From: Burkholderiales bacterium RIFCSPHIGHO2_12_FULL_63_20
GTDB lineage: Bacteria; Pseudomonadota; Gammaproteobacteria; Burkholderiales; Burkholderiaceae_C
Direction: 5' to 3'
NCBI GenBank assembly: GCA_001770775.1
Contig: MESA01000001.1
Location: forward strand, 84,641 to 148,640
Length of the DNA: 64,000 bases
In this document: piece after piece, positions 1-64,000 of the stretch
Layout of the letters: every line of letters begins with the position of its first letter
How positions within the stretch are numbered: the first letter of the stretch is position 1
The notes under the pieces: model-generated
What the model was told of the DNA's origin: nothing
Database searches by the model: none
The model's input: the letters and a program-made list of their open reading frames with translations, nothing else
Position numbers and translations under genes: made by a program

Positions 1-1
1 C

Positions 2-160
2 AAGGTCGCCAACCGCGTGACGGTCAGCGTGGGGGTTGCCATCCTGCAACCCGCTCAAGACATGAATCGCAAGCTGCTGTTGGCCATCGCAGACGATGCG
101 CTCTACCAAGCCAAGTTGGCGGGCCGCAATCGCGTGGCCAGTGTTCCGACGCCAAACTGA
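2..160 (+). CDS. diguanylate cyclase (GGDEF domain), C-terminal end only
   Basis: Only the last 52 codons lie in the window; the 5' part is off the left edge. The visible peptide has the beta-strand TVSVGVAIL followed by ADDALYQAKLAGRNRV, the usual C-terminal end of a GGDEF domain (the ADxALYxAKxxGRNR motif). Such domains make cyclic di-GMP from two GTP. The active-site GGDEF loop and any sensor domain are outside the window, so activity and signal cannot be judged. It converges with the minus-strand gene ending at 271. Confidence 0.85.
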   Translation, partial: KVANRVTVSVGVAILQPAQDMNRKLLLAIADDALYQAKLAGRNRVASVPTPN

Positions 161-270
161 GCTTGCCCTTGAATTCGGAGCGCTGAGCAGCCTGCCGTCG
201 TTGCTCGTACTGCATGGGAGGGAGGTAAGCGCACTGCACACACACCGTGTAGCCGGTTCAGCGGTCGGGG

Positions 271-615
271 TCAATGTGGGGCAGGGCGTTGGGGCGCGAC
301 ATCGGGGGCCGGATACTTGCGCGCATTGATCACCATCTTGCGCTGCGCCGCATCCACCAGGTCCACGTTCAGCGCGTTGGCCAGTTGCACCAGGTACAGC
401 AGCACGTCGGCCATTTCCAGGGCCACGGCTTCTTTCGTCTCAGGCGGCAGCTCGCGGCTTTGCGCTTCGGTCAGCCACTGAAAGGGCTCCAGCAACTCGC
501 CCGCTTCCACCACCAGGGCCGAGGCGAGGTTCTTGGGCGCATGAAACTGGCCCCAGTCCCGCTCGTCGGCAAAGCGTTGCAGGGCCTGGGCCAGTTGCGC
601 AAGGCTGTCGCTCAT
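271..615 (-). CDS. MazG-like nucleotide pyrophosphohydrolase
   Basis: This 114-residue protein fits the single-domain all-alpha NTP pyrophosphohydrolases (RS21-C6/dCTPase type), which cut non-canonical or excess dNTPs to the monophosphate plus pyrophosphate. The metal-binding pattern is visible: EAGELLEPFQW near residues 41-51 and ALEMADVLLYLVQLANAL near 65-83, matching the family's ExxE...ExxD arrangement. The reading frame stays open further upstream, but ATG at 615 is preferred because it begins a standard domain and leaves only 8 bases to the small gene ending at 624. It is probably co-transcribed with that gene. The family call is secure; the exact substrate is unknown. Confidence 0.85.
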   Translation of the reverse strand: MSDSLAQLAQALQRFADERDWGQFHAPKNLASALVVEAGELLEPFQWLTEAQSRELPPETKEAVALEMADVLLYLVQLANALNVDLVDAAQRKMVINARKYPAPDVAPQRPAPH

Positions 616-623
616 GGTCTGCC

Positions 624-764
624 TCAGCCCAACAGCTTGGCCAGCCCCCAGATGGCGCAGGCGCCCGACACCGCAGCGGTGATGGTGCGCAGCCCACGGT
701 GGGTGGAGAACAAACCCAGCGCGCTGCTGGCCAGAATGATGCCGAAAAGGTAGGTGAACTTCAT
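624..764 (-). CDS. small membrane protein, 46 residues
   Basis: A short frame begins MKFTYLFGIILASSALG and ends AIWGLAKLLG. It has two hydrophobic stretches (about residues 3-18 and 29-45) around a basic, polar middle (STHRGLRT), so a two-helix inner-membrane protein is plausible. An in-frame ATG three codons upstream (773) is an alternative start. It sits 8 bases upstream of the pyrophosphohydrolase on the same strand and just downstream of the CHAP protein, which suggests one transcript. I do not recognise the family. Support is the position in a tight gene run and the sensible composition. Confidence 0.55.
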   Translation of the reverse strand: MKFTYLFGIILASSALGLFSTHRGLRTITAAVSGACAIWGLAKLLG

Positions 765-796
765 GGCCCACATCTTAGTGGAGCCCATGACAGGCC

Positions 797-1591
797 TCAC
801 ACGCCCGCGTAGTCAATGAAGCCCTTGTTGATGCTGGCCAGCTTGCGCTGCAGCCGGTACACGCCGCCGCCTTCGCGGCCTTGCGAGGCATCGGTGTTGC
901 CTTCAATGGTGTGGATGTAGCCGCCCTCAATGCGCTCCACAAAGCCGGTGTGGCCCAGCCCACCGCCAAAGTCCATGATGAAAATGGCGCCGGGTGGCAC
1001 CGCCGAGGGGTCGGCCACGGCATCGCGGGCCAGCAGGCGGCGGGCGCCCTGGCGCTGCGCGTTCTGCCAGTGGTTGAGGCAGCCGGCGGTCTTGAACATC
1101 GGGTTGATGCGGCCCGCCTGCTGCGCGGCCTCGTCAAAGCACCAGTAGGTGAAGGCGCAGCACCAGGCCAGCCCGGGGTGCACGCCGGCGCGGCGCAGGT
1201 AGGCGTCCACCTCGGGGCCCCGGTTGCTGTTGCGCGGTTGCTCGCGCACGGCGGCATCGGCCTGGGCGCCGGCCACCGCCAGCACCGCGCCCAGGAAGGG
1301 GTCGAGTGCTTCGCTGTGTTGCGGCACATCGGCGGTGCCAAACAGCGCGGCCCAGGTCAGCGAGCCCACTTCGCCATCGGTCTTGAGTGGTTGGCCCTGA
1401 TCGTCCAGGTGGCGGGCCTGGAACAGCTGCACGGCCTGCTTCATGGTCGGCCCGAAGCGGGGGTTGTCGGGGTCGAGCGCGAGGGCCGCGTTGCCGCGCA
1501 GCACCAGCGCCTTGTTGAGCGCGGTCTTGAGGGCCTTGACGATGCGGGCGTCGCTCTCGCCCATTTTGATGACGCGACCGGGGTACATCAT
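797..1591 (-). CDS. peptidoglycan-binding and CHAP-type amidase/peptidase protein
   Basis: This 264-residue protein has two parts. Residues about 15-85 look like a PG_binding_1 domain (NPRFGPTMKQAVQLFQ, then TDGEVGSLTWAALF). Residues about 125-260 look like a CHAP/NlpC-P60-type cysteine amidase: the candidate nucleophile is C144 or C145 in LAWCCAFTYWCF, the candidate histidine is H214 in GLGHTGFVE, followed by HTIEGNT. Such enzymes cut peptidoglycan amide bonds. ATG at 1591 is chosen because GGAGCC lies just upstream. No signal peptide is visible, so export would need a holin, a secretion system or lysis. It lies 31 bases downstream of the protease-hydrolase fusion gene on the same strand. 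Confidence 0.8.
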   Translation of the reverse strand: MMYPGRVIKMGESDARIVKALKTALNKALVLRGNAALALDPDNPRFGPTMKQAVQLFQARHLDDQGQPLKTDGEVGSLTWAALFGTADVPQHSEALDPFLGAVLAVAGAQADAAVREQPRNSNRGPEVDAYLRRAGVHPGLAWCCAFTYWCFDEAAQQAGRINPMFKTAGCLNHWQNAQRQGARRLLARDAVADPSAVPPGAIFIMDFGGGLGHTGFVERIEGGYIHTIEGNTDASQGREGGGVYRLQRKLASINKGFIDYAGV

Positions 1592-1622
1592 GGTGGCTCC
1601 TTCAGGTGGTTTCCGGGGGATG

Positions 1623-3797
1623 TCAGTCGGCCAGCCTCTCCACGCGGACCTTGGGCTGGCCCACCGGGTCGACGATGTAGCCCAGGGCCTTGCCGACAAT
1701 GTCGATGGCGTTGTCAAAGCAGCCGTGCGAGGCCGACTCGGTGCCCGCGCCGTTGGCCACGCGGCGCGCGGTCAGCACATCCAGGTTGGTGGCGCCCACG
1801 CCCAGGTCGTCCCAGAAGCGCTGCCACTGCGCCACCTCCTTGCGGTGCTCGCGCGCCCACATGTCGTCGGCGGCGTCCGGTGCCACCGTGGCGGGGTCGA
1901 AGTTGCGCTGCATGCCCAGAATCGGCATCTTGTGGGCGTCTTCGAACGAGCGGCTCACCAGGTAGAGCAGGGACTTGCGGTAAGGCCCCACAGCATCGTC
2001 ACGCTCGTTCTGATCTGACAAGACGTGGATGTGGAAGTGCTGGGCATCGAGCACGCCCTGCGTCACCGCGGGCACATAGTGCGCCAGGGCGAAGCCGGTG
2101 GTGCAGGCCGGCGCAAACAGGCGCACGCTGGCGGCCTTCAGTCCCGCGCCCTTCATCTGCTTGAGCATGGCACCGAGCACGATGCTGCCGGCCGAGTGGC
2201 CGATGAGGTGGATTTCCAGCTTGGGCAGTTGCGCCTGCAGCGCCCGCAGGTGCGGCACCATCAGGCGCACCCCGCCGCTGTCGTGGAAGCTGGCGCGCTC
2301 GGCGTTGAGCTTCATCTGCCCCCACATCGCGCCGCCCGGGGCACGCAGCACGGGCTCGAGCATGCGGTCGGTGCCTTCGGTGATGCGGTCCAGCCAGCCC
2401 TTGGCCCGGGGCGCCCCTCGCACGCCCAGCCCCAGGCGCGCAGCCCATTCCTCGGCCAGGTCCGACACGGTTTCCACCGGGCCGGAGCGCCAGCTGATGA
2501 ACAGCGGGTAGATGCCATTGGCCAGCGCATACGGCGCCATGACGCGGATGCGGCTGATGGAGTCGCTTTCGCTGTTGAGGCCGCCGTGGGCGTAGATCAT
2601 CAGCTTGACGCTGCCGCGCTCCTTCATCCACGTCAGGGGTCGGTGCAGCGCGGCGGCCTCCAGCGCGGTGAGGGCGTTCTCGGCGGTGATGTCGTTGCGT
2701 ACCGGAAAGCCTCGGTCCAGCACCACGGTGTGGCGGTAGGCCTGGTCGGCGTCCAGCGGGCGGTGCTCGGGCTTCTTGATGTCGCGGTAGCGGCGGGTGA
2801 GGGCGTCGTCGCCGGCAATGAGGCCGGCGGGTCGGTCAGGCGCACCCTCGGACATGGCCGAGCTGAACGGCACCAGAAAATGCGGCGAGCGCGACACCGG
2901 CTCCTTGGCCGACAGCGCCCGGTGCGAGGGCACGCCCAGGGTGAAGACCCAGGCATCGGCACCGTGCATCACCCAGTCTTCATACGGCAGCAGCGCAAAG
3001 CCGTGCGAGCCCCATCCCACGCCCCAGGAGTTCTGCACCACAAAGCCCGACTGGTTGTAGCCCACCAGCGCAAACGCATGGCCGCCCGATTCTTTGGGGC
3101 GCGGCACGGTTTTGATGCGCACCAGGTCGGCATGGCCACGCAGCTGCTTGCGCGTGGGCACGGCCCAGCCTTCGTGCACGGTGGCGGCCACGTAGATGGC
3201 GCCGTTCTGGCGGATGGCCGCCTGCATGTCCACCACCGAGCGCATGTCCACCCGGTAGTACACGCCCAGCGTGCAGGCCAGGGCATCGACGTCCCAGTTG
3301 CGGTCCGGGTCATCGGGCTGGGTGGGGTCTTCCAGCGGCGTGGCGGGCAGGCGGCGCCCTTTGGCATCGAGCACATAAGGCCACAGGTCCTCGCGGCACA
3401 CGCCATGGCGCTGCCAGCCCTTGAGCGCCCCTCGGCAGCTCGACCCCTCGTAGTCTTCACCCGGCCATTCGTCGTACATGCGCGCCAGCTGGTAGAGCAT
3501 GGCGGGGCTCACGCGGCGCACCTCGTCGTCCGGCCCCGGCACATCGCGCACGAACAGCAGGTAGTTGACGACGGCCGCCAGACCAAAGCCGGTACAGGCC
3601 CCTTCCGAACCCTGGTCCAGCAGGTGGCCCCCCGCCGCGTAGGCGGGCAACCAGCGCTTGACCTGGTCATCCGAAGGCCACTGCGCCGACAGGTTGCCCA
3701 GGGGCGGCAGGTAGGGCCGATCGCGCAGGTCCAGGCGGTCGGGGCGGGCGTCCAGCGACAGCGTGCGCTGGCCGATGACAACCTTCTTGGTGGGCAT
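1623..3797 (-). CDS. papain-like (C1) peptidase fused to an alpha/beta-hydrolase-like domain
   Basis: The 724-residue protein has two enzymatic-looking halves. The N-terminal half has a papain-type triad: Q62 and C68 in DQGSEGACTGFG, H240 in SGGHAFALVGY and N256 in VQNSWGVGWG. The C-terminal half has an alpha/beta-hydrolase pattern with YAHGGLNSE near 402-410 and the nucleophile elbow GHSAG around S535. No secretion signal or pro-region is evident. A strong GAGGAGG site precedes ATG 3797. The next gene downstream is a CHAP peptidoglycan enzyme, so a role in degrading cells, in defence or as toxic effectors is possible but inferred. Lid and acid residues of the hydrolase half were not located with certainty. 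Confidence 0.75.
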   Translation of the reverse strand: MPTKKVVIGQRTLSLDARPDRLDLRDRPYLPPLGNLSAQWPSDDQVKRWLPAYAAGGHLLDQGSEGACTGFGLAAVVNYLLFVRDVPGPDDEVRRVSPAMLYQLARMYDEWPGEDYEGSSCRGALKGWQRHGVCREDLWPYVLDAKGRRLPATPLEDPTQPDDPDRNWDVDALACTLGVYYRVDMRSVVDMQAAIRQNGAIYVAATVHEGWAVPTRKQLRGHADLVRIKTVPRPKESGGHAFALVGYNQSGFVVQNSWGVGWGSHGFALLPYEDWVMHGADAWVFTLGVPSHRALSAKEPVSRSPHFLVPFSSAMSEGAPDRPAGLIAGDDALTRRYRDIKKPEHRPLDADQAYRHTVVLDRGFPVRNDITAENALTALEAAALHRPLTWMKERGSVKLMIYAHGGLNSESDSISRIRVMAPYALANGIYPLFISWRSGPVETVSDLAEEWAARLGLGVRGAPRAKGWLDRITEGTDRMLEPVLRAPGGAMWGQMKLNAERASFHDSGGVRLMVPHLRALQAQLPKLEIHLIGHSAGSIVLGAMLKQMKGAGLKAASVRLFAPACTTGFALAHYVPAVTQGVLDAQHFHIHVLSDQNERDDAVGPYRKSLLYLVSRSFEDAHKMPILGMQRNFDPATVAPDAADDMWAREHRKEVAQWQRFWDDLGVGATNLDVLTARRVANGAGTESASHGCFDNAIDIVGKALGYIVDPVGQPKVRVERLAD

Positions 3798-3987
3798 GGG
3801 CTGCCTCCTCGTTGTTGTTCTTGTCGTGGATGGCTTCTCACCTTGTGAGATTTCATCTTATCGAGCGGGGTGCCGGTGCCCATCACTAACCTTAGGGGGG
3901 TACACGGAAACCCCTACTTGTCACCCCTGGCGTTTCTCCCCATCATTTCAATCTGAAATCAATTGATGTCAGTTTTAAGGAGCCGCC
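3798..3987. promoter_or_regulatory. divergent intergenic region with a 15-bp inverted repeat
   Basis: This 190-base gap separates the protease operon (leftward) from the monooxygenase operon (rightward), so it must hold both promoters. An A/T-rich perfect inverted repeat, ATTTCA-ATC-TGAAAT, lies at 3945-3959, about 30 bases before the monooxygenase start, where a repressor or activator could bind. No convincing -35/-10 pair was identified. Confidence 0.35.
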
Positions 3988-5514
3988 TTGTCCGTCCACC
4001 CTTTTCCCACGCCCGAGCACACCGACGTGCTGATCATCGGCGCGGGCCTGTCCGGCATCGGCGCGGCCTACTACCTGCAGCGCGACCAGCCGGGCAAGTC
4101 CTTCGTCATCCTCGAATCTCGCACCGCCTCGGGCGGCACCTGGGACCTGTTCCGCTACCCCGGCATCCGCTCCGACTCCGACCTGCACACCTTCGGCTAC
4201 GAGTTCAAGCCCTGGGTGAACGACAAGGCCATTGCCGACGGCCCCGACATCCTGGCCTACCTGCGCCAGACCGCCTCTGAAAACGGCATCGACCGCAAGA
4301 TCCGCTACCAGCGCAAGGTGAGCTCGGCCGCCTGGTCGAGCGCGGATGCCCGCTGGACGGTGCAGGTGCAACACACCGACACTGGCGAGACCCACACGAT
4401 GACCTGCAAGTGGCTGTTCTCGGCCGCCGGCTACTACCGCTACGACCAAGGCTTCACGCCGCGCTTTGAAGGCATCGAGCAGTTCAAGGGTCAGGTGATC
4501 CACCCGCAGCACTGGCCGGAGAACCTGGACTACCGCGGCAAGCGCGTGGTGGTGATCGGCTCGGGCGCCACGGCCGTGACGCTGATTCCGTCGATGGCCA
4601 AAACGGCGGGCCACGTCACCATGCTGCAGCGCACGCCCACCTATGTGATGAGCCTGCCCTCCAAAGACCCGATTGCCAACCTCGCGCGCAAGTTGATGCC
4701 GGCCGACAAGGCCTACGCGTTCGCGCGGCGCAAGAACATCGGCCTGCAACGCGGCATCTGGCGCTTTTGCCAGAAGTACCCCAACGCGGCGCGTCGTGTC
4801 ATCCGCTTCGTCAACAAGGTGTCGCTGCCCAAGGACTACCCGGTCGACGTGCACTTCAACCCGCCTTACAGCCCATGGGAGCAGCGCCTGTGCGCCGTGC
4901 CCGATGGCGATCTGTTCAAGTCCATCAAGGCGGGCAAAGCCTCGGTGGTCACCGACCACATCGACACCTTCACCGCCGGCGGCATCCGCCTCAAGTCGGG
5001 CCTGGAGCTGCCGGCCGACATCATCGTCACCGCCACCGGCCTGAACCTGCAACTGTTTGGCGGCATCGCGCTCACGGTGGACGGGGAAGCGGTGGACCTG
5101 TCCAAGAAGGTCGCCTTCAAGGGGATGATGCTCAGCGACGTGCCCAACTTCGCCTTCATCGTGGGCTACACCAACTCCTCGTGGACGCTCAAGGTGGGCC
5201 TGCTGTGCGAGCACTTCTGCCGTGTGCTGGCCCACATGGACCAGCACGGCTACGCGGTGGTGCGCCCACGCCTGCCGTCGCCCGACATGCCCACCCGCCC
5301 GCTGCTCGACTTTGGCGCGGGCTATGTGCAGCGCGCCCTGGCCAGCCTGCCTCGCCAGGGCACCAGCGGCCCCTGGGTGATGGCCATGGACCCCAACCAC
5401 GACGCCCAGGTGCTGCGCCACGGCCCGGTGGCTGACCCCTGTCTGGTGTTTGACAGCAGCCCGCACCAGCGTCATCCTGTCGCTGCACCTTCCCAGGTGG
5501 CCGTTCACGCCTGA
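3988..5514 (+). CDS. flavin-containing monooxygenase, type I Baeyer-Villiger class
   Basis: The 508-residue protein has an N-terminal FAD Rossmann motif GAGLSG (residues 18-23), the [11 protein letters not shown] stretch near 49-59, the Baeyer-Villiger fingerprint [12 protein letters not shown] (166-177) and a second Rossmann motif IGSGATA near 188-194 for NADPH. This class inserts oxygen next to ketones or oxidises related substrates using FAD, NADPH and O2. The start is a TTG at 3988 with AAGGAG five bases upstream, a good ribosome site. The gene is followed after 14 bases by a PF10118-type protein, so the two are probably one operon. The substrate is not visible from the sequence. Confidence 0.88.
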
Positions 5515-5528
5515 AGCAGAAGTTCACC

Positions 5529-6395
5529 ATGACCCACCCCGACATCGTTCCGCGCGAAAAGCTCTCCTTTGGTTTCGACCACGAGGTGCCCAAGTACTGG
5601 CTGGGTGGTGACCCGTTCAAGACCCGCTTTTGCGACGCGATGTCCACCATCTTCCCGGAAGGTGAGCGCTTCTTCATCTCCTGCGTGCGAGACTTCCGCG
5701 ACCAGGTCACCGACCCGCAACTGCTGGCCGAGATCAAGGACTTCATCCGCCAGGAAGGTCAGCACGGCATCGTCCACAGCCAGTTCAACGCGCACCTGGC
5801 CAAGCAGGGCATCCGCGTGGCGCGGCTGGAAGGCATCATGAAATGGTGGCTCTTTGATGTGCTGCGCAAGTACATGCCCAAAAAGCACACCCTCGCACTG
5901 ACGGCCGCCTCCGAGCACCTCACCGCCATCATGGCCGAGGCCCTGTTCACGCGCAAAGCCGTGATGGGCGAAGCCGACCCGCGCATGTTCGCGATGTATG
6001 CCTGGCACGCCATGGAAGAAATGGAGCACAAGGCCGTGGCCTTCGACGTGATGCAGAAGGTGGCCAAGGTCTGGTACCCACGCCGCGTGCTGGCGTTGGT
6101 CGAAACGACGCTGGCCTTCAACTTCAACGTGCTGTCCTTCGCCAACGCCATGCTGCGCCGCGATGGTTTCAGCCGCTGGCAACGCGTCAAGTTGTTTGCC
6201 AAGGGCATGGGCTGGGTCTATGGCCCAGGCGGCATGTTCATGGGCTGCTGGCGCTCTTACCTGCGCTACTACAAGCCCGGCTTCCACCCTTGGCAAGAGC
6301 CGCCCACGCCCATGTACCAAGTGTGGGTGGACGCCTTCAACCGCTCCGGTGACCCGGTGGAAGCGGGCCGCGTGGTGTACGCCGCCGCGGTCTGA
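5529..6395 (+). CDS. PF10118-type predicted metal-dependent hydrolase
   Basis: The 288-residue protein matches my knowledge of the PF10118 (predicted metal-dependent hydrolase) family. It is helical and carries acidic/histidine clusters that could bind metal: FIRQEGQH near 77-84, then AASEHL and HAMEEMEHKA near 160-169, resembling a ferritin-like di-metal arrangement. Biochemical function of the family is poorly known. It lies 14 bases after the Baeyer-Villiger-type monooxygenase, a pairing that suggests the same oxidative pathway (for example lipid, alkane or terpenoid oxidation); this is inference. Codon use matches its neighbours. Confidence 0.8.
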   Translation: MTHPDIVPREKLSFGFDHEVPKYWLGGDPFKTRFCDAMSTIFPEGERFFISCVRDFRDQVTDPQLLAEIKDFIRQEGQHGIVHSQFNAHLAKQGIRVARLEGIMKWWLFDVLRKYMPKKHTLALTAASEHLTAIMAEALFTRKAVMGEADPRMFAMYAWHAMEEMEHKAVAFDVMQKVAKVWYPRRVLALVETTLAFNFNVLSFANAMLRRDGFSRWQRVKLFAKGMGWVYGPGGMFMGCWRSYLRYYKPGFHPWQEPPTPMYQVWVDAFNRSGDPVEAGRVVYAAAV

Positions 6396-6539
6396 GCCGC
6401 CGCACAGCCGTTCATCCAGGAGACCGGCCTTGGCGCACTGACGCTGGGGATGCCGCTGATTGTCGCCCCTTGATTTCTTGGTTATTCTGCCAATGCAACC
6501 TCATGCCAGGTTGCGTTTAACCAAAGGGTACGCCAGTCG

Positions 6540-7949
6540 ATGACGCATTTCACCCGGCTCATGCTTCGCGTCGTCTTGCCCTATGCGGGCTTCTCTGCCC
6601 TGTGGATCCTTTTGTCCGATACGCTGCTGGAAGCGTTGATCCAGGACACCGCCACCCACACGCGCTGGTCCATTTACAAGGGCTGGGCCTTCATCCTCAT
6701 CACCTCCGTGCTGCTCGCGGCGTTGATCCGCAAGCAGTTTGACGCGCGGCAGAAAGCGTTTCAGCGGCTCGAAGCGCGCGTGGCCGAGCGAACCCAGGCG
6801 CATGCTGAAGCCACGCGTTTCCTCGACGCTCTGGTCGACCACATCTCCAGCCCGATCTTCTACAAAGACGCCAACCTGCGTTTTCGGGGCTGCAACCGGG
6901 CTTATGAAGAGGCGTTTGGCGTCTCCCGCGAGCAGTTCATCGGCAAGACGGTGCTCGAGTTGCCTTACCTGCCGCAAGCCGACCGCGAAATCTATCAGGC
7001 CGAAGACGCGGCCATGCTGGCGGCCGGGCAGACCTTGAAACGCGAAGCCGTGATGCCGTTTGCCGATGGCCACGCGCACCAGACGCTGTACTCGGTCAGC
7101 GGCTTTCGGGCGCCCGACGGCTCACCCGGTGGCCTGGTCGGCATCATCGTGGACATCACCCCCCTCAAGGACACCGAAGCGGCCCTGCGCGAGGCCAAGC
7201 ACGCCGCCGAGGCGGCCGACCGCATCAAGTCTGCATTCCTGGCCACCATGAGCCACGAGTTGCGCACCCCGCTCAACTCCATCATCGGCTTCACCGGCAT
7301 CATCTTGCAGGGGCTACCCGGGCCGCTCAACGACGAGCAGAAAAAGCAGCTCCGCATGGTGCAAAACAGCGCGCGCCATCTCTTGTCGCTGATCAACGAC
7401 GTGCTCGACATCTCGAAAATCGAAGCCGGCGAACTGACCGTCGCTCACGAGCCCTTCGATCTGAGCACGTCGGTTACCAAGGTCGTCGGCATCGTGCGGC
7501 CCTTGGCAGAGAAGAAGAATCTGGCCCTGGTCGTGGAGATGGCCGATGGCATCGAGCCCTTGACCGGAGATGTCCGCCGCGTCGAACAGATCTTGCTGAA
7601 CCTGCTGTCCAACGCCATCAAGTTCACCGATACCGGCGCCATCACCCTGTCTGTGCGAATGGTGGAAGGCGACGCTGAAATGCAACCGGCAGGCGGGCGC
7701 GCCGTGCGCGTCAGCGTGGCCGATACCGGTGTGGGCATCCAGCCCGAGCACCTGAGCGAGCTGTTTCAACCCTTCCGCCAGATCGATACCGCGCTGACGC
7801 GTCGGTACGAAGGCACCGGGCTGGGGCTGGCCATCTGTCAGCGTCTGATTGAACTGATGGGTGGGCGCATCGAGGTGAGCAGCCGCTTCGGTGAAGGCAG
7901 TGTGTTCAGCGTGACATTACCGTGTGACGGGCAAGGAAGTCCAGCATGA
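6540..7949 (+). CDS. membrane-bound PAS-domain sensor histidine kinase
   Basis: The 469-residue kinase has two hydrophobic segments (about 9-30 and 48-63), a PAS domain (about 95-210, FYKDANLRFRGCNRAYEEAFG), and a HisKA domain with the phospho-accepting H239 in MSHELRTPLN. The HATPase domain keeps its key boxes: NLLSNAIKF, DTGVGI and GTGLGLAI. The segment between the two helices is very short, so the signal is probably sensed by the PAS domain or in the membrane. Its stop overlaps the start of the receiver gene at 7946 (ATGA), so the two are translationally coupled, followed by a c-di-GMP enzyme that overlaps in the same way. Confidence 0.92.
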   Translation: MTHFTRLMLRVVLPYAGFSALWILLSDTLLEALIQDTATHTRWSIYKGWAFILITSVLLAALIRKQFDARQKAFQRLEARVAERTQAHAEATRFLDALVDHISSPIFYKDANLRFRGCNRAYEEAFGVSREQFIGKTVLELPYLPQADREIYQAEDAAMLAAGQTLKREAVMPFADGHAHQTLYSVSGFRAPDGSPGGLVGIIVDITPLKDTEAALREAKHAAEAADRIKSAFLATMSHELRTPLNSIIGFTGIILQGLPGPLNDEQKKQLRMVQNSARHLLSLINDVLDISKIEAGELTVAHEPFDLSTSVTKVVGIVRPLAEKKNLALVVEMADGIEPLTGDVRRVEQILLNLLSNAIKFTDTGAITLSVRMVEGDAEMQPAGGRAVRVSVADTGVGIQPEHLSELFQPFRQIDTALTRRYEGTGLGLAICQRLIELMGGRIEVSSRFGEGSVFSVTLPCDGQGSPA

Positions 7950-8320
7950 GCCACCACATCCTCCTGATCGAGGACAACGAGCAAAACAGCTACCTCGTGT
8001 CGTATCTGCTGCAGGCACGTGGATGGACCATCGCGCATGCCGCCGATGGGCCCACCGGCCTGGCGCTGGCCGATCAGGCCGTTCCCGACCTGGTCCTGCT
8101 CGACATCCAGCTGCCGGGCATGGACGGCCACGAAGTGGCGCGTCGGCTGCGCACCAACCCCAAACTGACCCAGGTGCCGATCGTCGCCGTCACCTCCTAC
8201 GCCATGCAGGGCGACCGTGAGCGCTGCATGGCCTCAGGTTGCAACGGCTACATTGAAAAGCCCATCGATCCAGACACCTTTGCGGGACAGGTTGAACAGT
8301 TTCTGGGAACACCGTCATGA
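7946..8320 (+). CDS. single-domain CheY-like response regulator
   Basis: The 124-residue protein is a bare receiver domain: acidic pair IEDNEQN near the N-terminus, phospho-acceptor Asp in VLLDIQLPGMDG, the conserved T in VAVTSYAMQGD and the conserved K in IEKPID. It has no output domain, so it would act through protein contacts, as in phosphorelays. It overlaps the kinase gene before it and the REC-GAF-PAS-GGDEF-EAL gene after it by 4 bases each. It is probably the phosphate carrier linking the kinase to a downstream partner; the partner is inferred. Confidence 0.92.
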   Translation: MSHHILLIEDNEQNSYLVSYLLQARGWTIAHAADGPTGLALADQAVPDLVLLDIQLPGMDGHEVARRLRTNPKLTQVPIVAVTSYAMQGDRERCMASGCNGYIEKPIDPDTFAGQVEQFLGTPS

Positions 8321-11076
8321 CCCGTGCCTTGGTCGTGGACGACCTCGAAGAGAACCTCTACATGCTCCGCGCATTGCTGCAGGGCCATGGCTTGGAGGTG
8401 ATCACGGCCCACAACGGGGCAGAAGCCTTGTCTGCGGCGCGCCAACAGGCGCCCGATATCGTCATCAGCGATCTGCTCATGCCGGTGATGGATGGCTACA
8501 CGCTGCTGCGCGACTGGAAGAGCGACCCCAGCCTGACCCACATTCCCTTCATCGTCTACACCGCGACCTACACCGAACCGAAGGACGAGCGGCTGGCGCT
8601 CGACCTGGGGGCCGACGCGTTCATGGTCAAACCGGCCGAGCCGGATGTCTTCATGGAGCGACTCCATGAGGTGCTGGCGAAAGCACAAGGTGGGGCGTTG
8701 CCGCTGGGCACACCGGTGCTGGACGAGGCCACCGCGCTGAAACACCACAGCGAGGTGCTGGTCAGAAAGCTGGCGCAGCGCAGCGAGCAACTGGCACAGC
8801 GGGTGCAAGAGCTGGCAGCCTCGGAGCAAAACGTCCGCCGCCTCAACCTGCTGTACCGGGTCCTGTCTGAAACCAATCAGGCCATCGTGCATCTGGTGGG
8901 CGAAGACGAGCTCTTTCGCACCATCTGCCGCACCGCCGTGGAGCGCGGCGGGTTTGCGATGGCCTGGGTGGGCCTGATCGAGCAGGCCCAGGGCCGCATC
9001 ACCCCCGTGGCCTGGAGTGGCTCCGCCGAAGACTGGCTGGACACCATCCGGACCCCCGTGGAGCTGGCGGTGAGCGAAAACCGCGTCTACCTGAGCAACG
9101 ACCTGGCCAGCGACGCCCGCCTGCAGGCCATTCACGGCTCGCTGCACCAGGCTGGCCTGAACTCTGCCATTTCTGTCCCGCTTCGCATCGGCGACAAGAT
9201 GGTGGGCGCCCTGACGCTGTTTGCCGTCGAGAAAGACTATTTCGATGAGGCCATGCTGGAGCTGGTGGTCGAAATGGCCTCGAACATCTCCTTCGCCCTC
9301 GACAATGTCGAGAAAGAGCGCAAGCGCCGCCTCGCCGAAGAACGACTGCAACAAAGCGAAGACGCCAACCGCCTGACCAGCAGTGCCGTGGAGGCATCGG
9401 CCAACGGCATCATGATCACGGCGATCACACCCGACGGCAATCCCATCCATTACGTCAACCCTGCCTTCGAGCACATCACCGGCTACAGCCGCAGCGAAGT
9501 CATCGGACGTGATCCCCGGTTTTTGCGAGGCAGCGACCTCGAACAGTTCGGCACCTCCGACATCAATGCTGCGCTGAGAAACACCAGCGAGGGCAAAGCC
9601 GTTCTGCGCAACTACCGCAAGGATGGCAGCTTGTTCTGGAACGAACTGTCGATCGCGCCCGTGGTCGATGCCAGCGGCAGGGCGACCCATTTCGTGGGCA
9701 TCATCAACGACATCACCGAACAAAAGCGCTACGAAGCCCAGCTCGAACGGCAAAACAACCAGGACGACCTGACCGGCCTGGCCAGCCGCAACCTGCTGCG
9801 CGACCGCACCGGCCAAGCCATTGCCCACGCGCTGCATCACAAGCACTTCGTGGCCCTGCTGTTCATCGACCTCGATGACTTCAAACGCATCAACGACAGC
9901 CTCGGCCACGGCGTCGGCGACACCATCCTGTGCGTCATCGCCGAGCGCATCAAAGGCTGCATCCGCGAACGCGACACCCTGGCGCGGCTCGGTGGCGACG
10001 AGTTTGTGCTCGTGCTCTCTGACATGGCGGGACTGCAGGACGCCTCGCTGATGGCCAGCCAGGTGCTGCAGGCCATTGCACAGCCGATTTCGGCAGGTGG
10101 CCGGGAGATCGACCTCTCCGGCAGCATCGGCATCAGTGTGTTTCCGGCCGACGGCGAGGACTACGACACCTTGCTTCGCAATGCCGATGCGGCCATGTAC
10201 AAGGCCAAGCAAACCAGCGGCAAGGCGTTCTGCTTCTATACCGGCGACATGAATGTCGAGGCCATGCGTCGACTGGAGCTGGAGTCCGGTCTGCGCCAGG
10301 CCCTGGGACAGAACAAGCTGACCTTGCACTACCAGCCCCTGCTGGATCTGAGGTCAGGGCAGGTGGTCGGGGCCGAGGCCCTGCTGCGTTGGCGCGGACA
10401 GGACGATGTCCTGGTGTCGCCAGCAGAGTTCATCCCGGTGGCCGAGCAAACGGGCCTGATCGTGCCCATTGGGGAATGGGTGCTTCACACCGCGTGCGCA
10501 CAAGCCCAACGCTGGCTGCAGGAGGGGATCGAGCTCTGCGTATCAGTCAACCTGTCCACACGCCAGCTTCGCGACCGCAACCTGGCAGACACCGTGCGCC
10601 GGTGCCTGGCAGAACACCGGCTACCCGCTCACCTGCTCAAGCTGGAGATCACCGAAAGCGCCGTGATGGAGGACGCCGAAGCCGCCGCCTCGATCCTGGG
10701 CGAGCTCAAGCAACTGGGCGTGCTGATCTCGGTAGACGATTTCGGTACCGGCTATTCCTCACTGGCCTACCTGCGCCGGTTTCCCATTGATCAGATCAAG
10801 ATCGATCGATCGTTCATCGTGGACATGGCCGACAACGCCGATGCCGCCGCCATGGTGGAGAGCATCATCGGACTGGCTCGCAAACTGCGCCTGCAAACCG
10901 TGGCGGAAGGGGTGGAAACCGAGGTCCAGCAGGCATTCATCAAACGGGCCGGTTGCGACCTGCTGCAGGGCTTCCTGTTCAGTCGGCCGCTGCCGCCCGA
11001 AAGCATCCCCGCCTTGCTGCGCAAGGTCACGCCCCCCGCGGTCATCCCCCTGTCAACCGAGCGCTCTGAGCCCTAG
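8317..11076 (+). CDS. REC-GAF-PAS-GGDEF-EAL cyclic-di-GMP enzyme
   Basis: This 919-residue protein has a receiver domain (about 1-120, phospho-acceptor in VISDLLMPVMDG), a GAF domain (about 170-330), a PAS domain (about 345-470), a GGDEF domain with intact RLGGDEF near 558-564, and an EAL domain with GAEALLRW near 684-691, ETTES-like ITESAVM, and DDFGTGYSS. Both catalytic motifs look complete, so it could make and break cyclic di-GMP, with the receiver state tipping the balance; which activity dominates cannot be read. It overlaps the upstream receiver gene by 4 bases and is the last gene of the three-gene signalling cassette. Confidence 0.93.
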   Translation: MTRALVVDDLEENLYMLRALLQGHGLEVITAHNGAEALSAARQQAPDIVISDLLMPVMDGYTLLRDWKSDPSLTHIPFIVYTATYTEPKDERLALDLGADAFMVKPAEPDVFMERLHEVLAKAQGGALPLGTPVLDEATALKHHSEVLVRKLAQRSEQLAQRVQELAASEQNVRRLNLLYRVLSETNQAIVHLVGEDELFRTICRTAVERGGFAMAWVGLIEQAQGRITPVAWSGSAEDWLDTIRTPVELAVSENRVYLSNDLASDARLQAIHGSLHQAGLNSAISVPLRIGDKMVGALTLFAVEKDYFDEAMLELVVEMASNISFALDNVEKERKRRLAEERLQQSEDANRLTSSAVEASANGIMITAITPDGNPIHYVNPAFEHITGYSRSEVIGRDPRFLRGSDLEQFGTSDINAALRNTSEGKAVLRNYRKDGSLFWNELSIAPVVDASGRATHFVGIINDITEQKRYEAQLERQNNQDDLTGLASRNLLRDRTGQAIAHALHHKHFVALLFIDLDDFKRINDSLGHGVGDTILCVIAERIKGCIRERDTLARLGGDEFVLVLSDMAGLQDASLMASQVLQAIAQPISAGGREIDLSGSIGISVFPADGEDYDTLLRNADAAMYKAKQTSGKAFCFYTGDMNVEAMRRLELESGLRQALGQNKLTLHYQPLLDLRSGQVVGAEALLRWRGQDDVLVSPAEFIPVAEQTGLIVPIGEWVLHTACAQAQRWLQEGIELCVSVNLSTRQLRDRNLADTVRRCLAEHRLPAHLLKLEITESAVMEDAEAAASILGELKQLGVLISVDDFGTGYSSLAYLRRFPIDQIKIDRSFIVDMADNADAAAMVESIIGLARKLRLQTVAEGVETEVQQAFIKRAGCDLLQGFLFSRPLPPESIPALLRKVTPPAVIPLSTERSEP

Positions 11077-11102
11077 TGCGATGCAACTGCGGCCCGAGAC
11101 CC

Positions 11103-11501
11103 TCAGTCCCGCACTTTGCCGCGCGCGGCTTTCACCTCGGACCGCACGGACTTGCCCTGAAGCCGGCGTTGCTTCGACCCCCACGTCGGTTTGGTCGCAC
11201 GCCGTACCGCCTGCACCTGCGAGGCTTCGGCCACCATCGCCTGCAATCGCCCCAGTGCCTCGGCCTTGTTCTGCTCCAGGCTGCGCGACGACTGCGCCTT
11301 GATCACGATCACACCCTGCTTGTTGAGGCGCTGATCGGACAGCGCGAGCAAACGCTCCTTCACCTCTGACGACAGCGACGAGGCGCGCACGTCAAAGCGC
11401 AACTGCACCGCACAGGACACCTTGTTGACGTTCTGCCCGCCAGGACCCTGTGCGCGGATCGCGAGGAAAGCGACTTCGTGTTCCCAAACAGGAGAGGACA
11501 T
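11103..11501 (-). CDS. arfB: alternative ribosome-rescue peptidyl-tRNA hydrolase ArfB
   Basis: The 132-residue protein has the release-factor catalytic motif GPGGQNVNK near residues 19-27 and a basic tail (KPTWGSKQRRLQGKSVRSEVKAARGK), both diagnostic for ArfB/YaeJ. It enters ribosomes stalled without a stop codon and cuts the peptidyl-tRNA with the GGQ loop, the basic tail sitting in the empty mRNA channel. ATG at 11501 gives the family's usual length; the frame is open much further upstream, but that part lacks homology to the family. It faces away from the biosynthetic operon that starts at 11766. Confidence 0.9.
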   Translation of the reverse strand: MSSPVWEHEVAFLAIRAQGPGGQNVNKVSCAVQLRFDVRASSLSSEVKERLLALSDQRLNKQGVIVIKAQSSRSLEQNKAEALGRLQAMVAEASQVQAVRRATKPTWGSKQRRLQGKSVRSEVKAARGKVRD

Positions 11502-11648
11502 CAACACCCGAACAGAATGCGCCCGGTGGCGCGTTGGAGGATGTTGTCCTGCCTGGGGCAAAGCAACACGCCGACGCCCCATCGTACCAAAAGCCCAATT
11601 TTGAAGGTGTCCATTGTCAGATTTGCCCGCGTTCGAGGGGTTTTTGAT

Positions 11649-11662
11649 CAGGGTATGCCCTG
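11649..11662. promoter_or_regulatory. inverted repeat upstream of the biosynthetic operon
   Basis: CAGGG-TATG-CCCTG is a perfect 5+5 inverted repeat about 105 bases before the ketoacyl synthase start, in the 264-base gap between arfB and the operon. It could be an operator or a small hairpin. A TACATT hexamer follows at 11664-11669 as a possible -10 box, but no good -35 box lies at the right spacing, so the promoter itself is not called. Confidence 0.3.
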
Positions 11663-11765
11663 CTACATTTTGCGCCATTCGGATCACGCCCGTGGTCTGA
11701 ATGGCCCCATGCATTCGAGTCCCCCCATGGCTCGGATTCACTGAACCCACTGAACGGTTGTAAAA

Positions 11766-12812
11766 ATGCACATCGCTGGCGTCGCTTGCTCCTTCCCGGA
11801 TCGCACCGTTTCAAACGCTGAGATTCTGAAAATCTTTTCAGACCACAGCAAGGAAGGGTATGACGGCGATTTTGAAAAGGCCGCGCAAACGGTTGAGCAC
11901 TACCTCAACTACATTGGCTCGGTCAACCGGCGCTGGCTGGCCAAAGATGAGCAGGGTTTCACGTACACCGAGCGCGCCATCCATGAAGCGCTGGACAAAG
12001 CCGGCCTGGGCAAGAACGACATCGATTTGCTGATTCATGCCAGCGTCGACAAGGGCGTTCTGGAGCCGGGCATGGCCTTCTATGTGGCCAAGGCCATGGG
12101 CATGGACCGCACCCAGTGCTTCGATGTCACCGAAGCGTGTGGCAGCTGGACACGTGCCACGCAGATTGCGCAGTCCTTCCTTGAAACAGGTCTGTTCAAG
12201 AACATCCTCATCGTCACGGCTGAGTATGCCGTCCACGAAGGCCAGCCCGGTCACAAGAGTTTCAAGATCAACGAATTTTCGGATCTGGAATGGTCATTTG
12301 CCAGCTACACCGTTGGCGAGGGCTCGACCGCCACGGTGTTGACCCGTGATGCCGACAAACCCTGGACCTACACCAACCGCACCTTCACGCAGTTTGCAGA
12401 TTTGTGCGTCGTCCCGGTCCGCGAGGACGACGTTCAAACCATGCGCTTCAACGATCTGTCATTGGCAGGCAAGGGTGGTTTGCGCTTCATGTCCTACGGC
12501 AAAAAAATGCAGGACAACACCATCGATGATCTCGAAGACATGATGCGAACGAACCCCATTGCCGTCGATGGCGTGGACCTGTTCATTCCCCACACCAATA
12601 CCCTGACCGCGTGGCGTGACATCGAGAAACGGCTGGGCAAGAAGATTCCTTATATCTTCATGCTGCCTGAGTACGGCAACTTGGTCACCAATTCGGTTCC
12701 TGCTGCCTTGGCGACGGCCGAGAAGGACGGTCGCCTCCAGCGAGGCCATCAGGTGTCGGCCATGATGACCGCCGCCGGCATGTCCTACACCTGCTTCAAC
12801 TGGGTGTACTGA
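11766..12812 (+). CDS. beta-ketoacyl synthase III family (FabH/OleA-like) enzyme
   Basis: The 348-residue thiolase-fold protein carries a full KSIII-type triad: C125 in VTEACGSW, H276 in FIPHTNT and N305 in EYGNLVTNS. The C-terminal part (NSVPAALATAEKDGRLQRGHQ) resembles FabH and OleA. It would join an acyl thioester to a second acyl or malonyl unit by Claisen condensation. It opens an operon that also has OleC-like and OleD-like genes, so the OleA-type role (condensing two acyl-CoAs to a beta-keto acid) is the leading idea, though the middle of the protein departs from the OleA proteins I know. ATG 11766 begins directly with the fold's first strand. A FabH-like starter role is the alternative. 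Confidence 0.85.
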   Translation: MHIAGVACSFPDRTVSNAEILKIFSDHSKEGYDGDFEKAAQTVEHYLNYIGSVNRRWLAKDEQGFTYTERAIHEALDKAGLGKNDIDLLIHASVDKGVLEPGMAFYVAKAMGMDRTQCFDVTEACGSWTRATQIAQSFLETGLFKNILIVTAEYAVHEGQPGHKSFKINEFSDLEWSFASYTVGEGSTATVLTRDADKPWTYTNRTFTQFADLCVVPVREDDVQTMRFNDLSLAGKGGLRFMSYGKKMQDNTIDDLEDMMRTNPIAVDGVDLFIPHTNTLTAWRDIEKRLGKKIPYIFMLPEYGNLVTNSVPAALATAEKDGRLQRGHQVSAMMTAAGMSYTCFNWVY

Positions 12813-12814
12813 CC

Positions 12815-13852
12815 ATGGCAACGGATTGGTCGGGGCGCAAGTATCGCGTCCTCAAGGCGCTGGGCGAAGACATCGACATGATCATTGGCGTGGTTCAACC
12901 CGCCCATGCCGACGTCAGCTGGTTTTTGCACTCGCACGAGAAAGACGACGGCATCGGTGCGCTCGTCAAGGTGCTGGCCTCGTTCGGCATTGTCATCCCG
13001 CCCAAAGTGAACCCGAGCCGGCTGCCCAAGCCAGGCTTGTGGGGGCGACTCAAGGCCTTGAAACTGCACCTGCACAACAGCCGTGCGGTGGACTACCCCT
13101 GGCGTCGCCCTGCCCTGGGTGCCGGCGCCGTGGTCGAGCCCTGCTTTGTGTACTACCTGATGCCCGAGGCAGACAGCGCCTGCGTCAAGCAGCACTCCCG
13201 CAGTCTGGAGGTGGGTGAAACCTCGTTCTTCCTGTCCTGCCTGGACAAAGTCTGCCGTGATCGTTACCTCACTCAGCCCAGTGAGCGCGTCTGGATGATG
13301 CCGCACGACTTTCGGCGCTCACTGGGCATCACTCGCCAATCGGGCAACTGCACAGCACCGGTATCGGTCCGCCTGTCAGGGCAACCCAGTGCGCGGGACA
13401 TCTTTGTGCAGCTCAAAGGCCTATACCAACAAGGCATCTTGTGGGGGTCGTGGTCGTACACCAACTTCGCACGCGTCCTCACCGATTCGATGATCAAGAA
13501 GGCGTACACCCGCTTGAAGAACCGTGCCTGGTTTGGCGTGTACGCCAACATGAGCGCGTGGCAGACGCCTGCCGGGGCCCCGGCCGCATTGGCGGGGGCC
13601 TGGCTCTTGAGCGCACCGCCGGTCAGTGCGGTGTGTCCGATCACGGCCGGCAGCATCACCTGGGAAGGGCGCACCGCCTTCACCTTGCAGTTGCACCCAT
13701 CGCTGAACGCCGACCGCCAGGCCGCGATGGACCTCATGTCGCTGTGGGTGGCTTACATCTGCGACGCCGCAGGTGTCACGCATGGCGAGATCACCCCCCA
13801 CGTCATCACCATGCAGGACATGCGACGCCAAGCCAAGCGCCTGGACGTTTGA
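12815..13852 (+). CDS. CAT-fold-like acyltransferase/condensation protein (tentative)
   Basis: The 345-residue protein is not one I can name. The best clue is SHEKDDG at residues 40-46, which fits the HHxxxDG active-site motif of the chloramphenicol-acetyltransferase superfamily (condensation domains, WS/DGAT, Pap acyltransferases) with the first His replaced by Ser and the catalytic His (H41), Asp (D45) and Gly kept. The order, with the motif near the N-terminus and a GSITWEG strand late in the chain, is compatible with a single CAT-like domain pair. It lies 2 bases after the ketoacyl synthase gene, so it most likely esterifies or amidates the operon's product. This is inference from one motif and context. 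Confidence 0.6.
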   Translation: MATDWSGRKYRVLKALGEDIDMIIGVVQPAHADVSWFLHSHEKDDGIGALVKVLASFGIVIPPKVNPSRLPKPGLWGRLKALKLHLHNSRAVDYPWRRPALGAGAVVEPCFVYYLMPEADSACVKQHSRSLEVGETSFFLSCLDKVCRDRYLTQPSERVWMMPHDFRRSLGITRQSGNCTAPVSVRLSGQPSARDIFVQLKGLYQQGILWGSWSYTNFARVLTDSMIKKAYTRLKNRAWFGVYANMSAWQTPAGAPAALAGAWLLSAPPVSAVCPITAGSITWEGRTAFTLQLHPSLNADRQAAMDLMSLWVAYICDAAGVTHGEITPHVITMQDMRRQAKRLDV

Positions 13853-13878
13853 CACGCCCATCACCTCAGGAGTTTTTC

Positions 13879-14172
13879 ATGGATTCGACCCGTAGCCTGA
13901 TGATCATGAAGATCATCGTGGGGCTGAGCTGGCTGTTGGGCATTGCCGAACTGATTCACCCCGTCACACCGATTCCGCCGTCGTGGCTGATGGCGGTGGT
14001 GGGCTTGTCCTTGGTGGCGCACGCCGGCCAGAGCGTGTACTTCGTTCGCAAGTTTGGCGCCAGGGTGGACTCGGTCTGGCCCCATGTGCTGCAGATCATG
14101 GTGTTCGGGATGCCGCACATCGTGGCGTTTCAAAAGAACCTTCCCCCAGTGAACGCCCAGCTGGCGCGATGA
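13879..14172 (+). CDS. small membrane protein, possibly DUF1145-like
   Basis: This 97-residue protein has three hydrophobic stretches (about 8-25, 34-54 and 67-85) and begins at an ATG with CAGGAG seven bases upstream. The pattern of an HP motif after helix 1, a helix with a conserved His before the middle loop, and FGMPHI near the end is reminiscent of DUF1145 (YhhL) proteins, but I hold that loosely. It is fully embedded in the biosynthetic operon: its stop overlaps the AMP-ligase start (ATGA at 14169). A role in holding the lipid-modifying enzymes at the membrane or in product handling is guesswork. Confidence 0.65.
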   Translation: MDSTRSLMIMKIIVGLSWLLGIAELIHPVTPIPPSWLMAVVGLSLVAHAGQSVYFVRKFGARVDSVWPHVLQIMVFGMPHIVAFQKNLPPVNAQLAR

Positions 14173-15848
14173 CCGTGGACGGCTTGTTCAACGTCTTCTC
14201 GCTGCTGCAAGACCATGCCGAACGCTCGCCTCGCAGGCTGGCCCTCGCGCAGGCCACGGGGCGCGACAAGGCGGGTCGCTTTGTGTACGCAACGCGCACC
14301 TATGGGCAACTGCAGGCCGACATCGAAGGCTTGACGCGCGGCCTGCGTGCCATCGGCATCACCAAAGGCAGCAAGACCCTGGTGCTGGTCAAACCCGATC
14401 TGAATCTGCCGGTCATCGTCTTTTCGCTGTTCAAGATCGGTGCGGTGCCGGTCATCATCGATCCGGCGATGGGCTTGACGCGCCTGCTGGCCTGCATCCG
14501 CAAGGTCGAGCCCGATGCCGTGATCGCGCTGCCGCTGATTCACGCGCTCAGGCCGTTTCTGGGCGACGTGTTTCGCACCGTCAAGACCTTCATCAGCAAC
14601 GGTTCGGCATGGATGCCCGCCACCCACCGGCTGGCCCATCTGCGTCATGCAAGCGAGGGCGACGCCCACACCGAGCCGACGCTGGGGACGGATCTGGCCG
14701 CCATCTTCTTCACCAGCGGCAGCACCGGCACGCCCAAGGGGGTGGAGGTCAGACACCGCAACCTGGGCGCGCAGATCGCGCACTTCGGCGCCCTGTTCCC
14801 GGTCGATCCGCAGGACGTGGAGCTGGCGGCCTTTCCGGTGGCCACCTTGATCGGGCCCTGTCTGGGGCAGACCAGTGTGATCCCGGACATGGGCTCCCTG
14901 CATCCGGGGCGTTGCAACCCCCACAACCTGGTGCAAACCATTGAAGACTTCGGCATCACGTCGGGGTTTGCCTCGCCGATCGTGTGGGAGCGCTTGAGCC
15001 GCCATTGCGTGGCCCAGGGCGTTCGCCTGTCCACGATCAAGCGTGCCTTCAGTGGCGGTGCGCCCATCCCGTACACGATGCTCGCGCGCCTGGCACACTT
15101 GCTGCCCCATGGCGTCATGGTCACCCCCTACGGGGCCACCGAGGTCACACCGATCAGCAGCATCGATGCGCGCGAGATCGAGCGTGACACCGCGGCCCTG
15201 TCGGCCAGCGGTCATGGCACCTGCGTCGGGCGCGTGGTGCCGGGGCTGACCGTCAAGATCATCGAGATCGACGCGCAACGCTTGCCACATTGGCAGGATG
15301 TCACGCTCCTGCCAGACGGGGTCATTGGCGAGATCGTGGTGCGCGGTGCCTTGGTGTCGCAGGCGTATCACAACGACCCTGAGAACACCGCGCTGGCCAA
15401 GATCCAGGCCGATGACGGCGACCAGTTGGATCCATTTTGGCACCGCACGGGGGACGCCGGCTACTTCGATGCCCAGGGGCGCTTGTGGTGCTGTGGTCGG
15501 ATCAAACACATCGTCCACGCAGACGGGCAGCGCTATTTTTCCGTGCCTGCCGAAGAAATCTTGAATGCCGAGCTGGAGGTCTGGCGCTCGGCCTTGGTCG
15601 AGGTGCAGGTCAATGGGCAAGCCCAGCTGTGCATGGTGGTGGAGTTCTACCCCGAACATCTGGCCGGCATCCATGCCGCCCGGATACAGGCCTTCAAGGA
15701 CAAGCTCCATGGCTTTGGGTTTCCGGTGCGCCATGTGCTGACCTACCCGCACGCCTTCCCGGTCGACCGTCGTCACAACTCGAAGATTGAGCGGCACATT
15801 TTGGCCCGATGGGCGCAGTTGCAGTTGGACAAAGGGGTACCGTCATGA
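14169..15848 (+). CDS. OleC-like AMP-dependent ligase / beta-lactone synthetase homologue
   Basis: The 559-residue ANL-superfamily enzyme has the P-loop FFTSGSTGTPKG (about 180-191), TPYGATE (319-325), HRTGDAGYFD, and the C-terminal NSKIERHIL with the usual lysine. Several stretches are those I know from OleC rather than from ordinary acyl-CoA ligases: the HPGRCNPHNLVQ segment, FGITSGFASP, AFSGGAPIP, and the C-terminal CCGRIKHIV. OleC adenylates a 2-alkyl-3-hydroxy acid and closes it to a beta-lactone. The gene overlaps its neighbours on both sides by 4 bases, with the OleD-like reductase next. Absence of an OleB lyase in the operon suggests the lactone, not an olefin, would be the product; this is inference. 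Confidence 0.85.
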   Translation: MTVDGLFNVFSLLQDHAERSPRRLALAQATGRDKAGRFVYATRTYGQLQADIEGLTRGLRAIGITKGSKTLVLVKPDLNLPVIVFSLFKIGAVPVIIDPAMGLTRLLACIRKVEPDAVIALPLIHALRPFLGDVFRTVKTFISNGSAWMPATHRLAHLRHASEGDAHTEPTLGTDLAAIFFTSGSTGTPKGVEVRHRNLGAQIAHFGALFPVDPQDVELAAFPVATLIGPCLGQTSVIPDMGSLHPGRCNPHNLVQTIEDFGITSGFASPIVWERLSRHCVAQGVRLSTIKRAFSGGAPIPYTMLARLAHLLPHGVMVTPYGATEVTPISSIDAREIERDTAALSASGHGTCVGRVVPGLTVKIIEIDAQRLPHWQDVTLLPDGVIGEIVVRGALVSQAYHNDPENTALAKIQADDGDQLDPFWHRTGDAGYFDAQGRLWCCGRIKHIVHADGQRYFSVPAEEILNAELEVWRSALVEVQVNGQAQLCMVVEFYPEHLAGIHAARIQAFKDKLHGFGFPVRHVLTYPHAFPVDRRHNSKIERHILARWAQLQLDKGVPS

Positions 15849-16846
15849 AGACGTTGGTGACCGGCGGGGGCGGTTTTCTGGGCCGCTACATCGTGGAGGG
15901 GCTGCTGGCCCAAGGACATGAGGTGGCCGTGCTGTGCCGAGGGAGCCATCCCGCATTGCACCCCCTGGGCGTTCGGCTCATCCAGGCAGACTTGGGTGAT
16001 CGCGAGGCCGTGAAAGCGGCCTGCCAGGGCATCGAGCGGGTGTTCCATGTGGCCTCCAAAACCGGACCGACCGGGCGCTACGCGGACTTTCACCGCACCA
16101 ATGTGGTCGGCACACGAAACGTGATCGATGCCTGTCTCGCGCACGGCGTCCACAAGCTGGTCTACACCAGCTCACCCAGCGTGCTGGTGGGCTTTGACGA
16201 CCTCTCTGGGGTGGATGAACGAGCCCCCTTGCCCACCCGCATCATCAGCGCCTATCAGCACACCAAGATGCTGGCTGAGCAAATGGTGTTGGCGGCCCAC
16301 AACCCGCATGGACTGGTCACAACGGCCCTGCGGCCTCATGCCATCTGGGGTCCGCGTGACACGCAGCTCTTCGCACTGCTGATTCAGCGACACCGCGCGG
16401 GCCAGCTGATCCGGGTAGGCAGCGGCCGCAACAAGATCAGCGTCAGCTATGTCGAGAACGCGGCAGCGGCGCATCTGCAGGCGGCCGATTCGACGCAAGT
16501 GGGTGGCAAGGTTTACTTCGTCAACGAACCCGAGCCCGTCGAGATGTGGCCCTGGATTGATGGCCTGTTTGCGTCCATCGGCTTGCCGCCGGTCACCCGG
16601 CAGGTGTCCTACCGTGCCGCCTACGTCTTGGGCGCGGTGTCAGAGGCCGTCTCGGCAGTGATGCCCTGGTTGAGTGAGCCCAAGCTGACACGGCTCCTGG
16701 CCGCCGTATGCGCCAAAGACCATTACTTCGACATCCGTGCGGCCCAGCGTGATTTTGGCCTGACGTCACCCGTGCCCATGGACGAAGCTCAGCGCCGCTT
16801 CGCGCACTACTTTCAGTCGGTGGCGCACGCGGGGGCGGGCACATGA
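15845..16846 (+). CDS. OleD-like NAD(P)-dependent 2-alkyl-3-oxoalkanoate reductase homologue
   Basis: The 333-residue extended-SDR protein begins with GGGGFLG (7-13), has a YQHTK active-site pair Y137/K141, and carries LVYTSSPSV and LRPHAIWGPRD, all closely like the OleD/3-beta-HSD group. OleD reduces the beta-keto group made by OleA before OleC closes the ring. It overlaps the ligase gene upstream and the SDR gene downstream by 4 bases, so the three proteins are made together. The C-terminal half has the hydrophobic YRAAYVLGAVSEAVSAV segment typical of the group. Other 3-beta-HSD-like reductases are the alternative reading. Confidence 0.85.
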   Translation: MKTLVTGGGGFLGRYIVEGLLAQGHEVAVLCRGSHPALHPLGVRLIQADLGDREAVKAACQGIERVFHVASKTGPTGRYADFHRTNVVGTRNVIDACLAHGVHKLVYTSSPSVLVGFDDLSGVDERAPLPTRIISAYQHTKMLAEQMVLAAHNPHGLVTTALRPHAIWGPRDTQLFALLIQRHRAGQLIRVGSGRNKISVSYVENAAAAHLQAADSTQVGGKVYFVNEPEPVEMWPWIDGLFASIGLPPVTRQVSYRAAYVLGAVSEAVSAVMPWLSEPKLTRLLAAVCAKDHYFDIRAAQRDFGLTSPVPMDEAQRRFAHYFQSVAHAGAGT

Positions 16847-17691
16847 GCGAGCGCCCATCGATGCTGATCACCGGCGCCTCGTCCGGCATCGGTCTGGCCC
16901 TGGCGCTGCATTTCGAGCGGCAGGGGTTTGAGGTCTTTGCCGGGGTACGTCGTCGTCAGGATGCGCAGGCCTTGCTCGCGCAATCGGTGGGCCACCTGGT
17001 CCCCTTGATCCTGGACGTGACACGCCCAGACACGATTGAAGCGGCGCTGGCCGTGGTGCAAGCGCACACGCAAGGGCAGTTGAACGCCTTGGTCAACAAC
17101 GCAGGCGTGGCCTTCAGTGGCCCGCTGGAGACCACACCGCAAGCCGATGTCGAGGCGCTGTTTCAGGTCAATGTGCTGGGCACCTTTGCCGTCACACGCG
17201 CTTTCCTGCCCTTGATCCGGCAGGCTCGGGGGCGCATCGTCAATGTCAGCTCCATTTCGGGGCGGTTTGCGGCGCCCGGATTGACCGCCTACTCGGCCTC
17301 CAAGTTCGCGGTGGAGGGGCTCACCGAATCCTTGCGGGTGGAGTTGGCGCCCTTTGGCGTGCGGGTGGCGTCTGTGGCACCGGGCAAGATCGACACACCG
17401 ATCTGGTCCAAGGCGCTGAACACCAGCGCCGCCATCAACAACGCGCAGCCAACGCAATTGCAATTGCTGTACCGCCCGCTGGTGGCCTTTTATGAACGCT
17501 ACGCTGACGAGGAGCGCGGCACCCCGCTCAACGAGGTCGTCGCCGCCGTGGCGCACGCCGTGTGCGACAAGGCCCCACGTGCCCGCTATGTCATCGGCCG
17601 CACCGCGAAAGCCCGTGTCTGGCTCAACCGCCTCCCCGTTCGACTGCGTGATCGGCTGATTCTGGGCAAGATTTTTGGGCATGCGCGTTGA
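16843..17691 (+). CDS. short-chain dehydrogenase/reductase
   Basis: A classical SDR of 282 residues: cofactor motif TGASSGIG (10-17), NNAG (85-88), and catalytic Y150/K154 in YSASK. The residues after GASSGIG and the early Arg-rich RRRQD loop suggest NADP(H), but this is only a lean. It overlaps the OleD-like gene by 4 bases and ends the operon. It would oxidise or reduce a hydroxyl or keto group on the operon's lipid product or a precursor. The substrate is not visible. Confidence 0.88.
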   Translation: MSERPSMLITGASSGIGLALALHFERQGFEVFAGVRRRQDAQALLAQSVGHLVPLILDVTRPDTIEAALAVVQAHTQGQLNALVNNAGVAFSGPLETTPQADVEALFQVNVLGTFAVTRAFLPLIRQARGRIVNVSSISGRFAAPGLTAYSASKFAVEGLTESLRVELAPFGVRVASVAPGKIDTPIWSKALNTSAAINNAQPTQLQLLYRPLVAFYERYADEERGTPLNEVVAAVAHAVCDKAPRARYVIGRTAKARVWLNRLPVRLRDRLILGKIFGHAR

Positions 17692-17749
17692 GCGCGCGCA
17701 CAGGGCGTTGACCGCCTGAGCCAGTATGCTGACGCCCTTAGCTCTGAGC

Positions 17750-19138
17750 ATGCACATGGCGCGTCTGAATCATTTCGATCTGTTGGCACTGGGGTTCATG
17801 ACCTTTGCGCTGTTTCTGGGCGCTGGCAACATCATCTTTCCGCCCATAGCCGGGCTCCAGGCCGGCGAACATCTGTTGCCCGCCGCCATCGGCTTTCTGA
17901 TCACCGCCGTGGGCCTGCCCTTGTTGACCGTGGTGGCGCTGGCGCGGGTGGGCGGCGGCATGCCTGCCCTCACCGCGCCCTTGGGTCAGACCGCCGGGAC
18001 CGCGCTGGCGGTGGCCGTGTACCTCGTGATCGGCCCGCTCTTTGCCACCCCGCGTGCAGCGGTGGCCTCGTTCGAGATCGGCATCAGCCCCTTCAGCGGC
18101 ATGAGCCCCTTGGCCCTGTCGGTCTACACCAGCGTCTTTTTCCTGTTGGTGTGGGCCCTGGTGCTCTTTCCCGGCCGCCTCATCGACATGGTGGGCAAGC
18201 TCATCACCCCGGTACTGATCGTAGCGCTGATCCTGCTCGGCACCGCCGGCCTGTGGCTGCCCGCCGGCCCGGTGGCCCCGCCCCAGGGCGACTACGTGGC
18301 CCAGCCCCTGCTCAAGGGCTTCCTGGAAGGCTATCTGACCATGGATGCGCTGGGCGCGCTGGTCTTTGGCATTGTGATTGCCACGGCGGTGCGAGACCGT
18401 GGCGTGTTCGAGCGCCGTTTGGTCACCCGCTACTCCGTGATCGCAGTGCTGATCGCCGCCACGGCGCTGGCGCTCGTCTACCTCTCGCTGTTCTACCTGG
18501 GCGCCGGCAGCCACATCCTGGCGCAAGGCGTGAGCAATGGGGGCGAGTTGCTGACACGCTATGTGCAGCACACGTTTGGCACACCGGGCCTGTTGCTGCT
18601 GTCGGTGGTCATCGTGCTGGCCTGCCTCACCACCGCCGTGGGCCTGATGGCGGCCTGCGGCGAGTTCTTCGGTGAACTGCTCGGGCAGCCCTACCGGCGG
18701 GTTGCCTCCGTCTTCGTGCTGCTGAGCCTGCTCATCTCCAATGCCGGGCTCACCCAGCTGATTCAGTTTTCCATTCCGGTGCTGATGGGCCTGTATCCGC
18801 TGGCCATCATGCTGGTGGTGCTCAACCTCGCCGATGGCTTGTGGCACGTGCCAGAGCGAGTGTTTCGGCCCGTCATGGCCGTGACCTGCGTGTTCGGTGC
18901 AGCCGATGGGCTGAATGCAGCAGGCATCGGTCAATGGGTGGCACAGGCCCTGACGTTCCTGCCCGCCGAAGGCGTGGCCTGGCAGAGCCTGAGCGCGGCG
19001 CGCGACCTCGCCACCCGCTTCTTTCAGAGCTTGCCGCTGGCCGACGTGACCATGGGCTGGGTGCTGCCTGCGGCCATCACGCTGGTCATTGCAGCGAGCG
19101 CCGATCGGCTGCGGGATCACCCTGCCGCAGATCGTTGA
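17750..19138 (+). CDS. brnQ: branched-chain amino acid:cation symporter BrnQ
   Basis: The protein (462 residues from this start) is an LIVCS-family carrier with about 12 membrane helices. Hallmarks are the opening LALGFMTFALFLGAGNIIFPP, GPLFATPRAA, TAVGLMAACGEFF and the NAGL helix. It takes up leucine, isoleucine and valine with Na+ or H+. In-frame ATGs at 17726, 17750 and 17756 are all possible; none has a strong ribosome site, and 17750 or 17756 begins closest to the first helix. It is on the same strand as the biosynthetic operon but after a 58-base gap. Supply of branched-chain precursors to the operon is possible but speculative. Confidence 0.9.
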   Translation: MHMARLNHFDLLALGFMTFALFLGAGNIIFPPIAGLQAGEHLLPAAIGFLITAVGLPLLTVVALARVGGGMPALTAPLGQTAGTALAVAVYLVIGPLFATPRAAVASFEIGISPFSGMSPLALSVYTSVFFLLVWALVLFPGRLIDMVGKLITPVLIVALILLGTAGLWLPAGPVAPPQGDYVAQPLLKGFLEGYLTMDALGALVFGIVIATAVRDRGVFERRLVTRYSVIAVLIAATALALVYLSLFYLGAGSHILAQGVSNGGELLTRYVQHTFGTPGLLLLSVVIVLACLTTAVGLMAACGEFFGELLGQPYRRVASVFVLLSLLISNAGLTQLIQFSIPVLMGLYPLAIMLVVLNLADGLWHVPERVFRPVMAVTCVFGAADGLNAAGIGQWVAQALTFLPAEGVAWQSLSAARDLATRFFQSLPLADVTMGWVLPAAITLVIAASADRLRDHPAADR

Positions 19139-19237
19139 CTACGCCCAGGGTCGCCGCAGCTCGGCGTTGTGACGCGATCAGCAGCTCCATCCTGGAAAGC
19201 GCAGAAGGACTGACTTGCTCGATATTTCCTTTCAAAC

Positions 19238-19265
19238 AAAAAGCCCGGGATAGCCGGGCTTTTTG
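19238..19265. terminator. bidirectional rho-independent terminator between brnQ and gyrB
   Basis: The hairpin AAGCCCGG - GATAG - CCGGGCTT is flanked by A5 on the left and T5 on the right, so it can stop transcripts from brnQ and, read the other way, from gyrB. Confidence 0.9.
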
Positions 19266-19280
19266 TTGCACATGCGAGCA

Positions 19281-19331
19281 TTTTTCACTACCCGTGGCAG
19301 CAATTTTTCACCAACTCGGCGAGGTTTTCAC
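19281..19331 (+). repeat. three spaced TTTTCAC repeats
   Basis: TTTTTCAC occurs at 19281-19288 and 19304-19311, and TTTTCAC at 19325-19331, roughly two DNA turns apart. The function is unknown; the repeats lie in the short gap downstream of gyrB and of the brnQ terminator. Confidence 0.4.
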
Positions 19332-19352
19332 TTGTCGTGTCACCCGACATCG

Positions 19353-22016
<2,664 letters not shown>

Positions 22017-22037
22017 CTAATTTTGCGATGGCTTACG

Positions 22038-23159
22038 TTAAATGCGCATCGGCATCACGACGTACTTGAAGCCTTCGTACTCGGGGTTGGTGATCAGCGC
22101 CGAGCTGTTGGCATCCTGCAGCGAGACGGTCACCATGTCCTGGCTCATGTTGGCCAGCACGTCCATCAGGTAGCCCACGTTGAAGCCGATTTCGAAGCTG
22201 TCGCCACCGTAGTCGATTTCAAGTTCTTCCTTGGCCTCTTCCTGCTCGGCGTTGCTCGAGGCAATGCCCATCAGGCCCGGCGCGAAGGATAAACGCACGC
22301 CCTTGAACTTCTCGCTCGTCAAGATGGCGGCACGTTGCAGCGAGGCCAGCAAGGTGGTGCGGCCCAACGTGATGTGGTGCTTGTGGTTCTTGGGGATGAC
22401 GCGGTTGTAGTCGGGGAACTTGCCCTCGACCAGCTTGGTCACGAATTCCAGGCCGCCAAAGCTGAACTTGGCCTGGTTGCCGGCAAAGCGCATCTCGATG
22501 AGCTGCTCTTCCTCGCTCTTGCTGTCGTCTTTCAGCAGACGCTGCAGCTCCAGCACTGTCTTGCGCGGCAGGATGACTTCCTGCTTGGGCATCTCGACGT
22601 CCAGCGTGGCCTGCGACAGGGCGAGGCGGTGGCCGTCGGTGGCCACCAGCGTCAGCGTCTTGCCTTCGGCCACGAACAGGATGCCGTTGAGGTAGTAGCG
22701 GATGTCATGCACCGCCATGGCGAAGTGCACCTGGCTGATGAGCAGCTTCAGCGTCTTTTGCGGCACGTTGAACGCTGGGCCGAAGTCGGCCGCTTCCTGC
22801 ACCAGCGGAAAGTCTTCGGCCGGCAGGCTTTGCAGCGTGAAGCGGCTCTTGCCGCCTTGCAGCGTCAGCTTGGTCTGGTTGGCCGTGAGCGAGACGATCT
22901 GGTCCGAGGGCAGGCTTTTGAGGATGTCACCCAGCTTCTTGGCGCCGACGGTGATAGCGTAGTTGCCTTCATCGCCGTCGAGTTGTGCCGTGGTGCGAAT
23001 CTGGATTTCCAGGTCGCTGGTGATGAGCTCCAGCTCGGCGCCCTGTTTGCGAAGCAGCACATTGGCCAGGATGGGCAGGGTGTGACGGCGTTCCACGATC
23101 CCGGCCACCGATTGCAGGGCGGCAAGAACTTTTTCCTGAGCTGCTTTCAACACAATCAT
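22038..23159 (-). CDS. dnaN: DNA polymerase III beta sliding clamp
   Basis: The 373-residue protein has the three clamp domains of the usual length, beginning MIVLKAAQEKVLAALQSV and ending in YVVMPMRI, the end typical of DnaN. HDIRYYLNGI and ATDGHRLAL are conserved clamp motifs. It holds the polymerase on DNA. It lies downstream of the origin, with dnaA on the far side. Because dnaA has its own terminator at 23907-23936, the dnaN promoter should lie within the origin region; I did not find a clear -35/-10 pair. Confidence 0.98.
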   Translation of the reverse strand: MIVLKAAQEKVLAALQSVAGIVERRHTLPILANVLLRKQGAELELITSDLEIQIRTTAQLDGDEGNYAITVGAKKLGDILKSLPSDQIVSLTANQTKLTLQGGKSRFTLQSLPAEDFPLVQEAADFGPAFNVPQKTLKLLISQVHFAMAVHDIRYYLNGILFVAEGKTLTLVATDGHRLALSQATLDVEMPKQEVILPRKTVLELQRLLKDDSKSEEEQLIEMRFAGNQAKFSFGGLEFVTKLVEGKFPDYNRVIPKNHKHHITLGRTTLLASLQRAAILTSEKFKGVRLSFAPGLMGIASSNAEQEEAKEELEIDYGGDSFEIGFNVGYLMDVLANMSQDMVTVSLQDANSSALITNPEYEGFKYVVMPMRI

Positions 23160-23264
23160 CTGAAGTCTTTCCCGTTAGACCTTCAATCGTACCTCGGTTC
23201 GCACTGCCTCCGTGGACCAAGCATTCCCGCAGTGACCAGATTGCGCACTTGGGCGTCACGCGGA

Positions 23265-23535
23265 CCGTCAGGCTGTTTTTTTGTGCGGCGCGGGCGCTGC
23301 ACTGTATTCATAACTCTTCTTACCTTTTTAATTCGTCGTAGTAGTAGAGGGCCCCTCTGACTGTGGACAAGTCATTTTTGTCTTTTCAGATCAAGAACAT
23401 GCGTTGACCTCAACGGTGTGGAAGCAGGGGTTGATTGCCGCAGCGCGAAACCCCAACAACTTTGAGAACAAGGCCACGCCTGTGGACAAGTGATGACTTG
23501 TTCGGCTTTTGTCCACAACCTTGTTGTCTTGACAG
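23265..23535 (+). repeat. origin repeat unit 1 (tandem duplication)
   Basis: First of two diverged copies of a module about 271 bases long. Elements in order: T-run, CACTGT(A)TTCATAAC, TAGTAGTAG at 23339-23347, DnaA boxes at 23362, 23481 and 23509 (last inverted), and a closing TTGACAG. Each element recurs in unit 2 at an offset of 367 bases up to the first DnaA box and 368 bases after it, one single-base indel explaining the change. Confidence 0.85.
23339..23370 (+). promoter_or_regulatory. DnaA-trio plus DnaA box, copy 1 (basal unwinding element)
   Basis: TAGTAGTAG (23339-23347), 14 bases of G/C-rich spacer, then DnaA box TGTGGACAA (23362-23370). A T/C-rich, A/T-rich stretch lies on the other side of the trios. 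This matches the known bacterial basal unwinding system, in which DnaA spreads from the box over the trios onto one strand. Confidence 0.75.
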
Positions 23536-23631
23536 TCGCCGACTGTCTGTGTGTCAACGCCTTAACCGCAGAAAACAGAACAGCGGATCTGACAACTCAC
23601 TGGCTTTGACAAAGATGTCGGTCATGAGGGG

Positions 23632-23903
23632 GCGGGTGGGCGTTTTTTTTGAAGCCTTGACCGCGCCACTGTCTTCATAACCATCTTCATCTTTCTAACT
23701 GGTGGTAGTAGTAGAGAGGCCTTCAAACTGTGCACAAGTCGTTTTTTGTCTTGTCAGATCAAGGACTTGGCATCAGGACAAGCGTGTGGAGGCCAGGGCC
23801 CTTCGTGAGAGGGGCCAACGACAACAACTCCTGAAAAACCGCCTGGCCTGTGGATAAGCCCTCACTTGTTCGAAAGTTGCCCACAGACTTGTTGGCTTGA
23901 CAG
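23632..23903 (+). repeat. origin repeat unit 2 (tandem duplication)
   Basis: Second copy of the origin module. It has the same order: T-run, CACTGTCTTCATAAC, TAGTAGTAG at 23706-23714, DnaA boxes at 23729, 23849 and 23877 (last inverted), closing TTGACAG. Box 2 of this copy is a perfect consensus, while box 1 is TGTGCACAA, so the copies have diverged at the boxes themselves. Confidence 0.85.
23706..23737 (+). promoter_or_regulatory. DnaA-trio plus DnaA box, copy 2 (basal unwinding element)
   Basis: TAGTAGTAG (23706-23714), again exactly 14 bases of spacer, then the box TGTGCACAA (23729-23737). The equal spacing in both copies argues that both modules are, or recently were, under selection. 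Confidence 0.7.
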
Positions 23904-23906
23904 GGC

Positions 23907-23936
23907 GAAAAAAAAGAGGCCGAAGCCTCTGATTTT
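23907..23936 (-). terminator. rho-independent terminator of dnaA
   Basis: On the minus strand, AGAGGC - TTCG - GCCTCT is followed by a run of T8. It lies 29 bases past the dnaA stop and inside the right edge of the origin region, so dnaA transcripts should not run into the origin. Confidence 0.9.
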
Positions 23937-23965
23937 TGGGGTGCCTTGCCTGCCTGTGGGCGGGT

Positions 23966-25471
23966 TCAACCTTTGAGCGTCTGCTCCAGCACGTGCAGTT
24001 GCTGGTTGAGCTCGGAATCCTTGCCGCGCTCGCCCCCGATCTTGCGCACGGCGTGCAGCACGGTGGTGTGGTCGCGGCCCCCAAACAGCTCGCCAATCTC
24101 GGGCAGGCTCTTTTGGGTCAGCTCCTTGGCCAGGTACATGGCGATCTGGCGCGGGCGGGCAATCGAGGCCGGGCGCTTTTTCGAATACATGTCCGCGACC
24201 TTGATCTTGTAGAAGTCGGCCACGGTCTTTTGGATGTTTTCCACCGAGATCTGACGGTTCTGGATCGACAGCAGGTCCTTGAGGGCCTCCCGCGCCAGGT
24301 TGATCGTGATCTCCTTGTGGCTGAACTTCGCAAAGGCCAGCACCTTGCGCAGCGCGCCTTCGAGCTCGCGCACGTTGGCACGCACGTTCTTGGCCACGAA
24401 AAAAGCCACGTCTTCGGGCATCTCGATCGCTTCTTGTGCGGCCTTCTTGATCAGAATGGCCACACGCATTTCCAGCTCGGGCGGCTCAATCGCCACGGTC
24501 AGGCCGGCGTCAAAGCGCGAGGTCAGGCGTTCATCGATGTTGGCCAGGCCCTTGGGATAGGTGTCGCTGGTCATGATGATGTGCGCTTTTTTGGCCAGCA
24601 GGGCCTCGAACGCATTGAAAAACTCTTCCTGCGTGCGGTCCTTGCCGGCGAAGAACTGCACATCGTCGATCAGCAGCAGATCGAGCTGGTGGTACTTGGC
24701 CTTGAGTTCGTCAAAGGTCTTGCGCTGGTAGTTCTTGACCACATCCGAGATGAACTGCTCGGCGTGCAGGTAAAGGATGCGTGCATCGGGCTTGTCGGCC
24801 AGCAGTGCATTGCCCACTGCATTCATCAAGTGGGTTTTGCCCAGACCCACGCCGCCGTAAATGAACAGCGGGTTGTACATCTGGCCGGGGGCGCCGGCCA
24901 CGTGCAGTGCGGCGGTGCGGGCCATCTGGTTGGCGCGACCGGGCACAAGGTTGTCAAAGGTCAGCGCCGGATTGAGGCCCATGACCTGAGGTTGTGCCCG
25001 ATTGGTGCGCGCAGGCTCCGAGGTCTGTGGATAGGCCGCGCCCGCCGGACCCTGGTTGGCGGCCTGAGCCTGGGCCATGTGCGATGGCAAGGCCGCACCC
25101 GACTGGGCATTGGAGGGCAGGGCGCGACCGGGCATGACCATGCCGGGGCGCAGGCCACCGGCCGGTGCGGCCATGCGAGGCGCCAGGGCCAGCTCCAGCC
25201 GGATCTCGCCGGCTTGCAAATCACGCAGGATGACTTCCAGGCGCGCGCTGTACTGCGTGCGGATCCAGTCGAGCATGAAGCGGTTGGCCACGCGCACCGA
25301 CACCAGGGTGGTGCCCTCGGCCTGGCTCACTTCGGCCGGCGGCAGGGGGCGGATCCAGGTGTTGAACTGCTGTTCAGGCAGCTCGGTGGCCAGGCGCTCA
25401 CAGGTCCGTTGCCACAGGGTGGCGGGGTCGTTGGGGCTCTGGCCGGCGGCGGTCAATTCGGCGGCACTCAT
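23966..25471 (-). CDS. dnaA: chromosomal replication initiator DnaA
   Basis: The 501-residue protein has the N-terminal DnaB-contact domain ([18 protein letters not shown]), a Pro/Ala-rich variable linker (about 95-165), the AAA+ domain with Walker [10 protein letters not shown] and Walker [10 protein letters not shown], and the DNA-binding domain with the signature [11 protein letters not shown]. It binds the boxes in the adjacent origin and melts it. ATG 25471 gives the usual start; an upstream ATG at 25519 would add 16 residues. A DnaA box touches the start codon region (25473-25481) and a perfect one lies upstream (25534-25542), consistent with self-repression. Confidence 0.98.
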
Positions 25472-25472
25472 G

Positions 25473-25481
25473 TGTGGACAA
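25473..25481 (-). promoter_or_regulatory. DnaA box directly upstream of the dnaA start codon
   Basis: TTGTCCACA on the dnaA strand ends one base before the ATG, where a ribosome site would be expected; no Shine-Dalgarno is visible there. DnaA bound here could block transcription of its own gene. Confidence 0.6.
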
Positions 25482-25533
25482 GTCTGTCTTCGGGGAGCGA
25501 ATTCTAAGCGCATGAGCACAGGTCATTGACAGG

Positions 25534-25542
25534 TTATCCACA
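25534..25542 (+). promoter_or_regulatory. perfect consensus DnaA box upstream of dnaA
   Basis: TTATCCACA, the consensus box, lies in the 326-base gap between dnaA and rpmH, 63 bases before the dnaA start. It is a likely autoregulatory site. The rest of this gap holds the rpmH promoter and leader hairpin, annotated separately. Confidence 0.85.
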
Positions 25543-25627
25543 GTTTTTTCCCGGGGTTTGTGATTTGCAGCGACCTGCTCGCGCCGTGCCGGTTCGATGC
25601 CGCTGCGTGACTTGGACGGCAAAGGCA

Positions 25628-25656
25628 TTGACCCGTAAGCAAAAACCTGTTGTAAT
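25628..25656 (+). promoter_or_regulatory. sigma-70 type promoter of the rpmH operon
   Basis: TTGACC (25628-25633), a 17-base spacer, then TGTAAT (25651-25656), each one base from the TTGACA/TATAAT consensus apart from a single further change. It reads toward rpmH, whose start is 25798, leaving a leader of roughly 130 bases. Confidence 0.8.
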
Positions 25657-25755
25657 CGCGGGTTCGTCCGGTCAGCAGAATGCTTTGGCATGAAGTTGGG
25701 CCGGGTGCCACCTGGGCGGCAATTGCATCGCATCAGGGATTACAGATAACAGATA

Positions 25756-25781
25756 AGGCCGCTCCCATTGAGGTGCGGCCT
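25756..25781 (+). promoter_or_regulatory. hairpin in the rpmH leader
   Basis: AGGCCGC - 12 bases - GCGGCCT forms a 7-bp stem just before the rpmH ribosome site (AAGGA at 25786-25790). No T-run follows, so it is not a terminator; it may affect translation or mRNA stability. Confidence 0.45.
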
Positions 25782-25797
25782 CATGAAGGACCATCTC

Positions 25798-25932
25798 ATG
25801 AAGCGTACTTACCAACCCTCCAAGACCCGCCGCGCCCGCACCCATGGTTTCCTGGTGCGCATGAAGACCAAGGGTGGCCGCAAGGTCATCGCCAACCGTC
25901 GTGCCAAGGGCCGCAAGCGTCTGGGTCTGTAA
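25798..25932 (+). CDS. rpmH: ribosomal protein bL34
   Basis: A 44-residue, strongly basic protein beginning [18 protein letters not shown] and ending AKGRKRLGL, the standard bL34 sequence of the large ribosomal subunit. AAGGA lies seven bases before the ATG. It is followed by rnpA, yidD and yidC, the universal order next to dnaA. Its promoter is at 25628-25656 and a hairpin with a T-rich tail follows at 25993. Confidence 0.98.
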
Positions 25933-25992
25933 TTTCCCGCCCCGGTCTGGTCGGTGCCGTGAGGGCGTCTGACCAGTACAGGTGTGAACGAG

Positions 25993-26017
25993 GCCGGGCC
26001 CATGCCCGGCTTTGTTT
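25993..26017 (+). terminator. terminator or attenuator between rpmH and rnpA
   Basis: GCCGGGC - CCAT - GCCCGGC followed by TTTGTTT. The short T-run suggests partial termination, which would make much more rpmH than rnpA mRNA, as the cell needs. Confidence 0.7.
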
Positions 26018-26040
26018 CGACTTGACCTTTGTGACACACC

Positions 26041-26556
26041 GTGCGGCCACCCAGCCTGAAAGCTGCTGATTTTCAGAGGGCTTTGGGTTCGCGCCCGGTT
26101 TCGCGCACGACGCATTTCGTCTTGCATGCGCTGCCGCTGGTGCGTGCTGCGGATGCTGCTTCGGCAGGGTCCGAGCCTGATGCGCTCGCTTGTCCAGCCC
26201 CTTTGTCCACAGACAAGGGGTTGCAGGCACCGCTGTGTGTGGATGAGTGTGCACTCACTTTGCCCAGTTCTGGCCCAGCGGGCTGGCGACTGGGCTTGGT
26301 GCTGCCTAAAAAGCAGGCACGCCGTTCGGTGACCCGCTCCCTGATCCGTCACCAGGTCCGTGAGGCCCTGCGCCGTCATGGGCCCGGCATCTGGGCGACC
26401 GGGCGCCATGGCGACGAGGTCGATGGTTGGGTCGTGCGCCTGAAGGCGCCTTTTGATCGCCAGCTCTTTCCCAGCGCGGCGTCCCCGGCCCTGAACGTCG
26501 CCGTGCGCGACGAACTGGACGAGCTCTGGTCGCGTCTGGCCCGGAGTACGGCATGA
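26041..26556 (+). CDS. rnpA: ribonuclease P protein component
   Basis: This protein binds the RNase P RNA and helps remove tRNA 5' leaders. The family signature appears as RRSVTRSLIRHQVREALRRH (94-113), a diverged form of the usual RNR-rich helix, with GLVLPKKQA just before it. The length, 171 residues, is longer than the usual 110-140; an extra Ala/Cys/Pro-rich stretch of about 35-40 residues (near 37-75) sits between the first strand FVLHALPL and the GWRLGLVLPKK strand. The start is a GTG at 26041. It overlaps yidD by 4 bases. Confidence 0.88.
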   Translation: MRPPSLKAADFQRALGSRPVSRTTHFVLHALPLVRAADAASAGSEPDALACPAPLSTDKGLQAPLCVDECALTLPSSGPAGWRLGLVLPKKQARRSVTRSLIRHQVREALRRHGPGIWATGRHGDEVDGWVVRLKAPFDRQLFPSAASPALNVAVRDELDELWSRLARSTA

Positions 26557-26879
26557 TGCACACGCTCCTCCATGTGCTCCGCAAGGGTCTGGCTGCGCTG
26601 TGCGCTGGCCTCAACGCGGTGCTGATGGGGGTCGTGAAGGCGTATCGGCTCTTCCTCAGCCCCTGGCTGGGGTCGGCCTGTCGTTTCACGCCCACCTGTT
26701 CCCAATATGCTTTGCAGGCGCTGGAGCGTCATGGTCCGGCCGCAGGTTCCTACCTGGCGGCACGGCGTCTGCTGCGTTGTCACCCGGGTTGTCCGGGTGG
26801 CCCTGACCCGGTGCCCGACCAGGCGCCGCGTCTGTTGTCCCGTTTTTGCAACCCTTCGTCGGATTCCAATCGCCCATGA
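26553..26879 (+). CDS. yidD: membrane protein insertion efficiency factor YidD
   Basis: The 108-residue protein holds the UPF0161/YidD signature: AYRLFLSPWLGSACRFTPTC then SQYALQALERHG, with the conserved cysteines in RFTPTCS and LLRCHPGCPGG. It helps YidC-dependent membrane insertion. It overlaps rnpA (start) and yidC (stop) by 4 bases each, so the three are translationally coupled. Confidence 0.95.
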   Translation: MMHTLLHVLRKGLAALCAGLNAVLMGVVKAYRLFLSPWLGSACRFTPTCSQYALQALERHGPAAGSYLAARRLLRCHPGCPGGPDPVPDQAPRLLSRFCNPSSDSNRP

Positions 26880-28555
26880 ATGATCTGCGTCGCACCCTGC
26901 TGTGGTCGGTCTTTGCCGTCTCACTGCTGATGTTGTGGGATGGCTGGCTGCGTCACAGTGGCCAACCTTCCTTGTTCGCGCCCGCACCGGTGGTGGCTTC
27001 GGCTCCCGCGTCGTCGGGTCCGGGCTCGTCTGCCACCTTGCCCACGCCCAGCGCGGCACTGGGCACACCGGGCGCTGCGGTGCCGGCTGAGGGCGCGGCC
27101 AGTGCGCCGGTCGTCCCGCAGAGCGAGCTGATCACCGTGACCACCGATGTGGTCAAGGCGACGTTCGACACGCTGGGCGGCAGCCTGGTCAAGGTCGAAC
27201 TGCTGCAGCACCGCGCTCAGCATGACTTCAAGCAGAACATGATTCTGCTGGACCGCACCACCGGTCACACCTATGTGGCCGAGTCGGGTCTGATCGCCAG
27301 CACCGGCCTGCCTAACCACAAGACACCGTTCACGGTGTTGAGCACCGAGCGTGCACTGGCCGATGGCGCCCAGGACCTGGTCGTCAAGATGGCGTCGGCC
27401 CCGGTGGCCGGCGTGCAATTGGTCAAGACTTTCACGTTCCACCGTGGCAACTACGCCATCGATGTGAAGCAGGAAGTGGTCAACGCCTCGGCGGTGGCCG
27501 TCAACCCGCAGCTGTATGTGCAGTTGGTGCGCGATGGCTCGGTCCCCGCAGCCGAAGGCCCCACCATGATCGGTGCGCCTCAGGCTTACCTGGGTGGCGC
27601 CGTGTACACGGGTGAGTCGAAGTTCCAGAAGGTCGAGTTCGCCCAGATCGAGAAGAACGAGGCCGAGTTCCAAAAGAGTGCCGACAACGGCTGGGTGGCC
27701 GTGGTGCAGCACTACTTCACCGCCGCCTGGTTGAACCACGATAAGACCGCGCGTGAGTTCTACGCTCGAAAGATCGACACCAACCTGTATGCCCTGGGCA
27801 TGCTGTTCCCGGTGGGCGAAGTGGCCCCGGGTCAGTCCAAGGCGGTTGAGACGCAGTTGCTGGTCGGCCCGCAGGAAGAGGTCAAGCTGGCCAAGCTGGC
27901 CGAGGGCCTGGAGTTGGTCAAGGACTATGGCTGGACCCACCTGATGGCCAAGCCGCTGTTCTGGCTGCTGAACTGGCTGCACAGCCTGCTGGGCAACTGG
28001 GGTTGGTCGATCGTGGCCCTGGTGGTCTTGCTCAAGGCGGCGTTCTACTGGCTCAACGCCAGCGCCTACCGCTCGATGGGCAAGATGAAGGCGCTCAATC
28101 CGCGCATCCAGGCGATGCGCGAGCGCCTCAAGGACAAGCCGCAGGAGATGCAGCAGGAGATGCTGAAGATCTACCGCGAGGAGAAGGTCAACCCGATCGG
28201 CGGCTGTCTGCCCATCCTGATCCAGATCCCGGTGTTCATCGCGTTGTACTGGGTGCTGCTGTCGTCGGTCGAGATGCGCAATGCGCCCTGGATCGGCTGG
28301 ATCACCGACCTGTCGATCAAGGACCCGTACTTCGTGCTGCCGGCCCTGATGACGCTGTCGACCCTGTTGCAGACCTGGCTGAATCCGACGCCGCCGGACC
28401 CTTTGCAGGCCAAGATGATGTGGATCATGCCGCTGCTGTTCAGCGTGATGTTCTTCTTCTTCCCAGCCGGCCTGGTGCTGTACTGGCTGACGAACAACAT
28501 CCTGTCGATCGCCCAGCAATGGATGATCAACCGCCAGCTGGGTGTGACGAAGTAA
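26876..28555 (+). CDS. yidC: membrane protein insertase YidC
   Basis: The 559-residue protein has the N-terminal membrane anchor (about 5-22), a Pro/Ala/Ser-rich linker, the large periplasmic domain (about 80-350) and the conserved Oxa1-type core with five-helix signals (WGWSIVALVVLLKAAFYWLN, NPIGGCLPILIQIPVFIALY, FFFFPAGLVLYWLTNN). It inserts proteins into the inner membrane alone or with Sec. ATG 26876 overlaps the yidD stop; an in-frame ATG at 26846 is within yidD and less likely. A strong terminator follows. Confidence 0.98.
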   Translation: MNDLRRTLLWSVFAVSLLMLWDGWLRHSGQPSLFAPAPVVASAPASSGPGSSATLPTPSAALGTPGAAVPAEGAASAPVVPQSELITVTTDVVKATFDTLGGSLVKVELLQHRAQHDFKQNMILLDRTTGHTYVAESGLIASTGLPNHKTPFTVLSTERALADGAQDLVVKMASAPVAGVQLVKTFTFHRGNYAIDVKQEVVNASAVAVNPQLYVQLVRDGSVPAAEGPTMIGAPQAYLGGAVYTGESKFQKVEFAQIEKNEAEFQKSADNGWVAVVQHYFTAAWLNHDKTAREFYARKIDTNLYALGMLFPVGEVAPGQSKAVETQLLVGPQEEVKLAKLAEGLELVKDYGWTHLMAKPLFWLLNWLHSLLGNWGWSIVALVVLLKAAFYWLNASAYRSMGKMKALNPRIQAMRERLKDKPQEMQQEMLKIYREEKVNPIGGCLPILIQIPVFIALYWVLLSSVEMRNAPWIGWITDLSIKDPYFVLPALMTLSTLLQTWLNPTPPDPLQAKMMWIMPLLFSVMFFFFPAGLVLYWLTNNILSIAQQWMINRQLGVTK

Positions 28556-28573
28556 GTCGTTGCCCACGCTGAC

Positions 28574-28612
28574 AAAAAAACCGCCTGAGCGCATCGCGCC
28601 AGGCGGTTTTTG
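28574..28612. terminator. bidirectional terminator after yidC
   Basis: A7 - CCGCCTG - 12-base loop - CAGGCGG - T5. It stands between converging yidC and the hydroxylase gene ending at 28641 and can serve both. Confidence 0.9.
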
Positions 28613-28640
28613 TTTGGGAGTGTCGCGTACGGGAAGGACT

Positions 28641-29621
28641 TCAGCGGTCGGCCGGTAAGGGGAGCGTGTCGAGGAACTCGGGGCCATCGGCCATGCGGGT
28701 CATCGGGCCGGCGTCTGTCTCATCCTGACCGTTGCCCGCCTGCGCCTGACGCTCTTTCATGCGCGACCAGGTCAGGGGCAGCAGCAACTGGCCCAGGTAG
28801 TGGTGCACGGGGTAGGCATGTTCGTTGAACAGGCCCATCCGGGTGGGGAGGCGGCGGTGCTTCGGGTAGACGAAGGTGCCAAACAGGTGGTCCCAGAGCA
28901 TGACGACGCTGTAGTTCTGGGCTTCGTGCAGCTGGTTGGAGTGGTGCCAGCGGTGGATCTCGTTGGTGCCGATCAGGTAGTTGAGCCAGCCGAAGCGAAA
29001 GCGCACGTTCATGTGGGTGATGGTGGCCAGTACGCTGCTGATCATGCCGCTCATGATGAAGGCCTCCGGGCTGACCCCGGTCTGGAAGGTGACGAAGACC
29101 GGGATGAGGCGCCGCCAGATCAGGTCGAGCGGGTGGGCGCGGCTGGCGTTGAGCACGCTCAGGCGGTGGGCGCAGTGGTGCACGCTGTGCAGGCGCCACA
29201 GGACGTCGATTTCATGCCCCATGCGGTGGGTGACGTAGAACATGAAGTCGAAGGTCAGCCACGCGATCAGCACCTGGGCCCACAGCGGCAGATGGTGGGC
29301 GGCCCAGCTGTCGGGCAGCACGCCAAAGTGAAACAGCAGGCCGGTGCCGGTGGCCGCGATCAGCACATGGATGAAAAAGTCGGTCAAGCCAGTGATGGCC
29401 ACCAGCGCCGCGTTGTGCAGGCTGTCGGTGAGCACCTCGCCTTTCTCAAAGCGGTTGGTCTGCTCGGGCCACACGTACTGCAGCGCCGTGCACAGGAGGT
29501 AGTAGGGGAACAGGAAAGTCAGCGCGATCTGGGCAGGGTCGAACTGGGCGTGCAGCACGCTGTAGATGCCCAGGCCCAGGGCGCCGAAGACGAAGCCCCA
29601 GCTGGCGACAAGTGGCAACAT
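28641..29621 (-). CDS. sterol desaturase / fatty acid hydroxylase family protein
   Basis: The 326-residue membrane protein has the three histidine clusters of this di-iron family: HRMGH and HSVHH in the middle, and HRWHHSNQ later, between hydrophobic helices. Members hydroxylate or desaturate lipids using O2. ATG 29621 is chosen because GAGGAGG lies just upstream; the frame stays open further upstream without support. It is inserted between yidC and mnmE, which are usually adjacent, and faces the other way. A second member lies at 38833. The substrate is unknown. Confidence 0.88.
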   Translation of the reverse strand: MLPLVASWGFVFGALGLGIYSVLHAQFDPAQIALTFLFPYYLLCTALQYVWPEQTNRFEKGEVLTDSLHNAALVAITGLTDFFIHVLIAATGTGLLFHFGVLPDSWAAHHLPLWAQVLIAWLTFDFMFYVTHRMGHEIDVLWRLHSVHHCAHRLSVLNASRAHPLDLIWRRLIPVFVTFQTGVSPEAFIMSGMISSVLATITHMNVRFRFGWLNYLIGTNEIHRWHHSNQLHEAQNYSVVMLWDHLFGTFVYPKHRRLPTRMGLFNEHAYPVHHYLGQLLLPLTWSRMKERQAQAGNGQDETDAGPMTRMADGPEFLDTLPLPADR

Positions 29622-29782
29622 GATGCTTTCCTCCTCTGTGTGGTGGGAGGCAGGGTAGGTCGAGGCGGTGATGCGGCCATCGGGGTTTGCGCGCAAGGCC
29701 CCGTGCTTGGGGGTGTGCGGCGCCTCGGGGGACAATGGCGCTTTGACAGTGCGCGTGGCGCACGTGGGAGTGGGAAAGCAAG

Positions 29783-31213
29783 ATGGCCTTCAATGAGCGC
29801 AATGTGCCCATCGTGGCAGTGGCCACGGCCTCGGGGCGCGGGGCTGTGGGCATCGTGCGGGTGTCGGGCAAGGGCTTGATGCCTTTGGCGCTGGCGGTGT
29901 GCGGGCGCGAGTTGGCACCCCGCATGGCCACCTACGGGCCGTTCCGCGACGCGCAGGGCGAGGCGATCGACCATGGTCTGGCCCTGTACTTTCCCGGCCC
30001 GCACAGCTATACCGGCGAAGACGTGCTGGAGTTGCAGGGCCACGGTGGCCCGGTGGTGATGCAACTGCTGCTGGCGCGCTGCCTGGACGCGGCGGCCGAA
30101 GTCGATCCGATGACAGACCGCGTGCGTCTGCCCGGCTTGCGTCTGGCCGAACCGGGCGAGTTCACGCAGCGTGCCTTTTTGAACGACAAGATCGACCTGG
30201 CCCAGGCCGAGGCCATCGCCGACCTGATCGACGCCAGCACCGAGGCGGCGGCGCGCTCGGCCAGCCGCTCGCTGGGAGGGGCGTTCAGCCAGGAGATCGA
30301 AGCCTTGCGCGAACGGCTGATCCACCTGCGCATGCTGGTGGAGGCCACGCTGGACTTCCCCGAAGAGGAAATCGACTTTCTGGAAAAGGCCAATGCGCGC
30401 GGCAAGCTCGACCGCGTCGCCGAGACCCTGGACGCCGTGCTGAGTCAGGCCCGCCAGGGCGCTCTGCTGCGCGAGGGCCTTCAGGTGGTGCTGGCCGGCC
30501 AGCCCAATGCGGGCAAGAGCTCGCTGCTCAATGCGCTGGCGGGTGCCGAGCTGGCCATCGTCACCCCGATTGCCGGCACCACGCGCGACAAGGTCAGCGA
30601 GACCATCCAGATTGAGGGCGTGCCCCTGCATGTGATCGACACGGCGGGCCTGCGCGCGGCGCACGAGGCGTCCGACGAGGTCGAGCGCATCGGCATGGCA
30701 CGCAGCTGGGAGGCGATTGCGCAGGCCGATGCGGTGCTGTTTTTGCACGACCTCACGCGGGTGGACGAGCCCGTCTACGCCCAGGCCGATGCCGACATCG
30801 CCGCGCGTCTGCCCGAGGGCGTGCCGGTGGTGCATGTGTTCAACAAGGCCGATGCGGGCAGTTTGAGCACGGCGGTGCAGGCCGGTGCGCAGCCCGCGGG
30901 GCCGGTGCTGGCCTTGTCGGCGAAAACCGGCGAGGGCCTGCAAGCGCTGCGTCAGACCCTGCTCGACATCGCGGGCTGGCAGGCCGCCCCGGAGGGGGTG
31001 TTCATCGCGCGTCAACGCCATGTGCAGGCGCTGCGCACGGCACGGGCGCACCTGGAAGCGGCGCAGGCCCATGCCGCACTCAACGACGGCGCGCTGGACC
31101 TGCTGGCTGAAGAGCTGCGCCTGACGCACAACGCCCTGGGCACCATCACCGGGGCGTTCTCAGCCGATGACCTGCTGGGTGAAATCTTCACCCGTTTTTG
31201 CATTGGCAAGTAA
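29783..31213 (+). CDS. mnmE: tRNA uridine-5-carboxymethylaminomethyl modification GTPase MnmE
   Basis: The 476-residue protein has the N-terminal tetrahydrofolate-binding domain ([19 protein letters not shown]), a helical domain, and the inserted GTPase domain with P-loop [10 protein letters not shown], switch AGTTRD, DTAGLR and NKAD. The C-terminus FCIGK carries the catalytic cysteine-containing motif that marks MnmE. With MnmG (start 40300) it modifies wobble uridine in certain tRNAs. ATG 29783 follows GGGAAAGC. Its neighbours here are lipid enzymes and a cNMP-binding protein. Confidence 0.98.
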
Positions 31214-31369
31214 GCACATCCAGCGGCCTTCAGGGTATGACCTGAGTGGCCGGTATGCCAAAAAAGGTCACTTTGCGCAAATAGCGCACACCATTTGTGT
31301 CCGATCGTTTAAATTCCAAGATGTGAAGAATGAAGCGGATATGCCGCAGATAAGAACGCAGAGGCGAAG

Positions 31370-31837
31370 ATGGATTCCACGGAACTGATTCAGGCGATTC
31401 AAACGCTCAACACGGAAGATGCCTTTCGTCCGCGTCTGGACCCTCAGCAGTGGCGTACCTTTTGCCAGTATCTGACGCGTCATGAGCTGCGTTCGGGCGA
31501 TTTGCTGATCAAGCAAGGTGACCTGGATCGCACCGTGTATTTCCTGGGCCAAGGCTCCTTGCAGGTGTTTGTCACCGGCGCGGCGCCGGGCGCATCGCGC
31601 ATCGCCATCCTGCGCCCGGGCGCCATCTGCGGTGAACCGGGCCTGTTTGGCGACGGCACGCGCAGCGCCAACGTCGAGGCCATGACCCCTTGCGTGGTCT
31701 ATGCCCTGCGCCTGCCGCGTTTTGAAGAGATGGCCGCCCGTGTGCCAACCATCGCCATCGAGGTGTTGCGCGCGGCCGGCAGCATCATGGCCTTGCGCAT
31801 GCGCGCCAACCTGCACAAGCAGATCCCCTCGGCTTGA
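31370..31837 (+). CDS. stand-alone cyclic-nucleotide-binding domain protein
   Basis: The 155-residue protein is mainly one cNMP-binding beta-roll (about 30-135): GDLLIKQGDLDRTVYFLGQG, then LRPGAICGEPGLFGDGTRSANVEA with the PBC-like GE...RSA pattern. It lacks the helix-turn-helix of Crp/FNR regulators, so it would not bind DNA alone. A 156-base gap precedes it and kdsD follows after 104 bases on the same strand. Ligand (cAMP, cGMP, c-di-GMP or none) and target are unknown. Confidence 0.85.
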   Translation: MDSTELIQAIQTLNTEDAFRPRLDPQQWRTFCQYLTRHELRSGDLLIKQGDLDRTVYFLGQGSLQVFVTGAAPGASRIAILRPGAICGEPGLFGDGTRSANVEAMTPCVVYALRLPRFEEMAARVPTIAIEVLRAAGSIMALRMRANLHKQIPSA

Positions 31838-31941
31838 GTGCGCGGCAGGTGAAAGACGGCAGCGGGGCAGCGGCACGGCCTGCTTGTCCCTAAAATCGCA
31901 GGGTGCGGCCTGGGCCGTTGTCCTGAACTTCTCCGATTGCC

Positions 31942-32940
31942 ATGTCTGCCACCCCTCTTTCTCAAGACGCCATCGTGGCGCTGGCCCGCCAAGCCCTCGA
32001 CATCGAAGCCGGTGCTCTCCATGGCATGGCCGAGCGCCTGCGGGGGGAGTCCGGCGAGGCCTTTGCCCGCGCGGTGCAGGCCATGCTGAGCTGCCGGGGC
32101 CGCGTGGTGGTGATGGGCATGGGCAAGAGTGGCCACGTGGGCCGCAAGATCACGGCCACGCTGGCCTCGACCGGCACGCCCGCGATGTTCGTGCACCCCG
32201 CCGAGGCCCACCATGGCGACCTGGGCATGGTCCAGCCTGGCGATGTGGTGCTGGCGATCTCCAACTCCGGCGAAAGCGAAGAGCTCACTGGCCTGCTGCC
32301 GGTGCTCAAGCGCCAGGGCGTGACGCTGCTGGCGATGACCGGCAAGCCCACTTCGTCGCTGGCCCGCCATGCCGACATCGTGCTCGACAGCGCCGTGGCG
32401 CAGGAAGCCTGTCCGCTCAACCTGGCGCCCACGGCCAGCACCACGGCGCAGATGGCGTTGGGCGATGCGCTGGCGGTGGTGCTGCTGGACGCCCGCGGCT
32501 TCAAGGCCGAGGACTTTGCCCGCTCGCACCCGGGTGGCTCACTGGGGCGCAAGCTGCTGACCCACTTGACCGACGTGATGCGCAGTGGCGATGCCGTGCC
32601 CCGCGTCGCCTTGGAGGCCCCGTTCGGCGATGTCATGCGTGAAATGAGCACCAAGGGCCTGGGCGCCACCGCCGTGGTGGGGGCCGATGGCCAGGTGCTG
32701 GGCGTGTTCACCGACGGCGACCTGCGCCGCAAGATCGAAGCCGGGGTGGAGCTGCGCAGCGCCACCGCGCGCGAGCTGATGACCCCGTCGCCTCTGACCA
32801 TCCGCCAGGAGGTGTTGGCCGCCGAGGCTGTGGCCTTGATGGAGGCCCGCCGCATCAACACCTTGCTGGTGGTCGATGGCGCGGGTGTGCTGGTCGGGGC
32901 GGTCAGCACCAATGACCTGATGCGCGCGAAGGTGATCTGA
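31942..32940 (+). CDS. kdsD: D-arabinose 5-phosphate isomerase
   Basis: The 332-residue protein has a SIS sugar-isomerase domain (about 40-175: VMGMGKSGHVGRKITATLAS, AEAHHGDLGMV, ISNSGESEE) and two C-terminal CBS domains, the standard KdsD/KpsF layout. It makes arabinose 5-phosphate, the first step to Kdo of lipopolysaccharide. Its stop and the kdsC start share one base (TGATG at 32938-32942), so the two enzymes are made together. Confidence 0.96.
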   Translation: MSATPLSQDAIVALARQALDIEAGALHGMAERLRGESGEAFARAVQAMLSCRGRVVVMGMGKSGHVGRKITATLASTGTPAMFVHPAEAHHGDLGMVQPGDVVLAISNSGESEELTGLLPVLKRQGVTLLAMTGKPTSSLARHADIVLDSAVAQEACPLNLAPTASTTAQMALGDALAVVLLDARGFKAEDFARSHPGGSLGRKLLTHLTDVMRSGDAVPRVALEAPFGDVMREMSTKGLGATAVVGADGQVLGVFTDGDLRRKIEAGVELRSATARELMTPSPLTIRQEVLAAEAVALMEARRINTLLVVDGAGVLVGAVSTNDLMRAKVI

Positions 32941-33527
32941 TGCAAGTGCTGGTGCCCACCCTGAGTTTTCCGGCCTGCCTGCGTCTGCAGGCGCGCGCCA
33001 TCCGCGCGGCCATCTTCGATGTGGACGGGGTGCTGACCGACGGCACGCTCTACATCTCTGAAGCGGGCGAGACGCTCAAGGCTTTTCATGCGCTCGACGG
33101 CCATGGGCTCAAGCTGCTGGCCCAGGGTGGCATCACGCCCATCGTCATCACCGGGCGGGATTCGCCCGCAGTGCGTCGACGCCTGAAGGATTTGGGCATC
33201 GTGCATGCCGTGTTCGGGGCGCATGACAAGCTGGCGGCGGCCGAGCCGTTGCTGGCCCAACTGGGCCTGAGCTGGAGCGAGCTGGCGGTGATGGGCGACG
33301 ATTGGCCGGACCTGCCTCTGCTGGTGCGTGCCGGTTTGGCCGTGGCCCCAGCCAATGCGCACGCCGAGGTCAAGGCCATTGCCCACCACGTCAGCGCCTT
33401 GCGCGGCGGCCAAGGCGCAGCCCGCGAATGCTGTGATCTGCTGTTGTGGGCCACCGGCCGTTATGCCGACCTGCTTCAAGGTCATCTGCAAACGTTGGAC
33501 ACCACCGCACCAGGAGTCCGACCGTGA
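32940..33527 (+). CDS. kdsC: 3-deoxy-D-manno-octulosonate 8-phosphate phosphatase
   Basis: The 195-residue HAD-family protein carries FDVDGVLTDGTLY, with the nucleophile Asp, then ITGRDS and VMGDDWPDLPLL. This is the KdsC type, which has no cap domain and works as a tetramer. It removes phosphate from Kdo-8-P. An N-terminal extension of about 15 residues precedes the usual start. It is coupled to kdsD upstream and to lptC downstream (GTGA overlap at 33524). Confidence 0.95.
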   Translation: MQVLVPTLSFPACLRLQARAIRAAIFDVDGVLTDGTLYISEAGETLKAFHALDGHGLKLLAQGGITPIVITGRDSPAVRRRLKDLGIVHAVFGAHDKLAAAEPLLAQLGLSWSELAVMGDDWPDLPLLVRAGLAVAPANAHAEVKAIAHHVSALRGGQGAARECCDLLLWATGRYADLLQGHLQTLDTTAPGVRP

Positions 33528-34129
33528 GCGCGCGTTGGTGGCTGGTGCTGGAGCGGGCGCAGGCCAGCTTGCCGGTGCTCGCGGCCGCCGCTCTGGCCGG
33601 TTTCACCTGGTGGCTGGTGCAGTCTTCGCCACAAGACGAAGGCCCGCCGCGTGCCGCCGTGGTGTCGTCGGCGCCCGACTATGAGTTGCAGGAAGCCCGC
33701 GTCGCTCGTTTTGACGCCACTGGGCGCCTGGAAGCCGTGGTTGATGGCAAGGTGATGCGGCACTACCCGGTGCCCGACCGGCTCATGATCGATGAGGTGC
33801 TGCTGCTGGGCCGCGATGAACAAGGGCAGGGCCTGCGGGCCACGGCCCGCCAAGGCGAGGCGGATCAGACGGCCGAGGTCGTGACCCTGCGAGGCGGGGC
33901 GCTGGTGGTGGCCACGCCCGCGTCGGGTACGCCCGGTGGACCGGTGCGCTTTCAGGGCGAGAGCCTGAGCGTGGACACGCGCGAGCGCATCGTCAGCTCC
34001 AAGCAGCCGGTCACCCTGAGTCAGGATGGCAATGTGGTGCGCGGCCAGTCCATGCGCCACGATGAGCGCACCGGCGTGACGGTGCTGGGTGGTCGGGTGA
34101 CTGGCCAGTACCAGGTGCCGGGCCGGTGA
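33524..34129 (+). CDS. lptC: LPS export protein LptC
   Basis: The 201-residue protein begins at a GTG overlapping the kdsC stop, has one N-terminal membrane helix (about 14-32, VLAAAALAGFTWWLV) and then a periplasmic beta-jellyroll stretch typical of LptC, ending with the TGQYQVPGR strand. It passes lipopolysaccharide from LptB2FG to LptA. lptA and lptB usually follow in related bacteria, but here an SDR gene follows with a 4-base overlap. The call rests on position, length and topology; sequence identity in this family is low. Confidence 0.85.
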   Translation: MSARWWLVLERAQASLPVLAAAALAGFTWWLVQSSPQDEGPPRAAVVSSAPDYELQEARVARFDATGRLEAVVDGKVMRHYPVPDRLMIDEVLLLGRDEQGQGLRATARQGEADQTAEVVTLRGGALVVATPASGTPGGPVRFQGESLSVDTRERIVSSKQPVTLSQDGNVVRGQSMRHDERTGVTVLGGRVTGQYQVPGR

Positions 34130-34938
34130 GCGATCTGACACGGGTTCCCGGCGAGGCGGCGCCGCTGGTGTTCATCACCGGCGCGTCCAGCGGCATCGGA
34201 CAGGCCTTGGCTCAGCGTTATGCCCAGGCGGGCTGGCGGTTGGCGCTGGTGGCGCGCCGCGGTGCCTTGATGCGGGAGTGGGCCACGGCGCAGGGTTGGC
34301 CAGCTCACCAGTGGGCCGTGTACGAGGCGGACGTGCGCCACGAGGCCGAGGTGGCCGAAGCGGCCCGCGCCTGCCTGCAGGCTCAGGGGCTGCCCGAGGT
34401 GGTGATCGCCAATGCTGGCATCAGCGTGGGCGTGGACCTCAGCCTGGCCGAAGACCTGGCGGTGCTGCGCGATCTGCTCGACACCAATGTGATCGGTCTG
34501 GCTGCCACCTTTCAGCCCTTCATCGAGGGCATGCGGATGCGCCGGCGTGGCACCTTGGTGGGCATCGCCAGCGTGGCGTCGGTGCGCGGGCTACCGGGCC
34601 ATGCAGGCTACTGCGCGGCCAAGGGGGCCGTGGTGCAACTGTGCGAAACCTTGCGAGGTGAGTTGCGCTCCCATGGCGTGCGCGTGGTGACGCTGGCGCC
34701 GGGCTACATCGACACACCGCTGACGCGTGAGAACGATTACCCCATGCCTTTCTTGATGACACCCGAGGCCTTTGCCGAGCGGGCCATCCGGTCCATCTCG
34801 GCCGGGGAGCGATGGCGTGTCATCCCCTGGCAGATGGGGGTGGTGGCCACGGTCTTGCGTTGGTTGCCGCGCCGCTGGTTTGACGCCCTGGTCGGGTCGC
34901 AGCGGCATCGAAAAAAACGGCGCCGCGACGGGGTCTGA
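34126..34938 (+). CDS. short-chain dehydrogenase coupled to lptC
   Basis: A classical SDR of 270 residues beginning at GTG 34126 inside the lptC stop. It has ITGASSGIG (about 17-25), ANAGIS, and YCAAK as the active-site pair. The C-terminus is very basic (RHRKKRRRD). Translational coupling suggests a role linked to the cell envelope, but the substrate is not readable. It stands where lptA is common in related genomes. The following 62 bases contain G/C-rich inverted sequence but no T-run. Confidence 0.88.
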   Translation: MSDLTRVPGEAAPLVFITGASSGIGQALAQRYAQAGWRLALVARRGALMREWATAQGWPAHQWAVYEADVRHEAEVAEAARACLQAQGLPEVVIANAGISVGVDLSLAEDLAVLRDLLDTNVIGLAATFQPFIEGMRMRRRGTLVGIASVASVRGLPGHAGYCAAKGAVVQLCETLRGELRSHGVRVVTLAPGYIDTPLTRENDYPMPFLMTPEAFAERAIRSISAGERWRVIPWQMGVVATVLRWLPRRWFDALVGSQRHRKKRRRDGV

Positions 34939-35000
34939 ACCCATCGACAGCGCCGTGGTGGCTTGACCCAACGCTCAGCCGGGTCAGCGGAGGTCAGGCT

Positions 35001-35507
35001 TCAACGATGGCCGTGACCGTTGCCATGGTCCCGGTCTTTGTCTTTGCCCTTGCCGGGGTGGCCGCGGTCATCGTGCCGATCATGCCGATCGTCCCAACGG
35101 TCGTCGCGTCGATCATCACGGCGGTCCATGCGGTGATCGTCACGTCGCGGGGTGGGGGCATAGGCGTTGGGGTGGGGCCGGCCGCCATTGACGAAATACA
35201 CCGGCTGGTTGCAAGCGTTGTACTGACTGCAGTAGCGCGCCCACTGCTTGTAGTGGCCTGGCGGCACGCGCATGTAGATGGGGCGCTGGCGCGCGCTGTA
35301 GGCGCCTTGGTGGATGATGACCGGTTGCGGGTAGATCAACACCGGGCGCTGGTCGCCGATGTCAACGCGACCGTAGAAACCAGGCTGGTTGACGCTGATG
35401 CTCACACCGACGTCGGCGGCTTGCGCGGGAGCCGACATCAACAAGGTGGAGGCGAGGGCGGTAGCCACCGCGAGTCGGCCCATCAGGGAGCGGGATTGTT
35501 GCGACAT
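35001..35507 (-). CDS. exported protein with a D/R/H-rich low-complexity tail
   Basis: The 168-residue protein has a signal peptide (MSQQSRSLMGRLAVATALAS followed by a hydrophobic core, with a likely cut after APAQAA near residue 30). The mature part starts as a beta-type domain (VGVSISVNQPGFYGRVD, then a CSQYNACNQPVYFVNGG pair of cysteines) and ends in a disordered tail of DDR/DDH repeats and PGKGKDKD. The tail could bind metals or be charged spacer. I recognise the general type of betaproteobacterial exported proteins with such tails but no function. A TATA-like TTATAA lies upstream near 35604-35609. Confidence 0.7.
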   Translation of the reverse strand: MSQQSRSLMGRLAVATALASTLLMSAPAQAADVGVSISVNQPGFYGRVDIGDQRPVLIYPQPVIIHQGAYSARQRPIYMRVPPGHYKQWARYCSQYNACNQPVYFVNGGRPHPNAYAPTPRRDDHRMDRRDDRRDDRWDDRHDRHDDRGHPGKGKDKDRDHGNGHGHR

Positions 35508-35623
35508 GAAGGTGTCCTGCAAAGAGGCCGGCACCTGGGGGCGTCGGCGGAATCCTCGGGCGGGGGGGGCGGCATGCCGCAGTCGCATCGAGGGCTGGTA
35601 CTTCTTATAACGCGCGCGCCATG

Positions 35624-35657
35624 AAAAAAGGCGACACCGTGAAGGTATCGCCTTTTT
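35624..35657 (-). terminator. rho-independent terminator of the RRM protein gene
   Basis: On the minus strand GGCGATACC - TTCAC - GGTGTCGCC (one mismatch) is followed by T6. It lies downstream of the Gly-rich RNA-binding protein (stop at 35722) and before the exported protein gene. Confidence 0.85.
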
Positions 35658-35721
35658 GCTGAATGTATCAGTTTGTGTGTCAACCGTCAGAGGGACGGGT
35701 CACACAAGCCTGAGACACAGA

Positions 35722-36210
35722 TCAGTAGCCGCCGCCGTAGCCGCCGCCGTTACCACGGCCGCCGCCGCCACCACCGCCGTAGCCGCCGCCACCGGAGCGG
35801 CCGCCACCACCGTAGCCACCGCCGCCGCCTTCACGGCCACCACCGCCGTAGCCGCCGCCACCGGAGCGGCCACCGCCACCACCGTAGCCGCCACCACCAC
35901 CTTCACGGCCGCCGCCACCGCCGCTGCCACCGTAGGGGCTGCGGAAGCCAGCCGGACGCTCTTCACGAGGACGGGCTTCGTTCACGACGATCGCACGACC
36001 GGCAACAGGCTGACCGTTCAGGCCGTTGATGGCAGCTTGCGCTTCAGCATCATTGCTCATTTCCACAAAGCCGAAGCCCTTGGAACGGCCGGTTTCGCGG
36101 TCCATCATGACCTTGGCCGATGCCACGGCACCGTATTCGGCAAATGCGTCTTGCAGATCTTGATCGCGCACGGAATAGGCCAGATTGCCCACGTAAAGTT
36201 TGTTGCCCAC
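35722..36210 (-). CDS. RRM-type glycine-rich RNA-binding protein
   Basis: The 162-residue protein has one RRM domain with RNP2 LYVGNL (5-10) and RNP1 KGFGFVEM (44-51), then a glycine-rich tail (from about residue 95) of GGGGYGGGG, REGGGGGYGG and RSGGGGYGGG blocks. Such proteins in betaproteobacteria and cyanobacteria bind single-stranded RNA and are often cold induced; that is family knowledge, not seen here. The upstream 277-base gap (36211-36487) is A/T-richer and may hold a long leader, but no clear promoter was fixed. Confidence 0.92.
   Translation of the reverse strand: MGNKLYVGNLAYSVRDQDLQDAFAEYGAVASAKVMMDRETGRSKGFGFVEMSNDAEAQAAINGLNGQPVAGRAIVVNEARPREERPAGFRSPYGGSGGGGGREGGGGGYGGGGGRSGGGGYGGGGREGGGGGYGGGGRSGGGGYGGGGGGGRGNGGGYGGGY
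35773..35910. repeat. 69-bp tandem repeat inside the glycine-rich tail
   Basis: Two near-identical 69-base units start at about 35773 and 35842, encoding 23-residue blocks of GGGGYGGGG/RSGG/REGG. Their multiple of three keeps the frame, and slippage could change tail length between strains. Confidence 0.75.
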
Positions 36211-36487
36211 GAGAGAGCCCCTTTCAAAGTAACAAAGTAACCATGTGGAGCTTCAACCCATCCGGACCTATTCCAACGACGGTGCCGCTACCAGACACAG
36301 ACGAATCCATTATGGGTGAATCAGCCACACAGTTCTAGAGTTTTCAACCCTCTTTTTTCAGCGCGTGTCAACCGGCGATCGAAAATGTTGCGCCTGCCCC
36401 TCAGTGAGTCCCTAGGGTGAGCCCCTATCATCGCCAGTGAATTGGGCATGACGCCCGTGTTTTTGTCCTCTTTTACCCGGGTCGAGC

Positions 36488-37459
36488 ATGTCGGATTTCC
36501 TCAAGGATGTGAATGCCACCGCACAGGCGCAGGCCGTTGCCCGCCGGCGCGGGTTTGACTGGTGGGGCAGCCTGGGGCGGGTGCTGGCCAGCGTGGAGGC
36601 CGTGCGCGATGGCCGCGCCTTGTATGTGCTGCTGGCCGCTTTCGTCGGCGCAGGGTTGGCGCTGGCCGCGGCCCGGGCCTCACTGGGGCGCAGTGAACTG
36701 AACTGGGCCATTGGTCAGGGGGCGGCGGCGCTGTTCGTTGCGTTTTATGGCGCCCAGGCGGCGGGCTTGCTGCTCATGGACCGGGCGATGGGGCGGGTGC
36801 CCCGCGAGGTGGGCGATGCGCTCGAAGGCGCGCTGGGCATCGGGCACCGCACTTTGCTGGCCCTGCTGGCCATGGGGGTTGTCGGTGCGGGCGCGGCGTC
36901 GCTGTTGCTGGGGCTGTATTGGCTGTGCAGCCTGCCGGGCGTCGGGCCCTGGTTGTTCGTGTTGGTCGTGCCTGTGACGGTCATCGTCATCGGACTGGCC
37001 TTCATGGCGGGGGCCGCCGTGGTGGCCCCGCTGACTGGACCGACGGTGTGGGCCGGCGCGTCGTCGTGGCAGGCTGTGCGCAGCGTGTGGCGCCTGATCC
37101 GGGTGCGGCTGTTGCAGGCGACCGTCCTGGCGGGGGCCTTGAGCGCGGTCACGGCGGTGGTCGGGGCAGCGATCAGCCTGGTGGTGATGCTGGGCGGTCG
37201 CATCATGGCCGAGGTGTCGGTGTGGATCCTGGGGGTGGACATCCCGCCGCAGGCGTTCATGGCGGGGCTGGTGGGCCGGACGGTGCAGGTGGGCGGCGAG
37301 GTTCAGGTGCCGGCCGAGGCCTTGAGCTACATCTCGGCGGCCACGGTGGGGGGGGGCGTGGTGTTTGCCATCGCGCTGGTGTTGCCGACCCTGGTCTACC
37401 TGCGCGGTGTCTGTGAGATTTACCTGGCGCTGCAGGCGGGGCTGGATGAACCGGCCTGA
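36488..37459 (+). CDS. EI24-like integral membrane protein
   Basis: The 323-residue protein has about six hydrophobic stretches (near 45-62, 80-95, 115-140, 150-175, 210-235, 285-305) and the EI24/CysZ-type layout with a long first segment and AAxVAPLTGPTV in the middle. I cannot assign a function; CysZ relatives move sulfate, but the match is weak. The gene stands alone between the RRM gene and an SDR. The protein is rich in Gly and Ala. Confidence 0.6.
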   Translation: MSDFLKDVNATAQAQAVARRRGFDWWGSLGRVLASVEAVRDGRALYVLLAAFVGAGLALAAARASLGRSELNWAIGQGAAALFVAFYGAQAAGLLLMDRAMGRVPREVGDALEGALGIGHRTLLALLAMGVVGAGAASLLLGLYWLCSLPGVGPWLFVLVVPVTVIVIGLAFMAGAAVVAPLTGPTVWAGASSWQAVRSVWRLIRVRLLQATVLAGALSAVTAVVGAAISLVVMLGGRIMAEVSVWILGVDIPPQAFMAGLVGRTVQVGGEVQVPAEALSYISAATVGGGVVFAIALVLPTLVYLRGVCEIYLALQAGLDEPA

Positions 37460-37482
37460 GTGGACCCCGAGGGAGGGGTGCC

Positions 37483-38295
37483 TCAGAAGTGGGACAGGTA
37501 GCCGCCGTCCACGGCCAAGGTCTGGCCGGTGATGTAGCTGGCGGCCGCACTGGCCAGAAAGACCACGGCCCCGGCGATTTCGGTGGGCTGGCCCCAGCGG
37601 CCCAGCGAGGTGCGCCGTGACAGCCAGTCGGCCACGTCGGCATCGGCCACCATCTCGGCGTTGGCTTCGGTGGCGAAATAACCGGGGGCCACGGCGTTGA
37701 CCGTGATGCCGCGCGGGCCCAGTTCGGCGGCCAAGGCGCGGGTGGCCGCGTCCAGGCCGCCTTTGGCGACGGTGTAGGCCACATCCCCGGCGCGCGAAAT
37801 GGGGCCGGCGATGGAGGTGATGTTGACGATGCGGGCGCTGCCCTGGCGGCAGGCGCCGCAGTCGGCCATGAGCCGGGCGGCTTCACGCGACAGGGCCAGC
37901 GGGGCGACGAGGTTGATGTCGAGCAGGCGGCGGATGTCGTCCAGGGCAAAGGCGTCGAGCGCGCGGCGGTCACGCTGGCCGACGTTGTTGACCAGGATGT
38001 CGAGGCGGCCGGACTGGGCCTGCAGGTGTTGCAAGGCGGTGGCCCGGGCAGCGTCATCCTGGAGGTCAAAGGGCAGGGCGTGCACGCGGGGGCTGCTCAG
38101 GGACTGGGCGGCGGCGTTCAGCGCGACCGGGTCACGGCCATTGAGCCAGACGGTGGCGCCGGCCTGGGCCAGCGCCTGGGCCATGGCCAGTCCCAGGCCA
38201 CGTCCGGCACCGGTCACCAGGGCGACGCGGCCGTGCAGATCGAACGGCGAACCCATGAAGGGCGCGCCAGCAGGGGAGCGGGGCGGGGTGTGCAT
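37483..38295 (-). CDS. short-chain dehydrogenase, gluconate-5-dehydrogenase-like
   Basis: A classical SDR of 270 residues with GAGRGLG near 36-42, NNVG (a variant of NNAG), YTVAK as the catalytic pair, and the C-terminal GGYLSHF. The residues FDLHGRVALVTGAGRGLGLA and LNGRDP resemble gluconate 5-dehydrogenases and related sugar SDRs, but this is not certain. Start at ATG 38295 is chosen over 38256, though neither has a strong ribosome site. It is divergent from ychJ with only 18 bases between starts, so the promoters overlap. Confidence 0.85.
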   Translation of the reverse strand: MHTPPRSPAGAPFMGSPFDLHGRVALVTGAGRGLGLAMAQALAQAGATVWLNGRDPVALNAAAQSLSSPRVHALPFDLQDDAARATALQHLQAQSGRLDILVNNVGQRDRRALDAFALDDIRRLLDINLVAPLALSREAARLMADCGACRQGSARIVNITSIAGPISRAGDVAYTVAKGGLDAATRALAAELGPRGITVNAVAPGYFATEANAEMVADADVADWLSRRTSLGRWGQPTEIAGAVVFLASAAASYITGQTLAVDGGYLSHF

Positions 38296-38313
38296 GGCAT
38301 GATTGTGCCCCTC

Positions 38314-38721
38314 ATGCGTCACCGTTCCGCCCCTCTTCCTCTGCCCGATGCCTGCCCCTGTGGCCGCCCGGCCGCCTATGCCGATTGCTGCGGCCGCTAC
38401 CACGCTGGCCCACTGGCGCTGCAGGCGCCCGACCCGGAATCGCTGATGCGCTCGCGTTACAGCGCTTTTGTCAAAGACCTGCGGTCCTATCTGCTGGCGA
38501 CCTGGCATTCCGAGACCCGCCCCCCTGAGATTGAGGCGCCGGAGCCCGGCCTGCAGTGGCTGGGACTGGATGTGCGCCGCGCCGCACAGTCCGATGCCGA
38601 CCATGGGGTGGTGGAGTTTGTCGCGCGCAGCAAGCTGGGCGGGCGGGCCCACCGTCTGCACGAGGTCAGTACTTTCGTGCGCGAAGACGGCCACTGGTTG
38701 TACGTGCGCGCTGCGGACTGA
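38314..38721 (+). CDS. ychJ: YchJ family (UPF0225) protein with SEC-C zinc motif
   Basis: The 135-residue protein begins with the zinc-binding SEC-C type CPCGRPAAYADCCGRYHAG, followed by ESLMRSRYSAFV and the NTF2-like fold (YLLATWHSETRPP, VARSKLGGRAHRLHEVS), all hallmarks of YchJ. Function is unknown. ATG 38314 is preferred; an ATG at 38299 would add five residues. It is divergent from the SDR gene to its left and in the same direction as the hydroxylase-like gene to its right. Confidence 0.9.
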   Translation: MRHRSAPLPLPDACPCGRPAAYADCCGRYHAGPLALQAPDPESLMRSRYSAFVKDLRSYLLATWHSETRPPEIEAPEPGLQWLGLDVRRAAQSDADHGVVEFVARSKLGGRAHRLHEVSTFVREDGHWLYVRAAD

Positions 38722-38832
38722 TCCCCTCATTCCCGGGGTTGAACGCGCTCCGGCAGGGCTTCCCCTCGGGACGGGTGCAAGGGGCGAGGCCTATCGTGAC
38801 GCGTTCCTTTCACGCGCGCGAGGCAGTGCCCC

Positions 38833-39823
<991 letters not shown>

Positions 39824-39852
<29 letters not shown>

Positions 39853-40075
39853 GCCAGCGCAGGGCCTGCTCACGCGTGTCGCCGCACATCTCGGCCGATG
39901 GCCGCAGCGAGCCGCAGACAGCCGGGCGCTCGGGCTGACCGAACAGGCGACAGCGCAGGTCTGCATCCAGATGTGGACAGGGAACACCAGCGGGCTTGCC
40001 GTGTGGCAAGCCGGGCATGGGGGAGCTGATGGAGGGGGCGGTGCAGCAGGCGGCGCACCCGGAACGGCAGTTCAT
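39824..40075 (-). CDS. YkgJ-family cysteine-cluster protein
   Basis: The 83-residue protein has the YkgJ cysteine pattern CRSGCAACC...[11 protein letters not shown]...ERPAVC, ending [14 protein letters not shown]. The family is thought to bind zinc or an iron-sulfur centre, but its function is unknown. The gene converges with the hydroxylase-like gene, and the two overlap by 29 bases at their 3' ends. Confidence 0.88.
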
Positions 40076-40131
40076 GCCGTCATTGTCGCCCGGGCACTAG
40101 CCACCCCGATCGGCCGCGAGCCAGTCAGATG

Positions 40132-40147
40132 TGTTTCACGTGAAACA
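40132..40147 (+). other. parS centromere site 1, perfect
   Basis: TGTTTCACGTGAAACA, the full 16-bp consensus palindrome bound by ParB. It lies in the 224-base gap before mnmG, the only perfect site outside a gene in this window. Confidence 0.97.
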
Positions 40148-40224
40148 CCGACGGGTGTGAGCACGGTGCCGCGCAGTCGTTTGGCGACAAGCCCTCGGAC
40201 TTTGCGTTGGGTTTGTCCTCGAAC

Positions 40225-40255
40225 TTGCCTCAGGTGAGGGCCTTCTCAGTACAAT
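40225..40255 (+). promoter_or_regulatory. probable promoter of mnmG-rsmG
   Basis: TTGCCT (40225-40230), a 19-base spacer, and TACAAT (40250-40255) about 45 bases before the mnmG start. The -10 box is good; the long spacer makes it a weak or assisted promoter. Confidence 0.45.
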
Positions 40256-40299
40256 GGAAGGTTGCCCAAAAATGAGGCAGATTCCCTGAGGCTCAGCCC

Positions 40300-42381
<2,082 letters not shown>

Positions 42382-42494
42382 GCGGGCTTGGGCTGGGTGG
42401 GCGCGTGTCGTGGCCGCCTGGGTGATGTGAACAGAACATGAATGGCCTGGCCGTACGCGCACACCTGCGTGGTGGCGAGGCAGAGGACACAGTG

Positions 42495-43391
42495 ATGGCA
42501 ATGAACAAACGGGGCCCAGGCGGCAAGTCCGGTGGCGGTGGCGGCCGGGGGCATCGCCCCGGCGCGGTGGACCACAGCGTGCTGACCGCTTACGAGTTGC
42601 GCGGGGGCAAGGTGAGTGCGCCGGCGCGTAAGGCGGCGCCCATCAGGCGCCCTGTGCCGTCGCGACCCACGGTGGTGTGGACCGAGGCGCAATGGCTGGA
42701 TGCCTTGCCGCCTGTGCTGGCACAACTGCCGGCGGGGGTGGGGGAGCAGACCTTGAACGAGGCCCTGAGCGAGATGCAGCAGCGGCAGCTGGCGGCCTAC
42801 ATGGTCATGCTGGCGCACTGGAACAGCACCTTCAACCTCACGGCCTTGCGCGATGCGCCCGAGATGCTCAGTCACCACTTGAGCGACTGCCTGCGGGTGC
42901 TGGCGCCGTTGATGCGTCACCTGCAGACCGCAAGTTTGCTGTCTCGCGAGGTGCCGCCACGGTTGCTGGATGTGGGCAGCGGCGGCGGTTTGCCTGGCGT
43001 GGTTCTGGCGATTTGCTGCCCGCAGGTGCAGGTCACCTGTGTGGACACTGTGGGCAAGAAGGCGGCCTTCATCCGCCAGGTGGCGGCCGAGTTGCGCCTG
43101 CCCAATCTGAAGGCCGAGCACGCACGGGTCGAGCAGTTGCAAGGGCGCTATGAGCTGATCACCTCGCGTGCGTTTGCGTCGTTGCCTGATTTCGTCAAGC
43201 TGACCCGCGGCCTGCTGGCCGAGGGGGCCGTGTGGATGGCCATGAAGGGCAAGGCGCCCGAGGAAGAACTGGTCGAGTTGCCTGCCGATGTGGCGGTGTT
43301 CCACGTGGAACCGTTGCAGGTGCCGGGCCTGGACGCAGAGCGTTGCCTGGTCTGGATGCGCGCTGAGGGTGAGGCGCAGGGGGCGGCATGA
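42495..43391 (+). CDS. rsmG: 16S rRNA (guanine527-N7)-methyltransferase RsmG
   Basis: The core (about residues 75-298) is RsmG: YMVMLAHWNSTFNLTALRD, then the SAM-binding DVGSGGGLPGVVLA, TCVDTVGKKAAF, and SRAFASLPDFV. It methylates G527 of 16S rRNA. The chain has an extra 75-95 residue Gly/Arg/Pro-rich N-terminal part not usual in the family. ATG 42495 is chosen over 42438 because GAGGACA lies upstream; the real start could also be later. The stop overlaps the next gene by 4 bases. The gene is in the usual mnmG-rsmG-parA order. Confidence 0.93.
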   Translation: MAMNKRGPGGKSGGGGGRGHRPGAVDHSVLTAYELRGGKVSAPARKAAPIRRPVPSRPTVVWTEAQWLDALPPVLAQLPAGVGEQTLNEALSEMQQRQLAAYMVMLAHWNSTFNLTALRDAPEMLSHHLSDCLRVLAPLMRHLQTASLLSREVPPRLLDVGSGGGLPGVVLAICCPQVQVTCVDTVGKKAAFIRQVAAELRLPNLKAEHARVEQLQGRYELITSRAFASLPDFVKLTRGLLAEGAVWMAMKGKAPEEELVELPADVAVFHVEPLQVPGLDAERCLVWMRAEGEAQGAA

Positions 43392-44464
43392 AGCGTGTGT
43401 GCTGGGGCCTGGGGTCCATCCTGCTGCTGAGCGGCGTGGCCCTGCTGTCGCCAGCGGTCGGGTGGGCGTCGGGGGTCAGTCAGGCCCGTGAGGTGGCGCC
43501 GCCGCCGGGAGACCGAGGGGAGCTCTTGTTCGAGTTGCCGGTGGGTCCGGCAATGGGGCAGGGTGCCATGCCGCGCCCCCCGTCCGCCGGGGCCTCTCGG
43601 CCTGTCGGGGCGTTGAAGCCCCAAGGCCTTGAGCGCAAGGTGGGGGTGTCCCCCGTGCGACCGTCGGGCGCCGCCTCCGCCCCTGCGCGCGAGACCCCGA
43701 AGGCCGCGGAGGTTTCTCGCTCGATCGCTCGGGACGAGCGTTCTCGCACGGCAGCCAAAAGCGTGGTGCGCGGCGAACGCCCCGCACGGTCTCGGGTGGG
43801 CGAAGCCAAGGCGAAAGAGACCCAAGCGACGGGTGCAGGTCAGGCACTCGGCGCCGCCCTGGGACATCGTTCGCGCCAGGCCGATGTGACCCAACCAGTC
43901 AACCAGAGGGGCGTCCGCTCACCATCCAAGCCCGACGGTCTGACCAGTCAGCCCCAAACGCGTGCCAAGAAGCTGGAGAGATCCCCTGCAAAGGTGTCGG
44001 CGAAGCCGACGGTGAAGACCGCTGCCAAGCTGACCACGAAGCCGACTCCCAAGTCGCGCCAGTCGTCATCCCGCATGCCCAGGGCCGCCGCCCGTGAGGG
44101 GCGTGCCAGCGAGAAGGGGCCGGCCAAGCGGAATATCCAACTAACACCCTCACCGAGCACGCGGTCAGGGCCCGGCACACAGAAAGAGGCTCGCCAGCCG
44201 GGCAGGGCCGCCCCACGCTCATCGGCGCGTTCAGTGCATTCGGCCCGCGCGAGCAAGGGGCCATCCCGCAAGACCCCTTCGGTCGAGCCGACCGCACGCG
44301 CTCGGTCGCTCAAGCCGCCAGCCCGCAGCGTGTCCGCCGCCTCCGATGCGCCGCGCCGTGCGACACCTGATCGCCGTGTTCCACGTGAAACACATCCTCG
44401 CTCGGCACCGAAGCCGCCCGAACAGAAGGGCGCCAAGAAGGCGGTCCGTCAGCCATCTCGGTGA
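43388..44464 (+). CDS. unknown secreted-looking, basic, disordered protein
   Basis: The 358-residue product starts with MKRVCWGLGSILLLSGVALL and a likely signal-peptide cut after GWA (near residue 27). The rest is Lys/Arg/Pro/Ser/Ala-rich without predicted strands or helices by eye, in the style of histone-H1-like tails (KTAAKLTTKPTPK). I know no family. It overlaps rsmG by 4 bases and precedes parA, so it is probably co-transcribed. A parS site encodes VPRET at residues 331-335. If exported, the charge could bind peptidoglycan, LPS or DNA outside the cell; all of this is inferred. Confidence 0.6.
   Translation: MKRVCWGLGSILLLSGVALLSPAVGWASGVSQAREVAPPPGDRGELLFELPVGPAMGQGAMPRPPSAGASRPVGALKPQGLERKVGVSPVRPSGAASAPARETPKAAEVSRSIARDERSRTAAKSVVRGERPARSRVGEAKAKETQATGAGQALGAALGHRSRQADVTQPVNQRGVRSPSKPDGLTSQPQTRAKKLERSPAKVSAKPTVKTAAKLTTKPTPKSRQSSSRMPRAAAREGRASEKGPAKRNIQLTPSPSTRSGPGTQKEARQPGRAAPRSSARSVHSARASKGPSRKTPSVEPTARARSLKPPARSVSAASDAPRRATPDRRVPRETHPRSAPKPPEQKGAKKAVRQPSR
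44377..44392 (+). other. parS site 4, one mismatch, inside the basic-protein gene
   Basis: TGTTCCACGTGAAACA, identical to site 3. It lies just upstream of parA, within codons for Val-Pro-Arg-Glu-Thr of the preceding gene. Confidence 0.93.
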
Positions 44465-44497
44465 GCGCGGTGGTCATGCAGCAGGGATAATGCCCTC

Positions 44498-45277
<780 letters not shown>

Positions 45278-45298
<21 letters not shown>

Positions 45299-47386
45299 GG
45301 GCAGGCATTCGTCCAGGCAGCGCAGCAAGGCCATCACGTCCAGGGGTTTGGTCAGGTAGGCCTTGAACCCGCGCTCCTGCGCTGCGTGGATGCGATCGGG
45401 CATGGCATCGGCCGACAGGGCCACGCGAGGCACCTTGCTCAGGCGACCATCCCGGTCCAGCGCATCGGCCAGATCGAAACCACTCATGTCGCCCAGGTGC
45501 ATGTCCACCAGCACCAGATCGGGCGGGTGGGCCTGGGCCAGCGCCAGCGCCTGGGCGCCGTTGCGGCCCACCTGCAGTTGCCATTGCGGCCGCATGCGGA
45601 TCACCTCCTGCACCAGCAGAACATTCACCTCGTTGTCTTCGGCATAGAGGATGGTGGCAGTCATGGGGGCGTCCGTGGCAGAGTTCGGCGGGGCATCGTC
45701 CAGCGGCATGGCGCCAGAGTCGACAGGAATATCGGAGGCGGTCGGTAGCCAGATCCGAAAGCTGCTGCCCTGACCGGGGGTGCTCTGGGCTTCGATCTGT
45801 CCCTGCATCAGCGTCACCAGTCGGTGCACGATCACCAGGCCGATGCCGGTGCCCTCGATGCCGGTGTGCTCAGCGCCGAGGCGATTGAAGGGCTCGAAGA
45901 GGTGGGCCAGTTGCGTGGCGTTCAGACCGATGCCTGAATCTTGCACCTCCAGGACGACGCGGTCACCATCCTTCCAACTGCTCAGGGACACCTGACCGCC
46001 GGGACGGTTGTACTTGATGGCGTTGACCAGCAGATTGGCCAGCACCTGACGCAGGCGGACACGGTCTGCCTGCACCGCCAGGTGTGGCGTCATGCCTTCG
46101 GTGCGCAGCGTGACGCGGTGGCGGCGGGCCAGGTCCGAGACCAGATGCAGGGCGTCATCCACCACATGGCGGTAGTCCTGCGCCGTGATGCTCAGCGGCA
46201 GGCTGCCGGCTTCGATGCGCGAGAGGTCCAGCACATCGCCCAGGACCGCCAGCAGATGCTGGCCCGCTTTCTCGATCAGGCGCACATGGCCGCGCTGGGT
46301 GTCGCCGAACTCGGTGCTGCGGTCCATCTGCAGCAACTGCGCAAAGCCGATCACGGCATTGAGCGGGGTGCGTAACTCGTGGCTCATGCGCGAGAGGAAC
46401 TCGCTTTTGGCGCGGTTGGCCCGCTCGGCCGCTTCGGCCGAGATCACCGCATCGGCATAGAGCTTTTGCTCGGTGACATCGGATGTGTAGCCGTACCAGG
46501 ACACGCTACCATCGGCCTCGGGCATCGGCATGGCCTGACCTGCCAGCCAGCGCAGCCCCTTGCTGGGCAGCAGCACACGGTACTCGTAGGAGATGGGTTT
46601 GCTGGTGTCGAGCCCTCGGGTTGACATCAGACGCCGCACCCCCGCCACGTCGTCGGGATGGATGCGTTCGTAGTGGCGCAGCCAATCAGCGGCCGAAGTG
46701 CTGTCAGGCAATTCGTACAGCTGCTTGACCTGCGCACTGACGTAATGCAGTTGCGCCTCGCCTTCGGGCGACACCCATACCTTGAACAGCACGCCGGGCA
46801 GGTTGCGCCCCAGGCTCTTGAGCAAGACGTCGCGCTCCACCAGTCGGTGAGCCATCTTTTGGCGGACCGTCACATCCTGCAGCATGCCGTACCAGATGCG
46901 GTGCCCTTCGTCGTTGGCCTGGATGCCCAACTGCATGGCGATCCAGCGCTCCTCGCCCTGGCCGCACACGATCAGGAAATCGCCGCTCAGCACCGGCGCA
47001 CCTGCGGCAGCCTCTGCCTCCCATTGATGGAGCATGCCGCGGTGATCCGGGTGCATGCGCTGAATCAGGGCCAGGAACAGGGCGTCAGGGTCCTGAGCCA
47101 GCGCGGGGTCCAAATCGAAAAGGGTGAAAAGGCCATCGCTGGCGTAGGGGACACGGCGATGTCCGTCGGGCAGGCGGTCCAGCATCATCAGGCCGCCGGG
47201 CACATGGCGGCTCAGGCCCTGCACCAATTGGTCTTGCGCCTGCAGCGCGGCGGCCAGCTCGGCTTCACGAGCCTGACTGAGGGCCAAGGCGGCGCGCAGA
47301 CGGGCAAGCTCGTCCGGTGCCGGGGTGCAAGGCGCGCCCGGAGGCTCGGCAGCGGAAGAGGGGCCGTGTGCATCCATGTGATCCAT
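45278..47386 (-). CDS. PAS-PAS hybrid histidine kinase with C-terminal receiver
   Basis: The protein (702 residues from ATG 47386; 47377 is a close alternative) has two PAS-type sensor regions (about 75-195 and 200-320, with IWYGMLQDVT and SWYGYTSDVTEQ at their ends), HisKA with H336 in MSHELRTPLN, HATPase boxes NLLVNAIKY, DSGIGL and GTGIGLVIV, and a receiver domain with DNEVNV and LVDMHLGDMSG. No membrane helix is obvious, so it is probably cytosolic. It lies between parA and parB on the opposite strand and converges on parA with a 21-base overlap. A related gene lies at 49754. Confidence 0.92.
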
Positions 47387-47438
47387 TATGGGATGCCAGG
47401 GGCGGCAATGGGGGCGAAACAAGGGACAATCCTGATCT

Positions 47439-48341
47439 ATGGCGACCAAGAAATCCAAAGGCCTGGGCATGGGCCTGGAGGCCCTGCTGGGCCCCAAAGT
47501 CAGCGACACCGCACCCGCATCGACGGAGGGGGCGCCTTCGGTCCTGCGTCTGGACCTGATGCAGGCGGGCAAGTACCAGCCGCGCACCCGCATGGACGAG
47601 GGCTCGCTCTACGAGCTGGCCGAGAGCATCAAGGCCCAGGGCATCATGCAGCCCATCCTGGTGCGACCCGTTGGCGGCGGGCGCTACGAGATCATCGCGG
47701 GCGAACGCCGCTCGCGTGCTGCAAAGCTGGCGGGCCTCACCGAGGTCCCGGTGCTGGTCAAGGACGTGCCCGACGAGGCCGCCGCCGCCATGGCCCTGAT
47801 CGAGAACATCCAGCGCGAGGACCTCAACCCGCTGGAAGAGGCCCAGGGCCTGCAGCGCCTGACGGCCGAGTTCGGCCTCACCCATGAGCAGGCCGCACAG
47901 GCCGTGGGCCGCTCGCGCAGTGCGGCGTCCAACCTGCTGCGCCTGCTCAACCTGGCCGAGCCGGTGCAGAGCATGCTGATGGCCGGTGACATCGACATGG
48001 GCCATGCCCGCGCACTGTTGCCCTTGGACAAGGCCCTGCAGATCACCACGGCCCATGAGGTGATCGCCAAAAAACTCAATGTGCGTGAGGCCGAAAAGCT
48101 CGTCGCCAAGGTGCAGGGGGTGGGTCGGCAGACGCCTTTGCTGCGCGTGATGTCCGAGAAGTCGCGCGATGTTCAGCGCCTGGAAGAGCAGTTGTCGGAC
48201 TTGCTGACCGCGCAGGTCGAGATCCGCACCAAGCGCCAGACGGCGCGCGGCCTGCAAGGTGAGGTCACGATCCAGTTCGGCAGTCTGGATGAGCTCAACG
48301 GCCTGATCGACAAGCTGCGCGGCGGGCGCGGCGAAGCCTGA
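47439..48341 (+). CDS. parB: chromosome partitioning protein ParB
   Basis: The 300-residue protein has the N-terminal GLGMGLEALLG, the CTP-binding region with GERRSRAAKLAG, ALIENIQREDLNPLEEA, the helix-turn-helix (LTHEQAAQAVGRSRSAASNLLRLL) and a C-terminal dimer region. It loads at parS and spreads as a CTP clamp. The start lies 52 bases after the start of the divergent kinase gene, so the two promoters share this small space. Confidence 0.98.
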   Translation: MATKKSKGLGMGLEALLGPKVSDTAPASTEGAPSVLRLDLMQAGKYQPRTRMDEGSLYELAESIKAQGIMQPILVRPVGGGRYEIIAGERRSRAAKLAGLTEVPVLVKDVPDEAAAAMALIENIQREDLNPLEEAQGLQRLTAEFGLTHEQAAQAVGRSRSAASNLLRLLNLAEPVQSMLMAGDIDMGHARALLPLDKALQITTAHEVIAKKLNVREAEKLVAKVQGVGRQTPLLRVMSEKSRDVQRLEEQLSDLLTAQVEIRTKRQTARGLQGEVTIQFGSLDELNGLIDKLRGGRGEA

Positions 48342-48385
48342 GCCCGTTGGACGGGGCGCCCGTTCGCTTTGTGGCCCGCGTTCGC

Positions 48386-49168
48386 ATGCACACCTGGCTG
48401 ACTCGCCTGCTGACCTGGCCGCTGGCGGCCTTGTGGGTGTGGGGCGGGGCCTGGGCCCTGGCGTGGGCCTTGCGTGCGGCCGGTGCCCCGCTGTGGACCT
48501 GCCTGGGCCTGCCGACGGCGCTGGGCGTACTGGCTGCGCTGTGGCCTGCCGTGGCGGGCACGACCTGGCGCCAGCTATGGGTGGCGGGCGGATTCCCTTT
48601 GAGCGTGCTGGCCCTGGGCCAGGGCGCTGGCGTGGCAGCGACCTGGTGGCTCTTGCCCCTGGCCGTGCTGCTGCTGGCCTATCCGCTGCGCGCTTGGCGT
48701 GACGCCCCCATCTTTCCCACTCCCCGGGGTGCTTTGTGCGACCTCGCGCGCCATGCGCCCTTGCGCGCGCCGGCAGGTCGGGTGCACGATGCCGGTTGTG
48801 GCATGGGCGATGGCCTGATCGAGCTGCACGCGGCCTATCCGCAGGCCCGCTTGACCGGGGTGGAGTGGAGCTGGCTGTGGCGCAGCGTGGCGGCCTTGCG
48901 TTGCCGCTTTGCCGAGGTACGCCAGGGCGACATGTGGGTCGAGAGCTGGGCCGACTGCGAGCTGGTCTACCTGTTCCAGCGGCCCGAGACGATGCCCCGT
49001 GCCTTGGCCAAGGCACGCGCCGAGATGCGCGCGGGCACATGGCTGGTGAGCCTGGCGTTCGAAGCCGTGGACGCCCAGGGGCGTCCGGTGCCCGCGCAGG
49101 CTCGATTGGACCTGCCGGGGGGGCGCGCTGTGTGGGTGTATCGGATGGGACCGGCACGTCGTCGCTGA
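48386..49168 (+). CDS. membrane-anchored class I SAM-dependent methyltransferase-like protein
   Basis: The protein (260 residues from ATG 48386) has hydrophobic N-terminal helices (about 5-35, 40-60, 70-95) and a C-terminal domain with a SAM-binding loop, HDAGCGMGDGLIELH near 140-154, followed by LTGVEWSW and the QRPETMPRAL stretch. It probably methylates or is descended from a methyltransferase at the membrane; the substrate is unknown. A TTG at 48347 would start 13 residues earlier, 5 bases after parB. The Trp-rich helices are typical of inner-membrane proteins. Confidence 0.7.
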   Translation: MHTWLTRLLTWPLAALWVWGGAWALAWALRAAGAPLWTCLGLPTALGVLAALWPAVAGTTWRQLWVAGGFPLSVLALGQGAGVAATWWLLPLAVLLLAYPLRAWRDAPIFPTPRGALCDLARHAPLRAPAGRVHDAGCGMGDGLIELHAAYPQARLTGVEWSWLWRSVAALRCRFAEVRQGDMWVESWADCELVYLFQRPETMPRALAKARAEMRAGTWLVSLAFEAVDAQGRPVPAQARLDLPGGRAVWVYRMGPARRR

Positions 49169-49204
49169 GCGCACTACACTGTGCCCCTTGCCACGAAAGC
49201 CGAC

Positions 49205-49708
49205 ATGAGCCTGCCGCCAGATTCGCCCCCATTCACCCAAGAAGAACTGCGCGCGACCCTGGGTCAGTTCGCCACCGGGGTGACCATCGTCACCGCGCGC
49301 GATGCGCAGGGGCAACTGGTGGGGCTGACGGCCAACTCGTTCAACTCCGTGTCCCTGTCGCCCCCGCTGGTGCTGTGGAGTTTGGGGTGCCAGTCGACCA
49401 CCTTGCCCGGCTTCCGCTCGGCCACCCATTACGCCATCAACGTGCTCGCGGCCGATCAACGCCATCTGGCCGAGCGTTTTGCCCGCCGTGGTATCGACCG
49501 TTTCGAGGGCACGGCCTGGCGTCCCGGGCTGACCGGGGTGCCGGTGATCGACGGCGCAGCGGCGGTTTTTGAGTGCAGCCAGTATGGTCAGCACGAGGCG
49601 GGCGACCACATCGTGTTCGTGGGACAGGTGGCGCATTGCCGCCGCCGCGTGGGTGTGGCCCCGCTGGTGTTCCACGGCGGGCGCTTCTTCACCGAACTGG
49701 CCGGTTGA
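49205..49708 (+). CDS. flavin reductase family protein
   Basis: The 167-residue protein has the FMN-binding split-barrel motifs FATGVTIVTA, LTANSFNSVSLSPPLV and the late HHxxHGGRF-like VFHGGRFF. It reduces free flavin with NAD(P)H, often supplying a monooxygenase. No monooxygenase is adjacent; the Baeyer-Villiger-type enzyme at 3988 uses bound FAD and does not need it. ATG 49205 is chosen over an in-frame start at 49181. Confidence 0.9.
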   Translation: MSLPPDSPPFTQEELRATLGQFATGVTIVTARDAQGQLVGLTANSFNSVSLSPPLVLWSLGCQSTTLPGFRSATHYAINVLAADQRHLAERFARRGIDRFEGTAWRPGLTGVPVIDGAAAVFECSQYGQHEAGDHIVFVGQVAHCRRRVGVAPLVFHGGRFFTELAG

Positions 49709-49753
49709 GCGGTGCCAGCCGCTCTGGTGGGTGCTGGACAGCGACCTTGAGGC

Positions 49754-51322
49754 TCACTCCGCCTTGAGCTGAGACACCCGATCGAGCAGCCGCAGCAAGC
49801 GGCCCACATCCAGCGGCTTGGTCAGGTAGTCCACAAAACCCTGCGCGCGTGCCTCACGAACCAGATCGGGCAGCACGTCGGCCGACAGGGCCACGCGCGG
49901 GATGTCAGCGGTGTAGGGCTGGCGGGTGAGCACGTTCGAGACATCGAGCCCACTCATGTCGCCCAGGTGCATGTCGAGCAAGAGCAGGTCGGGTGGGTCG
50001 CGCAGCGCCATTGCGATGGCGTCCTGACCGGAGTAGGCCACCTCCAGCCGCCACTGCGGACGCATGCGCATCACCTGTCGCACCAACTCGATGTTGACCA
50101 CGTTGTCTTCGGCGTACAGCACGGTCAGGGGGTGTTCGCCGACCATCCCCTCCAGCTCGCCAAAGGCTGATTTGGTGGGGGTGAAGGCCTCTTCGGGAAG
50201 GGGCTGCAGGGTCTGTCCCTGAGGTAGCCAGACGCGCAGTCGGGTGCCTCCCCCCGCTGCGCTGCTCACTTCGATGCGCCCCTGCATCAGCTCGACCAGA
50301 CGCTGGACGATGTGCAGACCCAGGTGCGTGCCATCGCCTGTACCTGGGTCGCGCCCCGCTGCGGGCAGTGTGAACAGCGCAGCCTGCTGCGCTCCACTCA
50401 GATCGTGCAGTGTGTCGCTGACCGTGAGGGCCACCTGGTGATGGAGGGCCTGAGCCTCCAGCAGGACACGGCCCCCGGACCGGGGCTCACGCAGGGCATG
50501 GTGCAGAAGTTTGAGCAGCACCTGGCGCAGCCGGTCGCGATCGGCCCAGATGCACAAGGCTTCCTCAGGCAGGCGAGAGAGCAGTGACACGCCAGCCTGT
50601 TCGGCGGCCGCTGCGGCGCCGGCCAGGGCCTCTTCGAGCATGGGGGCCAGCGGCAGCAGTTGGATTTGCAGCGGCAGGCTCTGGGCTTCCAGGCGGGCGA
50701 GGTCGATGACGTCGGACAGCAGGTCCAGCAACTGGGCACCAGCTTGTTCAATGTGGGCGATTTTCTCGCTCTGGCCGGGACTCAGCCTCTGGCTAGGGTC
50801 CACCCTCAGCAACTGGGCGAATCCGAGGATGGCGTTGAGGGGGGTGCGCAGGGCGTGGCTCATGCCTGCGATGACGTCGAAGCCGGGGCCGGGGCGCCTT
50901 TCATTGTGCGGGGCCGACGAGGGCAGGGCGTCGGACGAGGGCAGACCCTCCTGCGCGATGCCCACGAATTGCAGGGGGCGGTCGTCGTCATCACGCAGCA
51001 GCATCACCTGGATGCGTACCCACGCCTGCCGCCCGTCGGCCAGGGTCTGGAGTCGGTTCAGGACAAAGGGCTGGCGTTCGCCGGCCAGGGCCGCATTCAT
51101 CTGCGCCAACGTGGTGGCCACGTCATCCGGGGGGGTGATGTCTGCCACGTGCAGGCCGACCATCGCGGCGGGGCTGAGCCCCAGCAGGGTGGCGAATCGC
51201 GCATTGGCCTCGAGGATGTAGCCCTCAAGGTTGGCTCTCACCAGGCCGGTGTCGAGCGCGTGAAAGATCTGGCGGTACGCGCCATCACCTTCGGCGGGAG
51301 GTGGGGCCTCGTAGGTGGGCAT
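49754..51322 (-). CDS. hybrid histidine kinase paralogue with degenerate ATPase domain
   Basis: The 522-residue protein has a PAS domain (about 15-125), HisKA with H156 in MSHALRTPLN, a HATPase-like region, and a receiver domain (LYAEDNVVNI, LLDMHLGDMSG). The ATPase boxes are changed: N-box LLKLLHHAL in place of NLLxNA, the DxGxG loop replaced by SDTLHDL, and G2 as GTGDGTHLGL. ATP binding is therefore doubtful, so it may be a pseudokinase whose receiver is fed by another kinase. It closely resembles the kinase at 45278 in HisKA and receiver. It lies 30 bases after a diguanylate cyclase gene, so probably one operon. Confidence 0.88.
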   Translation of the reverse strand: MPTYEAPPPAEGDGAYRQIFHALDTGLVRANLEGYILEANARFATLLGLSPAAMVGLHVADITPPDDVATTLAQMNAALAGERQPFVLNRLQTLADGRQAWVRIQVMLLRDDDDRPLQFVGIAQEGLPSSDALPSSAPHNERRPGPGFDVIAGMSHALRTPLNAILGFAQLLRVDPSQRLSPGQSEKIAHIEQAGAQLLDLLSDVIDLARLEAQSLPLQIQLLPLAPMLEEALAGAAAAAEQAGVSLLSRLPEEALCIWADRDRLRQVLLKLLHHALREPRSGGRVLLEAQALHHQVALTVSDTLHDLSGAQQAALFTLPAAGRDPGTGDGTHLGLHIVQRLVELMQGRIEVSSAAGGGTRLRVWLPQGQTLQPLPEEAFTPTKSAFGELEGMVGEHPLTVLYAEDNVVNIELVRQVMRMRPQWRLEVAYSGQDAIAMALRDPPDLLLLDMHLGDMSGLDVSNVLTRQPYTADIPRVALSADVLPDLVREARAQGFVDYLTKPLDVGRLLRLLDRVSQLKAE

Positions 51323-51352
51323 GGGCAGAGCGTCCGGGGTACAGGCAAAGCA

Positions 51353-52525
51353 TCAGTGTGCCGCCGTCAGGCGTTCTGTGCCCGCCACACCCACTTGAGG
51401 GGGGGGCGCGTCATCGATCACGGTGCGGTCGCGGCCCTCGGACTTGGCCCGGTACAGGGCCCGGTCGGCGCGCTCGATGCAGGTGCTCAGCTCTTCCACG
51501 TCGTCGTAACCCGTCAGGCCGGCCGAGAACGTCACCTTCAGGTCGGGCATGTGCGCCAGCAAGGGGCTGGCGGCCAGCAGCTCACGGGCCCGGTCCACGC
51601 CGATGATGGCCAGGTCGGGCGAGGTGTCGTTGATCAGCAGCAGGAACTCTTCGCCCCCCCAACGGGCGAGCACGTCGGTGTCGCGCAGGGCGCGCTGCAG
51701 CGTGGCGGCAAACTCGCGCAGCACTTCGTCGCCCACGCCGTGGCCATGCGTGTCGTTGATGCGCTTGAAGTGGTCGATGTCGAGCAGTGCCAGGCAGAAA
51801 CGGTGGTGTCCGGAGCGGATCAGGCGCTTTTGGTGCTGCGTCAGCACTTCGAGCATGTGGCGGCGGTTGAACAGCCCGGTGAGCTCGTCGCGGGTGGCCA
51901 GGATCTGAATGCGGGTGACGGCCTGGGCCAGCTCGTTCTTCTGACTTTGCAGGCGCGCGCGCATGGCACTGAGCTGGGCCGCCAGGCTCGAGATGGTGGG
52001 CAGGATGGCCGCGAGCAGGACGAAGTGGGCGACCTCGACCTGGTAGGGGTAGTGGACGGGGTCGGTGATCGACTTGTAGACCATGACGATGCCCATCAGC
52101 GTCAGGCTGTAGAGACCGGCCAGGCGCGCGTCACGCAGGCTCATGGTGAAAATGCCGAACACCTGTACCAGGGTCAGCAGCATCATGATGGAGCCGTGGA
52201 TGCGATCCGAGATCGAGTAGGCGTAGACGATGATGGTCATCGCCGCGAGCACCTGCGGCATGGTCAGAGCGGGGTCGCGAAAGCGCAGGTTCAGCCCCGA
52301 GCGCAACAGGCCGTACCAGAGCGTGATGTTGGCCAGGCACAGCATCGCCACGCGCCAGCCATGCTCCGCCTCCAACAAGCCCGCACGGCTGGCGTAGATC
52401 TGCAGGCCGACGCAGGCCAGGAACACATAGGCGGCGGTCAGGGAGCGCGAGATGCGCAGCTGTTGCTTGCGCTCCGTACCCAGGATCAAGGTAACGAGCG
52501 GGCGGAAAAAGGCAGTTAGATGCAT
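51353..52525 (-). CDS. membrane-bound diguanylate cyclase
   Basis: The protein (390 residues from ATG 52525) has six or so N-terminal hydrophobic segments (about 25-190), a short coiled coil, then a GGDEF domain with intact active site ARWGGEEFLLL and an inhibitory RxxD site, RDTD, five residues before it. It makes cyclic di-GMP. Upstream ATGs at 52570 and 52555 are possible, but the weak GAGGG ahead of 52525 favours that one. It is first in an operon with the hybrid kinase-like protein 30 bases downstream. Confidence 0.9.
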   Translation of the reverse strand: MHLTAFFRPLVTLILGTERKQQLRISRSLTAAYVFLACVGLQIYASRAGLLEAEHGWRVAMLCLANITLWYGLLRSGLNLRFRDPALTMPQVLAAMTIIVYAYSISDRIHGSIMMLLTLVQVFGIFTMSLRDARLAGLYSLTLMGIVMVYKSITDPVHYPYQVEVAHFVLLAAILPTISSLAAQLSAMRARLQSQKNELAQAVTRIQILATRDELTGLFNRRHMLEVLTQHQKRLIRSGHHRFCLALLDIDHFKRINDTHGHGVGDEVLREFAATLQRALRDTDVLARWGGEEFLLLINDTSPDLAIIGVDRARELLAASPLLAHMPDLKVTFSAGLTGYDDVEELSTCIERADRALYRAKSEGRDRTVIDDAPPPQVGVAGTERLTAAH

Positions 52526-52730
52526 GTCGACAGTTTTGCCCTCATCATGTGGCATCGGCAACGCGGACACAAGCCCGAATCAGGGGATAGGGTGGGGGGT
52601 AAAACCCGCAGGCGGCCCGGACTGTTCCGTTCAAAAAAATTGAAGCAAGGCGTGAACCGGTCTCAACCCGGGGTGAACAGGGGGTCGCTACAGTGATGTG
52701 CATCAACCTGATTCTTTGGAGACGATGGTC

Positions 52731-53291
52731 ATGACTTCAAACACTGCCTCGGAGCCGCGCTACGGACTGATGGCCATCGTGTTGCACTGGCTGCTGGCGG
52801 TGTTCATTTTGTCTGTCTTTGCGATGGGTGTGTACGTTGCCGACCTGCCGTTTTCCCTTGCCAAGCTGAAATTGATCAACTGGCACAAATGGGCGGGGGT
52901 GGTCATCCTGGCCCTGTCGGCATGGCGCCTGCTGTGGCGCCTGACCCACCGTCCGCCAGCCTTGCCGGCGCGCATTGACCAAGCCATGCCCGGCTGGCAA
53001 CGGGTGGCCTTCCATGGCACCCACCACCTGATGTACCTGCTGTTTTTCGCCGTGCCACTGCTGGGCTGGGCCTACAGCTCGGCCAAGGGCTACCCCATCG
53101 TGTGGTTCGGCGTGCTGCCGCTGCCCGACTGGGTGCCTGTCAATGATGCGCTGGCCAATGTGCTCAAGCCCCTGCATGCCCTGGCGGCCTATGGCCTGAT
53201 CGGCTTGGTGGGGTTGCACGTGGCCGCCGCCCTCAAACACCAGTTCATTGACCGCGATGGCCTGATCGACCGCATGCGCCCCGGCCGCTGA
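52731..53291 (+). CDS. cytochrome b561
   Basis: The 186-residue membrane protein has four hydrophobic helices with the heme-ligand histidines in MAIVLHWLLA, NWHKWAG, FHGTHHLMYL and LVGLHVAAALKHQF. It moves electrons at the inner membrane. ATG 52731 is preferred because GGAGA lies eight bases upstream; the ATG at 52725 is too close to it. Two YceI genes follow in the same direction, a common pairing. Confidence 0.93.
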   Translation: MTSNTASEPRYGLMAIVLHWLLAVFILSVFAMGVYVADLPFSLAKLKLINWHKWAGVVILALSAWRLLWRLTHRPPALPARIDQAMPGWQRVAFHGTHHLMYLLFFAVPLLGWAYSSAKGYPIVWFGVLPLPDWVPVNDALANVLKPLHALAAYGLIGLVGLHVAAALKHQFIDRDGLIDRMRPGR

Positions 53292-53334
53292 GCCGCCGAT
53301 TGCTTCTGTCCTCTTTTTTGCAAGGATGCCGACC

Positions 53335-53907
53335 ATGTTTTCTCGTCGTACCCTGTTGAGCGCCCTGGCGCTGAGCGCCGCCGGCTGGGGCCTGTCGGCC
53401 CAAGCGGCCGGTCAGACCCTGGTGCCGGCCCAAAGCGAGGTCACCTTCGTGGCCAAGCAGTTGGGTGTGCCGCTGCAAGGCCGCTTCAAGCGCTTCCAGG
53501 CCCAGACCACCTTCGACCCCAAGTCGCCCGCCACCAGCAAGATCGCCTTTGAGCTGGACCTGGGCAGCGTCTCGCTCAATGCCGACGCCGATGCCGAACT
53601 GCCCAAGGCCGAGTGGTTCAACGTGCCCAAGTTCCCCAAGGCCACCTTCCAGTCCACCGCCATCAAGGCGCTGGGTGGTGGCAAGTTCCAAGTGAGCGGC
53701 AAGCTGGCCATCAAGGGCCAGGCCCGTGACTTGGCCGTGCCGGTGACCCTGACCCAGGCCAAGGGCCTGAGTACGGCGATGGGCGCCTTCACGCTCAAGC
53801 GTCTGGACTACCGCATCGGCGAGGGCGACTGGACCGACACGTCCATCGTGGCCAACGACGTGCAGGTGCAGTTCAAGCTCGTGCTGCAGGGCGTGCCGGC
53901 GCTGTGA
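53335..53907 (+). CDS. YceI family periplasmic lipid-binding protein
   Basis: The 190-residue protein starts with a Tat-like signal peptide (MFSRRTLLSALALSAAG, cut near AQA, residue 25), followed by the YceI lipocalin-like barrel (FELDLGSVSLNADAD, FPKATFQST, GDWTDTSIVANDV). The family binds isoprenoid quinones or other lipids. ATG 53335 is chosen with AAGGA upstream. It sits between cytochrome b561 and a second YceI gene. Confidence 0.9.
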   Translation: MFSRRTLLSALALSAAGWGLSAQAAGQTLVPAQSEVTFVAKQLGVPLQGRFKRFQAQTTFDPKSPATSKIAFELDLGSVSLNADADAELPKAEWFNVPKFPKATFQSTAIKALGGGKFQVSGKLAIKGQARDLAVPVTLTQAKGLSTAMGAFTLKRLDYRIGEGDWTDTSIVANDVQVQFKLVLQGVPAL

Positions 53908-53990
53908 GCCGTCCCGCGCCCTCTGAATCGCTGTTTCAACCGTTTTTTTCTGCTGCCGACCCGGCAAGCTTACTTTTCAGGAGATCTGAC

Positions 53991-54569
53991 ATGACCCGTA
54001 CCGTGATTGCTTCCATTTTGGCCGCTTCCACCCTGGCTGCCGTGGGTGTCGCCCACGCCGCCCCGGCCACCTACACGATCGACCCCACCCACACCTTCGT
54101 GACCTTCGAGGCCAAGCACTTCGGCACCTCGACCAACCGCGGCCGTTTCGACAAGAAGTCGGGCACCGTGACGCTGGACAAGGTCGCCAAGACCGGCTCG
54201 GTGGACCTCACGCTGGACATGGCTTCGATCAACACCGGCACCGCCAACTTTGACGGTCACCTCAAGGGCAAGGACTTCTTCAACGCCGAAGCCTTCCCCC
54301 AGGCCACGTTCAAGAGCAGCCGTTTCATCTTCAACGGCGACAAGGTGAGCGCCGTGGTGGGCGACCTGACCCTGCTTGGCAAGACCCACACCGTCACGCT
54401 GTCGGCCAACAACTTTGGCTGCTATGACAACCCGATGCTCAAGCGCGAGGTGTGCGGTGGCGACTTCGAGACCACCATCCAGCGCGAGAAGTTTGGCATG
54501 ACCTATGGCCTGCCTTTCATCCCGAACGACGTGAAGCTGGTGATCCAGGTGGAAGCCGTCAAGCAGTAA
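53991..54569 (+). CDS. YceI family periplasmic lipid-binding protein, second copy
   Basis: The 192-residue protein has a signal peptide (MTRTVIASILAASTLAAVGV, cut after AHA) and the YceI barrel (YTIDPTHTFVTFEAKHFGTS, FDGHLKGKDFFNAEAFPQAT, LLGKTHTVTL). A CAGGAG site lies seven bases before the ATG. It differs clearly from the preceding YceI protein and looks closer to the classical YceI. The operon ends with a strong terminator. Confidence 0.93.
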   Translation: MTRTVIASILAASTLAAVGVAHAAPATYTIDPTHTFVTFEAKHFGTSTNRGRFDKKSGTVTLDKVAKTGSVDLTLDMASINTGTANFDGHLKGKDFFNAEAFPQATFKSSRFIFNGDKVSAVVGDLTLLGKTHTVTLSANNFGCYDNPMLKREVCGGDFETTIQREKFGMTYGLPFIPNDVKLVIQVEAVKQ

Positions 54570-54617
54570 GCGTCAGGCGTGATTGTGTGCCGCCTGTGTG
54601 GGTGGCACAGAGATGAC

Positions 54618-54652
54618 AAAAAAGGCCGGGTGCGTGATGCAACCGGCCTTTT
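54618..54652. terminator. bidirectional terminator between the YceI operon and a PEP-CTERM gene
   Basis: A6 - GGCCGG - loop - CCGGCC - TTTT. It lies between converging genes that end at 54569 and 54675. Confidence 0.88.
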
Positions 54653-54674
54653 GCTTTCAGAGGCTCGTGAGCCG

Positions 54675-55727
54675 TCAGGCCGTGTGGCGACGACGGCGCG
54701 CGACGGCTGCGATGCCGACCAGACCCAGTCCCATCAGCGCGTAGGTGGAGGGCTCGGGAATGGCGGGGACGTCGATGGGGGGCAGGTCGATCGGTGGGGT
54801 CCAGAGGCTGGGGCGGCTGGCGTACAGGCTGAGGTCGCTTCCGACAGTCAAGTTCAGCGCCATCACGCCGGTCATGTCGGTGCTCCCCAGGTTGGTCAGC
54901 GTGAACTCGAAGTCCTTCGAAGCAGCCGCATGGAGCGTCAACTCTCCATCCGCGCTGCCCAGGTAGTTGGCACCGTCGTTGTACAAGCTGGTGACGATGC
55001 CGTTGACCTGATTCCCGATCAGCCCTGCAAAACTGCCAGGCTCACTCGTCAGATCATGGACTTGTGCGGCCATGATGAATGCGGCGTCAGACCGGCCCGT
55101 GTGATACAGAGACCAGTCGGTGTACCCGTTGGCAGCCAACTCGGCCTGGATGGCCGTGCCATCGACGGAGTAGCTGCCGGAGAGGGAGCCGCGCACAACC
55201 AGCGCGGTGCCGGCGCCCAGTGTGAACTGCTGAAATTCTCCAGGGAAGGCATTGCCCACGGTCAAGTCCGTACCTGTCGTAGTCCAGTTGGAGACGTAGT
55301 CATCGACGCCTTCGGTGTTCGGTGGCGTCAAGGACGGGAGAATCTGCGACACCGTGACCTGGCTCTGCAGGGTCGCGCTGTTGGACGTGGTGGTGAGGGT
55401 GCTCATCCCGTCGGGGGTGACATGGGTCAGCGGGGACGAGGGCAAGAGGCTGTTCTGAAACTGAGGCCCCAGATGGATGTAGGAGTCGGTCGCTTCGTCG
55501 TAGGCGCTGTTCCACGTGTCGATCATGCCCTGGGTTTGGAAGCTCAGGCTGGGGGCGATGCCATCGTTCGGTGTGAGGTCGATGAGCTGAAAGCTCAGCC
55601 CGCTCAGGCTCAGTGAGGCCTGGGCGACGAGTGGATCAGCGGCGGCCTGGACATTGGCGTGACAGCACAGAGCGATGGCACAGGCGAGCATCGCCGGGCG
55701 CAGCGGGGTGCGGACCAGATGAGACAT
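54675..55727 (-). CDS. PEP-CTERM sorting domain protein
   Basis: The 350-residue protein has a signal peptide (cut near NVQA, residue 27), a long Ser/Thr-rich body (about 30-310) with no known domain, and a full PEP-CTERM tail: PEPSTYALMGLGLVGIAA followed by RRRR. The tail is recognised by an exosortase, which is not in this window. Such proteins are surface or biofilm-matrix proteins in betaproteobacteria. The C-terminal segment is repeated at many loci in such genomes. Confidence 0.9.
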   Translation of the reverse strand: MSHLVRTPLRPAMLACAIALCCHANVQAAADPLVAQASLSLSGLSFQLIDLTPNDGIAPSLSFQTQGMIDTWNSAYDEATDSYIHLGPQFQNSLLPSSPLTHVTPDGMSTLTTTSNSATLQSQVTVSQILPSLTPPNTEGVDDYVSNWTTTGTDLTVGNAFPGEFQQFTLGAGTALVVRGSLSGSYSVDGTAIQAELAANGYTDWSLYHTGRSDAAFIMAAQVHDLTSEPGSFAGLIGNQVNGIVTSLYNDGANYLGSADGELTLHAAASKDFEFTLTNLGSTDMTGVMALNLTVGSDLSLYASRPSLWTPPIDLPPIDVPAIPEPSTYALMGLGLVGIAAVARRRRHTA

Positions 55728-55850
55728 GGGTTCTCCTGAGTTTGGATGTTGGAAAACCCACTGTGCGGGCGCGCCCGTACCCGGTCAATCAATCGAATGG
55801 GGGGAAGGCGTGTAACGGCATGCGTCTCGGCCGACCTCCCACCGTTCGCC

Positions 55851-56681
55851 TCAGGTGTGCCGCTCGTCGATGTTGAGCCGTTCGCACACCCGCATGGTGG
55901 CGAGCTGGAAGGCCTGGAAATGCAGGCCGACCTGATGGGCGAGGGGCTCCATGGCCGCCCAGACGGATGTGGGTTCACCGGCGGTGGTGGGGTTGAGCAG
56001 CAACTGGTCCACCGCGTGGCCAATGACCAGCAGCTTCTGGACCGTGGGGCGTTCCTGCGTCCACTGGCCGGGGTTGTTGGTGCGGGCGCGCACGCTGTCG
56101 GTGACCTCGCGTGACAGGCCCCAGGATTGACACAGGGCCGCCCCCAACGCTGCGTGGCTCACGCCGAAGGTCTCGATTTCACTGGCGCACAACTGGGTTT
56201 CGTCGCTGGCCTGCTGCTCCAAGGCGATGTAGCGCTCACGGTCGTGGGCGTAGAGGACGGCGCGGCCGCTCTCGGCAAACAGCCCGGCGGTGTGCGCTTG
56301 CCAGGGATCGACATCGAGTTGGCGGGCGATGCGGCCCATCGCCAGGCCGCGCACCCCGGCGCGGTCCCAGATGCTTTGCAGCGAGGGGCTGGGTGGGAAG
56401 GCGCCGCGCAGGCCGATTTCGTAGGTGAGTCCGGCTACCTGGGACATGCCCAGGTAGCGCACGGCCTCGTGCACGGTCTCGACCCGCTTGAGCAGACCGA
56501 ACAGGGCCGAGTTGACCGTGCGCACCACCGCCGAGGCCAGGGCCATGTCGGTCTCGATCAGGGTCGTCAGGGGGTCGATGGCGCAGTTCTCATCGGCCAT
56601 CAGGAGGGACAGCTTGACCAGGGTGCCCGGGCAGGCGGGCAGGTCGATGTTGAGGTTGCGCAGTTGCGGATCGATGGTCAT
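55851..56681 (-). CDS. HDOD domain signalling protein
   Basis: The 276-residue protein is one HDOD domain: PACPGTLVKLSLLMADENCA, LIETDMALASAVVRTVNSA, TVHEAVRYLGMSQVAGL, and the later AAGLFAESG-like region (HTAGLFAESGRAVL). HDOD proteins lack the HD-GYP catalytic set and act as scaffolds in signalling. ATG 56681 is chosen over the ATG at 56705. It stands between the PEP-CTERM gene and an AraC-type gene, all on the minus strand, separated by gaps over 120 bases. Confidence 0.9.
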   Translation of the reverse strand: MTIDPQLRNLNIDLPACPGTLVKLSLLMADENCAIDPLTTLIETDMALASAVVRTVNSALFGLLKRVETVHEAVRYLGMSQVAGLTYEIGLRGAFPPSPSLQSIWDRAGVRGLAMGRIARQLDVDPWQAHTAGLFAESGRAVLYAHDRERYIALEQQASDETQLCASEIETFGVSHAALGAALCQSWGLSREVTDSVRARTNNPGQWTQERPTVQKLLVIGHAVDQLLLNPTTAGEPTSVWAAMEPLAHQVGLHFQAFQLATMRVCERLNIDERHT

Positions 56682-56808
56682 GACACACTCGGAGATGGCA
56701 GCCACGTCAGTCTAGGGGCATTCGTGCGGCGTGGTGAAGCGCACAGTCCCTGAGTCCGGGGTGTGGCGCCACCTTTTGCATGGCGGGGGGCGATCTCGCC
56801 CGCCGCCC

Positions 56809-57897
56809 TCAGCGGGGCACGAAGCGGCGGCGGCTCAGGCGCGGGTGCTGGTTGGTCAAACCACTGGCGCGACGGTATTCACTGGGCGGCACCCCTTTCC
56901 AGCGGCGGAAGGCTTCGATGAAGGTGGTGACATCGGCATAACCCAGGCGTTCGGCGATCTCGCCGTGGGTGAGGTTGGCCCCGCCCATCAACTCCTCGGT
57001 GAGCGTCGAGCGCACCTCTTCGAGCAGGCCACGGAAGGTGGCACCTTCGGCGGTCAGGTGGCGGCGCAGGGTGCGTGAGGTCATGCGCATCTCGGCGGCC
57101 ACTTCCTCCATGTCGGGGATCTGGCCCGGGTTGCGCAGCAGGCGGTCGCGCACGGTGGCGGCCACGCCGGTGCGCTGGTTGCGCGCATCGACCAGCTTTT
57201 TGAGCATGTCCTCACACAGGCGCTTGGTGTGGGCGTTGGCCTGTGGCAGGGCCTGGTGCATGAGGGCGGCGTCGAACAGGCCACGGTCTTGAGGCTGCCC
57301 GAACAGGGGCCGCACGCCAAACAGCCGGGTGTAGGCCTCCACCATCTGGGGTGAGGGCTCCGGTCGGCGCAGCAACACGGCGCGGTAGGGCATGGGCTGG
57401 CCGAGGATCTCGCGCTGCAGCGTGACGGCGGCGGCGCGGTCACGGTCGAGGACGAACTGGCGGATGTCCGGAGGCAGGTGCTCCACCTGGTAGCTGATCA
57501 TGACCTGGTCACCGAGCTGCTCGACCTCGTTGGTGCTCAGCGAGAAGGTCTGGTTGAGCATGCGGGCGGCCATGCCGAAGGCGCTACCCAGAGTCGGACT
57601 GCTCAGCACCGCGTAGCCCCACAGGCCGTAGGTGGTGACGTGGTAGCGCGTGCCGGCTTCCAGGCCCAGGGTTTCGACCTGCGGCAGGTCGGCCTGCAGG
57701 TTGCGGATCAGCTGGATTTCCTGCGGGGCATCGATCTCGCCTTCGGGGTCGTCCAGCAACTCGGGCGCGATGCCGGTGTGGCGCAAGAGGGCGTCCAGGT
57801 TCAGCCCGCGGTCCAGTCCCAATTGGGTCAGGACTCGGGCGGTGGCGACGCCTCGGCGGAAGTCCCACACGGGTTTGCTGGATGCTTTGGTGACCAT
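56809..57897 (-). CDS. AraC family transcriptional regulator
   Basis: The 362-residue protein has an N-terminal arabinose-binding-like domain of the PF12625 type (about 20-210: LETLGLEAGTRYHVTTYGLWG, AFGMAARMLNQTFSL) and a C-terminal AraC helix-turn-helix pair (about 265-345, MTSRTLRRHL, then IAERLGYADVTTFIEAFRRW). Such regulators control lipid or virulence genes in many proteobacteria; the target here is unknown. The frame stays open into the neighbouring xerC gene, but ATG 57897 is the natural start. Confidence 0.92.
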   Translation of the reverse strand: MVTKASSKPVWDFRRGVATARVLTQLGLDRGLNLDALLRHTGIAPELLDDPEGEIDAPQEIQLIRNLQADLPQVETLGLEAGTRYHVTTYGLWGYAVLSSPTLGSAFGMAARMLNQTFSLSTNEVEQLGDQVMISYQVEHLPPDIRQFVLDRDRAAAVTLQREILGQPMPYRAVLLRRPEPSPQMVEAYTRLFGVRPLFGQPQDRGLFDAALMHQALPQANAHTKRLCEDMLKKLVDARNQRTGVAATVRDRLLRNPGQIPDMEEVAAEMRMTSRTLRRHLTAEGATFRGLLEEVRSTLTEELMGGANLTHGEIAERLGYADVTTFIEAFRRWKGVPPSEYRRASGLTNQHPRLSRRRFVPR

Positions 57898-58043
57898 GAC
57901 GCGATGCACTCCGGAAATTGACAACAGATTATGTCCGTTTTCAATTGAGGTGTGGCGGGCCGTGCGTCCATTCCCTATGACAAATTCAGCAAAAGATATG
58001 CATTCGCTGAAATATTTGCGTGCGCATTCTTGGCCATCGGGGA

Positions 58044-59009
58044 TCAGTCTTTGCGGCGGGCGCGGGGGTGTGCGGCGTCGTAGACCTTGGCCAGGTGCTG
58101 AAAATCGAGCTTGGTGTAGACCTGCGTGGTGCTGATGTGGGCATGGCCCAGCAGCTCCTGCACGGCGCGCAGGTCGCCGCTGGACTGCAGCAGGTGGCTG
58201 GCAAAGCTGTGGCGCAGCATGTGCGGGTGCACATGGGTGGGCAGGCCGGCTTGCTGCGCCAGTTGCTTGAGCCGGTTGCGCAACTGCACCGGGGTCAGGC
58301 GGGTGCCCAGACGGCTGAGGAAGAGGGCGTCGTCCTTCGGGGGCGTGAGGGCTGCGCGCACGTCTAGCCAGTGGCGCAGGGCGCTCAGCGCGGCGCGGCC
58401 GACAGGCACGGTGCGGCGCTTGCTGCCTTTGCCCAGCACATGGGCTTCGCCGCCGGGCAGGTCGATCCAGCCAGCGGCGTGCGGGCCGGCCTGCACGTCC
58501 AGACCCAGCAGTTCGGCGCTGCGCAGGCCACTGCTGTAGAGCAGCTCGATCATGGCGTGGTCGCGGGCCTGCAGCCAGGGCCCTTCGCGGGCGGCCCGGG
58601 TGGCGGCGGCGGGCGAGGCGGCCGTGTCGCTGGGGTCGGCGGGCTGGTGGGAGGCCAGGGCCACGGCCTGGTCGACCGGCAGGGCTTTGGGCAGGGGCTT
58701 GGGGGCCTTGGGCGGCTTGATGCCCTCGACCGGGTTCAGGCGCACCAAGCCCTCGCGGCCCAGCCATTTGTACAAGCCGCGCCAGCCCGCCAGGGTGATG
58801 GCGATGCTGCGTGGCCCCAGGCCTTGCGCGTGCAGGCGGGCGGTCCAGCCGCGCACATGCTGGGGGCGCACGGCGGTGATGTCCAGCCCTTCGGCGGCGC
58901 AAAAGGCGTGCAGGCGCCGGAAGGCGTCGCCGTACATCGCCAGCGTGCGCTCGGCCAGTCGGCGCTGGATGCGCAGGTGGTCGAGGTGGCGGGTGAGCAG
59001 GTCGAACAT
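58044..59009 (-). CDS. xerC: site-specific tyrosine recombinase XerC
   Basis: The 321-residue protein has the SAM-like N-terminal domain and the catalytic domain with Arg in SSGLRSAELLGLD, HMLRHSFASHLL (His and Arg), LGHAHISTTQVYTKLD (His and the nucleophilic Tyr). With XerD it resolves chromosome dimers at dif. It is usually part of dapF-DUF484-xerC; here an acyltransferase gene on the other strand separates it from DUF484. An Ala/Pro-rich insert (about 115-140) lies in the linker. Confidence 0.95.
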   Translation of the reverse strand: MFDLLTRHLDHLRIQRRLAERTLAMYGDAFRRLHAFCAAEGLDITAVRPQHVRGWTARLHAQGLGPRSIAITLAGWRGLYKWLGREGLVRLNPVEGIKPPKAPKPLPKALPVDQAVALASHQPADPSDTAASPAAATRAAREGPWLQARDHAMIELLYSSGLRSAELLGLDVQAGPHAAGWIDLPGGEAHVLGKGSKRRTVPVGRAALSALRHWLDVRAALTPPKDDALFLSRLGTRLTPVQLRNRLKQLAQQAGLPTHVHPHMLRHSFASHLLQSSGDLRAVQELLGHAHISTTQVYTKLDFQHLAKVYDAAHPRARRKD

Positions 59010-59066
59010 CGTGGTAATGGTGAGTGACTTTTAGAATGCCGCCTCACACACTGGCATGCCAACGTC

Positions 59067-60083
59067 ATGACGCGTCATCAAAATAACTTCGATTTCGTTC
59101 GCCTGCTGGCCGCCACATTGGTGTTGGTGAGTCACCATTTTGCGATCCATGGCCTGCCGGAGCCCGCTTTGCTGGGGGCGAGTTGGGGGGGGATCAGTGT
59201 CCAGGTGTTCTTCACGATCAGCGGTTATCTCATTGCTGAAAGTTGGTTCAGAGACCCCAGTTTTACCCGATTCTTATGGCGTCGCGTGCTGCGCATCTGG
59301 CCAGGTTTGGTGGTGATGGTGATGTTCACGGTACTGGTGCTGGGACCACTGGTCAGCAGTTGGCACATGGCTGACTATTTCACATCGCCACAGACATGGG
59401 CTTACCTCAAGGCCTTGAAGGTGTTCGCTTTGGGAGGGCCTTTGCCAGGTGTTTTCGAGGGCATGCCTCAAGATGCTGTGGTGAATGCGTCTTTGTGGAC
59501 TCTGCCTGTCGAGGTGCGGTGGTATCTGATCTTGGCTGTTTTGGGTGCGATTGGGCTGCTTCGACGATCGTATACGTTGCCCGTGGTGTTGATGGGTTTG
59601 GTTATCTATATCCAAACACAGTGGGCCCCCGGAGAGCGTCAGGACACGATGGTGTTGGGCCAGTTTTTTCTGATCGGCGCTGTGTTGAATCGCACCCAGC
59701 AGATCTGGATTCCAAGGGCTGCGTGGCTGATGCCCGCGGCTTTGTTCACCGGGGTGATCTTGGCTTTCTGTGAGGCATTCTCGTGGGCACAGCTGCTGAC
59801 TGTTTCGGCGGTCGCGGTGGGTGTTGGCAGGACGGCGACCCCCTACCTGAGTCGATTTGGGCGCTATGGGGATTTCTCGTACGGTGTTTATATCTACGCT
59901 TTCCCCATTCAGCAGGCCGTGACCCAGTGGATTGGGCATGACGCTGAGTGGAAGTTTTGGCTGGGTCTGGCGCTCTCTTTGGGTGTGACTTATGCCATGG
60001 CGGTGCTTTCGTGGCACTTCATTGAGAAGCGAGCGTTGAGTTTCAAGCCCGCTTCTCGGACACAAACAGCTTCGTTTTTATGA
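59067..60083 (+). CDS. acyltransferase 3 (OafA/YrhL-type) membrane protein
   Basis: The 338-residue protein has about ten hydrophobic helices, opening with FDFVRLLAATLVLVSHHF (the conserved His-containing helix), then VFFTISGYLI and the RVLRIWPGLV loop. Such proteins O-acetylate or acylate cell-surface sugars. Base composition is visibly more A/T-rich than its neighbours, and it is on the opposite strand inside a conserved gene block, so recent acquisition is likely. It ends 40 bases before DUF484. Confidence 0.9.
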   Translation: MTRHQNNFDFVRLLAATLVLVSHHFAIHGLPEPALLGASWGGISVQVFFTISGYLIAESWFRDPSFTRFLWRRVLRIWPGLVVMVMFTVLVLGPLVSSWHMADYFTSPQTWAYLKALKVFALGGPLPGVFEGMPQDAVVNASLWTLPVEVRWYLILAVLGAIGLLRRSYTLPVVLMGLVIYIQTQWAPGERQDTMVLGQFFLIGAVLNRTQQIWIPRAAWLMPAALFTGVILAFCEAFSWAQLLTVSAVAVGVGRTATPYLSRFGRYGDFSYGVYIYAFPIQQAVTQWIGHDAEWKFWLGLALSLGVTYAMAVLSWHFIEKRALSFKPASRTQTASFL

Positions 60084-60123
60084 GCGGGTGACCGCGTTAC
60101 CGCAGTTAATCCAGCGAATAAGG

Positions 60124-60822
60124 TCAGCTAAACAGCAGGCGCGCCAAGGCGGCGCTGGCGACATCGCCCACCTGGACGAGGAAGTCCACGCCCATCTCGG
60201 CGCTGTAGCGGGTGGCGTCGGGCGAACCCAGCACCAGCAGGCCGAAGCAAGCGCCTTCGTGGTGCAGCGGGATCAGGGCCAGTGACGTGATGCTGGCGCT
60301 GTCGGCCAGCCACTTGCTGGCCTCGAAGCCGGCGTTGAGGCCGCAATAGGGCTGGTTCAGGCTGGCGGCAAAGCTGCGTGCGTCGTCGCTGACAGCCTGG
60401 GCGCAGGCCAGCGTGCTCAGCTCGCTACGCAGGGGGTGGGCCTCGGTGCCCCAGACACGCACGCCTGCTTGCGGGATCAGGAAGAGCTCGCGCAGGTGGT
60501 CGAGCATGACGTCGGCCAGGGTGGCGGGGTCGTGGGCGAGCAGCACGGCGCGCACCCAGCGGTGCAGTCGCTCGGCGATGGCCTCGTTGTCCTGACTGTG
60601 GCGGATCATTTCCATGATGCGCTTTTCCAGACCGCGGATCTTGTCGCGCAGCATCTCCATCTGGCGCTCCTGCAGCGAGACGGCGCGCTGGCCGTGCGGG
60701 CTGGTGAGCTGGATGCTGGACAGCAGGCCGGCGTTGCGCTCGAAAAAAGCCGGGGTGTGCACGAGGTAGTTGGCGATCTCGTCTTCGGTGATGCCTTGCA
60801 AGGTCATGTCAGGGATGCTCAC
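60124..60822 (-). CDS. DUF484 family GAF-like protein
   Basis: The 232-residue protein matches DUF484: N-terminal [24 protein letters not shown], then [22 protein letters not shown] (helical, coiled-coil-like) and a GAF-like C-terminal domain ([21 protein letters not shown]). The function is unknown; genes of this family sit beside xerC and dapF in many proteobacteria. Its start overlaps the dapF stop by 4 bases. Confidence 0.93.
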
Positions 60823-61682
60823 AGTTCAGGGATGTCGATCACGCCGTCGAACACGGTGGTGGCGGGGCCGGTCATCAACACGGGGGTGCCTGGGCCGGAC
60901 CAGCTGATGGTCAAGCGGCCACCGGGCATGTCCACATCCACGGTGGCATCCAGCCAGCCCAGTCGGATGCCGGCGACCACGGCCGCACAGGCGCCCGAAC
61001 CGCAGGCCAGGGTCTCGCCCGTGCCGCGCTCGTAGACGCGCAGGCGGATGTGGCCGCGGGTGACCACCTCCATGAAGCCGGCGTTGACGCGGCGAGGAAA
61101 GCGCGGGTGGCTTTCGATCTGCGGGCCTAGCTCGTCGACCGGGGCGTGCGCGACGCTGTCCACGCGCATCACGGCGTGCGGGTTGCCCATCGAAACCACG
61201 GCCAGCTCGACCGGGTGGTTGGCCAGGGCCACAGGCCAGAGCTCCGCACCGAACTCCAGGCGCGGGCTCAAGCCGGTGGTGTCGAAGGGGACTTCGGCGG
61301 GGACCAGGAAGGGCTCGCCCATGTCCACGGTGACGCGGCCGTCGATCTGCAGGCGCGGCTCGATCACCGTCTTCATGGTCTGGACCCGGATCGTGGTCTG
61401 GGTGGTCAGGCCCTTGTCGTGGACGTAACGGGCAAAGCAGCGCGCGCCGTTGCCGCACTGCTCGACCTCGCCGCCGTCGGCGTTCATGATCCGGTAGGTG
61501 AAGTCGGTGCCGCGGGCCGGATCGCCCGGTTCGACGATCAGGATCTGGTCGGCACCGATGCCGAATCGGCGGTCGGCCAGGAAACGGTATTGCGCCGGGC
61601 TCAGGGCCAGGGGCGCACGGGTGGCGTCGAGCACGACAAAGTCGTTGCCGGCGCCATGCATTTTGGTGAAGGGCAGCTTCAT
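60819..61682 (-). CDS. dapF: diaminopimelate epimerase
   Basis: The 287-residue enzyme has MHGAGNDF, the first catalytic Cys in [32 protein letters not shown] and the second catalytic Cys in ACGSGACA. It turns LL-diaminopimelate into the meso form used in peptidoglycan and lysine. ATG 61682 is chosen over 61703. It overlaps DUF484 by 4 bases. Confidence 0.97.
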
Positions 61683-61715
61683 GGCACCGATTATCCGCCC
61701 CACGCGCCGGTCTTG

Positions 61716-63068
61716 TCAGCGCAAGGCCGGGGTTTGCGCAATGCGCCGGTCGATGTCCTGCATCACGGCCCGGTAGGCAGGGGCGTCGATGCCGCCATAG
61801 CGTTGGTGCAGTTGGGCGGCGGTGAGGAACTCGGGCAGGTCGCGCACATCGGGCAGCAGGTCGGTGTCAGCCTGAACCGCGGTGAGCCGAGCCTGCAGCT
61901 CCAGCGGGTTGTGCACCGCGATGCGACCCAGGCGCACGCCCGCCTTGTCGGCGGCAATGTCGTTGAAGCTGAAGCCACTGCCTCGGCCCTGGGGGGCGGC
62001 GTCCAGCAGCTCTTTGTACATGCCGATCAGGTCGGACAGGCGCCCACCCAGATCGGTGGCCATGGCGGCGGAGGTGAGGTAGTGCTGGGCCCAGTCTTCC
62101 CGACCCTGCAGGGTCAGGGACCGCGCGGGCAAAGGGGCCCAGTCGCGCGCCGCGGGCACCAGCGTGGCGAGGGAGACGCGGTTGACGTACAGGCCCAGCA
62201 CCAGCAGCACGGCGCGGTTGTCGCGGGCGGCCTCGTCTTGCAAACTCGGGGCCGACGCGGTGAACGCTCGCGCGAGGCTGCGTTGCTGGGCGGCGGCCAT
62301 CAGGGGCGGCAACAGCACGCTGAGGGAAGGGTCCCAGCGGGGCGGGGCAGCGTGTGTTTGAGCGGCAGCAGGCTGGGTCAGCAACTGTGCCAGGTGGTGG
62401 TGGGCGCGGGACAGGGCCTCGACCATCGCAGGCGGCACCAGCAGGGCCGACGCCTGGGCGCTCAGCTCAGCTCGCCAGCGCACCGTGGCCGAGACGCCGG
62501 TCGGACTCATCTGCACGGTGTCGATGGCCAACAGGCCGAGTTCGGCCAGGTCACGCAGGCCGCGTGCTTCGGCGATGCGCCGCGCCACCCACAGGGCCAG
62601 CACGGGTGGCACATTCAGCGTGCCCACCTGCACCGCCTGCAGGACGGGGGCGCCGCTGGGCGGGGCGCTGAGGTGCACCCGCACGTTCAACCAGTCACCC
62701 AGGGGATGCAGGGCGTGCCAGGGCGTCTGGCGGATGGGCAGGCTCACCGCGATGTCGGCTCGCTGGTCGGACAAGCGCAAGGACGAGGGCGCGTGCAGCA
62801 CGCGGGTGCCCATGTCCTGGGCGAGGGCCTGCGCCTGGGAGGCGGTCAGCGACAACGTCAGGGGTTCGCCGTGGAAGGCCTCGCGCAGCACGTCTCGGTT
62901 GATGAGGCGGCGTGCCGCGTTCAGATCGCTGATGGCCAGCGGGGCAGCGGGCGCAGCCATGGGCTGGGGCTGCAGCGCCTGCGCCGCCAACCACAGGGCT
63001 GCGGTCGACAGCAGCACGGCGCTGGCGCCGAGTACGGAGAGAACCACCCACCAGGAACGTCGAGACAT
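61716..63068 (-). CDS. unknown membrane-anchored protein, 450 residues
   Basis: The protein has one N-terminal helix (about 7-31, WWVVLSVLGASAVLL) and a long soluble part, presumably in the periplasm. The soluble part shows LNAARRLINRD, MYKELLDAAPQGRGSGFSFN and FNDIAADKAG, a stretch I associate loosely with uncharacterised conserved proteins. No catalytic motif is visible. It starts upstream of dapF on the same strand and ends 33 bases before it; co-transcription is possible. No function is claimed. Confidence 0.7.
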   Translation of the reverse strand: MSRRSWWVVLSVLGASAVLLSTAALWLAAQALQPQPMAAPAAPLAISDLNAARRLINRDVLREAFHGEPLTLSLTASQAQALAQDMGTRVLHAPSSLRLSDQRADIAVSLPIRQTPWHALHPLGDWLNVRVHLSAPPSGAPVLQAVQVGTLNVPPVLALWVARRIAEARGLRDLAELGLLAIDTVQMSPTGVSATVRWRAELSAQASALLVPPAMVEALSRAHHHLAQLLTQPAAAQTHAAPPRWDPSLSVLLPPLMAAAQQRSLARAFTASAPSLQDEAARDNRAVLLVLGLYVNRVSLATLVPAARDWAPLPARSLTLQGREDWAQHYLTSAAMATDLGGRLSDLIGMYKELLDAAPQGRGSGFSFNDIAADKAGVRLGRIAVHNPLELQARLTAVQADTDLLPDVRDLPEFLTAAQLHQRYGGIDAPAYRAVMQDIDRRIAQTPALR

Positions 63069-63106
63069 CGGCGCAGTATGCCGTGATCGCGTCGCCCCGG
63101 CCGGGC

Positions 63107-64000
63107 TCAGGCCTGAATGGCCGCGTTGGCACTCACTTCGATGTGGAAGCGCTGTACCGTGCGCGACAGCTCCATGGCCTGCTGGCGAAGGCTGTCAGCG
63201 GCGGCGGCCGACTCCTCGACCAGGGCGGCGTTTTGCTGCGTCATCTGGTCAAGCTGGTTGATGGACTGGCTGACGTGACCGATGCCCATTGACTGCTGGC
63301 GGGTGGCCTCGGCGATCTCGCCCATGGCGTGGGTCACGCGCTGGATGGCGTCGACGATCTCGGTCATGACGGCGCCGGCTTCGCGCACCTTTTGCGAGCC
63401 CAGTTCCACCCGTTCGGTGGACTTGCCGATCAGGGCCTTGATCTCGCGGGCGGCCTCGGCGCTGCGTTGTGCCAGCGAGCGCACCTCGCCGGCCACCACG
63501 GCAAAGCCCCGACCCTGCTCGCCGGCGCGGGCCGCTTCCACTGCGGCGTTCAGTGCCAGGATATTGGTCTGGAAGGCGATGCCGTCGATCACGCCGATGA
63601 TGTCGGCAATCTGGCGAGAGGCCTGGCTGATGTCAGCCATCTGCGTGACCACGCTTTCCACCACCTCGCCGCCAGCGACGGCGCGCTGGCTGGCGGTGCT
63701 GGCCAGGTCGTTGGCGACGTGCGCCGAGTCGGCCGAGTTTTCCACCGTCTTGCTCAGCTCGTCCATGGCCGAGGAGGTGGACTGCAGGTTCGACGCCGTC
63801 TGCTCGGTGCGACTGGACAGGTCCTGGTTGCCAGCGGCAATCTGGGTGCTGGCCGTCAACATGCTTTCCGACGATTCACGCACCGAGGCCACCATCTCGC
63901 GCAGGCCGTCCTGCATCTGCTTCATCGAGACCATCAGGTGGGTGATCTCGTCGTGGCCACGCGGCTCGATGTCATGCGTCAGGTCGCCATGGGCGATGGC
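63107..64000 (-). CDS. methyl-accepting chemotaxis protein, C-terminal part
   Basis: The frame runs off the right edge; 297 residues are visible. The first residues ([18 protein letters not shown]) look like the end of a HAMP domain. The rest is the MCP signalling coiled coil with the conserved hairpin tip [34 protein letters not shown]. The end [13 protein letters not shown] has no clear CheR-binding pentapeptide. The sensor domain lies outside the window, so the signal is unknown. Confidence 0.95.

Follow-up and report, generated by a model that had tools for sequence, protein, structure and literature searches.

The six genes at positions 11766–17691 of the window (the whole stretch of DNA analysed, 64,000 nucleotides) raise the question of what an operon with relatives of OleC and OleD, and no OleB, would produce. 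The known ends of Ole-type chemistry are olefins or beta-lactones. All six genes lie on the forward strand. The first and second are separated by 2 bases and the second and third by 26 bases, with CAGGAG preceding the ATG of the third gene within this gap, and the three junctions among genes 3 to 6 are 4-base overlaps. Re-derivation of the coordinates, gaps and overlaps gave the layout described in the initial annotation, and the six-gene operon is confirmed as real. Its G+C content by codon position resembles that of the neighbouring genes, except for the ketosynthase gene, in which it is lower (0.544 at position 1 and 0.748 at position 3). The same six genes were found in the same order in six other genomes of the genus of the window (Aquabacterium, as inferred), and in two gammaproteobacterial MAGs, one from Thalassolituus and one from Pseudomonadales. 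Gene order is therefore kept in nine genomes from three lineages, with two assemblies broken at contig ends: the operon is split across two contigs (L032 and L033) in G898, and the break in G904 lies inside the ketosynthase gene, the ligase frame also being incomplete (L031). Loci L031 and L032 were excluded from the trees. A chance arrangement is very unlikely, because the order is conserved in the six genus genomes and the two MAGs; the operon is rare but conserved among bacteria. A search of the available literature found no published account of this gene set; the initial annotation likewise knew of no described cluster with it.

The first gene (P0001, 11766–12812, forward strand) encodes a ketosynthase III-fold condensing enzyme, recognised from a match to Pfam ACP_syn_III_C (5e-14) and from its motif positions. 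The catalytic triad had been placed correctly, at C125, H276 and N305, and the protein also contains an OleA-type E100-P101 pair. In the available text of PMC7064751, Glu117 followed by Pro is reported for all but two of the aligned OleA proteins, and as essential for condensation. F-P replaces this pair in the genome's own FabH and in two PDB ketosynthases. The proposed likeness to OleA holds for the Glu-Pro pair, but not for phylogenetic placement: in a tree with 15 subfamily rows, the P0001 subfamily formed a separate, deep clade outside OleA (support 99/98), and P0001 scored 108 bits against PRK09258 (cut-off 285), versus 487 for a syntenic OleA, so that it is not an OleA. A scan with two peptide patterns retrieved 48 loci of this subfamily, spanning seven phyla by record titles; the scan counts are lower bounds, because the ketosynthase of L101 was missed. 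The Glu-Pro pair and the triad were invariant in all 49 ketosynthases examined (47 of the 48 scan loci, L101 and the window; the truncated ketosynthase of L052 was dropped). A FAAL is encoded nearby at 21 of the at least 48 scan loci, including loci from cyanobacteria, Nocardia and Streptomyces. Half of the 42 non-operon loci (21) have a nearby FAAL and none has the OleC/OleD/CAT set, and the substrates of the ketosynthases may therefore differ. A subfamily that has the key glutamate of OleA, yet lies outside OleA and often near a FAAL, therefore makes the spread of non-decarboxylative head-to-head condensation directly testable. The distance from OleA and the FAAL linkage would also suit an operon with no head-to-head chemistry, in which the ketosynthase would serve as an acyltransferase or condensing enzyme for some unrelated compound and the ligase would do no more than activate a fatty acid, as a CoA ester or adenylate, for an ester or amide lipid; the ligase does indeed exceed the cut-off of NCBI's general "fatty acid CoA ligase family" (see below). 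We consider this quite unlikely, given the Glu-Pro pair in all subfamily members examined and the OleD-family reductase in the operon.

The fourth gene (P0004, 14169–15848, forward strand) encodes an AMP-forming ligase passing the cut-off of that general family (NF006754, 540 bits, cut-off 478). It scored 429 and 396 bits with the OleC models, for which the cut-offs are 900 and 850. The fifth (P0005, 15845–16846, forward strand) encodes a 2-alkyl-3-oxoalkanoate reductase-like enzyme with a Y137-xxx-K141 motif, and scored 324 bits with NF042422 (cut-off 580). We rejected these missed cut-offs as grounds for exclusion, because the syntenic OleC (850 and 689 bits, below 900) and OleD proteins tested (444 for L135 and 332 for L136) missed them too. 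For the trees, the OleABCD reference loci were L017, L018, L135 and L136, and three Nocardia loci (L137–L139) were included that we take, from gene order, to be of the nlt type. The ligase outgroup consisted of the genome's own ligases L002–L008, minus L004 and L006. The operon ligases formed a lineage of their own, outside the clade uniting olefin OleC and the nlt-type ligases (support 97/93); L101 was omitted from the second ligase tree due to its long branch. AU tests gave p = 0.006 for a single clade of operon and nlt ligases and p = 0.040 for one of operon and ole ligases. Fourteen ligase columns were fixed in the five operon rows and in the eight OleC and nlt-type rows, with the same residue in 12 and a different one in two; the 12 shared residues were absent from five other ligases of the genome (C-terminal ends partly cut off there). 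In the Pseudomonadales copy, the P-loop of the ligase is altered (TSGSTDLPKPVE) and the operon is otherwise kept. A search with P0004 against viral contigs was unproductive. The reductase tree, for which an nlt-row root was chosen, did not include L017, whose reductase had not been singled out; in this tree the operon rows grouped separately (99/99), next to the OleD rows. Judging from these alignments and trees, P0004 is assigned to the OleC family, as a separate lineage beside OleC and the nlt-type ligases, and P0005 to the OleD family, also as a separate lineage. The OleC-like and OleD-like designations thus stand at the level of the family, but less clearly at that of the established clades. 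Placement of both enzymes outside these clades was named in the initial annotation as grounds for refutation, and this is half the case: each enzyme has its own clade, and that of the ligase lies outside the olefin plus nlt-type clade.

This placement of the ligase means that beta-lactone closure is not secured; together, the two placements weaken the case for a beta-lactone as the sure product, the chemistry itself remaining plausible. A free beta-lactone as the end product, as for lipstatin and nocardiolactone, with the acyltransferase decorating a side-chain hydroxyl, would account for relatives of OleC and OleD without OleB and for the ligase columns common to OleC and the nlt type, and oleACD clusters lacking oleB are read as likely beta-lactone clusters in the available text of PMC7064751. 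The AU rejection of a clade with the Nocardia nlt-type ligases nevertheless argues against this possibility, as does the presence of two ketosynthase genes before the ligase in two of the three nlt-type loci, the operon having only one, of another subfamily (the third locus shows one ketosynthase gene, on the other strand from the ligase). Overall, we regard it as possible but rather unlikely.

The second gene (P0002, 12815–13852, forward strand) encodes a 345-amino-acid protein, for which the CAT-type motif SHEKDDG was confirmed; HxxxDG starts at H41, and H41, D45 and G46 are invariant in the eight aligned P0002 rows. No family match was obtained in Pfam or NCBIfam at 0.1, and none in PHROG; the best E-value in a sequence search of the PDB was only 0.068, and searches against viral contigs and plasmids were unproductive. 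An AlphaFold model built from five sequences (mean pLDDT 71.7) matched 112 PDB chains at E ≤ 0.001 with Foldseek. The top match carries the name AzeD dehydratase, and nearly all of the best 50 of the 112 were named as condensation-type domains or superfamily acyltransferases, including a wax ester synthase and PapA5, with query TM-scores of 0.38–0.52 and large rmsd values. The predicted model thus resembles the CAT/condensation-domain fold, and P0002 is probably an HxxxDG acyltransferase, given this fold and the motif, from a family apparently without a name. The third gene (P0003, 13879–14172, forward strand) encodes a 97-amino-acid membrane protein with three long predicted helices and no known family; it had no match in Pfam and a single NCBIfam match far below the cut-off, and its structural model has a pLDDT of 64. 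It is kept in the six other genus genomes and at L043 and L101. The sixth gene (P0006, 16843–17691, forward strand) encodes a classical SDR (PF00106, 1e-51) with Y150-xxx-K154.

The absence of OleB noted in the initial annotation withstood a search of the whole genome of the window (assembly 97.49% complete), in which no relative was found at 1e-15; as a control, two syntenic OleB proteins matched each other at 46% identity (E 3e-90). The same search gave matches at 1e-15 in 18 of 42 genus genomes, with 25–36% identity among the matches listed; among these, the best by E-value was at 31% and those of the six other carriers at 26–31%. From sequence, and without a tree, we read them as probably ordinary alpha/beta hydrolases. 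A monooxygenase and a hydrolase (P0007) lie upstream of the operon in all six other genus carriers; L052 was taken as a contig of G904 because the hydrolase occupies the same contig place. P0007 was rejected as a hidden OleB: its nucleophile is a serine (GNSMGG), versus the aspartate of the OleB reference (VHDWGG), a search of the window's genome at 1e-60 gave no match to it, and it is present in four of 35 non-carriers. The flavin monooxygenase at about 4015–5514 of the window was also rejected as an operon partner, being 27% identical to that of the relatives. These neighbours could suggest a catabolic unit in which the operon, together with flavin monooxygenase, SDRs and hydrolase, would break down or remodel long-chain ketones or alkane-derived lipids, and a monooxygenase (41% identical) is also found in Thalassolituus, downstream of the operon. 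However, none was found alongside the Pseudomonadales copy, equally similar monooxygenases (41–42%) are encoded elsewhere in the genome of the window, the upstream SDRs are inconstant (two in four carriers, one in L028 and none in L029), P0007 has the distribution given above, and a ketosynthase with a ligase looks synthetic. We consider catabolism very improbable.

We therefore favour, with a probability of about 0.45, a head-to-head lipid pathway of the Ole type that does not go on to the olefin and ends in acyl transfer. The gene set, its conservation, the motifs, the phylogeny, the CAT-like model and the lack of a detectable OleB form the basis from which we infer the chemistry. The ketosynthase would carry out a non-decarboxylative Claisen condensation of two acyl thioesters, for which the motif suggests C125 as the nucleophile and E100 as the base. 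The OleD-like enzyme would reduce the 2-alkyl-3-keto acid, the substrate of the family going by the name of model NF042422, to a 2-alkyl-3-hydroxy acid. The OleC-like ligase would adenylate this acid and either close a beta-lactone or pass on the acyl adenylate, the least certain step. There would be no decarboxylation to an olefin, no OleB having been detected. The HxxxDG protein would then form an ester: it would either attach an acyl group to the hydroxyl or transfer the activated 2-alkyl-3-hydroxyacyl group to an acceptor, which the SDR may have prepared. The small membrane protein would anchor the enzymes at the membrane. The product may be a lipid not yet described. A bolder version, which we consider unlikely, is a Gram-negative route to mycolate-like lipids, in which the activated 2-alkyl-3-hydroxyacyl group (beta-lactone or adenylate) is the donor for a new HxxxDG transferase making an ester lipid, and the ketosynthase represents a second, often FAAL-linked, head-to-head family. 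Discovery of either a beta-lactone or a mycolate-like lipid would be of interest to natural-product and membrane biologists.

The operon would be a newly recognised variant of Ole-type pathways. It shares with the OleABCD olefin pathway OleC- and OleD-family enzymes and a ketosynthase with Glu-Pro and the C-H-N triad, but it lacks OleB, its ketosynthase belongs to another subfamily, its ligase and reductase have their own lineages, and it adds an acyltransferase-like protein, an SDR and a membrane protein. With the oleACD beta-lactone clusters for lipstatin (lst) and nocardiolactone (nlt), it has in common the ligase, the reductase and the lack of a close OleB match. Its ligase is not in the clade of the nlt-type ligases, and no relative of P0002 was found in L137–L139 at 1e-3. 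It has a single ketosynthase, whereas lst has a LstA/LstB heterodimer, as given in the available text of PMC7064751. P0002 resembles the HxxxDG superfamily (CAT, NRPS condensation domains, wax ester synthases and PapA5) in active-site motif and modelled fold, but has no sequence match to the named families. Gene 1 is a member of the FAAL-linked ketosynthase III subfamily, with its invariant residues, but those loci have a FAAL partner where the operon has OleC and OleD, and no relative of P0002 was found near them. The retention of OleC- and OleD-type steps, the lack of OleB and the addition of an unnamed acyltransferase-like protein together point to a third fate of the head-to-head intermediate.

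Re-reading of the sequence bore out the initial annotation of six closely spaced ORFs, in terms of their order, spacing and catalytic residues: the operon (window 11766–17691, plus strand) encodes a ketosynthase (P0001), a CAT-like protein (P0002), a small membrane protein (P0003), a ligase (P0004), an OleD-like reductase (P0005) and an SDR (P0006). The window corresponds to G000:C1:84641–148640, in an assembly of 3.69 Mb and 48 contigs. On the minus strand, at window 19353–25519, there are large ORFs resembling gyrB, dnaN and dnaA, assigned to these families by eye alone, which would place the operon near the replication origin. At window 3988–6395, a flavin monooxygenase (PF00743 match) is followed by a predicted metal-dependent hydrolase (PF10118); this monooxygenase is 27% identical to that of the genus relatives described below.

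Gene order and direction were conserved in six other genomes of the genus (inferred to be Aquabacterium), and the CAT-like protein was present in 7 of 42 genus genomes. Identity to the window in the other genus genomes ranged from 74 to 76% for the ketosynthase and from 61 to 66% for the CAT-like protein (complete copies), and was 52–57% for the small protein, 64–67% for the ligase, 72–74% for the OleD-like protein and 58–62% for the SDR. Two of these six assemblies split the operon at contig ends (L032/L033 and L031, the latter also having an incomplete ligase frame). The CAT-like protein was detected in one of 150 genomes drawn from the family and, with a profile at 1e-20, in one of 398 genomes of the phylum, in both cases the window's own; plasmid records searched with P0002 yielded no match. 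Scanning 84,980 species genomes for two peptide patterns drawn from the alignment of the ketosynthases provided 48 confirmed loci. In one of them, from a Thalassolituus MAG (L043), all six genes are present in order; downstream lie an MMPL-family transporter (Pfam), a gene that looks TetR-like by eye and a flavin monooxygenase sharing 41% identity with its Aquabacterium counterpart. The Pseudomonadales genome DT_90 (L101) has another complete six-gene copy, which escaped the scan, with identities of 54, 37, 40, 37, 59 and 42% in operon order.

Upstream from the operon, all six other carriers in the genus have a monooxygenase and a serine hydrolase (L027 11255–15365 and the matching stretches of L028–L030, L032 and L052); two SDRs separate these genes in four carriers, a single SDR does so in L028, and L029 has no SDR there. 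The hydrolase was found in six of the seven carriers and in 4 of 35 non-carriers, with no match at 1e-60 in the window's genome; this cluster is therefore a frequent neighbor of the operon, but is unnecessary to it.

P0002 fell into none of the Pfam, NCBIfam or PHROG families, and no credible sequence match to it was found in the PDB. Its AlphaFold model (mean pLDDT 71.7, pTM 0.79) resembles condensation domains, wax ester synthase and PapA5. Query TM-scores among the 50 matches listed lay between 0.38 and 0.52, and the top match is one named “AzeD dehydratase”. H41, D45 and G46 were invariant in all eight rows of the CAT-like protein alignment (A7). A P0002 profile identified relatives, mostly distant, in 30 of 390 genomes from the order of Thalassolituus, and eight of the nine relatives read contained HxxxDG, the ninth having HxxxDA. 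At one locus, L127, a P0002 relative adjoins an SDR relative (243 bits), and no ketosynthase, ligase or OleD relative was found over 19 kb; this adjacency, at a single locus, hints that the acyltransferase and the SDR work together. At L129, L130 and L131, distant P0002 relatives are immediate neighbors of genes that by eye resemble an RND transporter pair and acyltransferases, and this gene set recurs in the same order.

No OleB was detected elsewhere in the genome either: the OleB reference from a syntenic oleABCD locus (L092/L135), with an aspartate at the nucleophile position, had no match there at 1e-15. A true OleB should have been detected, as this reference matched another syntenic OleB at 46% and reached even an unrelated Nocardia hydrolase (21%, E 4e-12); the assembly is 97.49% complete, so an OleB gene could nonetheless lie in a gap. 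The matches of 26–31% in the six other carriers were read as probable general hydrolases.

The families and motifs fit a pathway in which head-to-head condensation would be followed by a reduction, then by adenylation, whether or not a beta-lactone is closed, and finally by transfer of an acyl group; it would have no step to an olefin. The product of the ligase and the substrate of the acyltransferase are the two weakest points of this scheme. No description of the six-gene set was found in the literature by title and start of abstract, or in passages of PMC10262491 and PMC11837247; this silence is a weak sign of novelty, because subscription papers lie mostly outside the coverage.

P0001 is ketosynthase III-like (Pfam), and its subfamily (15 rows) formed one clade (99/98) that excluded the four rows of OleA and the two of NltA, in a tree in which the NltB branch was very long and its placement unsure. 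E100-P101, C125, H276 and N305 were present in 49 of 49 subfamily members examined. According to PMC7064751, Glu117 is essential to Claisen condensation by OleA, and this residue and the following proline occur in all but two aligned OleA proteins. The genome's own FabH, the single other match to P0001 at 0.001, and a weak one, has F-P where the subfamily has E-P, as do two PDB ketosynthases compared. The scan loci (L039–L086) represent a ketosynthase III subfamily with the Glu-Pro of OleA, yet outside OleA. Within flanks of no more than 10 kb, cut shorter where a contig ended, a FAAL-like ligase was found near 21 of the 48 scan loci, an MMPL transporter near four and a LolA-like protein near three, with two of each neighbor type checked by Pfam. 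Operon loci account for six of the 48, including L052, in which the ketosynthase is truncated, so the FAAL lies near 21 of the remaining 42. It was directly upstream on the same strand in 19 cases, directly downstream in L076 and about 5 kb away in L072. FAAL-linked loci came from cyanobacteria, Nocardia, Streptomyces and others; the neighbors at loci without a FAAL include sulfotransferases, MMPL/LolA-like proteins or glycosyltransferases. The Pseudomonadales genome containing L101 has a second subfamily ketosynthase (L047 10001–14284; 45% identity), which lies apart from the six-gene copy and has LolA-like and MMPL genes after it.

In the reductase tree, rooted by choice on the nlt rows, the operon rows formed a clade of their own (99/99), next to those of OleD. 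P0005 scored 324 bits on NF042422, versus 332 (L136) and 444 (L135) for syntenic OleD proteins, all below the cut-off of 580. P0004 passed PRK09274 (540, cut-off 478) and scored 429 and 396 on two OleC models. The Xanthomonas-type OleC model gave scores of 850 (L017) and 689 (L135) for syntenic OleC controls, 501 for a Nocardia nlt-type ligase, 453 for the Thalassolituus ligase and 255 for the DT_90 ligase. This last ligase (L101 11067–12647), in which the ATP-binding loop is altered (TSGSTDLPKPVE), sits on a long branch, and its activity may therefore have been changed or lost. The ligase tree resolved two groups (97/93), the operon ligases on one side and ten OleC, nlt-type and ungrouped relatives on the other. 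Topology tests weakly rejected a single clade of operon and ole ligases (p 0.040), and more firmly rejected one of operon and nlt ligases (p 0.006). Columns fixed both in the five operon rows and in the eight OleC/nlt-type rows held the same residue in 12 cases and different residues in two, and these 12 shared residues are missing from five other ligases of the window's genome.
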